Below are positions 1-64,000 of a stretch of 64,000 nt of DNA, one piece after another (the first letter of the stretch is position 1; each line of letters begins with the position of its first letter). The DNA lies in contig NZ_LT707064.1 in the NCBI RefSeq assembly GCF_900156465.1, forward strand, positions 2,136,001 through 2,200,000. The letters run 5' to 3'. The notes beneath the pieces were generated by a model. The model was not told the DNA's origin and searched no databases. It saw only the letters and a program-made list of their open reading frames with translations. Both the position numbers and the translations under genes were made by a program. The stretch is from Pseudomonas sp. 7SR1 (GTDB lineage: Bacteria > Pseudomonadota > Gammaproteobacteria > Pseudomonadales > Pseudomonadaceae).

Positions 1-721
1 GCATCAGCTGTCGATCCAGCTCGCCGACGATCAGCGCCTCGTCCAGGCCGGCGAGTGCGGGGCGGCTGCCGTCCGGCGCGGCGATGCTGCTTTGGCCGCA
101 GTATCGCAACTCACCCTCGTGTCCGCAGTAATTGGCGTAGGCCACGAAGCACTGGTTCTCGATGGCGCGGGCGCGCACGGTGACATCGGCAATGAATTCG
201 TAGGGCTGCATGTTGGCGGTCGGTACCAGGATCAATTCGGCGCCGGCCAAGGCCAGGCGCCGGGCGTTTTCCGGGAATTCCAGGTCGTAGCAGATCAGGA
301 ATCCGAGCTTCCAGCCATTGAGCTCCACGATGGGCAGCGCCGCGTCGCCGGCACTGAACATGGCATGATCGAGATCGCCGAACAGGTGACTCTTGCGGTA
401 GTTGGCGAGGCGTTCACCCTGGGCGTCGATCAGTTGAACCGAGTTGTAGATCTGCCCATCTTCGCTGCGCTCGGGGTAGCCATAGAGGATCGCCAGGCCG
501 GCCGCCTTGGCGATGCGGCCGATCTGCTGCGCCCACTCGCCGTTGTAGACCTCGGCCAATACGCTCACCGCGTCGACGCCAATGTTGTACCCGCTCATGA
601 ACATTTCCGGCAGTACCAGCACATCGGCGCCCCTGGCTTCCAGCGCCACCTGGTGCAGGCGTTGCAGGTTACCGGCCGGATCCAGCGGCAGCGGCGGGCA
701 TTGATAAAGGGCTACGCGCAT
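1..721 (-). CDS. davA: 5-aminovaleramidase (delta-aminovaleramidase), C-N hydrolase family, 3' part cut by window edge
   Basis: Hydrolyses 5-aminovaleramide to 5-aminovalerate and ammonia, the second step of the monooxygenase route of lysine breakdown (cytosolic). The 240 visible residues carry the full nitrilase-type catalytic triad: Glu39 in LPEMFMSGY, Lys110 in NYRKSHLF and Cys144 in LICYDLEFPE. Homologues are about 264 residues, so only the last two dozen or so are missing beyond the window. The ATG at 721 follows an AAGGAG ribosome site and lies 12 bases after the davB stop, so the two genes form one transcript. The call as davA rather than a generic amidase depends mainly on the adjacent davB. 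Confidence 0.88.
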   Translation of the reverse strand, partial: MRVALYQCPPLPLDPAGNLQRLHQVALEARGADVLVLPEMFMSGYNIGVDAVSVLAEVYNGEWAQQIGRIAKAAGLAILYGYPERSEDGQIYNSVQLIDAQGERLANYRKSHLFGDLDHAMFSAGDAALPIVELNGWKLGFLICYDLEFPENARRLALAGAELILVPTANMQPYEFIADVTVRARAIENQCFVAYANYCGHEGELRYCGQSSIAAPDGSRPALAGLDEALIVGELDRQLM

Positions 722-733
722 CGACAACTCCTT

Positions 734-2416
734 TCATTCGGGCAGGGCGATCGGGCCGATCTCGTCGAACACGTCGCCAGGACCCGGGTTCTCGGGGTGA
801 GTCTCACCGCCAAAATGCTTCATGATTCCCCACACGGCATTGAGCGAGGTCTGTACCGCGCCTTCAACCCAGGCCGGTGTCCATGAGACGTCATCGCCAG
901 CGATAAAGATCCCTCGCTGTTCGGCCGGCATGTCATCCTGCATGAAATGTGCGTACATGCGCTGGTTGTAGCGATAGTGGCCGGGCAGCGCGCCCTTGAA
1001 TGCCCCGAGGAAATGCGGGTCGGCTTCCCAGGACACGGTGATCGGATCGCCGATGATGCGCGCGGCGATGTCCACCTTGGGGTAAATCTTCTTCAGGGCA
1101 TCCAGGGCCAGCTTCACGCGTTTCTCCACCGGGTGCGGCAACATTTTCAACGCATCGCTCATCCAGGAGTACGAGAGGCAGATGACGCCCGGCTTGTCAT
1201 CGCCGTTGTCGAACAGGTAAGTGCCGCGGGTGAGGCGATCGGTGAGGGTCATGCTCATCAGGTCGCGGCCGGTTTCCGGGTCCTTGTCCTTCCAGAACGG
1301 CCGGTCGACCATGACAAAAGTCTTCGACGACTGCATGTAGCGGGTGCGATCCAGGGCCATCCACATTTTCTGCGAGAACAGCGCCTCCTCACATTCGATC
1401 TGGGTGGTCAGCAACCAGCTCTGGCAGGTGACCAGTACTGCGGCATATTCACGGGTGTCCCCCCACACGTCGGTCACGCTGAAGCGACCATCTTCGGCGC
1501 GAGCAATGCGTTTCACCCCGCTGCGAGGCGCCCCCAGGTGCAATGAACTCAGGCTGGTGCCCTGCGGCCAGTGCACACAACGCTCCGGCACATGTTTCCA
1601 GATACCGTGGGGCACTTGCTCGACGCCGCCGACCACCAGGTGCTGATGGTCATCGCAGTTGGTCATCACCACACGGAAGATTTCCAGCATCGAGTTGGGG
1701 AAGTCGGAATCCCAGCCACCGGTGCCGAAACCGACCTGGCCGAATACCTCGCGGTGCTGGAAAGAAAGTTTGGCGAACGCCTTGGAAGTGGCGACGAAGT
1801 CGTAGAAGGTCCGATCGTCCCAGAGAGGCACCAGGGTATTCCACAACTCCTTCAGGCGTGGCACGTCGCGGTCGCGAATGGCCTGCTGGATCTCGCTGAA
1901 GCGCGAGCCGTCCTCCAATGCATCGGCCCAGGCGTCGGCCACTTCCTGGAACAACGCAGGAAGATCCGCCATTTTTTCTGCGTAGTAGGTCTGGCCCTCC
2001 AGGTCGATGACGGTGCTGCCGGAGGCTGGGGTCAGTGGGTTGGGGAAGGGCTTGGTCTCCAGGCCCAGCTTGTCGACATAGTGGTAGAACGCGGTGGACG
2101 ACACCGGAAAGCGCATGCCGCCCAGCTCGGCGATCACGCCTTCGGCACCGTTGAATGCCTGGGAGCGCAGGCGCCCGCCCATTTTCGAAGCCTCATAGAC
2201 CACGGGTTTGAGGCCAAGCTTCATCAGTTCATAGGCCGCCACCAGCCCGGCGATGCCGGCACCGACGATCGCCACTTCAGCCCCCAGGTTGTGGGCCGGA
2301 ATACTGCCCAGGCCGGCCGGATGCTCGATCCAGTCGTCAAAGGCGAAGGGGAAGTCCGGTCCGAAAATGGTGATGGGTTTCTTGCCGTCTGCGGGGTGGC
2401 GATTGTTCTTGTTCAT
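734..2416 (-). CDS. davB: L-lysine 2-monooxygenase (FAD)
   Basis: Oxidative decarboxylation of L-lysine to 5-aminovaleramide; FAD-dependent, amine-oxidase fold related to tryptophan 2-monooxygenase. The 560-residue protein has the dinucleotide-binding fingerprint IVGAGIAGLVAAYEL near residue 50, the MGGRLRS arginine-containing FAD motif that follows, and a C-terminal FAD motif GIFIAGDDVSWTPAWVEGA. Length and sequence closely match the P. putida DavB I remember. I chose ATG 2416 (MNKNNRH), preceded by AAGGTC, over an in-frame ATG 12 codons upstream because it matches the family start. It is followed 12 bases later by davA and preceded, on the same strand, by an Lrp-type regulator gene that probably controls it. 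Confidence 0.93.
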   Translation of the reverse strand: MNKNNRHPADGKKPITIFGPDFPFAFDDWIEHPAGLGSIPAHNLGAEVAIVGAGIAGLVAAYELMKLGLKPVVYEASKMGGRLRSQAFNGAEGVIAELGGMRFPVSSTAFYHYVDKLGLETKPFPNPLTPASGSTVIDLEGQTYYAEKMADLPALFQEVADAWADALEDGSRFSEIQQAIRDRDVPRLKELWNTLVPLWDDRTFYDFVATSKAFAKLSFQHREVFGQVGFGTGGWDSDFPNSMLEIFRVVMTNCDDHQHLVVGGVEQVPHGIWKHVPERCVHWPQGTSLSSLHLGAPRSGVKRIARAEDGRFSVTDVWGDTREYAAVLVTCQSWLLTTQIECEEALFSQKMWMALDRTRYMQSSKTFVMVDRPFWKDKDPETGRDLMSMTLTDRLTRGTYLFDNGDDKPGVICLSYSWMSDALKMLPHPVEKRVKLALDALKKIYPKVDIAARIIGDPITVSWEADPHFLGAFKGALPGHYRYNQRMYAHFMQDDMPAEQRGIFIAGDDVSWTPAWVEGAVQTSLNAVWGIMKHFGGETHPENPGPGDVFDEIGPIALPE

Positions 2417-2596
2417 GGCTGACCTTGATGGCGACTCGACGCGGTATCGCATCTGAGTATAGGAAAGATGGCAGCCATTCTAGAGAGCGTGAAACACGTT
2501 AATAAGACGCAATGTGTCGTCGTTTTGAGCGCTGTCCAGTCATTCTGACGAGTTAAGAGAAGCTAATGACGAAAAAGCTTCGAAGAGGCGAGGGCT

Positions 2597-3058
2597 TCAG
2601 ACCGGTTGGCCCCGATCGATCTTGCTGCTGAGGATGATCGAGGTGGTGGTTTTTTCAACCCCATCCACGCCACCGATCTGGTCCAGCAATTGATCCAGCT
2701 GCTCCGGTGAGTCCGTGCGCAGCCAGGCCACGTAGTCGAATTCGCCACTGACTGCGCACAGCTGCTGGACCTGGGCCATGGCACTCAAGCGGCGCAGAAC
2801 ATCCTTGCCCGAGCGTGGCTGCACTTTGATACCGACATAAGCCTGCAATCCTCCATCGACCACCCGCTGCCCCAGGCGTACACCGTACCCGGTGATCACC
2901 CTGGTCTTTTCCAGCCGCGCCAGCCGCGAGGTCACGGTAGTGCGGGCGATGCCCAACTGCCGGGCAAGCATGGCGACACTTTCCCGGGCGTTGATCTGCA
3001 GGGCCGCGATCAATTGGCGGTCGATTTCGTCGAGGACGGGAGGGCGGGTGTCAGGCAA
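2597..3058 (-). CDS. Lrp/AsnC family transcriptional regulator, probable regulator of davBA
   Basis: A 153-residue feast/famine regulator. Residues about 10-60 form the N-terminal helix-turn-helix (LDEIDRQLIAALQINARES, then LARQLGIARTTVTSRLARLE). The rest is the RAM ligand-binding domain (QAYVGIKVQPRSGKDVL, VSGEFDYVAWLRTDS). The reading frame stays open far upstream, but sequence homology begins only here. I chose TTG 3058 because GGAG lies 6 bases upstream and the next codons match the start of family members. It lies 180 bases upstream of davB on the same strand, the usual arrangement for lysine-responsive Lrp-type control of davBA. The effector and target are inferred from position. Confidence 0.82.
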   Translation of the reverse strand: MPDTRPPVLDEIDRQLIAALQINARESVAMLARQLGIARTTVTSRLARLEKTRVITGYGVRLGQRVVDGGLQAYVGIKVQPRSGKDVLRRLSAMAQVQQLCAVSGEFDYVAWLRTDSPEQLDQLLDQIGGVDGVEKTTTSIILSSKIDRGQPV

Positions 3059-3093
3059 GGTGGGCTCCGGTGCGGGTATCGATGGTGGGCATG

Positions 3094-5574
3094 TTACAGG
3101 CTCTTGTGCTCGAAATAGCCAATGGCTGGCCGAGTCAGTGCTCGCCAGGCCGGTGCCAGATGGACTTGCGAAGCCCGAAGCCAGAAACCGTCCTCGCAGA
3201 CCAGTTGCTCCGCAGGCGATTGCAGCAAGCTTTCCAGGGAATAGACCTGGACCGAACCTGCATCGTCGTCCCCTTCGGCTGCCCAATCCCGCTCGAAGCA
3301 GCGTACCTGCAACCGGTCTTGGTCGAACCCTTCGAACAGTGGGCGGTTGCCCAGCCATTGTCCATGCACTCGCAAACTGTGCGCCTGGACATCGAGCAGC
3401 AGCAATTGCCAGCCCCGGTAGCTTGCGCAGAGCTCGGTCACATCCGTCCTGAGGGAGGTCAGGGCCAGATAGCGGCCATCCTTCGACCAGATCATCGAAG
3501 GCGCCAGGTCGGTCAAGGCGCAGCCGGACGCCGTCAACAGATGGCCTGCGAGCCGAGGCGTATCGGCTCGTACCCAACTGTCGGCATATTCCGTCTCGCT
3601 GCCGAACAACCAGGCGGCATCTTGGTGATCGGGTGCGGGCTGGATGAAATCGCCGTCGGCATTGGCAACTTGCGGACGATCCACCAGGCGCCAAGGGGCC
3701 ACGCTGGATAGCTGCGAATCGGTCACCTGCAGCTCCACTGTGTTGTAGAACAGCCGGTAGCGGTCGTTGGGGAGAAAGAACCCAGGGTCATCGCCGATGG
3801 GCGGCGCAGGGCGGTTGAAACGTCGCAGTGCAGTGCTTTCCAGGCCCTCGTCGAGCGCACCGGCAACCACTGCCAGGCTCAGCCGTCCATCACGAAAATC
3901 AAGTATTCGGGCCGCCCACATTCCGGGGCCTTCCATCAGGCGGCGATCCTTCACATCGACCACTACCGCATGGGTAGCCAGGGGTGTCGACTCGGTAAAG
4001 GGCAGCAGTGCCAGATAGCGTCCGCAGCCGCAGACCCGGTGATCCAGCCGCCAGCGCCCCGGCAATTGCCAGTCGCCGATCTGGCAGCGGTAGGCTCCGA
4101 GACCTTCTTGGCTGTCGCCAAGCCAGATCAACTGGGCAGGCACACCGTCCTGCAGGGGCTGCGTTTCGATGAACGAATCGCCTCGTCGCCCCTGGCTGTC
4201 CAGCGGCATCGCGATGGTGGTGCGGGTCAATTGGAATTCAGCGACTTGCACACGACCCTGGGCGTCGTGGCCGGCCTGGATGTCGGTATCGCTGTGAATG
4301 CTGTCGAGGCGGTAGCCGTGGCGGCCGGAGCCTGGGCGAGGATAGTCTAGGTATGACGCGATACGCACATGATTTGCATCGAGGCTCGACACCTCGTACC
4401 AATAAAAAGAGGGTTCTGCGTCACTGCCTATCCAGGGGGCGGGGAGCGCTCGCCAGCCCTGGTCCTCATGCCACAACCAGTATCGGTCGCCATCCCGGCT
4501 GTCGGGCTGCTCCCGGGCCTTGCACACCAGGGCGCGCTGGTCGGAGCTCCACACCAGCGGGGCATCGGCGGCCATGATCAAGCCGCAGGGGTGCCCGTCG
4601 ATGCTGATGGTGTAGCGTGGAGAAAGCAGTGGCTCCAATGGCTGTGGCAGGTCGCGAAACGTCGAGGGCAGGGAGAGGCTGCCTGCCAGGCAGTGCTGTC
4701 CATTCGCCGAGCGCCGCTGGAAGGTACGCACGATGTCGTTTGGGTCCCACTCCAGCCAAAGGTCGGCCATGGGGACCAGATCGACCCTACTGGCGGTCTG
4801 CAACAACTCATCGAGTCGACTTTGGCGAGCGCTGTTATCCACCAACGGGTTGTAACGGCCGCTCAGTCCGTCGAGGTCCAAGGCGTCCAGTTCCCAGAAC
4901 TCACTGTTGTCGCAGCGATACAGCTGGCGCTGCTGACGATCCAGGACCACCAGCCCCCAGCGCTGCCGGGACGGCACTGTCGCCGCGAAGTAACGTCCAT
5001 CGCTGGAAAACAGCGCCGAGGAGCCAAGGCCTTGCAGGAGTACGCCATCGGGGAACAGGTAGTCGCAATAGGTGGGGCCACCCATGGCGATTTCCCCCTG
5101 GTTGAACGTCCGTATCGGCTCGCCCTCCGGGGTTTGGGTCGGCTCGGCCCCTCCCCAGGCGCTCGGCCCGGTGACGGACTTCGCTGCCAGGCCAAGCCGT
5201 CGCTCCCAGGTGCTTACGCAAGCGAGCCCAGCGAAAATGATGACGATGGCCGCGATGATGCCCCACACCTCGGGCAGCGCCCTGCCCACGCTGAAACCAA
5301 GGCCGAACACGGCGCTGATCATCAACCGCGCAAGACCCCGCCCAATCGATAAGCGACCCAGGCGCGCCGCGAGGCCCATGAGCAAACCGAAGAGCAGCAC
5401 CGCCAGGAACGCCAGCGCGGGAGGCATCAGGGCGACGAAAAACCCAGGCACCAAGAGGATGCCGAGTTGCCAGAACAGCTCAAGGAAAAGTCGGGGGAGG
5501 GTAGGCGTGGCGATGATGGCAGTCTCGTTGAAAGGGTAGGCCGTCGAGGGATCTATAGTGGTTGATCGAGCCAT
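3094..5574 (-). CDS. Uncharacterised membrane-anchored protein with propeller-like repeats
   Basis: I do not recognise a named family. The first 130 residues contain two hydrophobic blocks, each probably two membrane helices (LFWQLGILLVPGFFVALMPP and MISAVFGLGFSVGRALPEVW with following residues). About 700 soluble residues follow, rich in Trp, Asp and Tyr. The soluble part repeats a short beta-strand motif of the type S-x-DGRY-x-A: FSSDGRYFAATV, CGRYLALLPF and WSKDGRYLALTSL. This resembles WD40/PD40-like propeller blades, so a membrane-tethered propeller is a reasonable guess. The start is uncertain: ATG 5574 is used here, an ATG at 5625 is also in frame, and neither has a good ribosome site. 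It ends 35 bases before the Lrp gene start, possibly one transcript. Confidence 0.7.
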   Translation of the reverse strand: MARSTTIDPSTAYPFNETAIIATPTLPRLFLELFWQLGILLVPGFFVALMPPALAFLAVLLFGLLMGLAARLGRLSIGRGLARLMISAVFGLGFSVGRALPEVWGIIAAIVIIFAGLACVSTWERRLGLAAKSVTGPSAWGGAEPTQTPEGEPIRTFNQGEIAMGGPTYCDYLFPDGVLLQGLGSSALFSSDGRYFAATVPSRQRWGLVVLDRQQRQLYRCDNSEFWELDALDLDGLSGRYNPLVDNSARQSRLDELLQTASRVDLVPMADLWLEWDPNDIVRTFQRRSANGQHCLAGSLSLPSTFRDLPQPLEPLLSPRYTISIDGHPCGLIMAADAPLVWSSDQRALVCKAREQPDSRDGDRYWLWHEDQGWRALPAPWIGSDAEPSFYWYEVSSLDANHVRIASYLDYPRPGSGRHGYRLDSIHSDTDIQAGHDAQGRVQVAEFQLTRTTIAMPLDSQGRRGDSFIETQPLQDGVPAQLIWLGDSQEGLGAYRCQIGDWQLPGRWRLDHRVCGCGRYLALLPFTESTPLATHAVVVDVKDRRLMEGPGMWAARILDFRDGRLSLAVVAGALDEGLESTALRRFNRPAPPIGDDPGFFLPNDRYRLFYNTVELQVTDSQLSSVAPWRLVDRPQVANADGDFIQPAPDHQDAAWLFGSETEYADSWVRADTPRLAGHLLTASGCALTDLAPSMIWSKDGRYLALTSLRTDVTELCASYRGWQLLLLDVQAHSLRVHGQWLGNRPLFEGFDQDRLQVRCFERDWAAEGDDDAGSVQVYSLESLLQSPAEQLVCEDGFWLRASQVHLAPAWRALTRPAIGYFEHKSL

Positions 5575-5689
5575 CCCCGGACAATGCCGGGAAGATGGCT
5601 TTTTTCGAAAAACGGGTGTGGACATTCTGAGGGCGAATCAGGCCGAGCCGGAATGCGACGAAGCCTCGAAAGCCGAACGCCGGAAACGC

Positions 5690-5714
5690 GAAAGCCGCGC
5701 AATGCGCGGCTTTC
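5690..5714 (-). terminator. Terminator hairpin downstream of tRNA-Ile2
   Basis: Perfect 11-bp stem (GAAAGCCGCGC / GCGCGGCTTTC) with a 3-base loop, starting 4 bases beyond the tRNA 3' end in the direction of tRNA transcription and followed by a short T-containing tract. It separates tRNA transcription from the membrane-protein gene downstream. Confidence 0.75.
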
Positions 5715-5718
5715 AAGT

Positions 5719-5795
5719 TGGTGGGCCCACACGGACTCGAACCGTGGACCAAAGGATTATGAGTCCTCTGCTCTAACCGACTGAGCTATAGGCCC
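5719..5795 (-). tRNA. tRNA-Ile2 (anticodon CAU, lysidine-modified type)
   Basis: 77 nt including an encoded CCA. Acceptor stem GGGCCTA pairs with TGGGCCC (one G-T pair), the D arm contains AGCTCAGTCGGTTAGAGC, the anticodon loop is CTCATAA and the T arm is CACGG-TTCGAGT-CCGTG. The CAU anticodon in this body (AGGACTCATAATCCTTTGGTC) matches the minor isoleucine tRNA that TilS converts to read AUA, not an initiator or elongator methionine tRNA. In E. coli ileX also lies beside rpoD. It begins 15 bases after the rmcA stop on the same strand. Confidence 0.93.
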
Positions 5796-5810
5796 TCAGT
5801 AGGCCGCGGA

Positions 5811-8800
5811 TTATAGCGACGGTTTCTCGGCTGTGCTATCCGAAAAATCCGATACGGTCATGCGTAGAAACGTCGCGGCGAACTCTTCGGCGCAGAGGGG
5901 GAGGCTGATGATGTAGCCCTGGATCTGCTCACAGCCTTCTTCGGCCAGGAATTGCTGCTGGGCCAGGGTTTCGACGCCTTCGGCGATGATGGAGAACTGC
6001 ATGCTGCGGCCCAGGGCAATGATTGCTCGTACGATGGCCACATCGTGGGGGTCGTCGGGCAGGCCGCGGACGAAGGACTGGTCGATCTTGAGGATGTCCA
6101 ATGGCAGGCGCTTGAGGTAGCTCAGGGAGGAATAGCCCGTGCCGAAGTCATCGATGGCCAGTTGAACGCCAAGCTTCTTCAGCTGGTGCAGGACCGTCAG
6201 GGCTTCTTCGGCCTGGCTCATGATGAAGTTTTCGGTAATTTCCAGTTGCAACAGGCCGGGCTTGAGATGGTGCTCCCGCAGCAATTGCTCGATGCGTCCC
6301 AGCAGGTTGGGTTGGCGCAGCTGGGCCCCGGCGAGGTTCACCGAAAGCGGGCCGAAGCTCTCGCAGGAGCGGTTCCATTCACACAGCTGCCGGCAGGCGT
6401 GTTCCAGCACCCAATCGCCGATTTGCAGGATCATCCCGTTCTCCTCCGCCAGGGGAATGAAGTGCTCTGGAGGCACATCGCCGAATGTGGGGTGAGTCCA
6501 ACGAATCAATGCCTCGGCACCTACCAGTCGGTTGTCGGCGAGGCTGATCTTGGGCTGGAAGGACAACGACAACTCGCTGCGCTCGATGGCCCGCCGCAGC
6601 TCGTGTTCCAGGGCCACGCGTTCGCTGGCCTGGGCGGTGAGGTCGCGGGTATAGCTTTCCACCCGGTTGCGACCCTTGGCCTTGGAGCGATACATGGCCG
6701 CATCGGCGTTCTTGACCAGCGTGGCGACATCGCAACCGTCCTGGGGATAAAGGCTGGTGCCGATGCTGGCGCTGATGAAAAATTCGTGCTCGCCGGCCTG
6801 GAACGGCGCGGCGAAACAATTCAGCAGCTTCATGGCGATGTGTTCGGCGTCGCTGGGTTGCTGCAGCCCCGGGAGCAGGATGATGAACTCGTCGCCGCCC
6901 AGCCGCGCCACGGTGTCGATGTCCCGCAACTGCTCGCGCAGGCGTACGGCAATGCCCTTGAGCAGCAGGTCGCCGACCGGATGCCCGAGGCTGTCGTTGA
7001 TGTGCTTGAAGCGGTCCAGGTCCAGAAACAGCACCGCGCCCTGACCGCCATTTTCCTGCTGGCTGTTCAAGGCCGTGAGCAAACGGCTTTCGAACAGCGT
7101 GCGATTCGGCAGCCCGGTGAGAGGGTCGTGGTGGGCCTGGTAGTCGAGTTTGGCCTGGGCATGCTTGAGGCTGGAGATGTCAGCGAATACCGCCACGAAA
7201 TGGGTGATTTGCTGATCACGATTGCGTACTGCGCTGATGGTGAGCCAACTGGGGTACAACTCGCCGTTCTTGCGCCGGTTGGAAATCTCTCCCTGCCAAT
7301 GCCCTTCCGCCGTCAGTTGATGCCACATGGCGGCATAGAACGCGCTGTCGTGCAGGCCAGAAGCCAATAAGCGCGGCGTATGGCCCAGGGCCTCGGTTTC
7401 GCTATAGCCCGTGATCTCGGTGAAGGCGCGGTTCACGGCGCTGATGTGTTGCTGTGTATCGGTGATCAACACGCCTTCTGCCGTGCTTTCGAACACCGTG
7501 GCGGCCTGCTGCAGTTTTTCCTGCATCAGGTGGCGTTCGGTGATGTCCCGGGCGATGGTCAGCATGCAGTCCTCGTTGCCGATCGGCAGTGGGCGGCTGG
7601 ACACCTCACACAGTCTTATCTGCCCGTCGTTGCGACGAATATGGCAACTGAAATCCCTCACGAAACCATCCCGCTGCAGCAGGTCGAGCATCTGCTTGCG
7701 TTCGTTGAGGTTGACCCAGATACCCAGGTCCAGGGTCGAGCGGTCCACCGATAGCGCGCTGTTGAAGCCAGTGATACGACTGAAACCTTCATTGACCTCA
7801 ATCAGCAGGCCGTCGCTCTGGCGGGACAGCAACAGGCCGTCGGGTGAGGCATGGAAGGCCTTGGCGAATTTCTCCTCGGAAATCTGCAGTTGTTGCTGGG
7901 TTTGCTTGAGCTGGCTGATGTCACGCACCACCACGACCAGGGCCGGCGTCGTGTCGAGATCGAAGGGTTCGGCGGAGATCAGGCCGGTGAATACCTGGCC
8001 GTTGCTACGGCGAAAGGGCATCTCCAGGTTACGGATGCTGCCGGCCTGCAAACGCTGCAGCAGGCCCGGGCCGACGCCCTGGATGCCCCAGATGTTCAGT
8101 TCGGTCGCGGTCTGGCCTACGACATCTTCGGCACCCAGGCCGATCTGTTCCTCGAAGGCCTTGTTGACCTCCAGCAGGCATCCATCCATCAGGCGCGCGA
8201 TCACCAGGATGTCCGGGCACTGCCTGAATACCGACGCGAATTTCTGTTCCGAGAATCGCAGCGCCTCCTCGGTGCGCTTGGCTTCACTGATGTCGATCAT
8301 CAGTCCGCGCATCACCGGTTCGTGGCCGTGCTGGATCAAGCTGACAATATCCCGAACCCACAGGCAGCGGCCATCGGCGGTGATCACTCGGTAATCGATG
8401 CAATGGTCGCGGCCGGCGAGTACCTCCTGGTCGCAATAAGTCTGGGCGCGGATCAGGTCGGCGGGATGAATGATGTTGCGCCAGAACCCCGGGATCAACC
8501 AATGGGCCAAGGGATAGCCGAGCAGGTCTTCGGCGTGGGGCGACACGTAGCTGTAGGTGAAATCGCTGACCCTGGCTTCCCAGGCTATCGCCGAAAGGCT
8601 CTCCACCAGGCCGCGGTAGTGGTATTCGCTGCTGCGCAGCTCCTGTTCCAGTTCGACTCGGCGGGCGATCTCCGAGCTGAGGCGACGGTTGATGCGGATC
8701 ACCACGGCGAGAATGCCGACCAGGATCAGCACCCCGGGCAAGCCGTAGAACAGCAGGTCCGACCAGAGCTGTCGATAATCGCGTACGTTGCCGATCCACT

Positions 8801-9557
8801 TTTCCTGGATTTCACTGACTTCGGCCGGGCTCATGTCCGCGATGACCTTGTCCAGGATGCTGACCAGTATCTTGTTGTCACGCGGAACGGCCATCGCCAA
8901 TTGATAGCGATAAGGGGTCTCGCCGCTGACATATAGCCCTTCCAGCTTGAGCTGGCGCAGGCTCCAGACACTGGACGCCAGGTCGCCCACCACAGCATCC
9001 ACCTGGTCGGTTGCCAGGGCCTGCAGGGCTGAGCTGACGTTAGGCAGCGCCACCAGATTCAGGTCGGGATGATGGTTGCGTAGCAGTTCGTGAGGGGCAT
9101 AGTTTTCCACGACGGCGATTTTCAACCCATACAGATCCTGGAGATCATGAGGCTGGGCTCCGCCGCGGTGGGACAGGATCACTATCGGGAAGTCGAGGTA
9201 GGGCCGCGTGAAAGCCAGGTAATTCTGGCGCTCCGGGGTGGACATGATGCCCGGTAGCAGGTCGATCTTGCCCTGTGCCACCTGCTCCAGCACGGCGGTC
9301 CAGCTGGCTGGCTCGATGGGCGTGAGCGTGACGGCGAGCCGCTCCCGGATGACGTCGACGTAATCAGCGGCCAGTCCTTGATAGCGGCCTTGGTCGTCGC
9401 GAAACTCGAACGGTGGCCATGACGCATCCACGCCCAGGCGCAGGTTGGGATGGTCCTTGAGCCAGCGCAGCTCTTCGTCGGTGAGCGTCAACGCGCCAGC
9501 CGTTGCGGTCCAGGTCAACAATGACAGCAAGAGCATGGCCGTCAGTCTGGGCATCAC
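5811..9557 (-). CDS. rmcA: PBPb-PAS(x4)-GGDEF-EAL cyclic-di-GMP signalling protein, RmcA-like
   Basis: Inner-membrane dual-domain c-di-GMP protein of 1248 residues. Order: signal peptide (1-22), periplasmic substrate-binding-type sensor (about 30-255), membrane helix (LLFYGLPGVLILVGILAVV, about 265-290), four PAS domains (about 310-800), GGDEF (about 815-980, intact ARLGGDEFIILLPG) and EAL (about 985-1235, intact GAEALIRW). Both catalytic motifs look complete. The position next to rpoD and the domain order match P. aeruginosa PA0575, RmcA, a redox/phenazine-linked c-di-GMP regulator whose main reported output is phosphodiesterase activity. GTG 9557 or ATG 9554 could start it. Substrate specificity of the periplasmic domain cannot be read from sequence. 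Confidence 0.88.
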   Translation of the reverse strand: MMPRLTAMLLLSLLTWTATAGALTLTDEELRWLKDHPNLRLGVDASWPPFEFRDDQGRYQGLAADYVDVIRERLAVTLTPIEPASWTAVLEQVAQGKIDLLPGIMSTPERQNYLAFTRPYLDFPIVILSHRGGAQPHDLQDLYGLKIAVVENYAPHELLRNHHPDLNLVALPNVSSALQALATDQVDAVVGDLASSVWSLRQLKLEGLYVSGETPYRYQLAMAVPRDNKILVSILDKVIADMSPAEVSEIQEKWIGNVRDYRQLWSDLLFYGLPGVLILVGILAVVIRINRRLSSEIARRVELEQELRSSEYHYRGLVESLSAIAWEARVSDFTYSYVSPHAEDLLGYPLAHWLIPGFWRNIIHPADLIRAQTYCDQEVLAGRDHCIDYRVITADGRCLWVRDIVSLIQHGHEPVMRGLMIDISEAKRTEEALRFSEQKFASVFRQCPDILVIARLMDGCLLEVNKAFEEQIGLGAEDVVGQTATELNIWGIQGVGPGLLQRLQAGSIRNLEMPFRRSNGQVFTGLISAEPFDLDTTPALVVVVRDISQLKQTQQQLQISEEKFAKAFHASPDGLLLSRQSDGLLIEVNEGFSRITGFNSALSVDRSTLDLGIWVNLNERKQMLDLLQRDGFVRDFSCHIRRNDGQIRLCEVSSRPLPIGNEDCMLTIARDITERHLMQEKLQQAATVFESTAEGVLITDTQQHISAVNRAFTEITGYSETEALGHTPRLLASGLHDSAFYAAMWHQLTAEGHWQGEISNRRKNGELYPSWLTISAVRNRDQQITHFVAVFADISSLKHAQAKLDYQAHHDPLTGLPNRTLFESRLLTALNSQQENGGQGAVLFLDLDRFKHINDSLGHPVGDLLLKGIAVRLREQLRDIDTVARLGGDEFIILLPGLQQPSDAEHIAMKLLNCFAAPFQAGEHEFFISASIGTSLYPQDGCDVATLVKNADAAMYRSKAKGRNRVESYTRDLTAQASERVALEHELRRAIERSELSLSFQPKISLADNRLVGAEALIRWTHPTFGDVPPEHFIPLAEENGMILQIGDWVLEHACRQLCEWNRSCESFGPLSVNLAGAQLRQPNLLGRIEQLLREHHLKPGLLQLEITENFIMSQAEEALTVLHQLKKLGVQLAIDDFGTGYSSLSYLKRLPLDILKIDQSFVRGLPDDPHDVAIVRAIIALGRSMQFSIIAEGVETLAQQQFLAEEGCEQIQGYIISLPLCAEEFAATFLRMTVSDFSDSTAEKPSL

Positions 9558-9644
9558 GGTCTCGTCATGATTTTGGGGAGGATGTTTCGAGTGTAGACGG
9601 GCAACAGGGTAGGGGGCGTAACGGAGGGGATTTTATCTGCACAT

Positions 9645-9670
9645 GAAAAAAACCCCGGCAGGGCCGGGGT
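9645..9670 (-). terminator. rpoD terminator
   Basis: Stem ACCCCGGC / GCCGGGGT (9652-9659 with 9663-9670), three-base loop, followed in the rpoD direction by an unbroken run of seven T. It starts about 10 bases after the rpoD stop: a textbook intrinsic terminator ending the rpsU-dnaG-rpoD cluster. Confidence 0.93.
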
Positions 9671-9679
9671 TTTCCAGGG

Positions 9680-11527
<1,848 letters not shown>

Positions 11528-11594
11528 AACACCCTATCCACTGAAGGTCTTGGCGGGCAAAAAACAAGCCGAGGATTATACCTGAGCTGTGACC

Positions 11595-13553
11595 TCACGC
11601 GCCAGTTGAGGTCGGGTTTGATGCGCAAACATTGCGGCTGAGTAAGTCGCGCAATTGGTTTTTCTCTTCGCTGGTCAACTCGCTCTGACGAGCTTTTCGC
11701 AGAAGCTGCTCCAGGTTTCGCTCGCGTTGGCGGGCGGACAAGCTAGTAATGGTGTCGAAAAACTGTTGTTCAAGGTTATCTCCATCAATCAGCCATTCCT
11801 TTTCGGCCAAGGCCTTCAACAAGCGCCCCTGCTCCGTACCGTGCCACCGTGCGATTAACTGGAAGGAGTTCAACCGGGGGTTCTTCTGCACGGCTTCAAG
11901 GAGTGCGACCAGTAATTGCGTGTTGCTGTGGTCCTCGGCGGCGAAGTGCCCCGCATCCTCGACCTTTTCGGCCAGTTGCGGGTGATGCAGCAGGGTGCGC
12001 AGGGCGGCCAGCGTCGGAGGTTCGACGGCGGCCGGCACGCGCGGGGCACGTGGCTGGTCGCGATCACCGCGCTTGCCGTTCTTGTCCCAGTGTTTCTTGT
12101 CCCATTTCTTGCCACCGCTGCCGGTTTTCTTCGGCGTCCATTCCTGTTGCGGCGCGTAGTCCTGTTGAGGTTGATGATAGTCGGCGAAATCCGGCATCGC
12201 GTCGTAATCGATGCCTGGGTCATAAGCCGGTGGCGCCTCCTGTGGGACGCTGTGGGCCATCTGACTGACGGTCTCGCTACTGAGCCCGGTGATTTCGGTA
12301 AGCCGCTGGCGCATCAGCGTGCGCAGGTTGGCGCCGGGCACCTTGTCGATCAACGGCGCTGCAAGCGTGACCATGTGGGCCTTGCCTTCGAGGGAGCGCG
12401 GATCGGCTTCTTCGGTCAACTGCTGGAAAAAATAATCGGCCAATGGTTGTGCGTGCTGGTTGATCCTGGCGCGGAAGGCGTCGGTCCCTTCGGAACGCAC
12501 CAGGGTGTCCGGGTCCTCTCCCTCGGGTAGAAACAGAAAGCGCGCCCGGCGGCCATCCTGCAGGCTCGGCAATGTCGCTTCCAGTGCGCGCCAGGCGGCA
12601 TTGCGGCCGGCCTGGTCGCCGTCGAAGCAGAACAGCACACTGGGCACCACGCGAAAGAGGCGTTTCATGTGCTCTTCGCTGGTGGCTGTTCCCAGGGTCG
12701 CCACGGCATTGCGCAGGCCTTGCTGAGCCAGGGCGATAACGTCCATGTAGCCTTCCACGACAATGATCTCGTCGAGGTTGCGATTGTTCTTGCGCGCCTC
12801 ATACAGGCCATAGAGCTCCTGGCCCTTATGGAATACCGGAGTTTCCGGCGAGTTCAGGTACTTGGGCTTGTCGTCGCCCAGGACACGGCCCCCAAAGGCG
12901 ATGATTCGTCCCCGAGTATCACGGATCGGAAACATTACCCGATCGCGGAAGCGGTCGTAGCGCTTGCCGGTCTCGGCATTCTCGATCAGCAGGCCCGCGT
13001 CGATCATGGCGCGCTGCTGGAGCGTGTCGCTGCTCAAGTGCTTGTACAGGTTGTCCCAGCCGGGCGGGGCGAAGCCGAGGCCGAAGTCCCGGGCGATTTC
13101 GCCAGTCAGGCCGCGGCCCTTGAGGTAATCCACGGCGGCCTTGCGAGCCGGATGGCTTTTGAGGGCCTGGCGGTAGAAGTCGGCCGCGGCGGTCAGCAAG
13201 GGGTACAGCGGTGAATCCGTTGGTTGACGCGGCTTGCGCGCTCGACCGCTTTCCTCCCGAGGAATCTCCATGCCAGCGGCTTTGGCCAGTTCTTCGACCG
13301 CCTGGGGGAAATCCAGGTTGTCGTGGTCCATGATGAAGCCGAGGGCATTGCCGCCAGCACCGCAGCCGAAGCAATAGTAGAACTGCTTGTCGGGACTGAC
13401 GCTGAAGGAAGGGGTCTTTTCTTTGTGGAACGGGCAGCAGGCAGTGTAGTTCTTGCCGGCTTTCTTCATCTGCAGGCGAGAGCTGACCACGTCGACAATG
13501 TCGGTGCGGTTCAGGAGGTCGTCAATAAAGCTCTGGGGAATCAACCCGGCCAT
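11595..13553 (-). CDS. dnaG: DNA primase
   Basis: Synthesises RNA primers at the replication fork. The 652 residues contain the N-terminal CHC2 zinc finger (CCPFHKEKTPSFSVSPDKQF, then YCFGCGAGG), the TOPRIM catalytic core (VVEGYMDVIAL with the later acidic DGDQAGRNA), and a C-terminal helicase-binding domain. Between core and C-terminal domain lies a charged linker rich in Gln, Lys and Trp (about 435-515). ATG 13553 is preceded by GAGAACGCC. Middle gene of the macromolecular synthesis cluster; it is separated from rpsU by a 480-bp gap with a hairpin that may reduce read-through. Confidence 0.97.
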   Translation of the reverse strand: MAGLIPQSFIDDLLNRTDIVDVVSSRLQMKKAGKNYTACCPFHKEKTPSFSVSPDKQFYYCFGCGAGGNALGFIMDHDNLDFPQAVEELAKAAGMEIPREESGRARKPRQPTDSPLYPLLTAAADFYRQALKSHPARKAAVDYLKGRGLTGEIARDFGLGFAPPGWDNLYKHLSSDTLQQRAMIDAGLLIENAETGKRYDRFRDRVMFPIRDTRGRIIAFGGRVLGDDKPKYLNSPETPVFHKGQELYGLYEARKNNRNLDEIIVVEGYMDVIALAQQGLRNAVATLGTATSEEHMKRLFRVVPSVLFCFDGDQAGRNAAWRALEATLPSLQDGRRARFLFLPEGEDPDTLVRSEGTDAFRARINQHAQPLADYFFQQLTEEADPRSLEGKAHMVTLAAPLIDKVPGANLRTLMRQRLTEITGLSSETVSQMAHSVPQEAPPAYDPGIDYDAMPDFADYHQPQQDYAPQQEWTPKKTGSGGKKWDKKHWDKNGKRGDRDQPRAPRVPAAVEPPTLAALRTLLHHPQLAEKVEDAGHFAAEDHSNTQLLVALLEAVQKNPRLNSFQLIARWHGTEQGRLLKALAEKEWLIDGDNLEQQFFDTITSLSARQRERNLEQLLRKARQSELTSEEKNQLRDLLSRNVCASNPTSTGA

Positions 13554-14033
13554 GGCGTTCTCGTCGTCACTGCGTGAAATAAGGCCCCGAAATCGGCAGG
13601 CGCAACCGGTTCAAGATCTAGAGGCACTGTTGAAGCGGTGGCTCGACCGGGTCATCTGCGTCATTGCTGTCGGGAAGTGTATCTGCCGATAATCCACTGA
13701 CGTTAATTACTGTCAGTATTCGACGGTCTGAATAATATTGCGCTGAGTCCGGTAACGGCCGGTCAGGCCTCGGATAGCTCATGGAGCGGGCACGCAAGCA
13801 GGTGCCTTGGGCTGATCGTCGTTAGAGGAATCAGGGTGTGCTCGTCAGTAGCCTCGGAAGGCTCGTCAGGAGAGACGTGCACCGCTGGCCAAAAAGCCAG
13901 GTCTGACGCGGTAAAGCAGTTGTCTCGGTCGCGTCTGCGGCTTTGACGATGAAACTCAAGCGTTGTTCCGCAAATGCCATAAGCCCGGCTTGAGGGCCGG
14001 GCTTGGCAGAAGCTTGCTACGAACGTCTGTGTA
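13554..14033. other. rpsU-dnaG spacer without a gene
   Basis: 480 bases hold no reading frame I can support. Two structures are visible: the hairpin at 13981-14004 just behind rpsU, and an AT-rich inverted repeat ACTGAC-N10-GTCAGT at 13696-13717 about 140 bases upstream of dnaG. A promoter for dnaG-rpoD would be expected here by analogy with E. coli, but no convincing -35/-10 pair was found by eye. Confidence 0.5.
13981..14004 (-). terminator. rpsU downstream hairpin, possible partial terminator
   Basis: Nine-bp perfect stem (AAGCCCGGC / GCCGGGCTT) with six-base loop, 30 bases after the rpsU stop. It lacks a proper T tract in the rpsU direction, so it may attenuate rather than end transcription. 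In E. coli a weak terminator at this position keeps S21 output higher than primase and sigma output. Confidence 0.6.
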
Positions 14034-14249
14034 TCAGTACAGACGTACGGCGCGGCGCTGTTCGCGCTGAACTTTCTTGGCGTGACGCTTAACAGCAGCT
14101 GCTGCTTTGCGCTTACGCTCGGAAGTCGGCTTCTCGTAGAATTCGCGGCTACGAACTTCAGCCAGAACACCGGCTTTTTCGCAGGAGCGCTTGAAACGAC
14201 GCAGAGCTACGTCGAAGGGTTCGTTCTCTTTTACTTTGACGGCTGGCAT
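14034..14249 (-). CDS. rpsU: Small ribosomal subunit protein bS21
   Basis: 71-residue, highly basic protein of the 30S subunit ([20 protein letters not shown] start, [10 protein letters not shown] end), required for efficient initiation on natural mRNAs. Full length for the family. The ATG follows GAAGGTAGCTCTGG. First gene of the rpsU-dnaG-rpoD cluster and divergent from tsaD, the order found across gammaproteobacteria. The 199 bases between them must hold both promoters. Confidence 0.97.
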
Positions 14250-14448
14250 CCAGAGCTACCTTCATTCATTACCGGGGTCAACATCCTCGCGGCAAAAGAG
14301 CACTTGAAGACGTCGGTTTTTAAGGGTTGCGGATGTTAACCCCTCAACGCTCGGAATGCAAAGCCTCTGATCGAAAACCGCTGGTCGGGGCACCACGCGG
14401 CGACTATTATGCGCGCCTTCGAATTCAGCCTCCACAAGGCGCAAACCC

Positions 14449-15474
14449 ATGCTAGTACTGGGATTAGAAACTTCCTGCGACGAAACCGGCGTCGCGCTTT
14501 ACGACAGCGAACGCGGCCTGCTGGCCGATGCGCTGTTCAGCCAGATCGATCTGCATCGTGCCTATGGTGGCGTGGTGCCGGAGCTGGCGTCCCGTGATCA
14601 TGTCAAGCGCATGCTGCCCTTGATTCGCCAGGTCCTGGCCGAAGCCGACTGCGCCCCAACCGAGATCGACGCCGTGGCCTACACCGCCGGTCCCGGCCTG
14701 GTGGGGGCCTTGCTGGTGGGCGCCTCATGCGCCCAGGCACTGGCCTTTGCCTGGGGGGTGCCGGCCCTGGGTGTGCATCATATGGAAGGCCACCTGCTGG
14801 CGCCGATGCTGGAGGCGCAGCCGCCGGAGTTTCCGTTCGTCGCTTTGTTGGTCTCCGGCGGTCATACGCAGTTGGTCCGGGTCGACGGCATCGGTCGATA
14901 CGAGCTGTTGGGCGAATCCCTGGACGACGCGGCCGGTGAGGCTTTCGACAAGACCGCGAAGATGATGGGCCTGAATTATCCTGGCGGCCCTGAAATCGCC
15001 CGGCTTGCGGCTCAGGGCGTGGAGGGGCGTTTCGTTTTCCCGCGCCCGATGTGCGACCGACCCGGACTGGATTTCAGTTTCAGCGGCTTGAAGACCTTTG
15101 CCTTGAATACCTGGCAACAATGCGTTGGCGCCGGGGACGACAGTGAGCAAGCCCGTTGCGACATCGCGCTGGCGTTCCAGCAGGCCGTGGTGGAGACTTT
15201 GACCATCAAGTGCAAGCGCGCCCTGAAGCAGGCCGGGCTCAAGCGCCTGGTGATCGCCGGTGGAGTCAGTGCGAACAAGGCCTTGCGGCTCTCGTTGGAG
15301 AAAATGCTCGGCGACATGAAGGGCGACGTTTACTACGCGCGGCCGCAGTTCTGCACCGATAACGGCGCGATGATCGCTTTTGCTGGATGCCAGCGACTGC
15401 AGGCCGGCCAGCAGGAAAGCCTGGCGATCAGCGTGCAGGCGCGCTGGCCCATGGAGCAGTTGTCGCCCCTGTGA
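14449..15474 (+). CDS. tsaD: tRNA N6-threonylcarbamoyladenosine transferase subunit
   Basis: Transfers the threonylcarbamoyl group to A37 of ANN-decoding tRNAs, working with TsaB, TsaE and TsaC. The 341 residues show the ASKHA-fold ATPase start ([18 protein letters not shown]) and the iron/zinc-binding HHMEGHL motif near residue 110. A further conserved segment, [19 protein letters not shown], is followed by a C-terminal [13 protein letters not shown]. Full length. It diverges from rpsU and converges on plsY with only 8 bases between the stops. Confidence 0.97.
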
Positions 15475-15482
15475 AGCGTCAT

Positions 15483-16052
15483 TTAAAAATGCCGTTCGCG
15501 CCCGGCGAAGAGGTCGCGTAGATTGCCCCGATGGCGCCAGACGATCAGCGCCACGAGCGCTGTCATGGGCAACAGGGCCGCCGGTTCCTGCCAGGCCAGC
15601 AGCGGCAGGGTCAATGGTGTGGCGATCAGTGCGGCCAGTGAGCTGGTGCGGGTCAGGTAGAACATCAGTAGCCAGGCCGAAACGGCCAGCAAGGCGGCGG
15701 GCGGGTAGAGACCCAGCAACATCCCGGCGGCGGTGGCGACACCCTTGCCGCCGCGAAAGCGGAAGTACAGCGGGAACAGGTGGCCGATGACCGCGCAGAC
15801 ACCGATCCAGGCCTGTTGCTCCAGGGAAAGCCCTGCAAGGCTGGCGATCAGGACCGGTACAAGACCTTTGCAGAGGTCGCCGAGCAGGGTCAGGATGGCA
15901 AGCTTGCGTCCGGCCAGGCGCAGCATGTTGGTGGCACCGGCATTGCCTGAACCACTCGTTCGCGGATCGGGGCGACCCGTCAGGCGGCTGAGCAAAATGG
16001 CGAAGGACAGCGAGCCGAGCAGGTAGGCGAGGATCGCCAGTAACCAAAACAT
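15483..16052 (-). CDS. plsY: Acyl-phosphate:glycerol-3-phosphate acyltransferase
   Basis: Inner-membrane enzyme that makes lysophosphatidic acid from acyl phosphate and glycerol-3-phosphate (first step of phospholipid synthesis; partner PlsX). 189 residues with about five membrane helices. The conserved loop motifs are visible: [12 protein letters not shown] near residue 36, [10 protein letters not shown] near 58 and [14 protein letters not shown] near 98. Standard length. Divergent from folB. Confidence 0.95.
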
Positions 16053-16126
16053 GCTAACTATTCCGGGCGAGGACGCCCTGATTCTAACGGCGCATTGCGC
16101 CCTTGTCGTGCTGCGGAGAAGAGTGC

Positions 16127-16480
16127 TTGGACAGAGTGTTTATCGAGGGCCTGGAAGTCGACACGGTAATTGGTGCCTACGACTGGGAGCGAGACATCCG
16201 ACAGTGCCTGCGGCTTGATCTGAGTTTCGCCTGGGATAATCGTCCGGCCGCTGCCGGCGATGACCTGAGCCTGGCACTCGATTACGCCAGCGTATCGTCA
16301 CGCATCCAGGCATTTGCCGGACAGGCCCGGTTCCAGCTGGTCGAGACGTTTGCCGAACGCTTGGCCCAGGAGCTGATGGACGAGTTCAAGATTACCTGGC
16401 TGCGTCTGAAGGTCACCAAGCCTGGTGCCGTTCCGGCGGCCAGCGGCGTTGGCGTGGAGATCGAGCGCGGATGTCGCTGA
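16127..16480 (+). CDS. folB: Dihydroneopterin aldolase
   Basis: Cleaves 7,8-dihydroneopterin to 6-hydroxymethyl-dihydropterin and glycolaldehyde in folate synthesis. 117 residues starting [19 protein letters not shown] after the first codons, with the catalytic-region lysine in [14 protein letters not shown]. The start is taken as TTG 16127: GGAGAAGAG lies just upstream and the protein then begins where homologues do. Another in-frame TTG lies 24 bases earlier. Its end overlaps folK by 10 bases, so the two consecutive pathway steps are coupled. Confidence 0.92.
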
Positions 16481-16989
16481 CACAGGTTTTTCTCGGGCTC
16501 GGCAGCAATATCGAGCGTGAAGCCCATTTGCGAGCCGGGCTTGAAGCCCTTGCGGGCTTCCTGGTGGACATTCGCTGTTCGGCAGTGTTCGAAAGCCAGC
16601 CAGTGGGCATCAAGAGCGGGCCATTCTTCAATTTTGTCGTGTCGGCCTTCACGGATCTGCCGCTGATGGAGCTGGATCGTCGTCTCAAGTTCATCGAGGC
16701 GGACAATGGTCGTTATGCGCCGGATCGCAAGGGGCTGCCGCTGGATATCGACGTGCTGTTGTATGGCGAGCAGGTGGGCAACTTCGACGGGCTGATCCTG
16801 CCGCGCGCGGAAATCCTCAAGAACGCCTTCGTCTTGTGGCCTTTATCGCTGATGGCGCCGAATCGGATACATCCGGGCGTAGGCAAGAGCTTCGCCATTC
16901 TGTGGGAAGAAGCCCAGATCGATCAGGTGCTGGCACCGGTGGCTTTCGAATGGCGAGGCCAGCAGCTTACGCCGTCGACCATGCTGTGA
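16471..16989 (+). CDS. folK: 6-hydroxymethyl-7,8-dihydropterin pyrophosphokinase (HPPK)
   Basis: Transfers pyrophosphate from ATP to 6-hydroxymethyl-dihydropterin, the step right after FolB. 172 residues with FLGLGSNIERE at the N terminus and the HPPK signature around DRKGLPLDIDVLLYG (two Asp for Mg-ATP). Start ATG lies inside the end of folB. Many Pseudomonas have a second folK next to panB; this is the folB-linked copy. The 145 bases after it, before the converging cca gene, show no feature. Confidence 0.93.
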   Translation: MSLTQVFLGLGSNIEREAHLRAGLEALAGFLVDIRCSAVFESQPVGIKSGPFFNFVVSAFTDLPLMELDRRLKFIEADNGRYAPDRKGLPLDIDVLLYGEQVGNFDGLILPRAEILKNAFVLWPLSLMAPNRIHPGVGKSFAILWEEAQIDQVLAPVAFEWRGQQLTPSTML

Positions 16990-17134
16990 AGCGAACGTCG
17001 TTATCGTCCGCACGTTCTCACATCGATCTTCTCGGATGATACCGGTCAGGTGTTCAAGCGAGATCCATCGTGGGGAGCGCGCCTGATTGCGATAGATGGC
17101 TGCAGGGCCAATCCAACTTGCCATCACGCTTCCT

Positions 17135-18361
17135 TCAGCTCGCCGCTTCCTTGTAGGCTTTCAGTGCCTTGAGACGCTCGCGCTTGATCGCCTCACCCAG
17201 CTCCGGCCCCTTGAAGCCTTTTTCCAGCAATGGTTGCACCGCCACTCCACGGGCAGCGGCTGCTGCGCCCCGCAGGTAATCCGCCTGTGGATAACTTCTG
17301 TCTTCCAGCCCTTTGCGCCCCCGCGCATCCATTTCACAGGCGGCAATGAATTCCTCGAAGCGTTGTGGTCGGCGGTAAACGTCGAAACTCTGCAACAGCT
17401 CGAGCAAGGTGGACGCTTTCAATTCAAGCGCGCGATGGCCATGGGTATGGTATTGCCCAACCAGCAGCGCCAGTTCCTGGCAATCGCGTGGCGCCTTGAA
17501 GCGCTCGTTGAGCGCTTTGATCGGCTTCAGCCCCTTGTGTTCATGGGCGATGTGTCTTGGCCATTCGTGTTCGGGCGTAAGTCCTTTTCCCAGGTCGTGT
17601 AACAGGCATGCCCAGCGGACCGTCAGTGGTTGTCGGTGTCGAGCGGCCTGCTCCAGCACGCTCAACGTGTGCGCGCCGGTATCGATTTCCGGATGATGGG
17701 CCTCAGGCTGCGGTACGCCAAACAGCGCGTCCACCTCGGGCATCAGGACCCTGAGGGCCGTGCAGTCGCGCAACACCTGGATGAATACCTGAGGCTGATG
17801 TTCCATGAGCGCGCGGGAAATTTCCTTCCAACTACGCTCGGCCGTCAATGCCTCCAACTCTCCGGATTCGCTTAGCTGGCGCATCAGTTCGAGAGTTTCG
17901 TCCGCCACTTTGAAGCCCAGCGGGGCATAGCGTGCGGCAAAGCGGGCCACTCGCAGGACTCGGAGAGGGTCCTCGGCGAATGCGGGGGAAACGTGACGGA
18001 GCACCCGAGCTTCGAGGTCGCGCTGGCCGTGGTAGGGGTCGAACACATGGCCGTTATCGTCCTCGGCCATGGCGTTGATAGTCAGGTCCCGGCGAATCAG
18101 GTCTTGCTCGAGCGTCACGTCCGGGCTGGCGTGGAACACGAAGCCGCCATAGCCGCGGCCGTTTTTGCGTTCGGTGCGGGCGAGGGCGTATTCCTCTCCC
18201 GTTTTCGGGTCCAGGAAGACTGGGAAGTCAGCCCCCACGGGACGAAATCCCTTGGCGAGCATTTCCTCGGCGGTGGCTCCCACCACGACCCGGTCGATGT
18301 CCGTGACGGGAATGCCCAGCAAGCGATCGCGCACCGCGCCGCCGACTTTATAGATCTGCAT
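17135..18361 (-). CDS. cca: Multifunctional CCA-adding tRNA nucleotidyltransferase with HD domain
   Basis: Adds or repairs the 3' CCA of tRNAs. The 408-residue class II enzyme shows [13 protein letters not shown] and TDIDRVVV (metal-binding DxD) at the N terminus, [13 protein letters not shown] (motif B), and [16 protein letters not shown]. The C-terminal HD phosphohydrolase domain is marked by [16 protein letters not shown], the gammaproteobacterial type with phosphatase/phosphodiesterase activity. ATG 18361 is used. Confidence 0.96.
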
Positions 18362-18425
18362 AAAAAACCTCCGTTGACCCGACAGGATAACCCTTGCGCC
18401 CGGTCTTCGGAGGTGGAAAACGAAA

Positions 18426-19991
18426 TCAAAGATGAATGACAGCCAGGTCCAGGCGGCCGTAGTCCCCCTCGGTTTGCTCGCTCCTGGGTGGTACGTGGTG
18501 GGTTTTCATTACCTGGTCACCCTGCAGGGTTTCCAGGTGGATGTCGAAGCCCCATAGGCGGTGCAGGTGCTTGAGCACTTCATCGGTCGAATCGCCCAGC
18601 GGTTTACGGTTGTGTGCCTGATGGCGCAGGGTCAGCGAGCGGTCTCCTCGACGGTCGATGCTGTAGATCTGCACGTTGGGTTCGCGATTACCCAGGTTGT
18701 ACTGCGCAGCCAGGGTCTCACGGATGATCCGATAGCCACTTTCATCGTGGATGGCGGGCACCACCAGGTCATCCTTCTGATCATCATCGAGGATGCTGAA
18801 CAGCTTCATGTCGCGGATCACCTTGGGCGAGAGGTATTGCAGGATGAAGCTCTCGTCCTTGAAGCTGCTCATGGCGAACTTCAGGGTGGACAGCCAGTCC
18901 GAACCGGCAATTTCAGGGAACCAGCGACGGTCCTCTTCGGTGGGGTTCTCGCACATGCGGCGGATATCGCGGTACATGGCAAAGCCCAGTGCGTAAGGGT
19001 TGATGCCGCTGTAATAGGGGCTGTCGAAACCAGGCTGGAACACCACGCTCGTATGAGAAGTCAGGAACTCCATCATGAAGCCGTCGGTAACCAGCCCTTC
19101 GTCGTACAGGTCGTTCATCAGGGTGTAGTGCCAGAACGTGGCCCAGCCTTCGTTCATGACCTGCGTCTGGCGCTGTGGATAGAAATACTGGGCAATCTTG
19201 CGCACGATGCGCACGATTTCCCGTTGCCACGGTTCCAGCAGCGGTGCGTGCTTTTCGATGAAGTAGAGAATGTTTTCCTGGGGTTCGGCCGGGAAGCGTG
19301 CGTTGTCCTTCTCGCTGTACTTGTCGGCGCCCTTGGGAATGGTCCGCCACAGGTCGTTGATCTGCTTCTGCAGGTGTTCTTCGCGGTCCTTCTGGCGCCG
19401 CCGTTCTTCTTCGGCAGAGATCGGATATGGCCTTTTGTAGCGATCCACCCCGTAGTTCATCAAGGCATGGCAGGAGTCCAGGAGGTCCTCCACCGCGTCG
19501 ATGCCATGGCGTTCCTCGCATTGCATGATGTACTGCTTGGCGAACACCAGGTAATCGATGATCGAACTGGCGTCGGTCCACGTGCGGAACAGGTAATTGC
19601 CCTTGAAGAAGCTGTTATGGCCATAGCAGGCGTGTGCCACCACCAGCGCCTGCATGCAGATAGTGTTTTCTTCCATCAGGTAGGCGATGCATGGATCGGA
19701 GTTGATCACGATCTCGTAGGCCAGCCCCATCTGGCCACGAGTGTAGGATTTCTCGGTGCTCAGAAAATGCTTGCCGTAGGACCAGTGGTGATAACCCAGC
19801 GGCATGCCGACTGACGCGTAGGCGTCCATCATCTGTTCGGCGGTGATCACCTCGATCTGGTTGGGGTAGGTGTCGAGGGCATAACGATCCGCGATACGGC
19901 TGATTTCGCGGTCGTAGGCCTGGATCAGCTCGAACGTCCATTCGGAGCCGGTGGAGATTGGCTGGCGTTTCTGCTCTTTTTTGGCGGTCAT
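18426..19991 (-). CDS. SpoVR family protein (YcgB-like)
   Basis: 521-residue soluble protein; the family is conserved but its biochemical role is not established. Recognised by the segments [36 protein letters not shown] and [17 protein letters not shown], which in the family hold conserved His and Glu residues. It is the last gene of the prkA-yeaH-spoVR set and its start overlaps the yeaH stop by 4 bases (ATGA), so it is translationally coupled. In enterobacteria this set is induced in stationary phase and nitrogen starvation. Confidence 0.93.
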
Positions 19992-21259
19992 GTCACTAAC
20001 CTGCGCTGGAAGAGTTCACGGAAGACCGGGTAGATATCCCCGGCCGAGACCAATTGCTGTTGGGCAAATGTGTCGGAAAAGGCTTCGGCGATGCGTTCGT
20101 ATTCGTACCACAGGGCCTGGTGCTCCCGCGGGGTGATTTCCACATAGGTGTAGTACTGGACGAACGGCATGATCTGGTTGATCAGGATGTCACGGCAGAT
20201 CGGCGAGTCGTCGTTCCAGTTGTCACCGTCGGACGCCTGGGCTGCGTAGATGTTCCATTCATTGGCCGGGTAGCGTTCGGCCATGATCTCCTGCATCAGC
20301 TTCAGGGCGCTGGAGACGATGGTGCCGCCGGTCTCCCTGGAATAGAAGAACTCCTCTTCATCCACTTCCCTGGCGCTGGTGTGGTGGCGGATGAACACTA
20401 CATCGATCTTGTCGTAGTTCCGTTTGAGAAACAGGTACAGGAGGATGAAGAAGCGCTTGGCGATGTCCTTGGTGGCCTGGGTCATGGAGCCGGAAACGTC
20501 CATCAGGCAGAACATCACCGCCTTGGAGCTGGGATTGGGCTGCTTGACCAAGAGGTTGTATTTCAGGTCAAAGGTGTCGAGGAACGGTACGCGGTGAATG
20601 CGTGCGCTGAGTTTCTCGATTTCCGCTTCCAGTTCTTGAATATCGCCGAAGTTGTCGGGTTCTTCGCGTTTCAAGCGGGCCAGTTCTTCCTTCACCTCCC
20701 GCAGTTTCGTCCTGCTGCTGCCGGACAGCGCGATGCGCCGGGCGTGGGCCGAACGCAGGGTGCGGATGATGTTGATCCGCGATGGATTGCCTTCGTTGCT
20801 GATACCGGCGCGCACGGTCTTGAAGGTGTCCGTGCCGGTCAGGTTGCGTTTGACCAGATTCGGCAGTTCCAGGTCCTCGAACATGAATTCGAGGAATTCC
20901 TCCTGAGTGATCTGGAAGACGAACTCGTCCATGCCTTCGCCCGAGTTTCCGGCCTTGCCGGGGCCTCGGCCGCCGCCTCCACCCGGTGGGCGGGGGATAT
21001 GCTCGCCGCTGGTAAATTCCTTGTTGCCAGGGTGCACGACAGTCTGCTTGCCGCCGCGCCCATGATGAAGCACCGGCTCGTCGATATCGCGGCCGGGAAT
21101 GCTGATCTGTTCACCGTGCTCCATGTCGGTAATGGAGCGGCGGCTGACCGCCTCTTCGACGGCCTTCTTGATATGGTCACGGTAACGCCGCAGAAACCGC
21201 TGGCGGTTCACCGTGCTCTTGTTCTTGCCATTGAGGCGTCGGTCGATCACGTAGCTCAT
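19988..21259 (-). CDS. yeaH: UPF0229/DUF444 protein with VWA-like domain (YeaH)
   Basis: 423 residues. N-terminal charged region, a Gly/Pro-rich stretch near residues 90-110 ([18 protein letters not shown]), then a von Willebrand A-like domain with an intact metal-site motif MDVSGSM near 260. The ATG at 21259 is chosen because GGAGGG lies about 9 bases upstream and [11 protein letters not shown] is the family start; an upstream in-frame start has no support. Middle gene of prkA-yeaH-spoVR. In such systems a VWA protein often accompanies an AAA+ protein, which fits PrkA next door; the molecular task is unknown. Confidence 0.93.
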
Positions 21260-21294
21260 GAGGAGCCCTCCGGGCAGCTTCAAGTTCTCAGCTT

Positions 21295-21356
21295 CAGGCT
21301 GCAAGCCGGGAGCGCAAGGGCGTAGAGCGCCCCTGCAGCTCGTGGCTTGAAGCCTG
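21295..21356. repeat. Long imperfect inverted repeat between prkA and yeaH
   Basis: The left arm (CAGGCTGCAAGCC...) and the reverse complement of the right arm (CAGGCTTCAAGCC...) match over most of 28 bases. They close on a perfect GGGCG-TAGAG-CGCCC hairpin at 21318-21332. It occupies nearly all of the 113-bp gap in an operon that is otherwise tightly packed. It could act as an mRNA-stabilising stem or a partial terminator, or be a degenerate extragenic repeat. Confidence 0.7.
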
Positions 21357-21372
21357 CCGCTGCTTCACTGCT

Positions 21373-23295
21373 TCACTGCGATTTCCGGACCCGCAGATAC
21401 CACTCGGAGAGCAGTCGTACCTGTTTGTCTGTGTAGCCACGTTCAACCATGCGTGTGACGAAGTCGTTGTGTTTTTGCTGGTCCTCCTTGCTGGCCTTGG
21501 CATTGAAGCTGATGACCGGCAACAGATCCTCGGTGTTGGAGAACATTTTCTTCTCGATGACCACTCGCAGCTTTTCATAGCTGAGCCAGGTCGGATTCTT
21601 GCCGTTGTTGTTGGCCCGGGCGCGCAACACGAAGTTGACGATTTCGTTGCGGAAATCCTTCGGATTGCTGATGCCAGCGGGTTTCTCGATCTTTTCCAAC
21701 TCCTCGTTGAGCGCAACGCGGTTAAGGATTTCACCGGTTTCCGGATCGCGATATTCCTGGTCCTGGATCCAGAAGTCTGCGTACAGCACGTAGCGGTCGA
21801 AGATGTTCTGGCCGTATTCGCTGTAGGACTCCAGGTAAGCGGTCTGGATCTCCTTGCCAATGAATTCGATATAACGCGGCGCCAGGTATTCCTTGAGAAA
21901 ACGCAGATAGCGCTCACGGGTTTCGGCCTGGAATTGTTCCTGCTCGATCTGCTGTTCCAGCACGTACAGCAGGTGTACCGGGTTGGCGGCAATCTCGTGA
22001 GGGTCGAAGTTGAAGACCTTGGACAGGATCTTGAACGCGAAGCGTGTGGACAGCCCGTTCATCCCTTCGTCGACACCGGCGTTGTCACGGTATTCCTGGA
22101 TCGACTTGGCCTTCGGATCAGTGTCCTTGAGGTTTTCACCGTCATACACCCGCATCTTGGAATAGATGTTGGAGTTCTCCGGCTCCTTGAGGCGCGACAG
22201 CACGGTGAACTGCGCCAGCATCTTCAGTGTGTCCGGAGCGCAATGGGCCTTGGACAGGGAGCTGTTGAACAGCAGCTTGTCGTAGATCTTCACCTCATCG
22301 GTGACACGCAGGCAGTACGGCACCTTGACGATGTAGATCCGGTCGATGAAGGCTTCGTTGTTCTTGTTGTTGCGGAAGGTATGCCATTCCGACTCGTTGG
22401 AGTGGGCAAGCAGGATGCCGCTGAACGGAATCGCTCCAAGGCCCTCGGTGCTGTTGTAATTGCCTTCCTGGGTGGCGGTCAGCAAAGGGTGCAGCACTTT
22501 GATCGGCGCCTTGAACATCTCGACGAATTCCATCAGGCCCTGGTTGGCCCGGCACAATGCACCCGAGTAGCTGTAGGCGTCGGCGTCGTTCTGTGGGAAT
22601 TCTTCCAGCTTGCGGATATCGACCTTGCCCACCAGTGCCGAAATGTCCTGGTTGTTTTCATCTCCGGGTTCGGTCTTGGCCACCGCGATCTGGTTGAGGA
22701 TCGATGGGTAGAGCTTGACCACCCGGAACTGGCTGATATCGCCACCGAACTCGGCCAGGCGCTTGGTCGCCCATGGTGACATGATGGTGTTGAGGTACCG
22801 ACGTGGGATGCCGAAATCCTCCTCGAGAATCGCGCCGTCCTCGGTGGCGTTGAATAGCCCCAGGGGCGATTCGAACACTGGCGAGCCCTTGATGGCATAG
22901 AAGGGCACTTTTTCGATCAGTTGCTTGAGTTTCTCGGCCAGGGACGATTTACCGCCACCCACCGGGCCGAGCAGATAGAGAATCTGCTTCTTCTCTTCCA
23001 GGCCTTGGGCGGCATGGCGGAAATAGGACACGATCTGGTCGATGCATTCTTCCATCCCGTGGAAGTCTTCGAAGGCCGGATAGCGGCGAATCACCTTGTT
23101 GGAAAAGATCCGCGAGAGCCTCGAATTGGTCGAGGTGTCCAGCAGTTCCGGTTCTCCGATGGCCAGCAACAGACGCTCCGCAGCCGATGCATAGGCGCTG
23201 CGGTCCTGCTTGCAGAGTTCGAGGTATTCCTGCAGCGAGTATTCCTCCTGCCGCGTGGACTCGAAACGTTGCTGGAAGTGGCTAAAAATACTCAT
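21373..23295 (-). CDS. prkA: PrkA/YeaG family serine protein kinase, AAA+ type
   Basis: 640 residues. AAA+ P-loop GPVGGGKSSLAEKLKQ near residue 110, followed by a Walker-B region and the C-terminal PrkA kinase-like domain. In E. coli YeaG acts in nitrogen-starvation and stationary-phase physiology. In Bacillus the protein has been described both as a kinase and as an ATP-dependent protease, so the true activity is debated. First gene of the prkA-yeaH-spoVR operon; ATG 23295 follows GAGGTGACGTC. A 9-bp direct repeat lies about 100 bases upstream. Confidence 0.95.
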   Translation of the reverse strand: MSIFSHFQQRFESTRQEEYSLQEYLELCKQDRSAYASAAERLLLAIGEPELLDTSTNSRLSRIFSNKVIRRYPAFEDFHGMEECIDQIVSYFRHAAQGLEEKKQILYLLGPVGGGKSSLAEKLKQLIEKVPFYAIKGSPVFESPLGLFNATEDGAILEEDFGIPRRYLNTIMSPWATKRLAEFGGDISQFRVVKLYPSILNQIAVAKTEPGDENNQDISALVGKVDIRKLEEFPQNDADAYSYSGALCRANQGLMEFVEMFKAPIKVLHPLLTATQEGNYNSTEGLGAIPFSGILLAHSNESEWHTFRNNKNNEAFIDRIYIVKVPYCLRVTDEVKIYDKLLFNSSLSKAHCAPDTLKMLAQFTVLSRLKEPENSNIYSKMRVYDGENLKDTDPKAKSIQEYRDNAGVDEGMNGLSTRFAFKILSKVFNFDPHEIAANPVHLLYVLEQQIEQEQFQAETRERYLRFLKEYLAPRYIEFIGKEIQTAYLESYSEYGQNIFDRYVLYADFWIQDQEYRDPETGEILNRVALNEELEKIEKPAGISNPKDFRNEIVNFVLRARANNNGKNPTWLSYEKLRVVIEKKMFSNTEDLLPVISFNAKASKEDQQKHNDFVTRMVERGYTDKQVRLLSEWYLRVRKSQ

Positions 23296-23383
23296 GACGT
23301 CACCTCGCTCGATACGTGGAGCCGGTGTCGGATCAATCAGTCGATGCTGGCCAGCCGCTGGGAATCCAACTGCCGTTTACCCC

Positions 23384-23403
23384 CCAGAATGCTTCCAGAA
23401 TGC
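23384..23403. repeat. Direct repeat CCAGAATGC upstream of prkA
   Basis: Two exact copies of CCAGAATGC start 11 bases apart (23384-23392 and 23395-23403), about one helical turn, 89-108 bases upstream of the prkA start. This is the usual geometry of a tandem operator half-site. The rest of the 299-bp gap between prkA and glpE holds only the glpE terminator hairpin. Confidence 0.5.
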
Positions 23404-23551
23404 AGGCTTCTGAAAGCTTACTCCCGATGACCCGCGCGCCGGTGTACCGGCTCTCCCCTGTTTTGGATGGCCTGAGGCTAAGAATAGTTCGGAATCGGAG
23501 AGGCACAGGATGAATGCGTAATAAGTTATGGCAGACCGTTCGTCCGCCATC

Positions 23552-23582
23552 GCTCAAGCCCGCGGATTACGCGGGCTTGAGC
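23552..23582. terminator. Hairpin downstream of glpE
   Basis: Perfect 13-bp stem (GCTCAAGCCCGCG / CGCGGGCTTGAGC) with a 5-base loop, 12 bases beyond the glpE stop. There is no clean T tract after it on either strand (an A/T-rich stretch lies on the glpE side), so efficiency is uncertain. Confidence 0.65.
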
Positions 23583-23594
23583 GAACATAAAAAA

Positions 23595-23924
23595 TTATTC
23601 GGAAGTGCTTTGCGACGTTTCCGCAGGATAGATCGTACGCCACAGCTCGAAACCTCCGTCCAGGCTGTAGACATCGCTGAAGCCCTGGCCGACCAGATAG
23701 GCGGCTGCGCTCTGGCTGGAATTGCCGTGATAGCAAACCACCACGAGCGGCGCATCGAGATCGGCATGGGTGATGAAGTCATGCAGTGAGTGATTGTCCA
23801 GGTGCAGGGAGCCTTTGATATGGAGAGCGGCAAAGGTCGCCGCATCGCGGACGTCGACCACTACGGCACCTTGTTCGCGCAGGGCTTGGGCTTGTTCTGG
23901 GTGGATGCGTTTGAATTCGGTCAT
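23595..23924 (-). CDS. glpE: Thiosulfate sulfurtransferase, single-domain rhodanese GlpE
   Basis: 109-residue rhodanese that transfers sulfane sulfur from thiosulfate to cyanide or other thiol acceptors. The active-site Cys is in the loop [14 protein letters not shown] near residue 65, a six-residue loop of the sulfurtransferase (not phosphatase) type. The N-terminal [18 protein letters not shown] is the family signature. AGGAG precedes ATG 23924. It follows apaH by 33 bases on the same strand and ends at a hairpin. Confidence 0.9.
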
Positions 23925-23957
23925 GTAGGACTCCTGTGGCCTTGAACGCGGCGCCGC

Positions 23958-24833
23958 TCAGACGGCAGTGCCGACCGGCAATGGCGCCGTGGCCGGATGA
24001 TGGGATTTGGCGTGCCCCCGCTCGTCGCAATCGCAACGCAGTCGCTCGCCCGTGTCGATATTCATCAAGGTCATTGCGCTGCCCCACACGCAACCGGTAT
24101 CGAGGGCGAACACGCCTGGCTCGTCGCATTGTCCTTCTAGCGATGCCCAGTGACCGAAAATGATCTTAAGGTTACGGGTCTTGCGCTCTTTGTGTTTGAA
24201 CCAGGGGGCGTAGCCGGGCGGCGCGGTCTCGATGCCTTCCTTGCTCTTGAGATCGAGCTTGCCGTCTTGTGTGCAGAAGCGCATGCGGGTGAAATAGTTG
24301 GTAATGACCCGGAGGCGGGCGGTGCCGGAGAGATCGTTGTTCCACTTGACCGGGTCATTGCCGTACATACCGTCCAGGAAAGGGATGAACAGGTTGTCGT
24401 CGCGCAACGCCTGTTCCACTTCGCCTGCGCATTTGAGTGCCTTGCGCAGGGACCACTGGGGCGGGATGCCGGCATGCACCAGCGCCAGGTTGCGCTGCTC
24501 GTCGTAGTGCATGAGTTTTTGCTGACGCAGCCACTCCAGCAGTTCGACGCAGTCAGGGGCGTCGAGAATTTCCTTCAGGGTATCGGATTTTTTCAGGCGC
24601 TCGATGTTCTGCCAGGCGGCCAGCAGGTGCAGGTCATGATTGCCCAGCACGCAAACCAGCGACTGGCGAATGCCATGGAGAAAGCGCAAGGTTTCCAGTG
24701 ATTGCGGGCCGCGGTTGACCAGGTCCCCGACCAGCCAGAGGGTGTCACGCCCTGGGTCGAAGGCCACGCGCTCCAGCAGGCACTTGAGCGGTTCGAGGCA
24801 GCCTTGCAGATCGCCAACCGCATAGGTAGCCAT
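23958..24833 (-). CDS. apaH: Symmetrical bis(5'-nucleosyl)-tetraphosphatase
   Basis: Cleaves Ap4A to two ADP and, in enterobacteria, removes Np4 caps from RNA. The 291-residue calcineurin-type phosphoesterase has the metal motifs GDLQGC, GDLVNRG and GNHD near the N terminus and a later FGHW histidine. The start ATG shares one base with the apaG stop (TGATG), so the pair is coupled. The apaG-apaH linkage downstream of rsmA is conserved in gammaproteobacteria. Confidence 0.96.
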
Positions 24834-25213
24834 CAGTGCAGCGCTCCGGGCACCGCCAGGCGGAAGGGCTTGATGATCGCGTCGAAGCGTTGGCCGTCCT
24901 CGGCCAGCATCTGATAGGAGCCTTGCATGGTGCCCACCCTGGTGGTCATCACGGTGCCGCTGGTATAGCTGTGGGTTTTACCGGCGTCGATCAGCGGTTG
25001 CTGGCCCACCACGCCTTCGCCGCGCACTTCTTCCACTTGTCCATCGCCGTCGGTAATGATCCAGTGCCTGGATAGCAGCCGGGCTGGCAGCGAGCCATTG
25101 TTGCGCACCGTAATGCTGTAGGCGAAGGCGAAGCGGTTGTGCTCGGGTTGCGATTGTTCCGCCAGAAAACGGGTGGTGACGCTGACGTCGACCTGGTAAC
25201 GAGGATCGGACAT
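24833..25213 (-). CDS. apaG: Co2+/Mg2+ efflux-associated protein ApaG
   Basis: 126-residue single-domain protein with an immunoglobulin/fibronectin-like beta fold. Recognised by [51 protein letters not shown] and the ending [10 protein letters not shown]. The biochemical role is not settled; the name comes from its operon and from cobalt-resistance phenotypes. ATG 25213 ([10 protein letters not shown]) is the family start; the frame is open further upstream. 259 bases without a gene separate it from rsmA. Confidence 0.94.
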
Positions 25214-25472
25214 GCAAAAAGGCCTTGGGCTTCGTATGGAAAATGCCTGCGCGCCGCTCACGCTGCGTTGAAAACAGGCTCGGGATGCTCGTTTGGGACG
25301 TCGAAGTCGAAAGGGACTTCCATGCCTCATGCCTGTTTTGCCTTATCGCCACTCGGTGAATCCCGGGTGAACCCTGGGAAAGGTGGGGCGCGGGCGCGGC
25401 TGACGGAGTCAGTCTAGGCCAAATATCGGGTGGTAAACCAGAGGGCATCCACCCGATGAAGTCCTTGGCCCG

Positions 25473-26291
25473 TCAGTTGGCGTCGGCTTTCGCTGCGGCC
25501 TGTTCGCTGAGCTTGTCGGCCAGGCGCACGAACGCCGCCAGGTCCAGCTGTTCGGGGCGCAGGCTGCCGTCGACGCCGGCAGCTTCGATATCGGCGCTGC
25601 CGAGCAATAGCTTCAGGGTGTTGCGCAGCGTCTTGCGGCGCTGGTTGAAGGCTTCGCGTACCACGCGCTCGAGCAGGCGATGATCCTTGGCCGGATGCGG
25701 CAGGACCGCGTGAGGAACCAGGCGGACAATGGCCGAATCGACTTTCGGTGGCGGATTGAAGGCCCCGGGGCCGACGTTGAACAGGTGTTCGACCCGGCAA
25801 TGGTACTGGACCATGATCGACAGGCGACCCCAATCACCGCCGCCAGGACCGGCGGCAAGGCGTTCGACCACTTCTTTCTGCAGCATGAAGTGCATGTCGC
25901 GGATCAGGCCGGCATTGTTCAGCAGGTGGAAAATCAAGGGTGTGGAGATGTTGTACGGCAGGTTCCCCACGACACGCAGGCTGTTCGGCGCGGCGTTGAG
26001 GCTATTGAAGTCGAACTTCAGCGCGTCGCCCTGGTGCAGGTTGAAATTGCTCTTGCCGGCAAATTGCTGGTTGAGAATCGGAACCAGGTCCTTGTCCAGT
26101 TCCACCACGTCCAGCTGCGCGCCGCTGCCAAGCAGGCCTTCGGTCAAGGCGCCCTGGCCTGGGCCGATTTCCAGCATGCGGTCGTCGGGCTTGGCATTGA
26201 TGGAGCGCAGGATGCGATCGATCACGCCGGCGTCATGCAGGAAGTTCTGGCCGAAGCGCTTGCGCGCGCGGTGTTGGTATTGCTCGGTCAT
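25473..26291 (-). CDS. rsmA: 16S rRNA dimethyladenosine transferase (A1518/A1519)
   Basis: KsgA: dimethylates two adjacent adenosines in 16S rRNA helix 45, a late 30S maturation checkpoint. 272 residues with [11 protein letters not shown], the SAM-binding motif [15 protein letters not shown] near 45, and the N6-adenine methyltransferase motif NLPYNIS near 115. Start overlaps the pdxA stop by 4 bases. Part of the conserved lptD-surA-pdxA-rsmA string. Confidence 0.97.
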
Positions 26292-27277
26292 AAATGGGTC
26301 TCGGCCATCTGGTAGGCGGTTTCCAGTGCGACTTGCAGGCTGCCGGTGTCGATCCGGCCGCTGCCGGCCAGGTCCAGGGCTGTACCGTGGTCCACGGAGG
26401 TGCGGATGATCGGCAGGCCCAGGGTCACGTTGACCGCAGCGCCGAAGCCCTTGTACTTCAGCACGGGCAGCCCCTGATCGTGGTACATCGCCAGCACCGC
26501 ATCGCAGTGCTCCAGATATTTGGGGGTAAACAGAGTGTCGGCGGGCAGCGGGCCATGCAGGTCAATGCCTTCGCTGCGCAAGCGCTCCAATGTGGGTTCG
26601 ATGATATCGATTTCTTCACGGCCCAGATGCCCGCCTTCACCGGCATGGGGGTTGAGTCCGCACACCAGGATGCGAGGATGAGCGATACCGAATTTCTCTT
26701 GCAGGTCTGCATGGAGGATTCGTGTGACACGCTCCAGGCGTTCCGGGGTGATGGCGTCGGCCACGTCCCGCAGGGGCAGGTGCGTGGTCACCAGGGCGAC
26801 GCGCAGGCCACGGGTGGCGAGCATCATCACCACCTGTGGAGTATGGGTCAGGTCAGCGAGGAACTCGGTGTGTCCGGAAAAGGCGATACCTGATTCGTTG
26901 ATCACGCCCTTGTGCACAGGTGCGGTGATCATGCCGGCAAACGTTCCGTCCAGGCAGCCTTGGGCGGCGCGGGTCAGGGTCTGCAGGACGAACCCGGCGT
27001 TGGCCTTGTCCAGTTGCCCGGTGACGACCGGGGCGCCCAACGGCGTATCCCAGACATACAGGCTGCCAGCCGGTGCTGGCGTGTCCGGCCAGGCGTTCGG
27101 CAGGACCTCGAGCAGCTTGATGGCCACGCCTAGCTGCGCGGCCCGTTCGAGGAGCAGGTCGCGGCTGGTAATGGCAATCAGCGGATGAGGCTGGGGATGC
27201 GCAGCGAGCAGCAGGCACAGGTCGGGACCGATGCCGGCAGGCTCGCCGGGCGTCAGCGCGAAACGCTTGGGTTTCAC
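26288..27277 (-). CDS. pdxA: 4-hydroxythreonine-4-phosphate dehydrogenase
   Basis: Oxidises 4-phosphohydroxy-L-threonine in pyridoxal phosphate synthesis. 329 residues: [14 protein letters not shown] at the N terminus, [14 protein letters not shown] near 120, the zinc-binding [10 protein letters not shown] region, [11 protein letters not shown], and a C-terminal [16 protein letters not shown]. The family signature is complete. Four-base overlaps tie it to surA upstream and rsmA downstream. Confidence 0.97.
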
Positions 27278-28596
27278 TGCGCTGCCTGGTCTGCACCAGG
27301 AAGTTTGATCTCGACGTAGGCTTCATCGCGGATCTGACGTAGCCAGGTCTGCAGTTCTTCGTCGTATTTGCGGTTACGCAATACCGTCATCGCCTGCTGT
27401 TCGCGAGCCTGGGTAGTGCTGTCGGTGGCGCGACGGCCAAGGACTTCCAGCACATGCCAGCCATAAGGGCTCTTGAATGGCTTGGACAGCTGGCCTTGCG
27501 GCGTTTCGGCCATGACCTGGCGGAACTCCGGCACCAGTGCGTTTGGATCGACCCAGTTCAGATCGCCACCGTTGAGGGCGGAACCCGGGTCTTCCGAAAA
27601 GCTCTTCGCCAGTTCGGCGAAGTCCTCGCCCGCTTCGATGCGGTCGTAGAGCTTCTCGGCCAGGCGCTGGGTCTCGGCTTCGCTGCGGATTTCACTTGGC
27701 TTGATCAGGATGTGGCGAACGTGCACTTCGTCGCGGACTTGGTTGCCGCCGCCGCGTTTCTCCAGCAGCTTCAGGATGATGAAGCCACCAGGGGTGCGAG
27801 CAGGCTGGGTGATATCGCCCACGGCCATGGCGCTCAGTTCGCGGTCGAACGGCGGTGGCAGTTGAGCGGCCTTGCGCCAGCCCATGTCACCACCTTCCAG
27901 GGCGTTTTCGCTACCGGAGCGGGCGACGGCCATCTGGCCGAAGTCTGCTCCTTGCTTGAGCTGCTGGTAGACATCCATGGCCTGGCGATAGGCGCTCTGG
28001 ATCGCCTCGGAGTTGGCGCTTTCAGGTGTGGGAATCAGAATATTGGCCAGGTGCAGCTCTTCGGAGAGCTGCATCTTGCCCAGGTCGGAAGCCAGGAAGT
28101 TCTTCACTTCCTGCTCCGAAACCTGGATACGTTCGGCCACCCGGCGCTGACGTACGCGGCTGATGATCATCTCGCGACGGATCTGGTCCCGGGCATCCTC
28201 GTAGGAAAGGCCGTCACGAGCCAGGGCCGCACGGAACTGGTCGATGGTCATGTTGTTGCGCTGGGCAATGGTGCCGACTGCCTGGTTCAGCTCTTCATCG
28301 GTGATGCGAATGCCAGAGCGTTCGCCGATCTGCAGTTGCAGGTTCTCGACGATCAGGCGCTCGAGCACCTGCTGGTCCAGCACGCCCGGTGGCGGCAGGC
28401 CGCCGCCGCGCTTGGCGATGGTTTGCTGCACTTCATGGACGCGCTGGTCCAGCTGGCTCTGCATGACCACATCGTTATCGACAATGGCCACCACTTTATC
28501 GATGGACTGTACCGCGGCGTTGGCCGCGGTACCCAGGAACAGCGCGCCCAGCATCAGCGGGCGCAGACAATCAGAAAGCTTGGTCTTCACGTTCAC
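27274..28596 (-). CDS. surA: Periplasmic chaperone and peptidyl-prolyl isomerase SurA
   Basis: Escorts outer-membrane beta-barrel proteins, LptD among them, across the periplasm. 440 residues: signal peptide ending LGTAANA, N-terminal chaperone domain beginning [20 protein letters not shown], two parvulin-type domains (each with the VRHIL / [12 protein letters not shown] first strand) and a C-terminal chaperone helix. The start is GTG 28596 with AAGG upstream; a second in-frame GTG lies two codons later. The frame overlaps the 3' end of lptD by 26 bases. Confidence 0.96.
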
Positions 28597-31369
28597 GATA
28601 ACCTTGGATGCCTTTGTCGAGGAAGCTCTCTACCTTGGCGCCAGTGAGGCCGCCGAGTCCCTTCAGGACAATTTGTAGGAAGACGCCGTGGTCGCCTTTT
28701 TCGTTTTCCGGGGCGGCTTGACTGAATTCTTCATAGTCGACCCAGTAACGGTTGATCAGGCGCAGTTTCCAGCAGCAATTGTCGTATTCGAAACCACCGA
28801 AGGCTTCCAGGGTACGGTTGCGGTTGTAGTCGTACTGCCAGCGGCTGATGAGGTTCCATTGCGGCACGACAGGCCAGATGACGGAGAAGTCGTGCTGCTT
28901 GATCTTGTAGTAGTCCTTCACGTAGCCAGGTGTGCCCGGCGTACCGTAGTCGCCACCCCCCACTTGCCACTGACCGGTGGCCTCGTCGTAACGGACCTGG
29001 TCGTTGCGATAACGATAACCGGCGTTGATGACCTTGTTCGGGTTGTCTTCCGGCTGGTAATGGAACATCGCACTGCCCGAGCGCGGGCTGTGGGTGTCCG
29101 GGTCCCAGTTGTAGGTGGCGGTGGTGCGCCAGTCGCGGTTCCAGCGGTATTCGTATTCCAGCGCATACGGGGATACGTCCGACTTGGCGTCTTCGCGGGT
29201 CTTGAAGTCGATACCTGGCAACTGGACTTCGCGGTCCTTGAAGTACAGGGCCTGGCCGACACTGATCCGCTGGCGCTCGAAACCGTTCTCTTCGATCCAG
29301 CGGCTGGTCACGCCCAGGGACAGCTTGTTCTCGTCACCGACACGGTCGGAACCGGTAAAGCGATTATCCCGGAACAGCGAGGAATAACTGAAGGTCGACT
29401 CACTGGTGTCGAACACTGGAATGTCGCTCTGGTCCTTCTCCGGTACGTAGAGGTAGAACAGGCGTGGTTCCAGGGTCTGGCGATAATTGGTGCCGAACCA
29501 TTGGGTGTCGCGGTCGAAGTACAGCCCGCTGTCGATGCTGGCGATAGGAACGCCGCGGCTCTGGTTGCTGCTATAGGTGCCTCGCAGACGGTCCTGTTCG
29601 GCTGACTGCGAGGCGATATCCGCCTTGCCTTCACCGTCCAGGTCGAGGTCGTACTGCGTGTATTGATACTTGAGCGATGGCTTGATATAGCCGTAGCTGG
29701 CATTCATCGGCAGGCTGACGACCGGGGCCAGGTTCATGCGGTTGCCGTTTGCGCGGGCCAGGCCCCATACGCGAGTATCCAGCCACGGCGTCGTGAGCCC
29801 ATCCTCATCGCTGTAGAGGCCATCCCTCAAGTCACGATCAAACCGCACCAGTTCCGTCTTGTAGGCGAAATCCAGCCCGTACGGATGTTGCGGCAGAGTG
29901 CCGTTGAAGGTGATCTGAGGCAGGCGGTTGTACGGTGTGATCTTCGAGATCGTCGCCATCTGGTAGGCCTGGGCATTCACCCGTGCCGTGAAGTTATCCC
30001 CACGGTAGCTGACCGCACCCTGCTGGTTCACGTAATCCCTGGACTCGACGCCAATCTGGTCGGTCTGCAGATCCTGGAAGTAATACGGATCGCTGATCTT
30101 GGTGTAGTCGACTTCCGTCAGTACGCGCGAATCGAGGCCGCCCTTGTGCTGCCAGTTGTACATGTAGCGGGTCTTGCTGTAATCGGACTGCTTGGCGCGC
30201 TCGTCTTCTTCATCGTTGAGGTACGCGGCACCGAACTGACCTTCGCTGGACTTGGTCAGGTAACGGAATTCGCCTTCCATCAACAGGCCACGCTTGCTCA
30301 TGTAGCGCGGGTACAACGTGGCATCGTAGTTCGGCGCCAGGTTGAAGTAGTACGGAGTGACCAACAGGAAGCCAGTATCGCTGCCGCTGCCGATGGTGGG
30401 TGGCAGGAAGCCGGACTGGCGTCGGTCGTCGATCGGGAAATAGATGTAGGGGGTGTACAGGACCGGGAAGTCCTTGACCCGCAGCGTTACGTTGGTCGCG
30501 GTACCGAAGCCGGTCGCCGGGTTCAGGGTGATGTTGTTGCCCTTCAGCGTCCAGGCGTTGCTGTTCGGCTCACAGGTAGTGTACGTACCGTCCTTGAGAC
30601 GGATGATCGCGTTTTCGGCGCGCTTGGCGTACAGGGCGTTACCGCGGATACGCGACTTGTGCATCACGTATTCGGCGTTGTCGACCTTGGCTTCGCCGGT
30701 GTCCAGCTGGACATCGGCGTGGTCGCCGACGATCAGCGCGCCGTTGTCGCGAACCCGCACGTTACCGCTCAGCTCACCGCGGTTCTCCGCCTGGTACAGG
30801 CTGGCTTCGTCGGCCTCGACCTGCATGCTGCCCTGGCGCATGACCACGTCGCCGGCCAGGGTCGCCACCTGTTGTTCCTGCTCGTAGCGGGAAGCCTTGG
30901 CACCGAGGAAGGTCGGGGCATCGCTCTTGGCCGTCTTGTCGTTCATGCCGGGACGCGTCGGCTCGATATAGGCGCCCGAGCAGTAAGGACCGGTTTCGGC
31001 CAGTTGCGCAGGTGTGAGGTTCTCCCGTGGAACCCAGTCCAGGTGGCTGTAGTCTTCACTGCGGGACTTCAGGCCGCGGCCCTTGGCCTCGGTGACCAGC
31101 ATCGGCTTGTCGCCGGCTTCTTCGACCGAGGTGCTCCCGGCCGGGGCTTCGCTGCTGTCGGAAACCGCACTGCCGTCGTGCACTGGACGTGGCGGCAAGG
31201 CTGCGGCCGGCGTCTTGGGCGAACAGTCCCAGGCACCCGTTGCGGAGACGGAGCAGTCATACTGCTGCGCCGCGACGACGAATGAAGAGGCCAGGGGTTG
31301 CAGGGCCAGCAGACTGCCGGTAACCAGCAACGGGAATTTTTTACGAAACGCGGGGGATTTCAATGCCAT
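28571..31369 (-). CDS. lptD: LPS-assembly outer membrane protein LptD
   Basis: Outer-membrane translocon that, with LptE, inserts lipopolysaccharide in the outer leaflet. 932 residues: signal peptide, a Pseudomonas-type N-terminal extension of about 170 residues, a LptA-like domain ([20 protein letters not shown]), then a large beta-barrel of alternating aromatic strands. The Cys residues used for inter-domain disulfides are present: Cys39 and Cys49 near the N terminus and an adjacent Cys pair (DNCCWKL) near the C terminus. ATG 31369 is chosen because [20 protein letters not shown] forms a proper signal peptide; the frame is open 78 codons further upstream. Confidence 0.96.
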
Positions 31370-31470
31370 CTTATTAGTCCGGGCTTCCTGCGTGCCATCT
31401 GCCCGCGGTGTGGGCCGCACGCCTCTCGATGGTCTGAAAAAGATGCTGGATAATAAAGCATGACCCGCTT

Positions 31471-31486
31471 GACGGCTAGCGCCGTC
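31471..31486 (+). promoter_or_regulatory. Perfect hairpin in the amgK 5' untranslated region
   Basis: GACGGC-TAGC-GCCGTC palindrome immediately upstream of the GGAG ribosome site of amgK (31487-31490). A stem abutting the Shine-Dalgarno could modulate translation or be an operator. The 130-bp lptD-amgK gap must also hold two divergent promoters; an AT-rich core (GGATAATAAAGC, 31448-31459) is the likeliest -10 area for both. Confidence 0.45.
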
Positions 31487-31499
31487 GGAGACCCTTGCA

Positions 31500-33193
<1,694 letters not shown>

Positions 33194-33194
33194 T

Positions 33195-33962
33195 ATGTGG
33201 TGGCCAGGGACTCTGATCGGAGCCGGAGCGGGCTTTGCCATAGCCAGCATTCCGGGGGCCATGCTGGGGGCATTGCTGGGACAGGCGCTGGACAGGCGTC
33301 TGAACCTGCACGGCTGGGCGCAGCTGCGCGAGCGCCTGGGCGGGCGTCCGGCGTTACGCAACGATGAACTATTGTTTGTCCTGCTGGGGCGTCTGGCGAA
33401 GATTGATGGCCGAGTGGTCGATGGCCATATTCAGCAGGCGCGCCAGGAAATGCATGCGCTGGACTTGAGCGAATCGGCCCAGCGCCGAGCCATCGCCGCG
33501 TTCAATCGAGGCAAGTCCGGGAACGACCGTCTGCGTGGCTACCTGCGTCGCCTCGCTGCCCAGCCCCATGCGGCTGAAGGCGTGCTGCGAGCCTGCTGGC
33601 GAATGGTCTGGGCTGACGGTCGCGCAGGGACGAGCGAGCGCGAGTTGCTGGTTCAATGGGGCAAGTGGCTGGGTTGGACACCGCAACAGGTCCAGGCCCT
33701 GGCGGTTGATTACGAACCGCAGAAACCAGCCTTGCCCGGCAGTGGCGTGAGCTACCAGGAAGCGTTGCGCCTGCTGGGGGTTTCGCCCACCAGCGAGCCG
33801 TCCCAGATCAAGCGGGCTTACCGTCGTCTGCTGAGCCGACATCATCCAGACAAGATTGCCGGCAGCGGTGGGACGCCCTTGCAGGTGCGCGAAGCCACCG
33901 ACAAGACCCGAGACCTGCATAACGCCTATCGGCTGATCAGGGAGCGACGGGACTTCCGCTAG
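33195..33962 (+). CDS. djlA: DjlA-type co-chaperone (TerB-like plus J domain)
   Basis: 255 residues: an N-terminal Gly/Ala-rich hydrophobic segment (GAGAGFAIASIPGAMLGALL) that can anchor in the inner membrane, a TerB-like helical domain (about 55-170), and a C-terminal J domain with an intact HPD tripeptide in RHHPDKIAG. It should stimulate DnaK ATPase. Starts 1 base after the murU stop, so probably co-transcribed with amgK-murU, a linkage I remember from other Pseudomonas. Confidence 0.9.
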   Translation: MWWPGTLIGAGAGFAIASIPGAMLGALLGQALDRRLNLHGWAQLRERLGGRPALRNDELLFVLLGRLAKIDGRVVDGHIQQARQEMHALDLSESAQRRAIAAFNRGKSGNDRLRGYLRRLAAQPHAAEGVLRACWRMVWADGRAGTSERELLVQWGKWLGWTPQQVQALAVDYEPQKPALPGSGVSYQEALRLLGVSPTSEPSQIKRAYRRLLSRHHPDKIAGSGGTPLQVREATDKTRDLHNAYRLIRERRDFR

Positions 33963-33977
33963 GCTCCCTGACGGGGC

Positions 33978-34970
33978 TCAGTCGGGATTCTGTGGATTGA
34001 GCCAACCCCGAACTCGACGAAACAGCTGCTCTTGCTGTGCCGATGCATTGGGCAAGGCCTTGAGAGACACCTGACTGAACGTCGAGCCTTTCAAGCGTTT
34101 GCTCGCCTGCAAGCGTTCCAGCGCCGCGTTGCGGTCCAAGGGTTTGTCCAGATAGAAGAAGTCGGCTGTGGCCAGTTTCAGCGTCGGCGTCAGTTCGGCC
34201 AGCCCGGGTTTGGCGGTCACCGGCGTCTGCGCGGCAACCATCACGAAACGTTCTATCTGCGAAGGCTGTTTTTCGCTGAGGTAGCGCGCTGCCCAATAAG
34301 CTCCGCTGCCGTGGCCCAGTAGCACGATACTGCGAGCGCTCTGCTGCTCGGCATAGGCCAGCGCCGCATCGATGCGGGCGAAGATGCGTTCGGCGTCGAC
34401 CTTGTCGTGCTCGTCGCCCGTATCGGTCATGACCGGGTCGACAGCGTCCGCCTCGCCACCCGCCACCTGTTCGATCGGGGCCGCCGTGGCGGCGTCCGGT
34501 GCGGCGGCGGCCGTATCGGCTGGTTTGGTCTCGGCTGGTGTTTCCACCGCCCGTGGTGCGATGACATCGCTTTGCAAGTCTGGCAGCGTGATACTCAGGC
34601 TGCTCCATTCGACATCCGGCAATTTCTTGCGCAAAGGGCCAATGACTTGAGGCCAGTCAGCTGTTTCGCCAGCGCCGGGGACTATGATGACTGCACCCTT
34701 GGGTTCGCTGGTGTTGGCTGGTTTCCAGAGAGCCAGGAAGGTGTCGTTGCCGGTTTGAAGCTGCTGCTGTTCCTGTGGTGGGACTTTTCGTCCAAGAGCC
34801 GCCGCTTCTTCCTGGCTACGCTCCAGCAACGGTTGGCGTTCGAGGGGTTTTTCCCCGGCGGGTTGATCCGCTGCGGCGGGCGCCGTTTCGTCAGCCTGTG
34901 CAGAAAACGCACTCGGCAGGATCAGCGACAGGCACAATGCTGGCAATGCCAGGCGGTAAACAAAGGACAT
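33978..34970 (-). CDS. DUF3530 secreted alpha/beta-hydrolase-fold protein
   Basis: 330 residues. Signal peptide MSFVYRLALPALCLSLILPS, mature part beginning after SAFSA. Residues about 75-135 resemble the oxyanion-side of a hydrolase (AVIIVPGAGETADWPQVI). An Ala/Pro/Thr-rich insert lies near 145-190, and residues 215-330 hold the rest of the fold. The nucleophile elbow reads VLLGHGSGAYWA: the position normally taken by Ser in GHSxG is Gly, so catalysis by the classic triad is doubtful. Starts considered are ATG 34970 (GGAA upstream) and 34982; the first fits the signal peptide. Convergent with djlA, divergent from agtS. Confidence 0.8.
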   Translation of the reverse strand: MSFVYRLALPALCLSLILPSAFSAQADETAPAAADQPAGEKPLERQPLLERSQEEAAALGRKVPPQEQQQLQTGNDTFLALWKPANTSEPKGAVIIVPGAGETADWPQVIGPLRKKLPDVEWSSLSITLPDLQSDVIAPRAVETPAETKPADTAAAAPDAATAAPIEQVAGGEADAVDPVMTDTGDEHDKVDAERIFARIDAALAYAEQQSARSIVLLGHGSGAYWAARYLSEKQPSQIERFVMVAAQTPVTAKPGLAELTPTLKLATADFFYLDKPLDRNAALERLQASKRLKGSTFSQVSLKALPNASAQQEQLFRRVRGWLNPQNPD

Positions 34971-35044
34971 TGGAGATTCCATGACCAGAAGTATTTCCGG
35001 CAGCCTAATGGGTTGGTCAGTATTTGTCAGTGCATGAGATTTCA

Positions 35045-37441
35045 ATGATGCGTTTTTGCTGCCTGTGGGTTATCGGCTGTTTGTGGCTCCCCTTGATGGC
35101 GTGGGCTGCGCCCGCGCCACCGACGCATGGCGCGCAATTGACCCAGGAACAGCGTCAATGGCTGGCGCAACATCCGCAGTTGCGTGTCGGGCTGGTGCTG
35201 CAGGCGCCCTATGCGCAGTACGACCGGCGCCTGCAGCGTCTGTCCGGGACCAACGTCGAGCTGATGCAGTGGCTGGGCAAGGCGATGAACGTCGAACTGA
35301 CCTGGCGAAACTTCCAGGACCTGGCGCAACTGGAGGCGGCAGTGCGCGACGGCCAGGTGGATATTGCCCCGGGCCTGACCCAGACGCCCGGTGGGCTCAG
35401 GCTCTGGCAGTTTTCCGACCCCTACATGCGCGTGCCGCAACTGATCGTTGGCGAACAGAAGGGAGCCGAAGGGGTGGAGCTGGAAAAGCTCGATGCCCAG
35501 GCCCGGGTCGCCGTACGCATGCCCAGTGCCACGGCTGACTATCTTCGTGGCAACTACCCGATGCTGAATCTGCAAGGCGTGCCGATGGAGCGCCAGGCCT
35601 TGCAGCTGCTGTTGAGCCAACAGGCCCGTTACGCAGTGGTCGACGAGGCCGAGCTGGGGCGGTTGATGGTGGAGCCGGAATTCGCCGGGCTGGTGGTGGT
35701 GGGGGATATCGGCCTGCCGCAACTGCTACGGGTCGCCACGCGCCGGGATTGGCCGCAACTGGCCGGCATCGTCGACAACGTGCTGCAGGCCATTCCGGCC
35801 AGGGACCTGGAGCAGTTGCACAGTCGCTGGCTCAAGCCCAAGTATCCACGCCTGACCGAGACCCCGGGTTTCTGGCAGAACCTGACGTTGTTGATGCTGG
35901 TCATGTTGCTGAGCAGTGTGGCCATCGTGTTCTGGCAGCGTCGCCAACAACGGCAACTGGAACGCCGCCTGCGTAGCGCGCGCGAAGACATCGCCCAGCG
36001 TGCCGCCAGCGAAGAAGCCTTGCGCCTGACACAGTTTTCCATCGACCAAAGCACGGTGGGCATCCTCTGGGTCAACTGGGACAGCCACGTGCGTTATGCC
36101 AACCGCGCGGCTGAAACCATGCTCGGCTATGCGCCAGGGGCGATCATCGACCGGCCCTTGATCGATTTCGAGCCGGGCCTGCATATGGACCGCTGGCTCA
36201 ATCTGTGGAAACGCGCCAGGTCCAGCGAGGAGGGGGCGCAGAGTTTCGAAACCGAATGCGTGCGGGCCGATGGCAGTATCCTGCCGGCGGACGTTTCCTT
36301 GAGCTTCCTGCGCTTTCGCGACGCCGAGTACCTGGTGGTCTACCTCACCGACGTCACCGAGCGCCGGCGTGCGCTGGCGGCGTTGCGTGAAAGCGAAGCA
36401 CGCCTGCAAGGTATCGCCGCCAACGTGCCGGGCCTGGTCTTTCGCCTGGAGCGAGCGCCCGTGACCGGGCAGATCGATTTCGCCTACATCAGTGAAGGCA
36501 GCGAAAGCCTGGTGGGTTACTCCCCCGCGACCCTTGCGCGCAGTGACACCGGCTTGCGCAGCCTGGTGCACCCGCAGGACAAGGCCGATTATCACCGCAC
36601 CCAGGACCAGGCCCTGGACAGTGACAGTGACTGGTCGTGGCAGGGCCGTATCCTGACCCGCGAAGGCCGTGAGCGCTGGGCCGAGATCAAGGCCATCACC
36701 CGTCGTCTCGAGGACGGCGCCTATGTCTGGGACGGCATCGTCTGGGACATCACTGAAAGCAAGCGCATCGAGTTGGAGCTGGCCAGTTCCCGGGAGCAAC
36801 TGCGCGAATTGTCGGCGCACCTGGAAAGTGTGCGGGAGGAGGAGAAGGCCCGGATCGCCCGTGAAGTCCACGATGAACTGGGCCAGATGCTGACGGTATT
36901 GAAGCTCGAGACGTCCATGTGCGAGCTGGCCTATGCGCAGCTCGACCCCGGCCTGCAGGAGCGCCTCAACAGCATGAAGCGCCTGATTGCCCAGTTGTTC
37001 CAGCTGGTGCGGGATGTGGCGACGGCGCTGCGTCCGCCCATTCTAGACGCCGGCATCGCCTCTGCCATCGAATGGCAGGCGCGGCGCTTCGAAGCGCGAA
37101 CCCAGATCCCTTGCCTGGTGCAGGTGCCGGACAACCTGCCGCCCCTGAGCGATGCCAAGGCCATCGGACTTTTCCGGATTCTCCAGGAAGCGCTGACCAA
37201 CGTGATGCGCCATGCCCAGGCGCATACCGTGGAACTGACCCTGGCTCGGGAAGGCGATGAATTGTGCCTGACCATCAGCGATGACGGTGTAGGATTCATT
37301 GTCACTGCCGGACGAACGACCTCCTTTGGCCTGGTTGGCATGCGGGAGCGGGTGTTGATCATGGGGGGGCGGTTATCCCTGGAGAGTGAGCCGGGGGAGG
37401 GGACGACCCTGTCGGTGCGAGTGCCGTTGAATGAAACTTGA
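35045..37441 (+). CDS. agtS: Hybrid-sensor histidine kinase with periplasmic binding-protein domain, AgtS-like
   Basis: 798-residue membrane sensor: signal peptide, periplasmic SBP_bac_3-type domain (about 30-260), membrane helix (LTLLMLVMLLSSVAIVFW), two PAS domains (about 330-570), HisKA_3 dimerisation domain with phospho-accepting His in REVHDELGQ, and a C-terminal HATPase (LTISDDGVGF). NarL-family kinase paired with the LuxR-type regulator 115 bases downstream. Position next to the agtABCD-like transporter matches PA0600 (AgtS), which senses 4-aminobutyrate/5-aminovalerate. ATG 35045 or 35048 starts it; earlier in-frame TTG has no ribosome site. Confidence 0.83.
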   Translation: MMRFCCLWVIGCLWLPLMAWAAPAPPTHGAQLTQEQRQWLAQHPQLRVGLVLQAPYAQYDRRLQRLSGTNVELMQWLGKAMNVELTWRNFQDLAQLEAAVRDGQVDIAPGLTQTPGGLRLWQFSDPYMRVPQLIVGEQKGAEGVELEKLDAQARVAVRMPSATADYLRGNYPMLNLQGVPMERQALQLLLSQQARYAVVDEAELGRLMVEPEFAGLVVVGDIGLPQLLRVATRRDWPQLAGIVDNVLQAIPARDLEQLHSRWLKPKYPRLTETPGFWQNLTLLMLVMLLSSVAIVFWQRRQQRQLERRLRSAREDIAQRAASEEALRLTQFSIDQSTVGILWVNWDSHVRYANRAAETMLGYAPGAIIDRPLIDFEPGLHMDRWLNLWKRARSSEEGAQSFETECVRADGSILPADVSLSFLRFRDAEYLVVYLTDVTERRRALAALRESEARLQGIAANVPGLVFRLERAPVTGQIDFAYISEGSESLVGYSPATLARSDTGLRSLVHPQDKADYHRTQDQALDSDSDWSWQGRILTREGRERWAEIKAITRRLEDGAYVWDGIVWDITESKRIELELASSREQLRELSAHLESVREEEKARIAREVHDELGQMLTVLKLETSMCELAYAQLDPGLQERLNSMKRLIAQLFQLVRDVATALRPPILDAGIASAIEWQARRFEARTQIPCLVQVPDNLPPLSDAKAIGLFRILQEALTNVMRHAQAHTVELTLAREGDELCLTISDDGVGFIVTAGRTTSFGLVGMRERVLIMGGRLSLESEPGEGTTLSVRVPLNET

Positions 37442-37472
37442 TGGTTTCGGCCTGGCAGGCCTTTTGTGAGCC

Positions 37473-37523
37473 GGCTCGCTCCCGAATCGACGAGATGTAC
37501 GCATGACCTCGCGGGAGCGAGCC
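37473..37523. repeat. Inverted repeat of REP-type core between agtS and agtR
   Basis: GGCTCGCTCCCG (37473-37484) and its exact complement CGGGAGCGAGCC (37512-37523) flank 27 bases. The core words GGGAGCGAGC are the same as in the REP doublets further right, but the arms here face outward in the opposite order. It lies inside the agtS-agtR transcript and could lower expression of agtR relative to agtS or vice versa. Confidence 0.65.
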
Positions 37524-37556
37524 TGCTGGCGGTGAATCCTGAATCTGGAGAAGAAC

Positions 37557-38186
37557 GTGATCCGTGTACTGGTAGCCGAAGACCACACCATTGTCCGTGA
37601 AGGCATCAAGCAATTGATCGGCCTGGCAAAGGACCTGGTGGTGGCCGGAGAGGCGAGCAACGGCGAGCAGTTGCTCGAGACCTTGCGGCATGTGCCCTGT
37701 GAGGTGGTACTGCTGGACATCTCCATGCCTGGGGTCAACGGCCTGGAGGCGATTCCGCGGATTCGCGCGTTGAACAATCCGCCGGCCATCCTGGTCCTGT
37801 CGATGCACGACGAGGCGCAAATGGCCGCCCGGGCCCTGAAGATCGGGGCTGCCGGCTACGCCACCAAGGACAGCGACCCGGCCTTGCTGCTCATGGCGAT
37901 TCGCAAGGTGGCGGCGGGCGGGCGCTACATCGACCCGGATCTGGCCGACCGCATGGTTTTCGAAGTCGGCCTGACCAACACCCGGCCGCTGCACTCGCTG
38001 CTGTCCGAACGGGAATTCTCGGTGTTCGAGCGCCTGGCCCAGGGGGCCAACGTCAACGACATCGCCCAGCAACTGGCCCTGAGCAGCAAGACCATCAGTA
38101 CCCACAAGGCGCGATTGATGCAGAAGCTCAACGTCACTTCATTGGCCGAGCTGGTGAAGTATGCGATGGAGCACAAGTTGCTCTGA
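37557..38186 (+). CDS. agtR: LuxR/NarL-family response regulator, AgtR-like
   Basis: 209 residues. Receiver domain with acidic pocket Asp-Asp at EDH and phospho-acceptor Asp in VVLLDISMPGVNG near residue 54, switch residues LSMHDEA and conserved Lys in YATKDSDP. The C-terminal LuxR-type helix-turn-helix is LAQGANVNDIAQQLALSSKT. GTG start at 37557 with GGAGAAGAAC upstream. Partner of the adjacent kinase and likely activator of the agtA operon, as reported for PA0601. Confidence 0.87.
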   Translation: MIRVLVAEDHTIVREGIKQLIGLAKDLVVAGEASNGEQLLETLRHVPCEVVLLDISMPGVNGLEAIPRIRALNNPPAILVLSMHDEAQMAARALKIGAAGYATKDSDPALLLMAIRKVAAGGRYIDPDLADRMVFEVGLTNTRPLHSLLSEREFSVFERLAQGANVNDIAQQLALSSKTISTHKARLMQKLNVTSLAELVKYAMEHKLL

Positions 38187-38202
38187 GCTTCAGCACGTCC
38201 TC

Positions 38203-38288
38203 TGTGGGAGCTTGCTCGCGATGACGGCGGCACATTCAGGACTGATGTCGGCTGACACTTCCCTATCGCGATCAAGCTCGCTCCCACA
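38203..38288. repeat. REP doublet (REPIN-like) 1
   Basis: TGTGGGAGCTTGCTCGCGAT at the left and its near complement ATCGCGATCAAGCTCGCTCC plus CACA at the right enclose about 40 bases, so the whole can fold into one long hairpin. Such paired REPs are dispersed by REP-associated tyrosine transposases in the P. fluorescens group. It lies in the 341-bp agtR-agtA gap. Confidence 0.82.
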
Positions 38289-38400
38289 GGTTTTTTCCTC
38301 GGCATATCCATTTGCGACACACCCCAACAGCGCTTTTTGCCCCTGCCTGCCGCTCGCCGCTTGAAACGTGCCGCTGCCCTTATCCAATCCCGCCATCCTT

Positions 38401-38416
38401 GTAGGGCGATCCCTAC
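38401..38416. promoter_or_regulatory. Candidate AgtR operator
   Basis: Perfect palindrome GTAGGG-CGAT-CCCTAC, 112 bases upstream of the agtA start and between the REP doublet and the gene. Two 6-bp half-sites with a 4-base spacer suit a dimer of a LuxR/NarL-type regulator, and AgtR is encoded immediately upstream. No site has been tested; assignment is by position and symmetry. Confidence 0.45.
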
Positions 38417-38527
38417 CCCGACTCTTCCATCCGGCTGAGGCGATTCTCTCCTGCGCCCCGATTTGCGTGGGATCGAGGCTCCACTAGGCTTGATTTACAA
38501 GCAGTCATCAATACAAAAGGTGCGGGT

Positions 38528-39652
38528 ATGAGCCAGGTCGATTCAAGCGCGGGGACCAGTGATGTACTGGTCAGCTTTCGTGGTGTGCAGAAGAGCTACG
38601 ATGGCGAGAACCTGATCGTCAAGGATCTCAACCTGGACATTCGCAAAGGCGAGTTCCTGACCCTGCTCGGACCGTCCGGCTCGGGCAAGACCACCAGCCT
38701 GATGATGCTCGCCGGGTTCGAAACACCGACCGCCGGCGAGATCCAGCTGGCCGGGCGCGCCATCAACAATGTGCCGCCCCATAAGCGCGACATCGGCATG
38801 GTGTTCCAGAACTATGCGCTGTTCCCCCACATGACCGTCGCCGAGAACCTGGCGTTCCCGTTGACCGTGCGTGGCTTGAACAAAAGCGACGTGAGCGATC
38901 GGGTCAAGCGGGTCTTGAGCATGGTCCAGCTGGATACGTTCGCCCAGCGTTACCCGGCGCAATTATCCGGTGGCCAGCAGCAGCGGGTGGCCTTGGCCCG
39001 GGCCCTGGTGTTCGAGCCGCAGCTGGTGCTGATGGACGAACCCCTCGGTGCGCTGGACAAGCAATTGCGTGAGCACATGCAGATGGAAATCAAGCATCTG
39101 CACCAGCGTCTGGGCGTGACTGTGGTCTACGTGACCCATGACCAGGGCGAGGCCTTGACCATGTCCGACCGCGTGGCGGTATTCCACCAGGGCGAGATCC
39201 AGCAGATCGCGCCACCGCGCACCCTGTATGAAGAACCGAAAAATACCTTTGTCGCCAACTTCATCGGCGAAAACAACCGCCTCAGTGGCCGCTTGCACAG
39301 CCAGACCGGCGATCGTTGCCTGGTAGAGCTGGGGCGCGGGGAGAAGGTCGAGGCGCTGGCGGTGAATGTCGGCAAGCCCGGCGAACCGGTGACCCTGTCG
39401 ATTCGCCCGGAGCGAGTGAGCCTCAACGGCGCAAGCGAACAATGTGTCAACCGCTTCTCAGGGAGGGTGGCGGAATTCATCTATCTGGGCGACCACGTCC
39501 GGGTTCGCCTGGAAGTCTGCGGCAAGAATGACTTCTTCGTGAAGCAACCGATCGCCGAGCTCGATCCCGAGCTGGCGGTTGGAGACGTGGTTCCGCTTGG
39601 CTGGCAGGTCGAGCACGTACGTGCGCTCGATCCTCTTCTAGAGGCGAATTGA
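38528..39652 (+). CDS. agtA: ABC transporter ATPase, 4-aminobutyrate/5-aminovalerate uptake
   Basis: 374-residue importer ATPase of the spermidine/putrescine (PotA) class. Walker A GPSGSGKTT near 50, Q-loop VFQNYALFPHMTVAENLAFP, signature LSGGQQQRVALARAL, Walker B VLMDEPLGALD and H-loop THDQGEALT; the C-terminal third is a TOBE domain. First gene of a four-gene operon with its own binding protein and two permeases. Sequence alone says polyamine-type. The gene order relative to agtSR and rpe-gph-trpE matches P. aeruginosa agtABCD, shown to import GABA and 5-aminovalerate. Confidence 0.85.
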   Translation: MSQVDSSAGTSDVLVSFRGVQKSYDGENLIVKDLNLDIRKGEFLTLLGPSGSGKTTSLMMLAGFETPTAGEIQLAGRAINNVPPHKRDIGMVFQNYALFPHMTVAENLAFPLTVRGLNKSDVSDRVKRVLSMVQLDTFAQRYPAQLSGGQQQRVALARALVFEPQLVLMDEPLGALDKQLREHMQMEIKHLHQRLGVTVVYVTHDQGEALTMSDRVAVFHQGEIQQIAPPRTLYEEPKNTFVANFIGENNRLSGRLHSQTGDRCLVELGRGEKVEALAVNVGKPGEPVTLSIRPERVSLNGASEQCVNRFSGRVAEFIYLGDHVRVRLEVCGKNDFFVKQPIAELDPELAVGDVVPLGWQVEHVRALDPLLEAN

Positions 39653-39701
39653 TCGCCCCCTGCTTTACCAACACCAACCCTGCACGTGGAGAGAACAATA
39701 A

Positions 39702-40745
39702 ATGTTGAGATCCCTGAAGTTCACCGCCCTGACTCTGGGCATGATGGGTGCGGCAAACGCGATGGCGGCGGGCCCGGACCTGACCGTGGTGTCTTTTGGC
39801 GGGGCGAACAAGGCGGCTCAGGTCCAAGCCTTTTACGCACCGTGGGAAGCGGCTGGCAACGGCAAGATCGTGGCTGGCGAATACAACGGCGAGATGGCCA
39901 AGGTCAAGGCCATGGTCGATACCAAGAGCGTCTCGTGGGACCTGGTGGAAGTCGAGTCTCCGGAGCTGTCCCGTGGTTGCGACGAAGACATGTTCGAGCA
40001 ACTGGACCCGGCGCTGTTCGGCAAGGCCGAAGATTACGTCAAGGGCGCCATCCAGCCTTGCGGCGTAGGTTTCTTTGTCTGGTCGACGGTACTGGCCTAC
40101 AACGCCGACAAGCTGAAAACCGCGCCAACCAGCTGGGCGGATTTCTGGGATACCAAGCAGTTCCCGGGCAAGCGCGGTCTGCGCAAGGGCGCCAAATACA
40201 CCCTGGAATTCGCTTTGATGGCCGACGGTGTAGCGCCCAAGGACGTCTACAAGGTGCTGGCCGGCAAAGATGGCCAGGATCGGGCGTTCAAGAAGCTCGA
40301 CGAACTCAAGCCGAACATCCAGTGGTGGGAAGCCGGCGCCCAGCCGCCGCAATACCTGGCCTCCGGTGACGTGGTCATGAGCTCGGCCTACAACGGCCGG
40401 ATCGCTGCGGTACAGAAAGAAAGCAACCTGAAAGTGGTGTGGAACGGCGGCATCTATGACTTCGACGCCTGGGCCATCCCGCGTGGCCTGGACAAGGCTC
40501 GGGCTGAAGCGGCGAAGAAGTTCATCGCGTTCTCGGTGGCACCGCAGCAGCAGAAGACTTACTCCGAAAACATCGCCTACGGCCCTGCCAATACCCAGGC
40601 CGTACCGTTGCTGGCCAAGGATGTCCTGAAAGACATGCCGACCACCCCGGAAAACATCGCCAACCAAGTGCAGATCGATGTCAGCTTCTGGGCTGATAAC
40701 GGCGAGCAACTGGAGCAGCGTTTCAACTCCTGGGCGGCCAAGTAA
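39702..40745 (+). CDS. agtB: Periplasmic substrate-binding protein, Agt transporter
   Basis: 347 residues with a clear signal peptide (MLRSLKFTALTLGMMGAANA, cleavage after AMA). The mature protein is a class of polyamine/PotD-like binding fold (LTVVSFGGANKAAQVQAFYA start, then AFSVAPQQQKTYSENIAYGP near the end). Two pairs of separated Cys are not evident, so no special bridge is called. Starts 49 bases after agtA with GGAGAGAACAATAA upstream. Probable ligand 5-aminovalerate/GABA from gene order; a polyamine ligand cannot be excluded. Confidence 0.83.
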   Translation: MLRSLKFTALTLGMMGAANAMAAGPDLTVVSFGGANKAAQVQAFYAPWEAAGNGKIVAGEYNGEMAKVKAMVDTKSVSWDLVEVESPELSRGCDEDMFEQLDPALFGKAEDYVKGAIQPCGVGFFVWSTVLAYNADKLKTAPTSWADFWDTKQFPGKRGLRKGAKYTLEFALMADGVAPKDVYKVLAGKDGQDRAFKKLDELKPNIQWWEAGAQPPQYLASGDVVMSSAYNGRIAAVQKESNLKVVWNGGIYDFDAWAIPRGLDKARAEAAKKFIAFSVAPQQQKTYSENIAYGPANTQAVPLLAKDVLKDMPTTPENIANQVQIDVSFWADNGEQLEQRFNSWAAK

Positions 40746-40774
40746 CCCGACTGTCTGAGGCTGAATGAGATCCA

Positions 40775-40863
40775 TGTGGGATCGAGCTTGCTCGCGATAG
40801 CGTTTTGTCAGACACATTAATGTTGAATGTGCTGTAGCCATCGCGAGCGAGCTCACTCCCGCA
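40775..40863. repeat. REP doublet (REPIN-like) 2
   Basis: Left arm TGTGGGATCGAGCTTGCTCG with GCGATAGC, right arm CCATCGCGAGCGAGCTCACT with CCCGCA, enclosing about 30 bases that themselves contain a short complementary pair (ACATTAA / TTGAATGT). It lies in the 202-bp gap between the binding protein and first permease gene, inside the operon, where it may lower permease mRNA relative to binding-protein mRNA. Confidence 0.82.
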
Positions 40864-40947
40864 GGTTCTTGCTCCAACCGGGTGTTTCAACAGAACAGAG
40901 GCGGTCCGTCGCCCCTGTAACGATCAAGAAGATTTGCGGAGTACGCC

Positions 40948-42195
40948 ATGGCCATCGCCGTTCCACTGAACGCAGGCACCAGTCCCACCTTGAAGCAGCG
41001 GCTCAAGCACGCCGAGCGGGTCAATCGCTGGAAGGCCCAGGCCTTGATCGCGCCGCTGGTTCTGTTTCTGCTCCTGGTGTTCCTGGTACCCATCGTGGCG
41101 CTGTTGTTCAAAAGCGTCAGCAACCCGGAGGTGGTGGGCGCCATGCCGCGTACCGTGGCTGCGGTCGCGGCGTGGGATGGACGTGGTCTGCCTGGAGAAC
41201 CGGTGTACAAGGCCGCCAGTGAAGACCTGGCCGAAGCCCGCAAGAATCAGACCCTGGGCGATTTGTCCAAGCGCCTGAACATGGAACTGGCCGGCTATCG
41301 CAGCCTGCTGACCAAGACCGCCCGGGCGTTGCCGTTCGCCACGGAGCCGGCTTCTTATAAAGAGGCGTTGGAAAACCTCGACGAGCGCTGGGGCGATCCG
41401 GCGTACTGGCAGGTGATCCGCCGCAACACCAGTGAAGTGACCCCTTATTATCTGCTGGCGGCCGTCGATCACCGCATCGACGACCTTGGTGAACTGGCGC
41501 CGGCCACGCCCGACCAGGCGATCTATCTCGATATCTTCGCCCGCACGTTCTGGATGGGCCTGGTGATCACTGCGATCTGCCTGGTGCTGGCCTATCCCCT
41601 TGCTTACCTGCTGGCGAACCTGCCATCGCGCCAGAGCAACCTGCTGATGATCCTCGTGCTCCTGCCGTTCTGGACTTCGATCCTGGTGCGAGTGGCGGCG
41701 TGGATCGTGCTGTTGCAATCGGGTGGCCTGATCAACAGTGCCCTGCTGGCCATGGGCATTATCGATAAGCCCCTGGAGCTGGTGTTCAACCGCACCGGTG
41801 TCTACATCTCCATGGTCCACATCCTGCTGCCGTTCATGATCCTGCCCATCTACAGCGTGATGAAAGGCATCTCGCCAACCTACATGCGGGCGGCGATTTC
41901 CCTGGGCTGCCATCCGTTCGCCAGTTTCTGGCGGGTGTATTTCCCGCAGACCTATGCCGGTGTCGGTGCTGGTTGCCTGCTGGTGTTCATCCTCGCCATC
42001 GGCTACTACATCACCCCGGCGTTGCTGGGCAGCCCGAACGACCAGATGGTCAGCTACTTCGTTGCGTTCTATACCAACACCAGCATCAACTGGGGCATGG
42101 CCACGGCGCTCGGTGGGCTGCTGTTGCTGGCGACCATCGTGCTTTATCTGATTTACAGCTGGCTGGTGGGCGCCAGTCGCCTGCGCCTGAGCTAA
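40948..42195 (+). CDS. agtC: ABC transporter permease, Agt transporter
   Basis: 415 residues. One N-terminal membrane helix (ALIAPLVLFLLLVFLVPIVA) is followed by an unusually long periplasmic segment of about 130 residues. Five or so helices of the BPD_transp_1 domain then follow, with the ATPase-contact loop AAISLGCHPFASFWRVYFPQ. The long first loop is the reason it is bigger than PotB (about 285 residues). GGAG precedes the ATG. Forms the membrane channel with AgtD. Confidence 0.86.
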   Translation: MAIAVPLNAGTSPTLKQRLKHAERVNRWKAQALIAPLVLFLLLVFLVPIVALLFKSVSNPEVVGAMPRTVAAVAAWDGRGLPGEPVYKAASEDLAEARKNQTLGDLSKRLNMELAGYRSLLTKTARALPFATEPASYKEALENLDERWGDPAYWQVIRRNTSEVTPYYLLAAVDHRIDDLGELAPATPDQAIYLDIFARTFWMGLVITAICLVLAYPLAYLLANLPSRQSNLLMILVLLPFWTSILVRVAAWIVLLQSGGLINSALLAMGIIDKPLELVFNRTGVYISMVHILLPFMILPIYSVMKGISPTYMRAAISLGCHPFASFWRVYFPQTYAGVGAGCLLVFILAIGYYITPALLGSPNDQMVSYFVAFYTNTSINWGMATALGGLLLLATIVLYLIYSWLVGASRLRLS

Positions 42196-42207
42196 GGGGA
42201 GATCGAA

Positions 42208-43032
42208 ATGCTGAGTCCTTACATGTCCCCCGTCGAACGGGTGTGGTTCTACTGCTTGCGCACGCTCTGCGGACTGATCCTGCTGTTCCTGATCCTGCCC
42301 GTGCTGGTGATCGTTCCGTTGTCGTTCAACTCCGGCAGTTTCCTGGTGTATCCGTTGCAGGGCTTTTCGCTGCAGTGGTACCACGATTTCTTCGCCTCGG
42401 CCGAATGGATGCGGGCACTGAAGAACAGCATCATCGTGGCGCCGGCCGCGACACTGCTGGCCATGGTCTTCGGCACGCTGGCAGCCATTGGCCTGACCCG
42501 CGGGGACTTCCCGGGCAAGTCGCTGGTCATGGCCCTGGTGATTTCGCCCATGGTGGTGCCGGTGGTGATCATCGGTGTCGCCAGCTATCTGTTTTTCGCA
42601 CCGTTGGGGATGGGGAACAGTTTCTTCTCGCTGATCGTGGTTCACGCGGTGCTGGGCGTACCGTTCGTCATCATTACCGTCTCGGCGACCTTGCAGGGGT
42701 TCAACCATAACCTGGTGCGGGCGGCAGCCAGTCTTGGGGCTTCGCCTTTGACGGCGTTTCGTCGGGTGACGCTGCCGTTGATCGCCCCAGGCGTTATCTC
42801 CGGTGCGCTGTTCGCTTTCGCGACGTCGTTCGATGAAGTGGTGGTGACCCTGTTCCTGGCCGGCCCCGAGCAAGCGACACTGCCGCGGCAGATGTTCAGC
42901 GGCATCCGCGAAAACCTCAGCCCTACCATTGCCGCGGCGGCGACGCTGCTGATTGCCTTCTCGGTGATCCTGCTGCTGACCCTGGAATGGCTGCGCGGGC
43001 GTAGCGAGAAGCTGCGCACGACCCAGGTCTGA
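42208..43032 (+). CDS. agtD: ABC transporter permease, Agt transporter
   Basis: 274-residue PotC-type permease with six predicted helices and the coupling-helix motif AAASLGASPLTAFRRVTLPL. Starts 12 bases after agtC with GGGGAGA upstream. Last gene of the operon; a REP doublet begins 18 bases after its stop. Confidence 0.87.
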   Translation: MLSPYMSPVERVWFYCLRTLCGLILLFLILPVLVIVPLSFNSGSFLVYPLQGFSLQWYHDFFASAEWMRALKNSIIVAPAATLLAMVFGTLAAIGLTRGDFPGKSLVMALVISPMVVPVVIIGVASYLFFAPLGMGNSFFSLIVVHAVLGVPFVIITVSATLQGFNHNLVRAAASLGASPLTAFRRVTLPLIAPGVISGALFAFATSFDEVVVTLFLAGPEQATLPRQMFSGIRENLSPTIAAAATLLIAFSVILLLTLEWLRGRSEKLRTTQV

Positions 43033-43050
43033 AGGTCAGCGTTGTTTAAA

Positions 43051-43140
43051 TGTGGGAGCGAGCCTGCTCGCGATAGCGGTGGAACATTCAATATCGATGC
43101 TGAATGTCAGTGCGCTATCGCGAGCAAGCTCGCTCCCACA
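43051..43140. repeat. REP doublet (REPIN-like) 3
   Basis: The best preserved copy. TGTGGGAGCGAGCCTGCTCG with CGATAGCG at the left matches CGCTATCG with CGAGCAAGCTCGCTCCCACA at the right almost perfectly, and the interior adds ACATTCA / TGAATGT. The whole 90 bases can form a single hairpin. It sits just past agtD, where it could stabilise or end the operon mRNA. Confidence 0.88.
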
Positions 43141-43234
43141 GCGACCCAAGGCGTATTCATGAGCTGAATGGCAGACAACCCTCAATACCGAGCTATCCTT
43201 GTGCCAGCCCACACTCGAACAAGAGGCCGCGCAC

Positions 43235-44383
43235 ATGAGTCTTTCCTCATTCAAGATCGCCCACAAACTGATCACCGGTGCCGCTGCCATCGAGCAACTG
43301 GCGGCCGAGCTGACACGGCTGGATGTCGACAACCCATTGATCGTCACCGACGCCGCGCTGGTCAAGTCCGGTACCGTGGAGCTGGCGCTGCAGCATCTGG
43401 GCGGGCGGGACTACGAGATTTTCGACCGGGTGCTGCCGGACCCGGAAATCGCCATTGTCAAAGACTGCATGCAGGCCTATCGCGACGGCGGCCATGACGG
43501 CTTGATCGGGCTGGGCGGCGGCAGCGCCATCGACATCGCCAAGTGCGTGGGGGTCTATGCCGGTTATCACGGCGAACTGGAGGACATGTTCGGCGTCGAC
43601 CAGGTACCGCGCAAAGGCCCGCCCATGATCGCCATCCCCACCACGGCCGGTACCGGTTCGGAAGTCACCAACGTGGCGATCCTTTCCGACAAGGCCGCTC
43701 AATTGAAGAAAGGGATCGTCAGCGACTACCTGCTGCCGGACGTGGCGCTGGTCAGCCCGCAGATGACCCTCACGTGCCCGCGCAGCGTGACCGCTTCCAG
43801 TGGTGTCGATGCGCTGGTCCACGCCATCGAGTCGTATCTGTCCCTCAACGCCTCGCCGATCACCGATGCCCTGGCCATCGGAGCTATCAAGCTGATCACC
43901 CGGGCGTTGCCCAAGGCCTTCTGTAATCCTTCCCACCTGCAAGCCCGTGAAGACATGGCTACCGCCAGCCTGATGGCCGGCATGGCGTTCGGCAATGCCG
44001 GGGTCGGAGCGGTGCATGCGCTGGCCTATCCCTTGGGCGGCCGTTTCCATGTGTCCCATGGCGTCGCCAATGCCTTGCTGCTGCCGTATGTCATGGCATG
44101 GAACAAGGTGGCCTGCGTCGAGCGGATGCGGGACATCGCCCAGGCCATGGGCATCAGGACCGAACACCTGAGCGATCTCGAAGCTGCCGACGAAGCCGTG
44201 GAGGCGATGATCGCCTTGTGTGCCGCCGTGGAGATCCCCCAGGGACTCAGCGGATTGGGCGTGACCGAGGATGTGATCCCCTCGATGGCGGCGGAGGCCG
44301 CGGGCATCGAGCGGCTGATGCGAAACAACCCGCGCAGGTTGAGCGCCGCCGATATCGAGAAGATCTACCTGGCGGCGTATTGA
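43235..44383 (+). CDS. Iron-containing (group III) alcohol dehydrogenase
   Basis: 382 residues. N-terminal Rossmann-like half with GLGGGSAIDIAKCV near 90 and PTTAGTGSEVTNVAI near 130. The C-terminal helical half carries metal ligands in SSGVDALVHAIESYL and AVHALAYPLGGRFHVSHGVA (two His). All typical motifs are intact, so it should be an active NAD(P)-dependent oxidoreductase; the substrate cannot be deduced. ATG 43235 (MSLSSFKIAHK) with AGAGG upstream; an upstream in-frame codon has no support. It lies between the agt operon and rpe. A link to hydroxy-acid or amino-acid-derived semialdehyde metabolism would fit the neighbourhood but is speculation. Confidence 0.88.
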   Translation: MSLSSFKIAHKLITGAAAIEQLAAELTRLDVDNPLIVTDAALVKSGTVELALQHLGGRDYEIFDRVLPDPEIAIVKDCMQAYRDGGHDGLIGLGGGSAIDIAKCVGVYAGYHGELEDMFGVDQVPRKGPPMIAIPTTAGTGSEVTNVAILSDKAAQLKKGIVSDYLLPDVALVSPQMTLTCPRSVTASSGVDALVHAIESYLSLNASPITDALAIGAIKLITRALPKAFCNPSHLQAREDMATASLMAGMAFGNAGVGAVHALAYPLGGRFHVSHGVANALLLPYVMAWNKVACVERMRDIAQAMGIRTEHLSDLEAADEAVEAMIALCAAVEIPQGLSGLGVTEDVIPSMAAEAAGIERLMRNNPRRLSAADIEKIYLAAY

Positions 44384-44461
44384 TCGTCGGCCACGGTGGG
44401 CGCGCCAAATCTTGAGGTATACAATGCGCGCCATCGTGGTTTCGCTCAAAACAGGTGCGTC

Positions 44462-45136
44462 ATGCAGCCCTTCGCTATTGCTCCGTCGATTCTTTCTGCC
44501 GACTTCGCCCGCCTGGGCGAGGAAGTGGACAACGTGCTGGCCGCCGGGGCCGACATCGTTCACTTCGATGTCATGGATAACCACTATGTGCCTAACCTGA
44601 CCATCGGTCCGATGGTCTGTTCGGCGCTGCGCAAGTACGGCATCACCGCGCCCATCGACGCGCACCTGATGGTCAGCCCGGTGGATCGCATCGTGGGCGA
44701 CTTCATCGAGGCCGGCGCTACCTACATCACTTTCCACCCTGAAGCCACCCTGCATATCGACCGCTCCTTGCAGTTGATCCGTGAAGGTGGCTGCAAGGCC
44801 GGCCTGGTGTTCAACCCGGCCACGCCCCTGGACGTGCTCAAATACGTGATGGACAAGGTCGACATGATCCTGCTCATGAGCGTCAACCCAGGCTTCGGCG
44901 GGCAGAAGTTCATCCCGGCCACCCTCGACAAGCTGCGCGAAGCCCGCGCACTGATCGATGCCTCGGGCCGTGACATCCGCCTGGAAATCGATGGCGGCGT
45001 GAATGTGGGCAACATCCGCGAAATCGCCGCGGCCGGTGCCGACACCTTTGTCGCAGGATCGGCGATCTTCAATGCGCCGGACTACAAAGAGGTGATTGAA
45101 AAGATGCGTGCCGAACTGGCCCTGGCACGCCCATGA
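44462..45136 (+). CDS. rpe: Ribulose-phosphate 3-epimerase
   Basis: Interconverts ribulose 5-phosphate and xylulose 5-phosphate (pentose phosphate pathway). 224-residue TIM barrel with both family signatures: [13 protein letters not shown] near 35 and [15 protein letters not shown] near 140, plus [15 protein letters not shown] 44462 chosen by homology ([15 protein letters not shown]). Overlaps gph by 4 bases; the rpe-gph-trpE order is the same in P. aeruginosa. Confidence 0.97.
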
Positions 45137-45951
45137 GCGGCTTCGAGCAGTTGTTTCCCGGCAGCTTGCCGCGTCTGGTGATGTTCGACCTCGATGGCAC
45201 GCTGGTCGACTCGGTTCCAGACCTGGCGGCAGCCGTGGACCATATGCTGCTCAAACTGGGGCGCGCGCCAGCCGGTATCGACGCCGTGCGCCAGTGGGTC
45301 GGTAATGGCGCCCCCATGCTGGTGCGCCGGGCCCTGGCCAATCACATCGACGCCCAGGGTGTCGATGACGCCGAGGCTGAGCAGGCGCTGGAGCTGTTCA
45401 ATGAAGCCTACGAGGGGAACCACGAATTGACGGTGGTCTATCCCGGCGTGCGCTCCACTCTCAAGTGGCTGCAAAAGCAGGGCGTCGAAATGGCGCTGAT
45501 CACCAACAAGCCGGAACGCTTCGTTGCGCCGTTACTGGATCAGATGAAGATCGGCCGCTATTTCCGCTGGATCATTGGCGGCGATACGCTGCCGCAGAAA
45601 AAGCCTGATCCGGCCGCGCTGTTTTTCGTCATGAAGATGGCCAATATCCCGGCTTCCCAATCGCTCTTCGTCGGCGATTCGCGCAGCGATGTGCTGGCAG
45701 CGAAAGCGGCGGGGGTCAAATGCGTGGCGCTGAGCTATGGCTACAATCATGGACGGCCCATCTCCGAAGAGTTCCCCGCCCTGGTGATCGACGATTTGCG
45801 ACTGCTAATTCCCGGTTGCCTGGACCCGGCCGCTGAGATAACGTTGCCCGACGCTGTTCAATCCTCTTCTGGGAACGCCATCGTGGTGGTCACTCGCAAA
45901 CTCTGGATGAAAGTCATGAAGGCCCTGGCCCGTTGGCGTTGGCGCGCCTGA
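45133..45951 (+). CDS. gph: Phosphoglycolate phosphatase
   Basis: HAD-superfamily enzyme removing phosphate from 2-phosphoglycolate, a by-product of DNA repair and oxidative metabolism. 272 residues: motif [13 protein letters not shown] near 17, motif II ITNKPE near 120, motif III Lys in QKKPDPAAL and motif [13 protein letters not shown] near 180. The last 25 or so residues (to [16 protein letters not shown]) lie beyond the HAD fold and end in a Trp/Arg run. That run doubles as a likely trp leader peptide for the downstream trpE. Overlaps rpe by ATGA. Confidence 0.94.
45907..45951 (+). promoter_or_regulatory. Probable trpE leader peptide coding region inside gph 3' end
   Basis: In frame with gph, an internal ATG at 45907 would give [14 protein letters not shown] then stop; another internal ATG at 45916 gives a shorter form. 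The final 24 bases are identical to the end of the trpGDC leader at 49697-49720. Two Trp codons separated by one Arg codon just before a stop and a hairpin are the hallmark of transcription attenuation. This has been reported for both trpE and trpGDC in P. putida (dependence on miaA tRNA modification). Whether the leader is read as the gph tail or started internally is unknown; no strong Shine-Dalgarno precedes either ATG. Confidence 0.7.
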
Positions 45952-45961
45952 CGTGATCCTG

Positions 45962-45975
45962 GCCGGTTATCCGGC
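45962..45975 (+). promoter_or_regulatory. Attenuator-type hairpin upstream of trpE
   Basis: GCCGG-TTAT-CCGGC stem-loop 10 bases after the leader stop, followed by GTGTTTGC. Together with the Trp codons upstream it is the visible part of the attenuation structure; trpE begins 47 bases later. The alternative antiterminator pairing was not resolved by eye. Confidence 0.5.
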
Positions 45976-46022
45976 GTGTTTGCATACCTGACTTCCAGCT
46001 CCTCTTGCCACGAGGCACCCTC

Positions 46023-47504
46023 ATGATTCGCGAAGAATTCCTGCGCCTGGCTGCTGCCGGCTATAACCGCATTCCCCTTGCCTGCGAAACCCTGGCTGAC
46101 TTCGACACGCCGCTGTCGATCTACCTCAAGCTGGCCGACCAGCCCAATTCCTACCTGCTCGAATCGGTACAGGGCGGGGAGAAGTGGGGCCGTTATTCCA
46201 TCATCGGCCTGCCATGCCGCACAGTGCTGCGGGTGCACGACCATCGCATCAGCGTGGCCCATGACGGCATCGAGATCGAAAGCCTCGAAGTCGAGGACCC
46301 GCTGGCCTTCGTCGAAACCTTCAAGGCCCGTTACAACGTACCCACCATCCCAGGGCTGCCGCGTTTCAACGGTGGCCTGGTGGGGTACTTTGGCTACGAC
46401 TGCGTGCGTTACGTGGAAAAGCGCCTGGGCACCTGCCCGAACCCGGATCCATTGGGCGTGCCGGACATCCTGCTGATGGTGTCCGATGCGGTGGTGGTCT
46501 TCGATAACCTCGCAGGTAAAATGCACGCTATCGTGCTGGCCGACCCGTCCCAGGAAGATGCCTACGAGCAAGGCCTGCAAAGCTTGCAGGCGTTGTTGGA
46601 AAAACTTCGCCAGCCGATCACGCCACGCCCTGGCCTGGACTTCAGCAAGCAGGCCGCGGCCGACCCGGTATTTCGCTCCAGCTTTACCCAGGACGATTAT
46701 GAAAAAGCGGTCGATACCATCAAGGAATACATCCTGGCTGGCGACTGCATGCAGGTGGTGCCGTCGCAACGGATGTCCATCGACTTCAAGGCAGCGCCTA
46801 TCGATCTGTATAGAGCCCTGCGTTGCTTCAATCCGACGCCCTACATGTACTTCTTCAATTTTGGCGATTTCCATGTCGTGGGCAGTTCGCCGGAAGTATT
46901 GGTGCGGGTCGAGGACAACCTGATCACGGTTCGACCGATTGCCGGCACGCGTCCTCGTGGTGCCACGGAAGAGGCTGACCGCGCCCTGGAAGAGGACCTG
47001 CTGTCGGACGCCAAGGAGATCGCCGAGCACCTGATGCTGATCGACCTGGGGCGTAACGACACCGGGCGGGTCTCGGAAGTCGGTTCGGTGAGGCTCACCG
47101 AGAAGATGGTGATCGAGCGCTATTCCAACGTCATGCACATCGTGTCCAACGTCACGGGGCAGTTGAAGGCCGGGTTGACGGCAATGGATGCCCTGCGAGC
47201 GATCCTGCCCGCAGGCACCTTGTCTGGCGCGCCGAAGATTCGGGCGATGGAAATCATCGATGAGCTGGAGCCGGTCAAGCGGGGGGTGTACGGCGGAGCC
47301 GTCGGCTATTTCGCCTGGAACGGCAACATGGACACTGCCATTGCCATTCGCACGGCAGTCATCAAGAACGGCGAACTGCATGTACAGGCCGGAGGAGGTA
47401 TCGTTGCCGATTCGGTACCGGCGCTGGAATGGGAAGAAACGCTGAACAAGCGTCGGGCGATGTTCCGCGCGGTGGCGTTGGCCGAGCAGGCCCCGAACGA
47501 CTGA
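46023..47504 (+). CDS. trpE: Anthranilate synthase component I
   Basis: Makes anthranilate from chorismate with ammonia supplied by TrpG; first committed step of tryptophan synthesis. 493 residues: the N-terminal feedback-inhibition segment includes [20 protein letters not shown] (the LLES motif binds tryptophan). The catalytic C-terminal domain has [35 protein letters not shown] and [23 protein letters not shown] 46023 with GAGG upstream; the frame extends six codons further. 71 bases after gph, under attenuation control by the preceding leader. Confidence 0.97.
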
Positions 47505-47512
47505 AACCCTTC

Positions 47513-47552
47513 ATGCCTATGGTGAGCAGACAAGCTTGCTCACCATAGGCAT
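47513..47552. terminator. Bidirectional hairpin between trpE and estP
   Basis: Perfect 16-bp stem (ATGCCTATGGTGAGCA with TGCTCACCATAGGCAT) and 8-base loop in the 63-bp gap between two converging genes. No T tract follows on either strand. The loop-proximal words AGCA/TGCT resemble REP hairpins, so it could be an extragenic palindrome acting as terminator for both genes. Confidence 0.72.
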
Positions 47553-47567
47553 CTGCGGTTCATCGAA

Positions 47568-49472
47568 TCAGAAGTCCAGGCTGACCCCGAGACTTATCCC
47601 TTGCTGGGTGAAGTCGTCATCCTTGCGCAACGTATAACCCCCTCTCAACGCCAGCTCGCTGGTCAACTTGTGGCTGACCCCCAGGCTCAGGCGATTCAGG
47701 TGGCTCTGTGGCGTATAGCCTTCCAGCGTGAAGTCATTGGCTGGCAGGCTGTTGAGGGCGATATTGACCTTTTGCATGTCGTCTTCATACTCGCGCTCGT
47801 GGGCGTATTCGCCATACACCTGGGTCTGACGGGTAAAGTTGTATTTACCTTGCAGACCGATACCCAGGCGTTTCGAGTCGCGGGTCTGGTCGTCGAAGGT
47901 CAGGGCCGTGGAGCGGCTGCCCTTTTCCGAATAGCCGTCGACTTCCACCCTCGCATAATCGGCACTGACGAAGGGTGACAGGTGCCAGGCGCTGCCCGGC
48001 TGGGCGATGTCGTAGCCTACGCGGGTACTGAATGCCCAGAGATGCCCGTCGGTGTCGCCTTTCTCCTGGGCTTCGTTGACGCCCAGTTGGAATTTGCGCT
48101 CCAGGTTGTCGTAGTCGAGCTTGCCACCGGTCAGCGCCGCATCGGCCCACCAGCGGCTCTGCTGGAACTGGGCGAAAGCGGTGGCCAGGTAGCTGTTGAG
48201 CTTGTAGTCCGAATCGTTGTCACCAGCCTCCATGTCCTGGCGGTAGAGCCCAGCGGCGATGCCCACGCGCCAGGCCTCGTTGAGGCGATAGCTGCCACCT
48301 ACGTTGAGGCTGTAGCCGCTGCCGTCGGCGCTGGCACCGCTGCCCTGGCTGTCCACGTCGAGATGCTGTCCACCGCCGTTGACGATGGCTCGCCACTGAC
48401 CGACCGCTTGCCAATCTTCCCAATCCGACTGCCATTGGCTGCGCAGCTCGTCCTGGTGGGCCCGTAGAGTCGAATGGGCCATTTCCGGCAGCAGCGTCAG
48501 TTCCCACGGTGCCGCGAGTAGGGAGAAGGCGTAGTCGGCGATCAGCTTCTGCCCGGCCTCGGTGGGGTGGACGGAGTCGTTGTAGATCAGTTTGCTGGGG
48601 TCGGGTGTTGCGCTGTTGATGCCGTAGGTGGGGTTTTCCGTGCAGCCATTGCCGCTGAAGCAGGTTGCCGTGAGATTCTCGCCGGTGGCGAGGCCGAAAC
48701 GCGCGGGATCGGCGAAGCTTTCTCGAAGCAGCAAAGGAATGTTCAGCGGAATGACCTCGGCGTCGATACCTTGCAGTCGCGCGACGAGCTGTTGGTTGAA
48801 GTCGTTGCTCAGTTGCGACACGGCGCCCTGCAAAGGTGTGCCGTTGAGGGCGGGGGTCAGTCCCAAGTCCGGCAGCAGCCAGACCATCACATAGCGGGCG
48901 CCCGCTGTTTGCAGCACCTGGACGCTGTTGGCCAGGCGGTCCGCCGCAGCCTGGGCCTGAGCCGTGGTCAACACCAGACCCTGGAGAAAGTCGTTGCCGC
49001 CACCGGAGAGGTAATACAGCGCATTCGGATCGGCGCGCCGCCCGTTGGCCAGGTATCCGGGACGGCTGCGTTCTCCAGTATCGGAAACACTGGTGATCGA
49101 ATCGAGGATCTGGTCGGTGCGGTAACCGCCCACTGCCCAGTTGTTGCCGTCCGCCAAGCCCTCGTTGGCACGCACCGCGGAGGTGGAGGCGGCGGTTTCG
49201 TCGGCGGAGAAGCCCAGGCGCCCGCCCAGCAGTTGGGTGGAATTGGCGGAATACGCCTCGCCACTGCCATCCTGGTAGAGCGGGCCGGTGCGGTTGGTGA
49301 AACGCTGGGTTGACCCTGCCGGTCCATTCGGGTCGGTGAACTGGCCTGCGTCGTTGAGGCTGTCGCCAAAGACAATGAAGCTGGAGTAAGGGGTTGGAGC
49401 GGCACTCGCCTGGGCGCAGGCCATCGCGAGCACACAACTGGCAACCGGTACGAACAGCGTTTTCCTGATCAT
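47568..49472 (-). CDS. estP: GDSL esterase autotransporter EstP/EstA
   Basis: Outer-membrane-anchored esterase, 634 residues. Signal peptide ending ASA, N-terminal GDSL passenger with nucleophile Ser in [13 protein letters not shown] near 38, block III GGGNDF, and catalytic Asp/His in [11 protein letters not shown] near 320. Then an autotransporter beta-barrel of about 280 residues ends in LGVSLDF with the terminal Phe typical of barrel insertion. In P. aeruginosa EstA affects rhamnolipid production and motility; in P. putida the estP gene also lies beside trpE and trpG, as I remember. ATG 49472 has AAGGA upstream. Convergent with trpE. Confidence 0.94.
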
Positions 49473-49633
49473 GAGAAGGTCCTTTTCGATCTTATTTTTG
49501 TTAGAAAACGAAACGACAGTACCAAAAACTCTTGGCGCTCGACCATCCATCAGTGGCATTGCGTTTGTTTCAAAGCCCTTCGGGGTTGGTCATATTGCGC
49601 GCTCTGTTCAGCTAGGCTACTGTGCCGGAACGT

Positions 49634-49720
49634 ATGAACGAGACTTCCCCTGTGTCGATTGTCAGCAAGCTTCCGGATCAAATGATCAAGGCACACGCCC
49701 GTTGGCGTTGGCGCGCCTGA
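49634..49720 (+). CDS. trp leader peptide (attenuation) for trpGDC
   Basis: Short free-standing frame of 28 codons, MNETSPVSIVSKLPDQMIKA followed by HARWRWRA and TGA. The two Trp codons lie 3 and 5 codons before the stop. The last 24 bases are identical to the end of gph upstream of trpE, although the preceding sequence differs. It is followed by a small hairpin CCGGC-TGT-GCCGG at 49731-49743 and a larger terminator-like stem at 49803-49835. Its translation would sense charged tRNA-Trp. A free-standing ATG with CCGGAACGT before it gives only a modest ribosome site. Confidence 0.8.
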   Translation: MNETSPVSIVSKLPDQMIKAHARWRWRA

Positions 49721-49802
49721 ATATTCCCTGCCGGCTGTGCCGGACCTGTACCGATTTGCCTTCTTTACCTGCTTGAAAGCCGCTTCGCTGGTGCATCACA
49801 TG

Positions 49803-49835
49803 CCCGCCAAGCGCAACACCGCGCGGGTTTCTCTT
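49803..49835 (+). terminator. Candidate attenuator terminator upstream of trpG
   Basis: CCCGC (49803-49807) can pair with GCGGG (49823-49827), with an alternative GCGC/GCGC inner stem, followed by TTTCTCTT. Position, between the Trp leader and trpG, suits the terminator of an attenuation switch. The stem is short, so this is a reading by eye that RNA folding should test. Confidence 0.5.
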
Positions 49836-49881
49836 GAAGGCTTTAATTAAAAGTCAGTGAATTCAAAAGGTTGCTTACGCC

Positions 49882-50475
49882 ATGTTGCTGATGATCGATA
49901 ACTACGACTCCTTTACCTACAACGTTGTGCAATACCTGGGCGAGCTGGGCTCCGAGGTACGAGTCGTGCGCAACGACGAACTGACCATCGCCGAAATCGA
50001 AGCGCTCAAACCCGAACGGATCGTGGTATCCCCCGGCCCGTGCACGCCGACCGAAGCGGGTGTATCCATCGAAGCCATCAAGTATTTCGCTGGCAAGCTG
50101 CCCATCCTGGGGGTCTGCCTGGGCCATCAGTCCATCGGCCAAGCCTTCGGTGGCGACGTGGTGCGTGCCCGGCAAGTCATGCACGGTAAGACTAGCCCGG
50201 TATTCCACGAGGACAAGGGTGTATTCGAAGGGTTGAACCGGCCGCTCACCGTCACCCGCTACCACTCCCTGATCGTCAAGCGCGAAACGCTGCCCGACTG
50301 TCTGGAAGTGACCGCCTGGACCCAGCTCGAAGACGGTTCGGTGGACGAAATCATGGGGCTGCGCCACAAGACATTGAATATAGAGGGTGTGCAATTTCAT
50401 CCCGAGTCTATTCTCACCGAACAGGGTCACGAGCTGTTCGCCAACTTCCTCAAACAAACCGGCGGCACGCGCTAA
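49882..50475 (+). CDS. trpG: Anthranilate synthase component II (glutamine amidotransferase)
   Basis: Supplies ammonia from glutamine to TrpE. 197-residue class I amidotransferase with [11 protein letters not shown], nucleophile Cys in [11 protein letters not shown] near residue 79 and catalytic His-Glu in GVQFHPES near 170. Pseudomonas also have PqsB-type or pabA homologues, but adjacency to trpD and trpC settles the call. First gene of trpGDC. Confidence 0.96.
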
Positions 50476-50484
50476 GGACTTTTC

Positions 50485-51534
50485 ATGGATATCAAGACAG
50501 CCCTGAGCCGTATCGTCGGTCATCTCGACCTGAGCACCGACGAGATGCGTGATGTGATGCGCGAAATCATGACCGGCCAATGCACCGACGCACAGATTGG
50601 CGCGTTCATGATGGCCATGCGCATGAAGAGCGAGAGCATCGATGAAATCGTCGGCGCGGTCTCGGTCATGCGCGAGCTGGCGGACAAGGTCGAGCTCAAG
50701 ACCTTGGATGGCGTGGTGGATGTGGTTGGCACCGGCGGCGACGGCGCCAATATCTTCAACGTATCCACTGCCTCGGCGTTCGTCGTCGCGGCCGCCGGCT
50801 GCACCGTGGCCAAGCACGGCAATCGTGCGGTCTCGGGCAAGAGCGGAAGTGCCGATCTGTTGGAGGCGGCCGGTATCTACTTGAACCTCACGCCGGTCCA
50901 GGTGGCACGCTGCATCGATAATGTCGGTATTGGCTTCATGTTCGCCCAGACTCATCACAGCGCCATGAAACATGCTGCCGCACCACGTCGTGACCTGGGC
51001 CTGCGCACCCTGTTCAACATGCTTGGCCCGCTTACGAATCCGGCCGGCGTGAAACACCAGGTGGTCGGAGTGTTCAGCCAGGCGCTGTGCCGGCCGTTGG
51101 CGGAGGTTCTGCAGCGTCTGGGCAGCAAGCACGTATTGGTGGTCCATTCCAAGGACGGCCTCGATGAGTTCAGCCTGGCGGCGCCTACTTATGTGGCTGA
51201 ACTAAAGAATGATCAGATCAGCGAATACTGGGTCGAACCTGAAGACCTGGGCATGAAGAGCCAGAGCTTGCACGGTCTGGCGGTGGATGGGCCGGCGCAG
51301 TCGCTGGAACTGATTCGCGATGCCCTGGGACGTCGCAAGACCGAGAATGGCCAGAAGGCCGCCGAAATGATCGTGCTCAACGCTGGCGCTGCTCTATACG
51401 CCGCCGACCACGCCAGTACGCTCAAGCAGGGGGTGGAGTTGGCCCATGATGCCTTGCACACTGGCCTGGCTCGGGAAAAGCTCGAAGAGTTGGGTGCATT
51501 TACCGCTGTATTCAAAGTGGAGAACGAAGGATGA
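50485..51534 (+). CDS. trpD: Anthranilate phosphoribosyltransferase
   Basis: Joins anthranilate to PRPP. 349 residues with [20 protein letters not shown] near 75 (PRPP and anthranilate binding), [19 protein letters not shown] and the anthranilate-binding region [13 protein letters not shown]. Begins 9 bases after trpG and overlaps trpC by ATGA. Confidence 0.97.
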
Positions 51535-52367
51535 GCGTGCCAACGGTTCTGGAAAAAATCCTGGCTCGCAAGGCTGAGGAAGTGGCCGAGCGCAGTGCCC
51601 GGGTCAGTCTGGCCGAGCTGGAAAACCTGGCACGTTCGGCTGATGCTCCCCGTGGCTTCGCCAAGGCACTGATCGACCAGGCGAAGAAAAAGCAGCCGGC
51701 GGTGATTGCCGAGATCAAGAAGGCGTCCCCCAGCAAGGGCGTGATCCGTGAACACTTCGTCCCGGCCGACATCGCCAAAAGCTACGAGAAGGGTGGGGCG
51801 ACCTGCCTCTCGGTGCTCACCGATATCGATTTTTTCCAAGGCGCCGACGACTACCTCAAGCAGGCGCGTGCTGCGTGCAATCTGCCAGTCATCCGCAAGG
51901 ATTTCATGATCGATCCGTACCAGATCGTCGAGGCTCGAGCGTTGGGCGCCGATTGCGTGCTGTTGATCGTCTCCGCCCTGGACGACGTGAAAATGGCCGA
52001 ACTGGCGGCTGTCGCCAAGGGTGTGGGGCTGGATGTACTGGTAGAGGTGCATGACGGCGAGGAATTGGAGCGGGCCTTGAAAACCCTGGATACCAGGCTG
52101 GTGGGCGTGAACAATCGAAACCTGCATACCTTCGAAGTCAGCCTGGAAACGACCCTGGACCTGCTGCCCCGCATTCCCCGTGATCGGCTGGTCATTACCG
52201 AGAGCGGTATTCTCAACCGGGCCGACGTCGAGCTGATGGAAGTCAACGACGTCTACTCGTTCCTGGTAGGTGAGGCATTCATGCGGGCCGAAAGCCCGGG
52301 TACGGAGTTGCAACGCCTGTTCTTTCCAGAGCGGGGCGTTCCGGTGAGCGGCTCGACGCTTGATTGA
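51531..52367 (+). CDS. trpC: Indole-3-glycerol phosphate synthase
   Basis: Ring closure of CdRP to indole-3-glycerol phosphate. 278-residue TIM barrel: [15 protein letters not shown] (catalytic Lys) near 55, [13 protein letters not shown] near 115, [13 protein letters not shown] and [12 protein letters not shown]. Monofunctional, without TrpF fusion, as usual in Pseudomonas. Confidence 0.97.
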
Positions 52368-52371
52368 GCCG

Positions 52372-53067
52372 ATGGCTCCGGTGATCGCCCTGACCGTTGA
52401 AGCCGGTCTCCAAGCCGAGCAGGACTTGTTGGCCAGTGTCTGTGCCGGCGATGCCGAGTTCGGCCTGCTGTTCTGGCGGCCCAGCGACCGCGCGTTGGTC
52501 ATGCCGCGCCGTCTGGCCCGCTTGTCGGGATTCGAGTACGCCTGTGAGGTCTCGGCTGCCAGTGGCTGGCCGGTGCTGCTGCGCGAAACCGGGGGCGAAC
52601 CGGTGCCGCAGTCGGCCGCTACCGTCAATATCGCCCTGGTTTATGCACCTCCACGTAGCGAGGGCGATCATGGCCGGATCGAAACTGCCTATCGTCGGTT
52701 GTGTGATCCCATTTGCCAGTTGTTGGACGAACTGGGCGGAGTGGCATCGCTAGGGGAGGTGGACGGGGCGTTTTGCGACGGTCGGTTCAACGTCAATCTC
52801 GACGGCCGTAAAATGGTTGGCACCGCTCAACGCTGGCGCCAGAGCAAGGGCGGACAGCGCCCCGTAGGCCTGGTACACGGGGCGTTGCTAGTGGATAACG
52901 AGCGCGAATCGATGGTTGCCGCGGTCAACCGCTTCAATGAAGCCTGCGGCCTGGAACAACGGGTACGGGCTGAGAGCCACATCGCCCTGCATGAAAAATT
53001 TTCCGACCCTCACGCGCTGGAGCGGCTTGAGGCGCTTTATCGGAATCTGGCGGACGAGCTGTTCTAG
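52372..53067 (+). CDS. Lipoate-protein ligase/octanoyltransferase family protein (BPL/LplA/LipB fold)
   Basis: 231 residues. Shows the two hallmarks of LplA-type enzymes: a RxTGGxPVPQ segment ([20 protein letters not shown]) and the lysine-containing motif [11 protein letters not shown] followed by HGALLVDN. It is shorter than bona fide LplA, with no clear adenylate-accepting C-terminal domain, so octanoyl/lipoyl transfer by a LipM/LipL-like mechanism or degenerate function are alternatives. ATG 52372 lies 4 bases after trpC; a TTG start 12 bases earlier would overlap trpC. Co-transcription with trpGDC is likely. Its stop shares a CTAG with that of vfr on the other strand. Confidence 0.75.
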
Positions 53068-53708
53068 CGCGTACCGAACACCACCATTGTCTTGCCTTTC
53101 ACGCTTACCAGGTTGCGCTCTTCAAGGTCCTTGAGTACGCGACCGACCATTTCCCTCGAACACCCTACAATTCGACCGATCTCTTGCCGGGTTACCTTTA
53201 TCTGCATGCCGTCCGGGTGCGTCATCGCATCGGGTTGCTTGCACAGATCCAGCAGGCAGCGGGCGACCCGACCGGTCACGTCAAAGAAGGCGAGGTCACC
53301 CACTTTGCGAGTGGTATTGCGCAAGCGCTGGGCGATCTGACCGCCGAGGACATAAAGAATGTCCGGATCCTGGAGGGACAACTCCCGGAATTTGCTGTAG
53401 CTGATTTCCGCAACTTCGCATTCGATCTTGGTCCGCACCCAGGCGCTGCGTTCCTGCTCCTTGCCCGCCTGTTCGAATAATCCCAGCTCACCGAAGAAGT
53501 CCCCTGAGTTGAGATAGGCGATGATCATTTCTCGCCCATCCTCATCCTCGATCAGGATAGTGACCGACCCCTTGATAATGAAAAACAGCGTATCGGAGCG
53601 ATCACCGGCACAGATGATGTTGTGTTTGGCCGGGTAGCGGCGACGCTGGCAATGCATCAAGAGTTTGTCGAGATTCTTGATCTTGGACGTGGGAGTAATG
53701 GCAACCAT
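53064..53708 (-). CDS. vfr: cAMP-responsive regulator Vfr (CRP family)
   Basis: 214 residues. N-terminal cyclic-nucleotide-binding beta-roll with phosphate cassette FFGELGLFE...ERSAWVRT, a central dimer helix, and a C-terminal helix-turn-helix [20 protein letters not shown]. Closely similar to P. aeruginosa Vfr, a global virulence and motility regulator also found 3' of trpGDC. In environmental Pseudomonas the orthologue controls fewer, often dipeptide- and nucleotide-related, genes. The upstream 246 bases hold repeats listed separately. Confidence 0.95.
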
Positions 53709-53779
53709 GGTTGTATCCCGAAAGACGGCGCAGTGTGTGTTGGTTTGGTTTTTTTATGGATACGAATAGCTATCGCTAA

Positions 53780-53926
53780 AAGCTGGCGATACGCCAGCGA
53801 ATGGTCGCCAGCTTAACAGAGCTCTCTAGATTGATTCGAGAATTTACCTAGTGCCCTGGTTCGCAGGGGCTTTGCCGGCATCGCACGTTGGAGACTGTCG
53901 TGGGGAGCGCTGTGCTAAGCTGGCGA
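53780..53926. repeat. Three copies of a 10-mer in the vfr-osmC intergenic region
   Basis: AAGCTGGCGA occurs at 53780-53789 and 53917-53926 on the plus strand and at 53805-53814 on the minus strand. The first is part of a perfect hairpin GCTGGCG-ATA-CGCCAGC (53782-53798). The set lies between the divergent vfr and osmC-like genes, the expected place for regulator sites. It does not resemble the CRP/Vfr consensus as I know it. Confidence 0.55.
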
Positions 53927-53954
53927 CCCTTTTTTAGACAGTGGAGTCTTGGCG

Positions 53955-54377
53955 ATGAAGGCACGCATCCAATGGGCTGGCGAAGCCATGTTCCTCGGTG
54001 AGTCGGGCAGCGGCCACGTGGTCGTGATGGATGGTCCGCCCGATGCCGGTGGTCGAAACCTGGGTGTCCGGCCCATGGAAATGCTCCTGCTGGGCGTGGG
54101 TGGTTGCAGTAACTTCGATGTGGTCAGCATTCTCAAGAAGTCTCGCCAGGCTGTCGAAAGTTGCGAGGCCTTTCTGGAGGCGGAACGTGCCACTGAAGAT
54201 CCGAAGGTGTTCACCAAGATCCACATGCATTTCGTGGTCAAGGGGCGTGCCCTGAAGGAAGCCCAGGTCAAGCGAGCCATCGAGCTGTCCGCCGAAAAAT
54301 ACTGCTCGGCGTCCATCATGTTGGGCGCAGCGGGCGTTGAGATCACCCACGACTATGAAATCATCGAGTTGGGTTGA
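53955..54377 (+). CDS. OsmC family peroxiredoxin-like protein
   Basis: 140 residues of the OsmC/Ohr superfamily (YhfA-like subgroup). A single conserved Cys lies in GVGGCSNFDVVSIL near residue 54 and a second in EKYCSASIML near 117, the usual pair for thiol-based hydroperoxide reduction. ATG 53955 is favoured over TTG 53949 because GGAG is 8 bases upstream. YhfA-type genes lie beside crp in E. coli, which parallels this vfr neighbour. Ends at a bidirectional terminator. Confidence 0.87.
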   Translation: MKARIQWAGEAMFLGESGSGHVVVMDGPPDAGGRNLGVRPMEMLLLGVGGCSNFDVVSILKKSRQAVESCEAFLEAERATEDPKVFTKIHMHFVVKGRALKEAQVKRAIELSAEKYCSASIMLGAAGVEITHDYEIIELG

Positions 54378-54412
54378 GGCGGTACGCAACATGCCGTGTT
54401 CAGGCTCCTGAT

Positions 54413-54452
54413 AAAAAAGGCGACTGCCCTGTCCGGGTAGTCGCCTTTTTTT
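54413..54452. terminator. Bidirectional terminator between osmC-like gene and coq7
   Basis: AAAAAAGGCGACT...AGTCGCCTTTTTT stem with additional CCC/GGG pairing around the loop. T tracts lie on both sides, so it works for the osmC-like gene (plus) and coq7 (minus), which converge here. Confidence 0.95.
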
Positions 54453-54486
54453 GATGGCCTGCCTGGTCTGAAAAGGGACGCTGTGA

Positions 54487-55134
54487 TCAGATCCGATAAG
54501 TACTCTTGGTCATGACCTTGGCCAGCAGGCTCATGCCGAACTTTACCGGTGCCGGGAATCGGAAACCGCCGGCCTCGATGGCGCTTTCGGCATGGTGTTC
54601 TTCATCCTCGCGCATCTGCTCCAGGATCGCCCGGGACTTTCCATCCTCGGCGGGCAGTTGTTCGAGATGCTCGTTCAGATGTTTGCACACCTGATGTTCT
54701 GTCGCCGCAACGAAACCGAGGCTGACCTTGTCACTGATCAGTCCGGCTACTGCGCCTATTCCAAATGACATACCGTAGAACAGTGGATTCAACACGCTGG
54801 TATGGCTGCCCAACTGGCGAATGCGCTGTTCGCACCAGACCAGATGATCGATTTCTTCCTCGGCCGCATGCTCCATCGCCTCGCGCACCTGGGGCAATTT
54901 CGCTGTCAGGGCCTGGCCTTGGTACAACGCCTGGGCACAGACCTCTCCCGTGTGATTGATGCGCATCAACCCGGCAACGTGGCGGGCCTGCTCGTCACTC
55001 AGTTGCGCGTCCGGCTGCACGATCGCCGGTGATGGGCGGTATGGCTGGCCACTGAAGGGCAGCAGCGTGCGCATCGCGGTATCGGCTTGCAGCAGCAGCC
55101 GGTCTATCGGCGAGTAGTGACGTTGGGTGGTCAT
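54487..55134 (-). CDS. coq7: 2-polyprenyl-3-methyl-6-methoxy-1,4-benzoquinone monooxygenase
   Basis: Di-iron hydroxylase that adds the last ring hydroxyl in ubiquinone synthesis, replacing the UbiF flavoprotein of E. coli. 215 residues with the ferritin-like ligands in [33 protein letters not shown] and [20 protein letters not shown] 55134 follows a perfect GGAGG; an earlier in-frame start lacks one. Confidence 0.95.
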
Positions 55135-55207
55135 GCTTACCTCCGGAAGAATCATGGCGACCAGTTTAACCCAACCGGTCGCTCAGGATTTGCGTTGAGT
55201 CAGGGTA

Positions 55208-55546
55208 TCAACCCGGTGGCCAGTTCATCTGGCGCTGTCCCAGCACATGCATATGGATGTGATAGACGGTCTGCCCACCGAGTTCATTGCAATTCATCAC
55301 AACGCGGAAACCTTCCTCGCACCCCAGTTCAAGCGCCAGGCGCTGGGCAGTGAACAGAATGTGCCCGGCCAGTCCTTTGTCTTCTTCGGTCAGGTCATTG
55401 AGAGTGCGGATCGGTTTCTTTGGAATGACCAGGAAATGCACCGGTGCCTGGGGGGCGATGTCATGGAAGGCCAGGACCTGGTCATCCTCGTAAATGATCT
55501 TGGCCGGGATTTCCCGGTTGATGATCTTGGAAAACAGAGTATCCAA
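55208..55546 (-). CDS. Histidine triad (HIT) nucleotide-binding protein
   Basis: 112-residue HinT-type purine nucleoside phosphoramidase. N-terminal DTLFSKIINREIPAKIIYED, active-site triad YHIHMHVLGQRQM with the catalytic middle His. Full length. Role in vivo is poorly defined; hydrolyses AMP-lysine-type adducts in relatives. Confidence 0.93.
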   Translation of the reverse strand: MDTLFSKIINREIPAKIIYEDDQVLAFHDIAPQAPVHFLVIPKKPIRTLNDLTEEDKGLAGHILFTAQRLALELGCEEGFRVVMNCNELGGQTVYHIHMHVLGQRQMNWPPG

Positions 55547-55625
55547 AGTCGTTTCTCCCTTGGGGTCGTGGAACGCGAGTGTACCGAAGGTTCGGCTGGC
55601 GGGGCCGGCTTCACTTCAAATTTCA

Positions 55626-56414
55626 TCAGCGGGGGCAGTAGGCCTTGTTGATCATGCCTGCGAGTGTCCTGACCAGCCAACGTGGTCCCAGCCGTGGCAA
55701 CCTGGCCAGCCAGCGATTGCGTCGCCCCGGAATGATGATGGCCCGGTTCTTGTCCAGGGCGCGTACGGTATACAGCGCAACCTCCTCGGGGCTCATCAGT
55801 AGCTGACTGTCGATGAGTTTCCGTTCGTCCAGTTGTGCTCGGGCAAAAAAGTCGGTCCGGGTCGGCCCGGGGCACAGCACCGAGACCTTGATGGCGCATT
55901 TCTTCAGTTCGACCCGTAGGGCTTCCGAGAAGTGCAGGACATAGGCTTTGCTGGCGTAATAGGTGCTCATCCAAGGGCCGGGTTGGAACGCCGCGATAGA
56001 GGCAACGTTGAGGATCTGTCCGCCACCATGCAGGGCCATGCTATTGCCAACGGCATGACAAAGGCGTGTCAGGGCGAGGATGTTGACTTCGATCAGGTCT
56101 TGTTCAGTCATCCAGTCCTGACCCAGGAATGGGCCGCAGGTGCCTATGCCGGCGCAGTTGACCAGCAGATCGATCTGCCGTTCACCTTCTTCCAGCTCCA
56201 GCAGAAACCCTGACAATCTCAGTGGCTCCCCCAGATCGCACGCGCGGAACAGGACCTCCACCCCGAACCGCTGAGTCAGTTCTATTGCGATACTTTCCAG
56301 CCGATCACGCTGGCGCGCTACCAGTATCAGGTTGCGGCCTCGCCGGGCCAGGGCTTCGGCCATGGCCAGGCCGATGCCGCTGGAGGCACCGGTGATCAGA
56401 GCGTAACGGGTCAT
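55626..56414 (-). CDS. Short-chain dehydrogenase/reductase
   Basis: 262 residues. NAD(P)-binding TGASSGIGLAMAEAL near residue 10, NCAGIGTCGPF near 85, catalytic Ser (VASIAAFQPG) and Tyr-x-x-x-Lys (YYASKAYVL) near 150. Resembles the DltE/YdfG-type group used in many lipids and ketone reductions, so substrate is open. ATG 56414 with GGAG upstream; an in-frame ATG four codons earlier lacks spacing. The C-terminal tail after about 225 is basic and hydrophobic, possibly membrane-associating. Confidence 0.87.
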   Translation of the reverse strand: MTRYALITGASSGIGLAMAEALARRGRNLILVARQRDRLESIAIELTQRFGVEVLFRACDLGEPLRLSGFLLELEEGERQIDLLVNCAGIGTCGPFLGQDWMTEQDLIEVNILALTRLCHAVGNSMALHGGGQILNVASIAAFQPGPWMSTYYASKAYVLHFSEALRVELKKCAIKVSVLCPGPTRTDFFARAQLDERKLIDSQLLMSPEEVALYTVRALDKNRAIIIPGRRNRWLARLPRLGPRWLVRTLAGMINKAYCPR

Positions 56415-56476
56415 GCAGTTCTCCATCGCAACGGCCCGCTACCAGTGGACTGAGCTGTCACCGGCGCGAAGCGCGC

Positions 56477-57421
56477 TTATTGTTCCTCCTCATAGTCTAC
56501 AGAAGGCTCGGCGGGTTCGGCGGCAGGTTCTGCAGCAGCGTCATCGGTGTACTCGCTGCTTTCATAGCTGCTGAGCGAACTGCTGCCGTATTGGTCCTCG
56601 ATAGCGCCGAAGACACCAGCCAGCGCAGCGAAGAAAATCAGCACGATCATCACCAGCCAGAGCGACGCCAGGACCTTGACTGCAGTGGAGTTGCGCGGCG
56701 GCGGTGGACCGTAGCGATTGGGCCCGTCGTTGCCCGGTGCGATGATGAGCACGAATGGGAAGATGCTGCCCACGAATGGGACAAGAGTGAGCAGCCACAG
56801 CCAACCGGACCAGCCCAGGTCATGCAGGCGCTGGACGTTGAACTGAATGCTGACAAAGGCAAAGCCGAGGAAAACGATCAACGCCAGCAGGCCACCAACC
56901 ACCATGGCCGCTGTTGAGGTAGACGTGAAGAACCATGCTCCGCCAATCGCAAAACCAACGCCGATGACCAGCATCATGACGAGGGTCAGGGACATGGTCC
57001 AGGCGAGGTATCGCAGCCGTCCGATGCGACCATCGAAGCTGAACGGCTTGAGCGGGCCGAACTCGGCAACGGCCTCTCCAACCTGTGCCCGTGGTGGCGC
57101 ATAGGGAGAGGCAGGTTCGATGAGTGGCTCCTGGGGGTGCATCTGCTGGGGCGAATGCTGAACCTCGCTGAGGTTCAGTTGCAGAGAAGGCTCTGCTTCG
57201 ATGCGCGCATCGATTCCGCTTTTGTTGAGGGCTTCCAGGTATTTCTGCGCCTCGGTCTGGGACAGGTTGCTCTTGAGGGCCACCTTGTGTCCGCCGAAGA
57301 GTCGCTCAATGGCGCTGACGTCGCTCTTGAACAATTCAGCGAGATTGAGCTTGGCTGTGGTCGTATCGACGCCCGGCAGCAGGGCTCCGTCGAATACGAT
57401 GTTGAAACGGGGTTCGCTCAT
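56477..57421 (-). CDS. DUF805 membrane protein with N-terminal soluble module
   Basis: 314 residues. Residues 1-80 form a compact soluble module (FNIVFDGALLPGVDTTTAKL, NLAELFKSDVSAIERLFGGH, KYLEALNKSGIDARIE) seen in front of several bacterial membrane proteins. Residues 125-265 are the DUF805 domain with about four helices and the conserved FDGRIGRLRYLAW start and RLHDLGWSGWLWLL. The C-terminal 40 residues are an acidic low-complexity tail (Ala/Glu/Pro-rich). Function unknown. Confidence 0.85.
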   Translation of the reverse strand: MSEPRFNIVFDGALLPGVDTTTAKLNLAELFKSDVSAIERLFGGHKVALKSNLSQTEAQKYLEALNKSGIDARIEAEPSLQLNLSEVQHSPQQMHPQEPLIEPASPYAPPRAQVGEAVAEFGPLKPFSFDGRIGRLRYLAWTMSLTLVMMLVIGVGFAIGGAWFFTSTSTAAMVVGGLLALIVFLGFAFVSIQFNVQRLHDLGWSGWLWLLTLVPFVGSIFPFVLIIAPGNDGPNRYGPPPPRNSTAVKVLASLWLVMIVLIFFAALAGVFGAIEDQYGSSSLSSYESSEYTDDAAAEPAAEPAEPSVDYEEEQ

Positions 57422-57475
57422 TGCCGGGCATCCTTGTCATTCAAGTTTTAGTGTTTGTGTCGTGATCAGTTTGTT

Positions 57476-58444
57476 TCAGCGGGGCCACTGGCCGCCAAGC
57501 TGTACCACCCGGGCCTGTGCCTGGCGATATTCTTCATCCAGGCGCTTGACCAATTGATCGACGCTTGGCAAGTCATGAATCTCACCCACGCCCTGGCCAG
57601 CGGACCATACGGTTTTCCAGGCCTTGGCTTCATCGTTGAGCGGTTTGAGCTTCGAGCCGAAATCCACCTCGCCCTTGCGTTGCAGAGCGGCCAGATCGAA
57701 ACCGGCCTTCTCCAGGCTTTGCCGCATGAAGCTTGCGGGTACGCCGGAAACTGCGGGAGTATGCACGATGTCTGCAGCCCGGGATGTGAGCAACATCTCC
57801 TTATAGGCGTCAGGCGCATGACTTTCAGTCGTACCGATAAAACGTGTTCCGAAGTAGGCCAGATCCGCGCCCAGCAATTGAGCGGCCAGAATCTCATGAC
57901 CATGGTTCAGGCACCCCGCAAGCAGCAGGGTCTTGTCGAAGAACTGCCGGATTTCGGCGACCAGCGCAAACGGGCTCCAGGTTCCGGCGTGCCCTCCGGC
58001 CCCCGCAGCCACGGCGATCAGTCCATCGACACCGGCTTCGGCTGCTTTCTCGGCATGACGACGTGTGGTCACGTCATGAAATACCAGGCCTCCATAGCCA
58101 TGGACCGCGTCCACCAGCTCTTTCACCGCACCGAGACTGGTGATGACGATCGGCACCTGGTGTTCGATGCAGATCGCCAGGTCGGCCTCGAGCCTCGGGT
58201 TGCTCTGATGGACGATCAGGTTGACCGCGTAAGGGGCAGGGTTCTCCATCCTTGCCAGGCCCGCTTCTATTTCCTCCAGCCAGGCCTTGAAGCCACTGCT
58301 CTCACGCTGATTCAGCGCGGGGAAGCTGCCGACGATACCGTTGCGACAGCAGGCCAGTACCAGCTGTGGGTTGGAGATCAGGAACATTGGCGCCGCCACT
58401 ACAGGCAGGTGCAGGCGTTGTTCAAGCAGAGCGGGTAGCGACAT
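57476..58444 (-). CDS. Nitronate monooxygenase-family FMN enzyme
   Basis: 322-residue TIM barrel. N-terminal LHLPVVAAPMFLISNPQLVL (FMN-phosphate region), catalytic-type His in AGAGGHAGTWSPF near 150 and a C-terminal FGTRFIGTTESHA segment. This is the family formerly annotated as 2-nitropropane dioxygenase; class I members oxidise propionate 3-nitronate. Other FMN TIM barrels, such as enoyl reductases of the FabK type, share the motifs, so the precise substrate is tentative. Confidence 0.84.
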   Translation of the reverse strand: MSLPALLEQRLHLPVVAAPMFLISNPQLVLACCRNGIVGSFPALNQRESSGFKAWLEEIEAGLARMENPAPYAVNLIVHQSNPRLEADLAICIEHQVPIVITSLGAVKELVDAVHGYGGLVFHDVTTRRHAEKAAEAGVDGLIAVAAGAGGHAGTWSPFALVAEIRQFFDKTLLLAGCLNHGHEILAAQLLGADLAYFGTRFIGTTESHAPDAYKEMLLTSRAADIVHTPAVSGVPASFMRQSLEKAGFDLAALQRKGEVDFGSKLKPLNDEAKAWKTVWSAGQGVGEIHDLPSVDQLVKRLDEEYRQAQARVVQLGGQWPR

Positions 58445-58480
58445 CTGGAAGTACCCCGGATAAGAAGCATCGATTGAAAG

Positions 58481-58912
58481 TTAGAACGGCCGAACCACGA
58501 CCAGAATTACGATAGCCAGCAATATCAGAACCGGCACTTCATTGAACCAGCGATAAAAGACATGGCTGCGGGTGTTTTCGCCACGGGCGAAACGCTTCAG
58601 CTGGGCGCCGCACATATGGTGATAGCCAATCAGCAATACCACCAGTGTCAGCTTGGCATGCATCCAGCCGCCTTGGGTGAAATAGGCGCTGGCGTTGAGG
58701 CTGAGCAGCCAGATGCCGAACACCAGGGTCGCGATCATCGCGGGTCCCATGATGCCGCGATACAACTTGCGCTCCATGACGCTGAAGCGCTCCTTGCTGA
58801 TGTTGTCTTCGCTCTGAGCGTGATAGACAAACAGGCGAGGCAGGTAGAACAGGCCGGCGAACCAGCAGACCATGCTGACGATATGAAGCGCTTTGAGCCA
58901 AAGATAGAGCAT
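58481..58912 (-). CDS. hemJ: Protoporphyrinogen IX oxidase HemJ
   Basis: 143-residue inner-membrane protein with four helices that oxidises protoporphyrinogen IX in haem synthesis; a haem-bound family (UPF0093). Conserved His10 in [20 protein letters not shown] and the Lys near residue 80 in the helix [15 protein letters not shown] are the ligand-region residues. ATG 58912 matches the family start; the frame stays open for 26 codons upstream without a ribosome site. Confidence 0.88.
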
Positions 58913-59044
58913 TTTCTCGATTCCCAGATTCACGGTAGCCCGATAGTAGAGGTTAGAGCCGCCACACGTCACCTTGGCGGTTGTCGCCACGCCGCGCCGC
59001 CCCTATCATCGACGGTTTTCCAGTGGTTCGTTGAGGGCAGGTTT

Positions 59045-60079
59045 ATGGTCAAGGTCGGTATCGTCGGCGGCACGGGTTACACCGGTGTCGAACTGCTGCG
59101 TCTGTTGGCACAACATCCGCAGGCTGAGGTGGTGGTCATCACCTCCCGATCCGAGGCGGGCCTGGCCGTGGCCGATATGTACCCGAACCTGCGAGGTCAT
59201 TACGATGGCCTGGCATTCAGCGTTCCCGACATCAAGACGCTGGGCGCCTGCGATGTGGTGTTCTTCGCCACGCCCCATGGCGTCGCCCATGCCCTGGCGG
59301 GCGAATTGCTGGCCGCCGGAACCAAGGTTATCGACCTGTCAGCTGACTTCCGCTTGCAGAATGCGGATGAATGGGCCAAGTGGTACGGCCAGCCTCACGG
59401 CGCGCCAGAGTTGCTGGACGAAGCGGTCTACGGACTACCAGAAGTCAATCGCGAAAAAATCAGGCAAGCACGGCTGATCGCGGTCCCGGGATGTTATCCG
59501 ACTGCGACGCAATTGGGTTTCCTGCCGTTGCTCGAAGCCGGTCTGGCGGACGCTTCGCGTCTGATCGCTGACTGTAAGTCCGGTATCAGTGGCGCAGGTC
59601 GTGGCGCCAGCGTCGGCTCGTTGTATAGCGAGACGTCGGAGAGCTTCAAGGCGTATGCCGTGAAAGGGCACCGTCACCTGCCGGAAATTCGCCAAGGGTT
59701 GCGCCGGGCTGCAGGCAAGGAGGTCGGCCTTACATTCGTGCCGCATCTGACGCCCATGATCCGTGGTATTCATTCCACGCTCTATGCCACTGTGACCGAT
59801 CGCTCCGTGGACCTGCAGGCATTGTTCGAAAAGCGCTATGCCGACGAACCGTTCGTCGATGTGATGCCAGCTGGCAGTCACCCAGAAACTCGTAGCGTGC
59901 GGGGGGCAAACGTCTGCCGGATCGCCGTGCATCGTCCACAGGATGGCGATCTGGTCGTGGTGTTGTCGGTCATCGATAACCTGGTCAAGGGGGCTTCGGG
60001 GCAGGCAGTGCAGAACATGAACATTCTGTTTGGGCTGGATGAGCGACTGGGCCTTTCCCATGCGGGCATGTTGCCCTGA
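59045..60079 (+). CDS. argC: N-acetyl-gamma-glutamyl-phosphate reductase
   Basis: Third step of arginine synthesis: NADPH-dependent reduction of N-acetylglutamyl phosphate. 344 residues: [18 protein letters not shown] (NADPH binding), SADFRL, catalytic Cys in [13 protein letters not shown] near 148 and [16 protein letters not shown] 59045 chosen by homology; the open frame to the left is a shadow of hemJ. Divergent from hemJ and followed by erpA. Confidence 0.97.
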
Positions 60080-60159
60080 GGAGTGGTTGTCATGTGCGGC
60101 CAGCCTGGTACTCGGGCTGTCCGCTTCGACACCTGTGGCTGCCGCTGCTCTTCAAATAG

Positions 60160-60189
60160 TTGACCAGTTTTCTAGGAGAAGCGGATAAT
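60160..60189 (+). promoter_or_regulatory. Sigma-70 promoter of erpA
   Basis: TTGACC, 18-base spacer, GATAAT, ending 48 bases upstream of the erpA start; the clearest -35/-10 pair in the window. The transcribed leader contains a short palindrome GCCAT-N8-ATGGC (60194-60211). No recognisable Fur or IscR consensus was seen. Confidence 0.72.
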
Positions 60190-60237
60190 GCCTGCCATCA
60201 CGCATTATGGCGGCGTCAACGCCGGGAGATATTCAGC

Positions 60238-60588
60238 ATGAGCGTCGAAACCTTCACACCCACGGCTTTGCAGTTCACCCACGGTGCTGCGCACAAGGTG
60301 AAAAGCCTGGTCGACGAAGAGGGGAATGATCGTTTGAAGCTGCGCGTGTTCGTGACGGGCGGTGGCTGTTCAGGTTTTCAGTATGGCTTCACGTTCGATG
60401 AAGAAGTGGCTGAAGATGACACAGTCGTTGAGCGCGAAGGCGTCAGCCTGGTGGTCGACCCGATGAGCTTCCAATACCTGGCCGGTGCCGAGGTGGATTA
60501 TCAGGAAGGTCTGGAAGGCTCGCGTTTTGTGATCAAGAATCCGAACGCCACTACTACCTGTGGCTGCGGGTCATCCTTCTCGATCTGA
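60238..60588 (+). CDS. erpA: Iron-sulfur cluster insertion protein ErpA
   Basis: A-type carrier that delivers Fe-S clusters to targets such as IspG. 116 residues with the three cluster cysteines: one in [12 protein letters not shown] near 48 and two in [11 protein letters not shown] at the C terminus. ATG 60238, GGGAGA upstream. Ends at a strong bidirectional terminator shared with the converging anmK. Confidence 0.96.
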
Positions 60589-60607
60589 TTGTCGTGACAC
60601 CTTCAGC

Positions 60608-60644
60608 AAAAAGCCGCAGAGCCTTCAAGGCACTGCGGCTTTTT
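60608..60644. terminator. Bidirectional terminator between erpA and anmK
   Basis: AAAAAGCCGCAG-A-GCC-TTCAA-GGC-A-CTGCGGCTTTTT: 12-bp plus 3-bp stem with T tracts for both the plus-strand erpA and the minus-strand anmK. Confidence 0.96.
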
Positions 60645-60664
60645 GCTGTTGGGATCAGGCTGGC

Positions 60665-61759
<1,095 letters not shown>

Positions 61760-63175
61760 TTAACGCTTGCTCGAAGCCAGCATCGTGGCCTTTTCCTGGT
61801 CCATGCGAGCCATCAAGGGCTGGCTTTGCGCCAGGAAGCGTGCGCGTTCGGATTTTGCGATTGGATCAGCCATCGGCAGCTTCTGGCCAAGCGGATCGAC
61901 GTGAACGCCGTTGACCTGGAACTCATAGTGCAGGTGTGGTCCGGTCGACAACCCCGTGGTGCCGATATAGCCGATGACCTGGCCCTGCTTGACACTGCCG
62001 CCGGTCTTCACGCCTTTGGCAAAACCTTGCATGTGACCATACAGCGTACGGTAGGTATTGCCGTGCTGGATGATGACTGTGTTGCCGTAACCGCCGCGGC
62101 GGCCGGCCAGCAAGACCTTGCCATCGCCGGCAGCCTTGATTGGGGTGCCTCGGGGGGCGGCGTAGTCGACACCTTTATGGGCGCGAATCTTGTTCAGGAT
62201 AGGGTGTTTGCGGCCTGCGGAAAATTTCGAGCTGATGCGGGCGAAGTCAACCGGCGTGCGGATGAACGCCTTGCGCATGCTGTTGCCGTCGGCAGTGTAG
62301 TAACTGCTGTTGCCTTGTTTGTTGGTGTAGCGCACCGCAGTGTAAGTCTTGCCGCGATTGGTGAAGCGCGCGGAGAGAATCGGGCCGTTGCCGACGGCCT
62401 TCCCGTTGACCACTTTCTGCTCGTAGATCACGTCGAATTCGTCGCCCTGGCGAATATCCTGGGCGAAATCGATGTCGTAGCCGAATACGTTGGCCATGTC
62501 CATCGTCAGGCTATGTGAAAGGCCTGCACGTGCGGCCGATTGTGATAGAGAGCTATTGATCACACCGTGGACGTAGGCCGAGCGTACGGTAGGCTTGGCA
62601 GTAATGCGATTGAAGGCATAACCCTTGTCACTCTTTGTCAGGGTAATGCTTTCCAGGTCGCTCAGCTTGGTGTGCAAGCTGGTCAGCTCTCCAGTCGGAT
62701 TGAGTTCGAACTCGAGTTTCTGGCCCCGTTGCAATTGAGTGAACTGCTTGGCTTGCTTGTCGCTGGCCAGAATCTCGTGGACCGAGGTAGCGGGCAGGCC
62801 GACCTTCTCAAAAAGTGTGGAAAGGGTATCGCCTTTGGCCACGATCACCTCACGATGGCCAGGCTCCTTCTTTTCTTCCACGACCGGGGGCTCGACCTGA
62901 GCGGTCTCGGCGGTGTCTTCAGGACTGTCTTCAATCTGTGCGAAAGGGGAAGCGCTCTGTTCGTTTGTGGCCTGGACGGCTTCGGCAGCGTCTTGATCTT
63001 GTGTCAGTTGTTCGGCAGGGCTTTCCAGTTCGAGACTCAGAGTCGTCTTTTTGGCTTCAACGTCGCTGGAAGGAAATACCAGGAGCGCCAGGCTAAGGAG
63101 GGCGGCGATTCCACTTGCGGCCAGCAAGTGGGTCTTTGGGTAAAGCGGTGGCGCTTTAGACGGTTCTGTGGTCAT
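61760..63175 (-). CDS. M23 family peptidoglycan endopeptidase (MepM-like)
   Basis: 471 residues. N-terminal membrane anchor (LLAASGIAALLSLALLVFPS, about 18-38), a Glu/Ala/Pro-rich spacer (about 40-120), LysM/OapA-like domain (HREVIVAKGDTLSTLFEKVG, about 125-190), and an M23 domain (about 345-450) with the zinc ligands in HKGVDYAAPRGTP and HLHYEFQVNG. Cross-link-cleaving DD-endopeptidase of the MepM class. ATG 63175 (MTTEPSKAPP) fits, although no strong ribosome site is visible. The gene is followed by anmK after 3 bases. Confidence 0.9.
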   Translation of the reverse strand: MTTEPSKAPPLYPKTHLLAASGIAALLSLALLVFPSSDVEAKKTTLSLELESPAEQLTQDQDAAEAVQATNEQSASPFAQIEDSPEDTAETAQVEPPVVEEKKEPGHREVIVAKGDTLSTLFEKVGLPATSVHEILASDKQAKQFTQLQRGQKLEFELNPTGELTSLHTKLSDLESITLTKSDKGYAFNRITAKPTVRSAYVHGVINSSLSQSAARAGLSHSLTMDMANVFGYDIDFAQDIRQGDEFDVIYEQKVVNGKAVGNGPILSARFTNRGKTYTAVRYTNKQGNSSYYTADGNSMRKAFIRTPVDFARISSKFSAGRKHPILNKIRAHKGVDYAAPRGTPIKAAGDGKVLLAGRRGGYGNTVIIQHGNTYRTLYGHMQGFAKGVKTGGSVKQGQVIGYIGTTGLSTGPHLHYEFQVNGVHVDPLGQKLPMADPIAKSERARFLAQSQPLMARMDQEKATMLASSKR

Positions 63176-63253
63176 GAGTAATTTGACTTTTGAAAAGATG
63201 AATTGGAAAAGATGAATGACATGATGAAGATGAAATAACTGTATAAAATATAA

Positions 63254-64000
<747 letters not shown>

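Follow-up and report, generated by a model that had tools for sequence, protein, structure and literature searches.

In the 64,000-nucleotide stretch of Pseudomonas sp. 7SR1 DNA that was analysed (the window), trpE (46023..47504; TIGR00564, 572.5 bits) is separated from trpG (49882..50475; NF006462, 354 bits with a cut-off of 345) by an insert, the autotransporter esterase gene estP, which lies on the reverse strand (47568..49472; NF041609, 1141 bits). All other features described here are on the forward strand. Two exact copies of a 24-base block, GCCCGTTGGCGTTGGCGCGCCTGA, are located at 45928..45951 and 49697..49720, and both read Ala-Arg-Trp-Arg-Trp-Arg-Ala-stop (ARWRWRA-stop). The first-pass annotation had reported this identity and coding, and both were borne out in the window, as was the presence of a GC hairpin 3′ of each block (45962..45975 and 49731..49743), followed by the trpE ATG at 46023 and the trpG ATG at 49882, respectively. 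The blocks close short ORFs, probably of 22 codons from GTG, ahead of trpE (45883..45951) and trpG (49652..49720; MSIVSKLPDQMIKAHARWRWRA); these GTG codons, at 45883 and 49652, are more likely starts than the ATG at 45907. A Shine-Dalgarno-like GGGAA, found by eye, precedes the trpE leader ORF (45871..45875) and is often AGAGA in relatives. For the trpG leader ORF, an in-frame ATG at 49634 is an alternative possible start. The two leaders are homologous, with the trpG leader matching a model of the trpE leader at 52.8 bits (E = 9.5e-11), and putative leader ORFs with clustered Trp codons, as in attenuators of the E. coli type, are present.

The trpE leader ORF is nested in, and in frame with, the 3′ end of the gph ORF (45133..45951), and the trpE-side block also forms the final gph codons. 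NF009698 covers 1–272 of 272, and the NF009695 match stops at residue 224. Beyond about this residue, gph reads in frame across a trpE promoter-like region and the leader, and in 75 of 78 loci the gph/leader frame stays open across the codons examined, 60 at most. It would seem that what is annotated as the final ≈48 residues of Pseudomonas Gph is for the most part a translation of regulatory DNA. The promoter predicted inside gph (45816..45844; TTGCCT, a 17-base spacer and TAACGT) was recognized by likeness to the consensus. The promoter-like codons GGT, TGC, GAG, ATA, ACG and TTG showed zero synonymous variation among the loci retaining the residue (47–72 of 78), and the motif occurs at one common spacing in 67 of 113 leaders. 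By eye, a possible trpG leader promoter is located at 49595..49623 (TTGCGC, 17 bases, TACTGT). An automated scan returned neither promoter-like site.

Of 298 Pseudomonas genomes, 276 contain a degenerate ARWRWRA-stop pattern and none contains the same pattern read backward; its occurrence is therefore not due to chance. In 80 genomes selected by TrpE alone (the best 80 TrpE matches), a set with no leader bias, the leader was present ahead of trpE in every case. The other Pseudomonas loci were drawn by leader presence, and comprised the double-match genomes among the matches listed and 22 of about 40 single-match genomes. At the family level, 40 loci were picked out of 106 TrpE matches, and RWRWR was present upstream of trpE in 35 of these.

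The second leader is linked to the split between trpE and trpG, and occurs almost only where trpG is parted from trpE. In the first locus set, a trpG leader was present in 67 of 70 split loci, compared with 0 of 42 adjoining loci (median p = 0.004 over 10 independent pairs). This set excludes three short TrpE rows, and three of its 115 rows had no state. The states of nine loci were assigned by hand, including three with trpE and trpG on separate contigs (G537, G549 and G558), which were treated as split. Two adjoining loci, L182 and L209, whose motif falls within the trpE gene itself, were counted as having no second leader, and motifs within trpE coding were likewise excluded for adjoining loci in the TrpE-alone set. 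There, the second leader was present in 37 of 38 split and 0 of 31 adjoining loci, or 35 of 36 and 0 of 30 after removal of three loci common to both sets. The split loci that have no second leader thus number three in the first set and one in the TrpE-alone set.

The trpE leader RNA can form a nested fold that is supported by covariation across 17–18 genera, in which the ribosome-binding site of the leader pairs with that of trpE. In helix P1, the leader start region (45877..45887) pairs with 46007..46016, which holds the trpE Shine-Dalgarno sequence, GAGG (46012..46015), as indicated by the fold of the window, permutation and covariation. Helix P2 (GGUCA, 45888..45892, with UGACU, 45989..45993) was seen in the fold only, and helix P3 (GCAAAC, 45896..45901, with GTTTGC, 45978..45983) in covariation tests. 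The helices were selected after inspection of folds. When the native partners were compared with partners permuted between genera, only 2 of 8000 permutations were as good for P1 and 3 of 8000 for P3, whereas 2627 and 1541 of 8000 were as good for non-cognate controls in the same test; for P4/P5, 5 of 6000 were as good. With five divergent genera removed, P1 gave 21 of 6000 and P3 weakened to 181 of 6000. Given the structure, 80.1% of cells were paired, compared to 76.9 in shuffled data, and the covariation score was 0.134, compared to 0.095 (0 of 500 as high in both cases). The two weaker measures out of five were the number of pairs with changes in both partners (7 vs. 4.3, 38 of 500 as high, with one slid control reaching 8) and that of further pair types (20 vs. 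18.0, 96 of 500 as high). When the two ends were searched earlier for their best single helix, there was a small excess over swapped partners for trpE (18.9, compared to 17.9) and none for trpG (14.6, compared to 16.0). Folding energy was unremarkable (z = −1.13 for the trpE and −0.05 for the trpG leader) and was dropped as evidence, since these values are not significant. The trpE Shine-Dalgarno sequence is predicted to be sequestered by the leader RNA through P1. Conserved pairing, raised as a point to check in the first-pass annotation, was indeed found as helices that covary across genera, but these are mutually compatible, and no alternative, mutually exclusive helix pair was found in a non-exhaustive search of the trpE leader.

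In the trpG leader, neither P1- nor P3-type pairing was found in two tests, one of which had some start windows at an upstream ATG. The trpG Shine-Dalgarno region is tentatively predicted to pair with the leader stop/spacer: 21 and 31 of 8000 permutations were as good with 11 groups, uncorrected for the nine segment pairs tried, and 0 of 6000 with 22 clusters, but a different window gave 1221 of 4000. Pairing of leader codons 1–8 with the RWRW codons was rejected (1 of 6000 with 22 clusters, but 1851 of 8000 with 11 groups). Pairing of the post-hairpin and pre-start segments (0 of 6000 and 15 of 8000) was discounted, since in short leaders the two windows overlap. The long trpG leader region looks rich in pyrimidines by eye.

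We propose that both elements are ribosome-mediated Trp sensors of common origin, and that the trpE copy works largely by concealing the start site of trpE, a reading in which our confidence is evenly balanced. Each sensor would consist of the short ORF ending in RWRWRA-stop followed by the GC hairpin. When Trp is plentiful, ribosomes would clear the leader, allowing the nested fold to close and the leader start region to pair with the trpE Shine-Dalgarno sequence, leaving trpE untranslated. Ribosomes held at the leader Trp codons would keep the fold open, and trpE would be made. The trpG copy would exist because trpG, parted from trpE by the insert, needs a sensor of its own, presumably wired to trpG through other RNA contacts. 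In a footprint model, which considers a static, equilibrium fold, the trpE Shine-Dalgarno sequence was unpaired with a probability of 0.23 when no ribosome was present, 0.22–0.23 with one ribosome masked at W8, W18 or W20, 0.25 with a queue behind W18, and 0.40 with a ribosome on the leader start. In this model, then, ribosomes at the Trp codons did not free the trpE Shine-Dalgarno sequence, and only a ribosome at the leader start did, a result that lends no support to the proposed sensing step.

Alternatively, leader translation could decide whether RNA polymerase stops in the leader, by classical or Rho-dependent transcription attenuation, with the start-site fold being secondary. We consider this rather unlikely, but it is the most serious of the alternatives. 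Going by its title, the study of Olekhnovich and Gussin (2001) puts P. putida trpE and trpGDC under attenuation, and an excerpt of PMC8297930 places 3′ ends in the P. aeruginosa trpGDC leader beside a potential GTG-started ORF, above the cut-off of that study only in azithromycin-treated biofilms. The length and pyrimidine-rich character of the trpG leader region would also fit. However, P1, which covaries, covers the trpE Shine-Dalgarno sequence, the non-exhaustive search returned no mutually exclusive helices, and the hairpins have no conserved U-tract. In the window, neither the trpE-side hairpin nor the trpG-side hairpin has a U-tract. The arms of the former (hairpin H) vary in concert, although this is partly circular because the window was chosen by folding. 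No intrinsic terminator was found on the forward strand between 45700 and 50000, and terminator-like sites occur in only 7 of 113 trpE leaders and 5 of 63 trpG leaders; an intrinsic terminator after either leader is not conserved. Rfam, which includes a Trp_leader family, gave no family match at the leaders when 44000..53000 was searched, the lone hit being IS1222_FSE elsewhere (E = 0.79, below the gathering score). Of the earlier proposal that both operons are attenuated by the known mechanism, the Trp leaders of both operons stand, while plain attenuation is doubtful, given the unconserved terminator, the compatible helices and the occluded trpE start.

The alternation of Arg and Trp codons, which is conserved, could indicate that arginine supply is sensed jointly with Trp. 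We consider this improbable. Among the matches listed, nearly all of the Arg codons are CGC or CGT, with one CGA at the three leader Arg codons in 78 loci. It is similarly improbable that conservation acts at the level of the peptide, with RWRWRA being an arrest or trans-acting peptide in which the Arg residues matter as residues. The presence of RWRWR before trpE across the family would be consistent with such a role, as would a trpE leader from another family, found via an RWRW search, that ends in ERWRWRA with different wobble bases; in Sinorhizobium, according to an excerpt of PMC7298713, a peptide from a Trp leader does act in trans. Against this, the final leader residue varies between A, P, T and I within one genus, one genome (g118) carries WHRWRCCA and WHRWRYCA, and the wobble bases are constrained too. 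What variation there is within the 24-base block consists almost entirely of C/T changes at two wobble positions. The leader codons have a mean synonymous diversity of 0.11, compared to 0.26 in upstream gph codons. Together with the covariation of the helices between genera, this lower diversity upholds the earlier suggestion that the RNA is under selection in addition to the peptide.

The perfect conservation of the twins noted earlier is exact in the window, but is not general: among 54 twin pairs, 26 agree at the wobble bases and 28 differ. Gene conversion is therefore not needed, and on this discordance gene conversion or recent duplication was rejected as the source of the identity. A phage or transposon repeat was rejected because the repeats enclose trpE. 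A target-site duplication does not fit either, as the repeats, each inside a leader ORF, do not bound the insert directly but enclose trpE with it. That the twins are insertion-derived direct repeats, or were homogenized by gene conversion, is already largely refuted and most improbable: they do flank trpE plus the insert, and in the window their sequences are the same, and identical pairs slightly exceed the shuffled expectation (26 vs. 20.1, p = 0.02, a value that ignores relatedness), but more than half of the pairs differ, trpE lies between the repeats along with the insert, and most trpG leaders have features of their own (KAHARWRWRA) across genera.

Returning to the proposed pair of Trp sensors, the elements may represent a family-wide class of amino acid attenuator, in which the leader ribosome-binding site is antisense to that of the structural gene, trpE expression is set by leader occupancy and not by a terminator, and operon splitting is repeatedly tied to a second sensor; we hold this generalization tentatively, with somewhat less than even confidence. 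If true, one family has recast textbook trp attenuation as a control of translation start, and the loci provide a natural experiment, in which a cut operon has a sensor on both pieces and adjoining pieces have a sensor on one. Each leader helix is open to direct test by a few base changes. Among the matches listed in a literature search, with subscription papers mostly outside the search, we found no description of the trpE leader fold or of the link between second leader and split.

The trpL attenuator of E. coli has a short leader ORF upstream of trpE, in which Trp codons are clustered and an Arg codon also occurs. The Pseudomonas leaders share the short ORF with clustered Trp and Arg codons before trpE, but differ in having no conserved intrinsic terminator and in that their covarying helices can coexist and together block the start site. 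In translational attenuators of the erm/cat type, translation of a leader ORF decides access to a downstream Shine-Dalgarno sequence. The proposed trpE leader would resemble these in that its translation governs the downstream Shine-Dalgarno sequence, but it would respond to an amino acid, and the segment that pairs with the Shine-Dalgarno sequence is the start region of the leader itself. The Sinorhizobium trpL/rnTrpL system, as presented in the excerpt of PMC7298713, likewise has a Trp leader and trp genes in more than one operon, but is terminator-based, and trpDC mRNA is destabilized in trans by the leader sRNA, whereas in Pseudomonas the second operon carries its own leader. The attenuation in P. 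putida named in the title of the 2001 paper by Olekhnovich and Gussin concerns the same two operons in the same genus.

The two 24-base blocks placed by the first-pass annotation at 45928-45951, in the trpE leader, and 49697-49720, in the trpG leader, are identical when the sequence is read directly. Each forms the end of a short ORF with an in-frame GTG and a purine-rich Shine-Dalgarno-like sequence upstream. Reading in frame upstream of the block gives a trpE leader ORF of 22 codons from GTG 45883, with Trp at codons 8, 18 and 20 (W8, W18 and W20). The trpG leader ORF (MSIVSKLPDQMIKAHARWRWRA) likewise has 22 codons, from GTG 49652, with an in-frame ATG at 49634 as an alternative start. The GTG is also present in relatives, as judged by eye. 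The proximal Trp of the trpE leader falls at codon 8 in 45 of 54 representatives and at codon 9, 12 or 13 in three; six have none.

In the genus, the ARWRWRA-stop pattern encoded by the blocks occurs in 276 of 298 genomes. Within the family, a search recovered TrpE from 106/109 genomes, representing all 19 of 19 genera, and RWRWR preceded trpE in 35 of 40 loci hand-picked across genera from these matches. It was absent at L179, L191, L192, L201 and L206, with variant endings at L191 (WHRWRCCA) and L192 (WHRWRYCA). When genomes were picked by TrpE alone (the best 80 matches), all 80 had a trpE leader. With a covariance model based on 22 sequences from the family, a search of 194 genomes of the order, run with filters that lose weak matches, gave hits in 8, each of them belonging to that family. 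In another family, locus L169 (genome G399) has a possible leader ending in ERWRWRA before trpE, with other wobble bases, and stops lie between it and gph. A record titled Pantoea sp. Cy-639 (L301), whose name is probably wrong, has both leaders and a trpE of Pseudomonas type.

The second leader accompanies the parting of trpG from trpE by an insert. Both genes were present at 75 loci of the genus: 52 split loci carry both motifs, 19 adjoining loci carry the trpE motif only, and the remaining four, also split, show a variant form of the motif on one side. Family-wide, a leader preceded trpG in 67/70 split loci vs 0/42 adjoining ones. The arrangement switches 17 times on the TrpE tree, and in 10 independent pairs drawn on supported branches, 8.8 on average were concordant and the reverse never occurred (median p 0.004). 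In the set of the best 80 TrpE matches, the trpG leader was present in 37/38 split vs 0/31 adjoining loci, with 11 of the 80 impossible to judge; removal of three loci shared with the first set left 35/36 and 0/30. Split loci without a trpG leader in the family set belong to genera g127 (L215), g120 (G556) and g114 (G537). No leader was found before trpG at L215, L223 and L226 of these genera, or at L295, also split; such loci are useful natural exceptions. Separately, in G018 trpE and trpG (L113, L114) lie ≈4.5 Mb apart in contig coordinates, on opposite strands, each with a leader of its own.

The insert in the window carries estP, an autotransporter esterase (47568-49472). Gaps measured 3763-4069 bases in 56 split loci of the genus, and an estP-like ORF was seen by eye in the three genus inserts inspected. 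Another genus gap is 1947 bases (L284), and the leader-to-leader distance is ≈9 kb in G113 and 22 kb in G192. Other genera have different cargo, with gaps from 2.4 to ≈48 kb; at L217 and L219 (G583, G572) the distance is ≈45-48 kb and the second leader is present. In P. syringae, tailocin loci are reported next to trpG and trpE (PMC12208367).

Gene conversion, suggested earlier as keeping the twins alike, is contradicted by the wobble bases, which differ in 28 of 54 twin pairs. They are identical in 26, vs 20.1 by shuffling (p 0.02, relatedness uncorrected), and the state seen here, T,T in both blocks, occurs in 6/54 pairs, this one counted. Most trpG leaders across genera share the ending KAHARWRWRA, with G113 and genus g3 as exceptions, while most trpE leaders end otherwise. 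The trpE-leader model matches the trpG leader of the window at 52.8 bits (E 9.5e-11). A common origin of the twin leaders, followed by separate histories, fits best.

The gph ORF has the trpE leader as its final 22 codons, and in 75/78 loci of the genus this frame stays open over the codons inspected (60 at most). Mean synonymous diversity in the genus is 0.11 in leader codons vs 0.26 in the preceding gph codons. Within the block, the first two Arg codons account for nearly all variation, by C/T exchange at their third base; beyond it, codons 3 and 4 of the leader are variable too (0.33, 0.42). The gph tail codons GGT TGC and GAG ATA ACG TTG, which make up a promoter-like pair, TTGCCT-17-TAACGT, have zero synonymous variation among residue-keeping loci (47-72 of 78), and the spacing was found again in 67/113 leaders. 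The NCBIfam model NF009698 gives Gph 272 residues (45133-45951), taking the leader peptide and the promoter-like region as a C-terminal tail; the match to the shorter NF009695 stops at residue 224. The gph residues between promoter-like region and leader are poorly conserved.

By eye, most of 50 trpE-leader folds share one nested shape, and the leader start region and trpE start region make 11.2 expected pairs on average in the 54 representatives. The outer helix, P1 (45877-45887 with 46007-46016), pairs the leader start region with the trpE Shine-Dalgarno; P2 joins GGUCA 45888-45892 to UGACU 45989-45993, and P3 joins GCAAAC 45896-45901 to GUUUGC 45978-45983. P3 in turn surrounds P4/P5, within which the Trp codons lie, and the GC hairpin after the leader stop (45962-45975). 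Taken by itself, the folding energy is unremarkable (z -1.13); the evidence for the fold is covariation. With one sequence per genus and partners permuted among 18 genera, only 2/8000 permutations paired as well as native for P1 and 3/8000 for P3, vs 2627/8000 and 1541/8000 for two non-cognate controls; P4/P5 gave 5/6000. With five divergent genera removed, the counts were 21/6000 (P1) and 181/6000 (P3). In a 22-sequence alignment, 80.1% of cells were paired vs 76.9% shuffled, and the covariation score was 0.134 vs 0.095 (each 0/500 as high). Pairs changed on both sides (7 vs 4.3, 38/500) and further pair types (20 vs 18.0, 96/500) gave weaker signals; slid controls were 33-43% paired, one having 8 pairs changed on both sides. 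Concerted changes include GCACAG/CUGUGC, CACACAC/GUGUGUG and GCAAGC/GCUUGC in P3, and GGAUCAAAC/GUUUGAUUC and GGGUCAAAC/GUUUGACCC in P1. Because the helices were themselves derived from these folds, the tests address covariation, not blind prediction.

On the simplest reading, ribosomes held on the trpE leader would keep the fold open, and a leader empty of ribosomes would let it close over the trpE start site. In a static footprint calculation, a ribosome at the leader start left the trpE Shine-Dalgarno 0.40 unpaired vs 0.23, while one stalled at W8, W18 or W20 did not free it, nor did a queue behind W18 (0.25). As modeled, this agrees only in part with the held-ribosome reading; thus, there is support for the fold and for start-site occlusion, and we infer the Trp-sensing step.

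A scan of the + strand from 45700 to 50000 returned no terminator-like site, and a permissive rule matched 7/113 trpE and 5/63 trpG leaders; judged from sequence, the leaders appear to have no conserved terminator. Permutation tests gave no support for a P1- or P3-type contact in the trpG leader. A contact of its end, stop and spacer with the trpG start region is suggested by 21/8000 permutations as good (11 groups); with a different test window, the stop/spacer-start contact was not significant (1221/4000). The trpG leader is thus apparently wired otherwise than the trpE leader.

Attenuation of both operons has reportedly been described already in P. putida. The GTG start of the leaders agrees with PMC8297930, which reports 3' ends in the P. 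aeruginosa trpGDC leader next to a potential GTG-started ORF.
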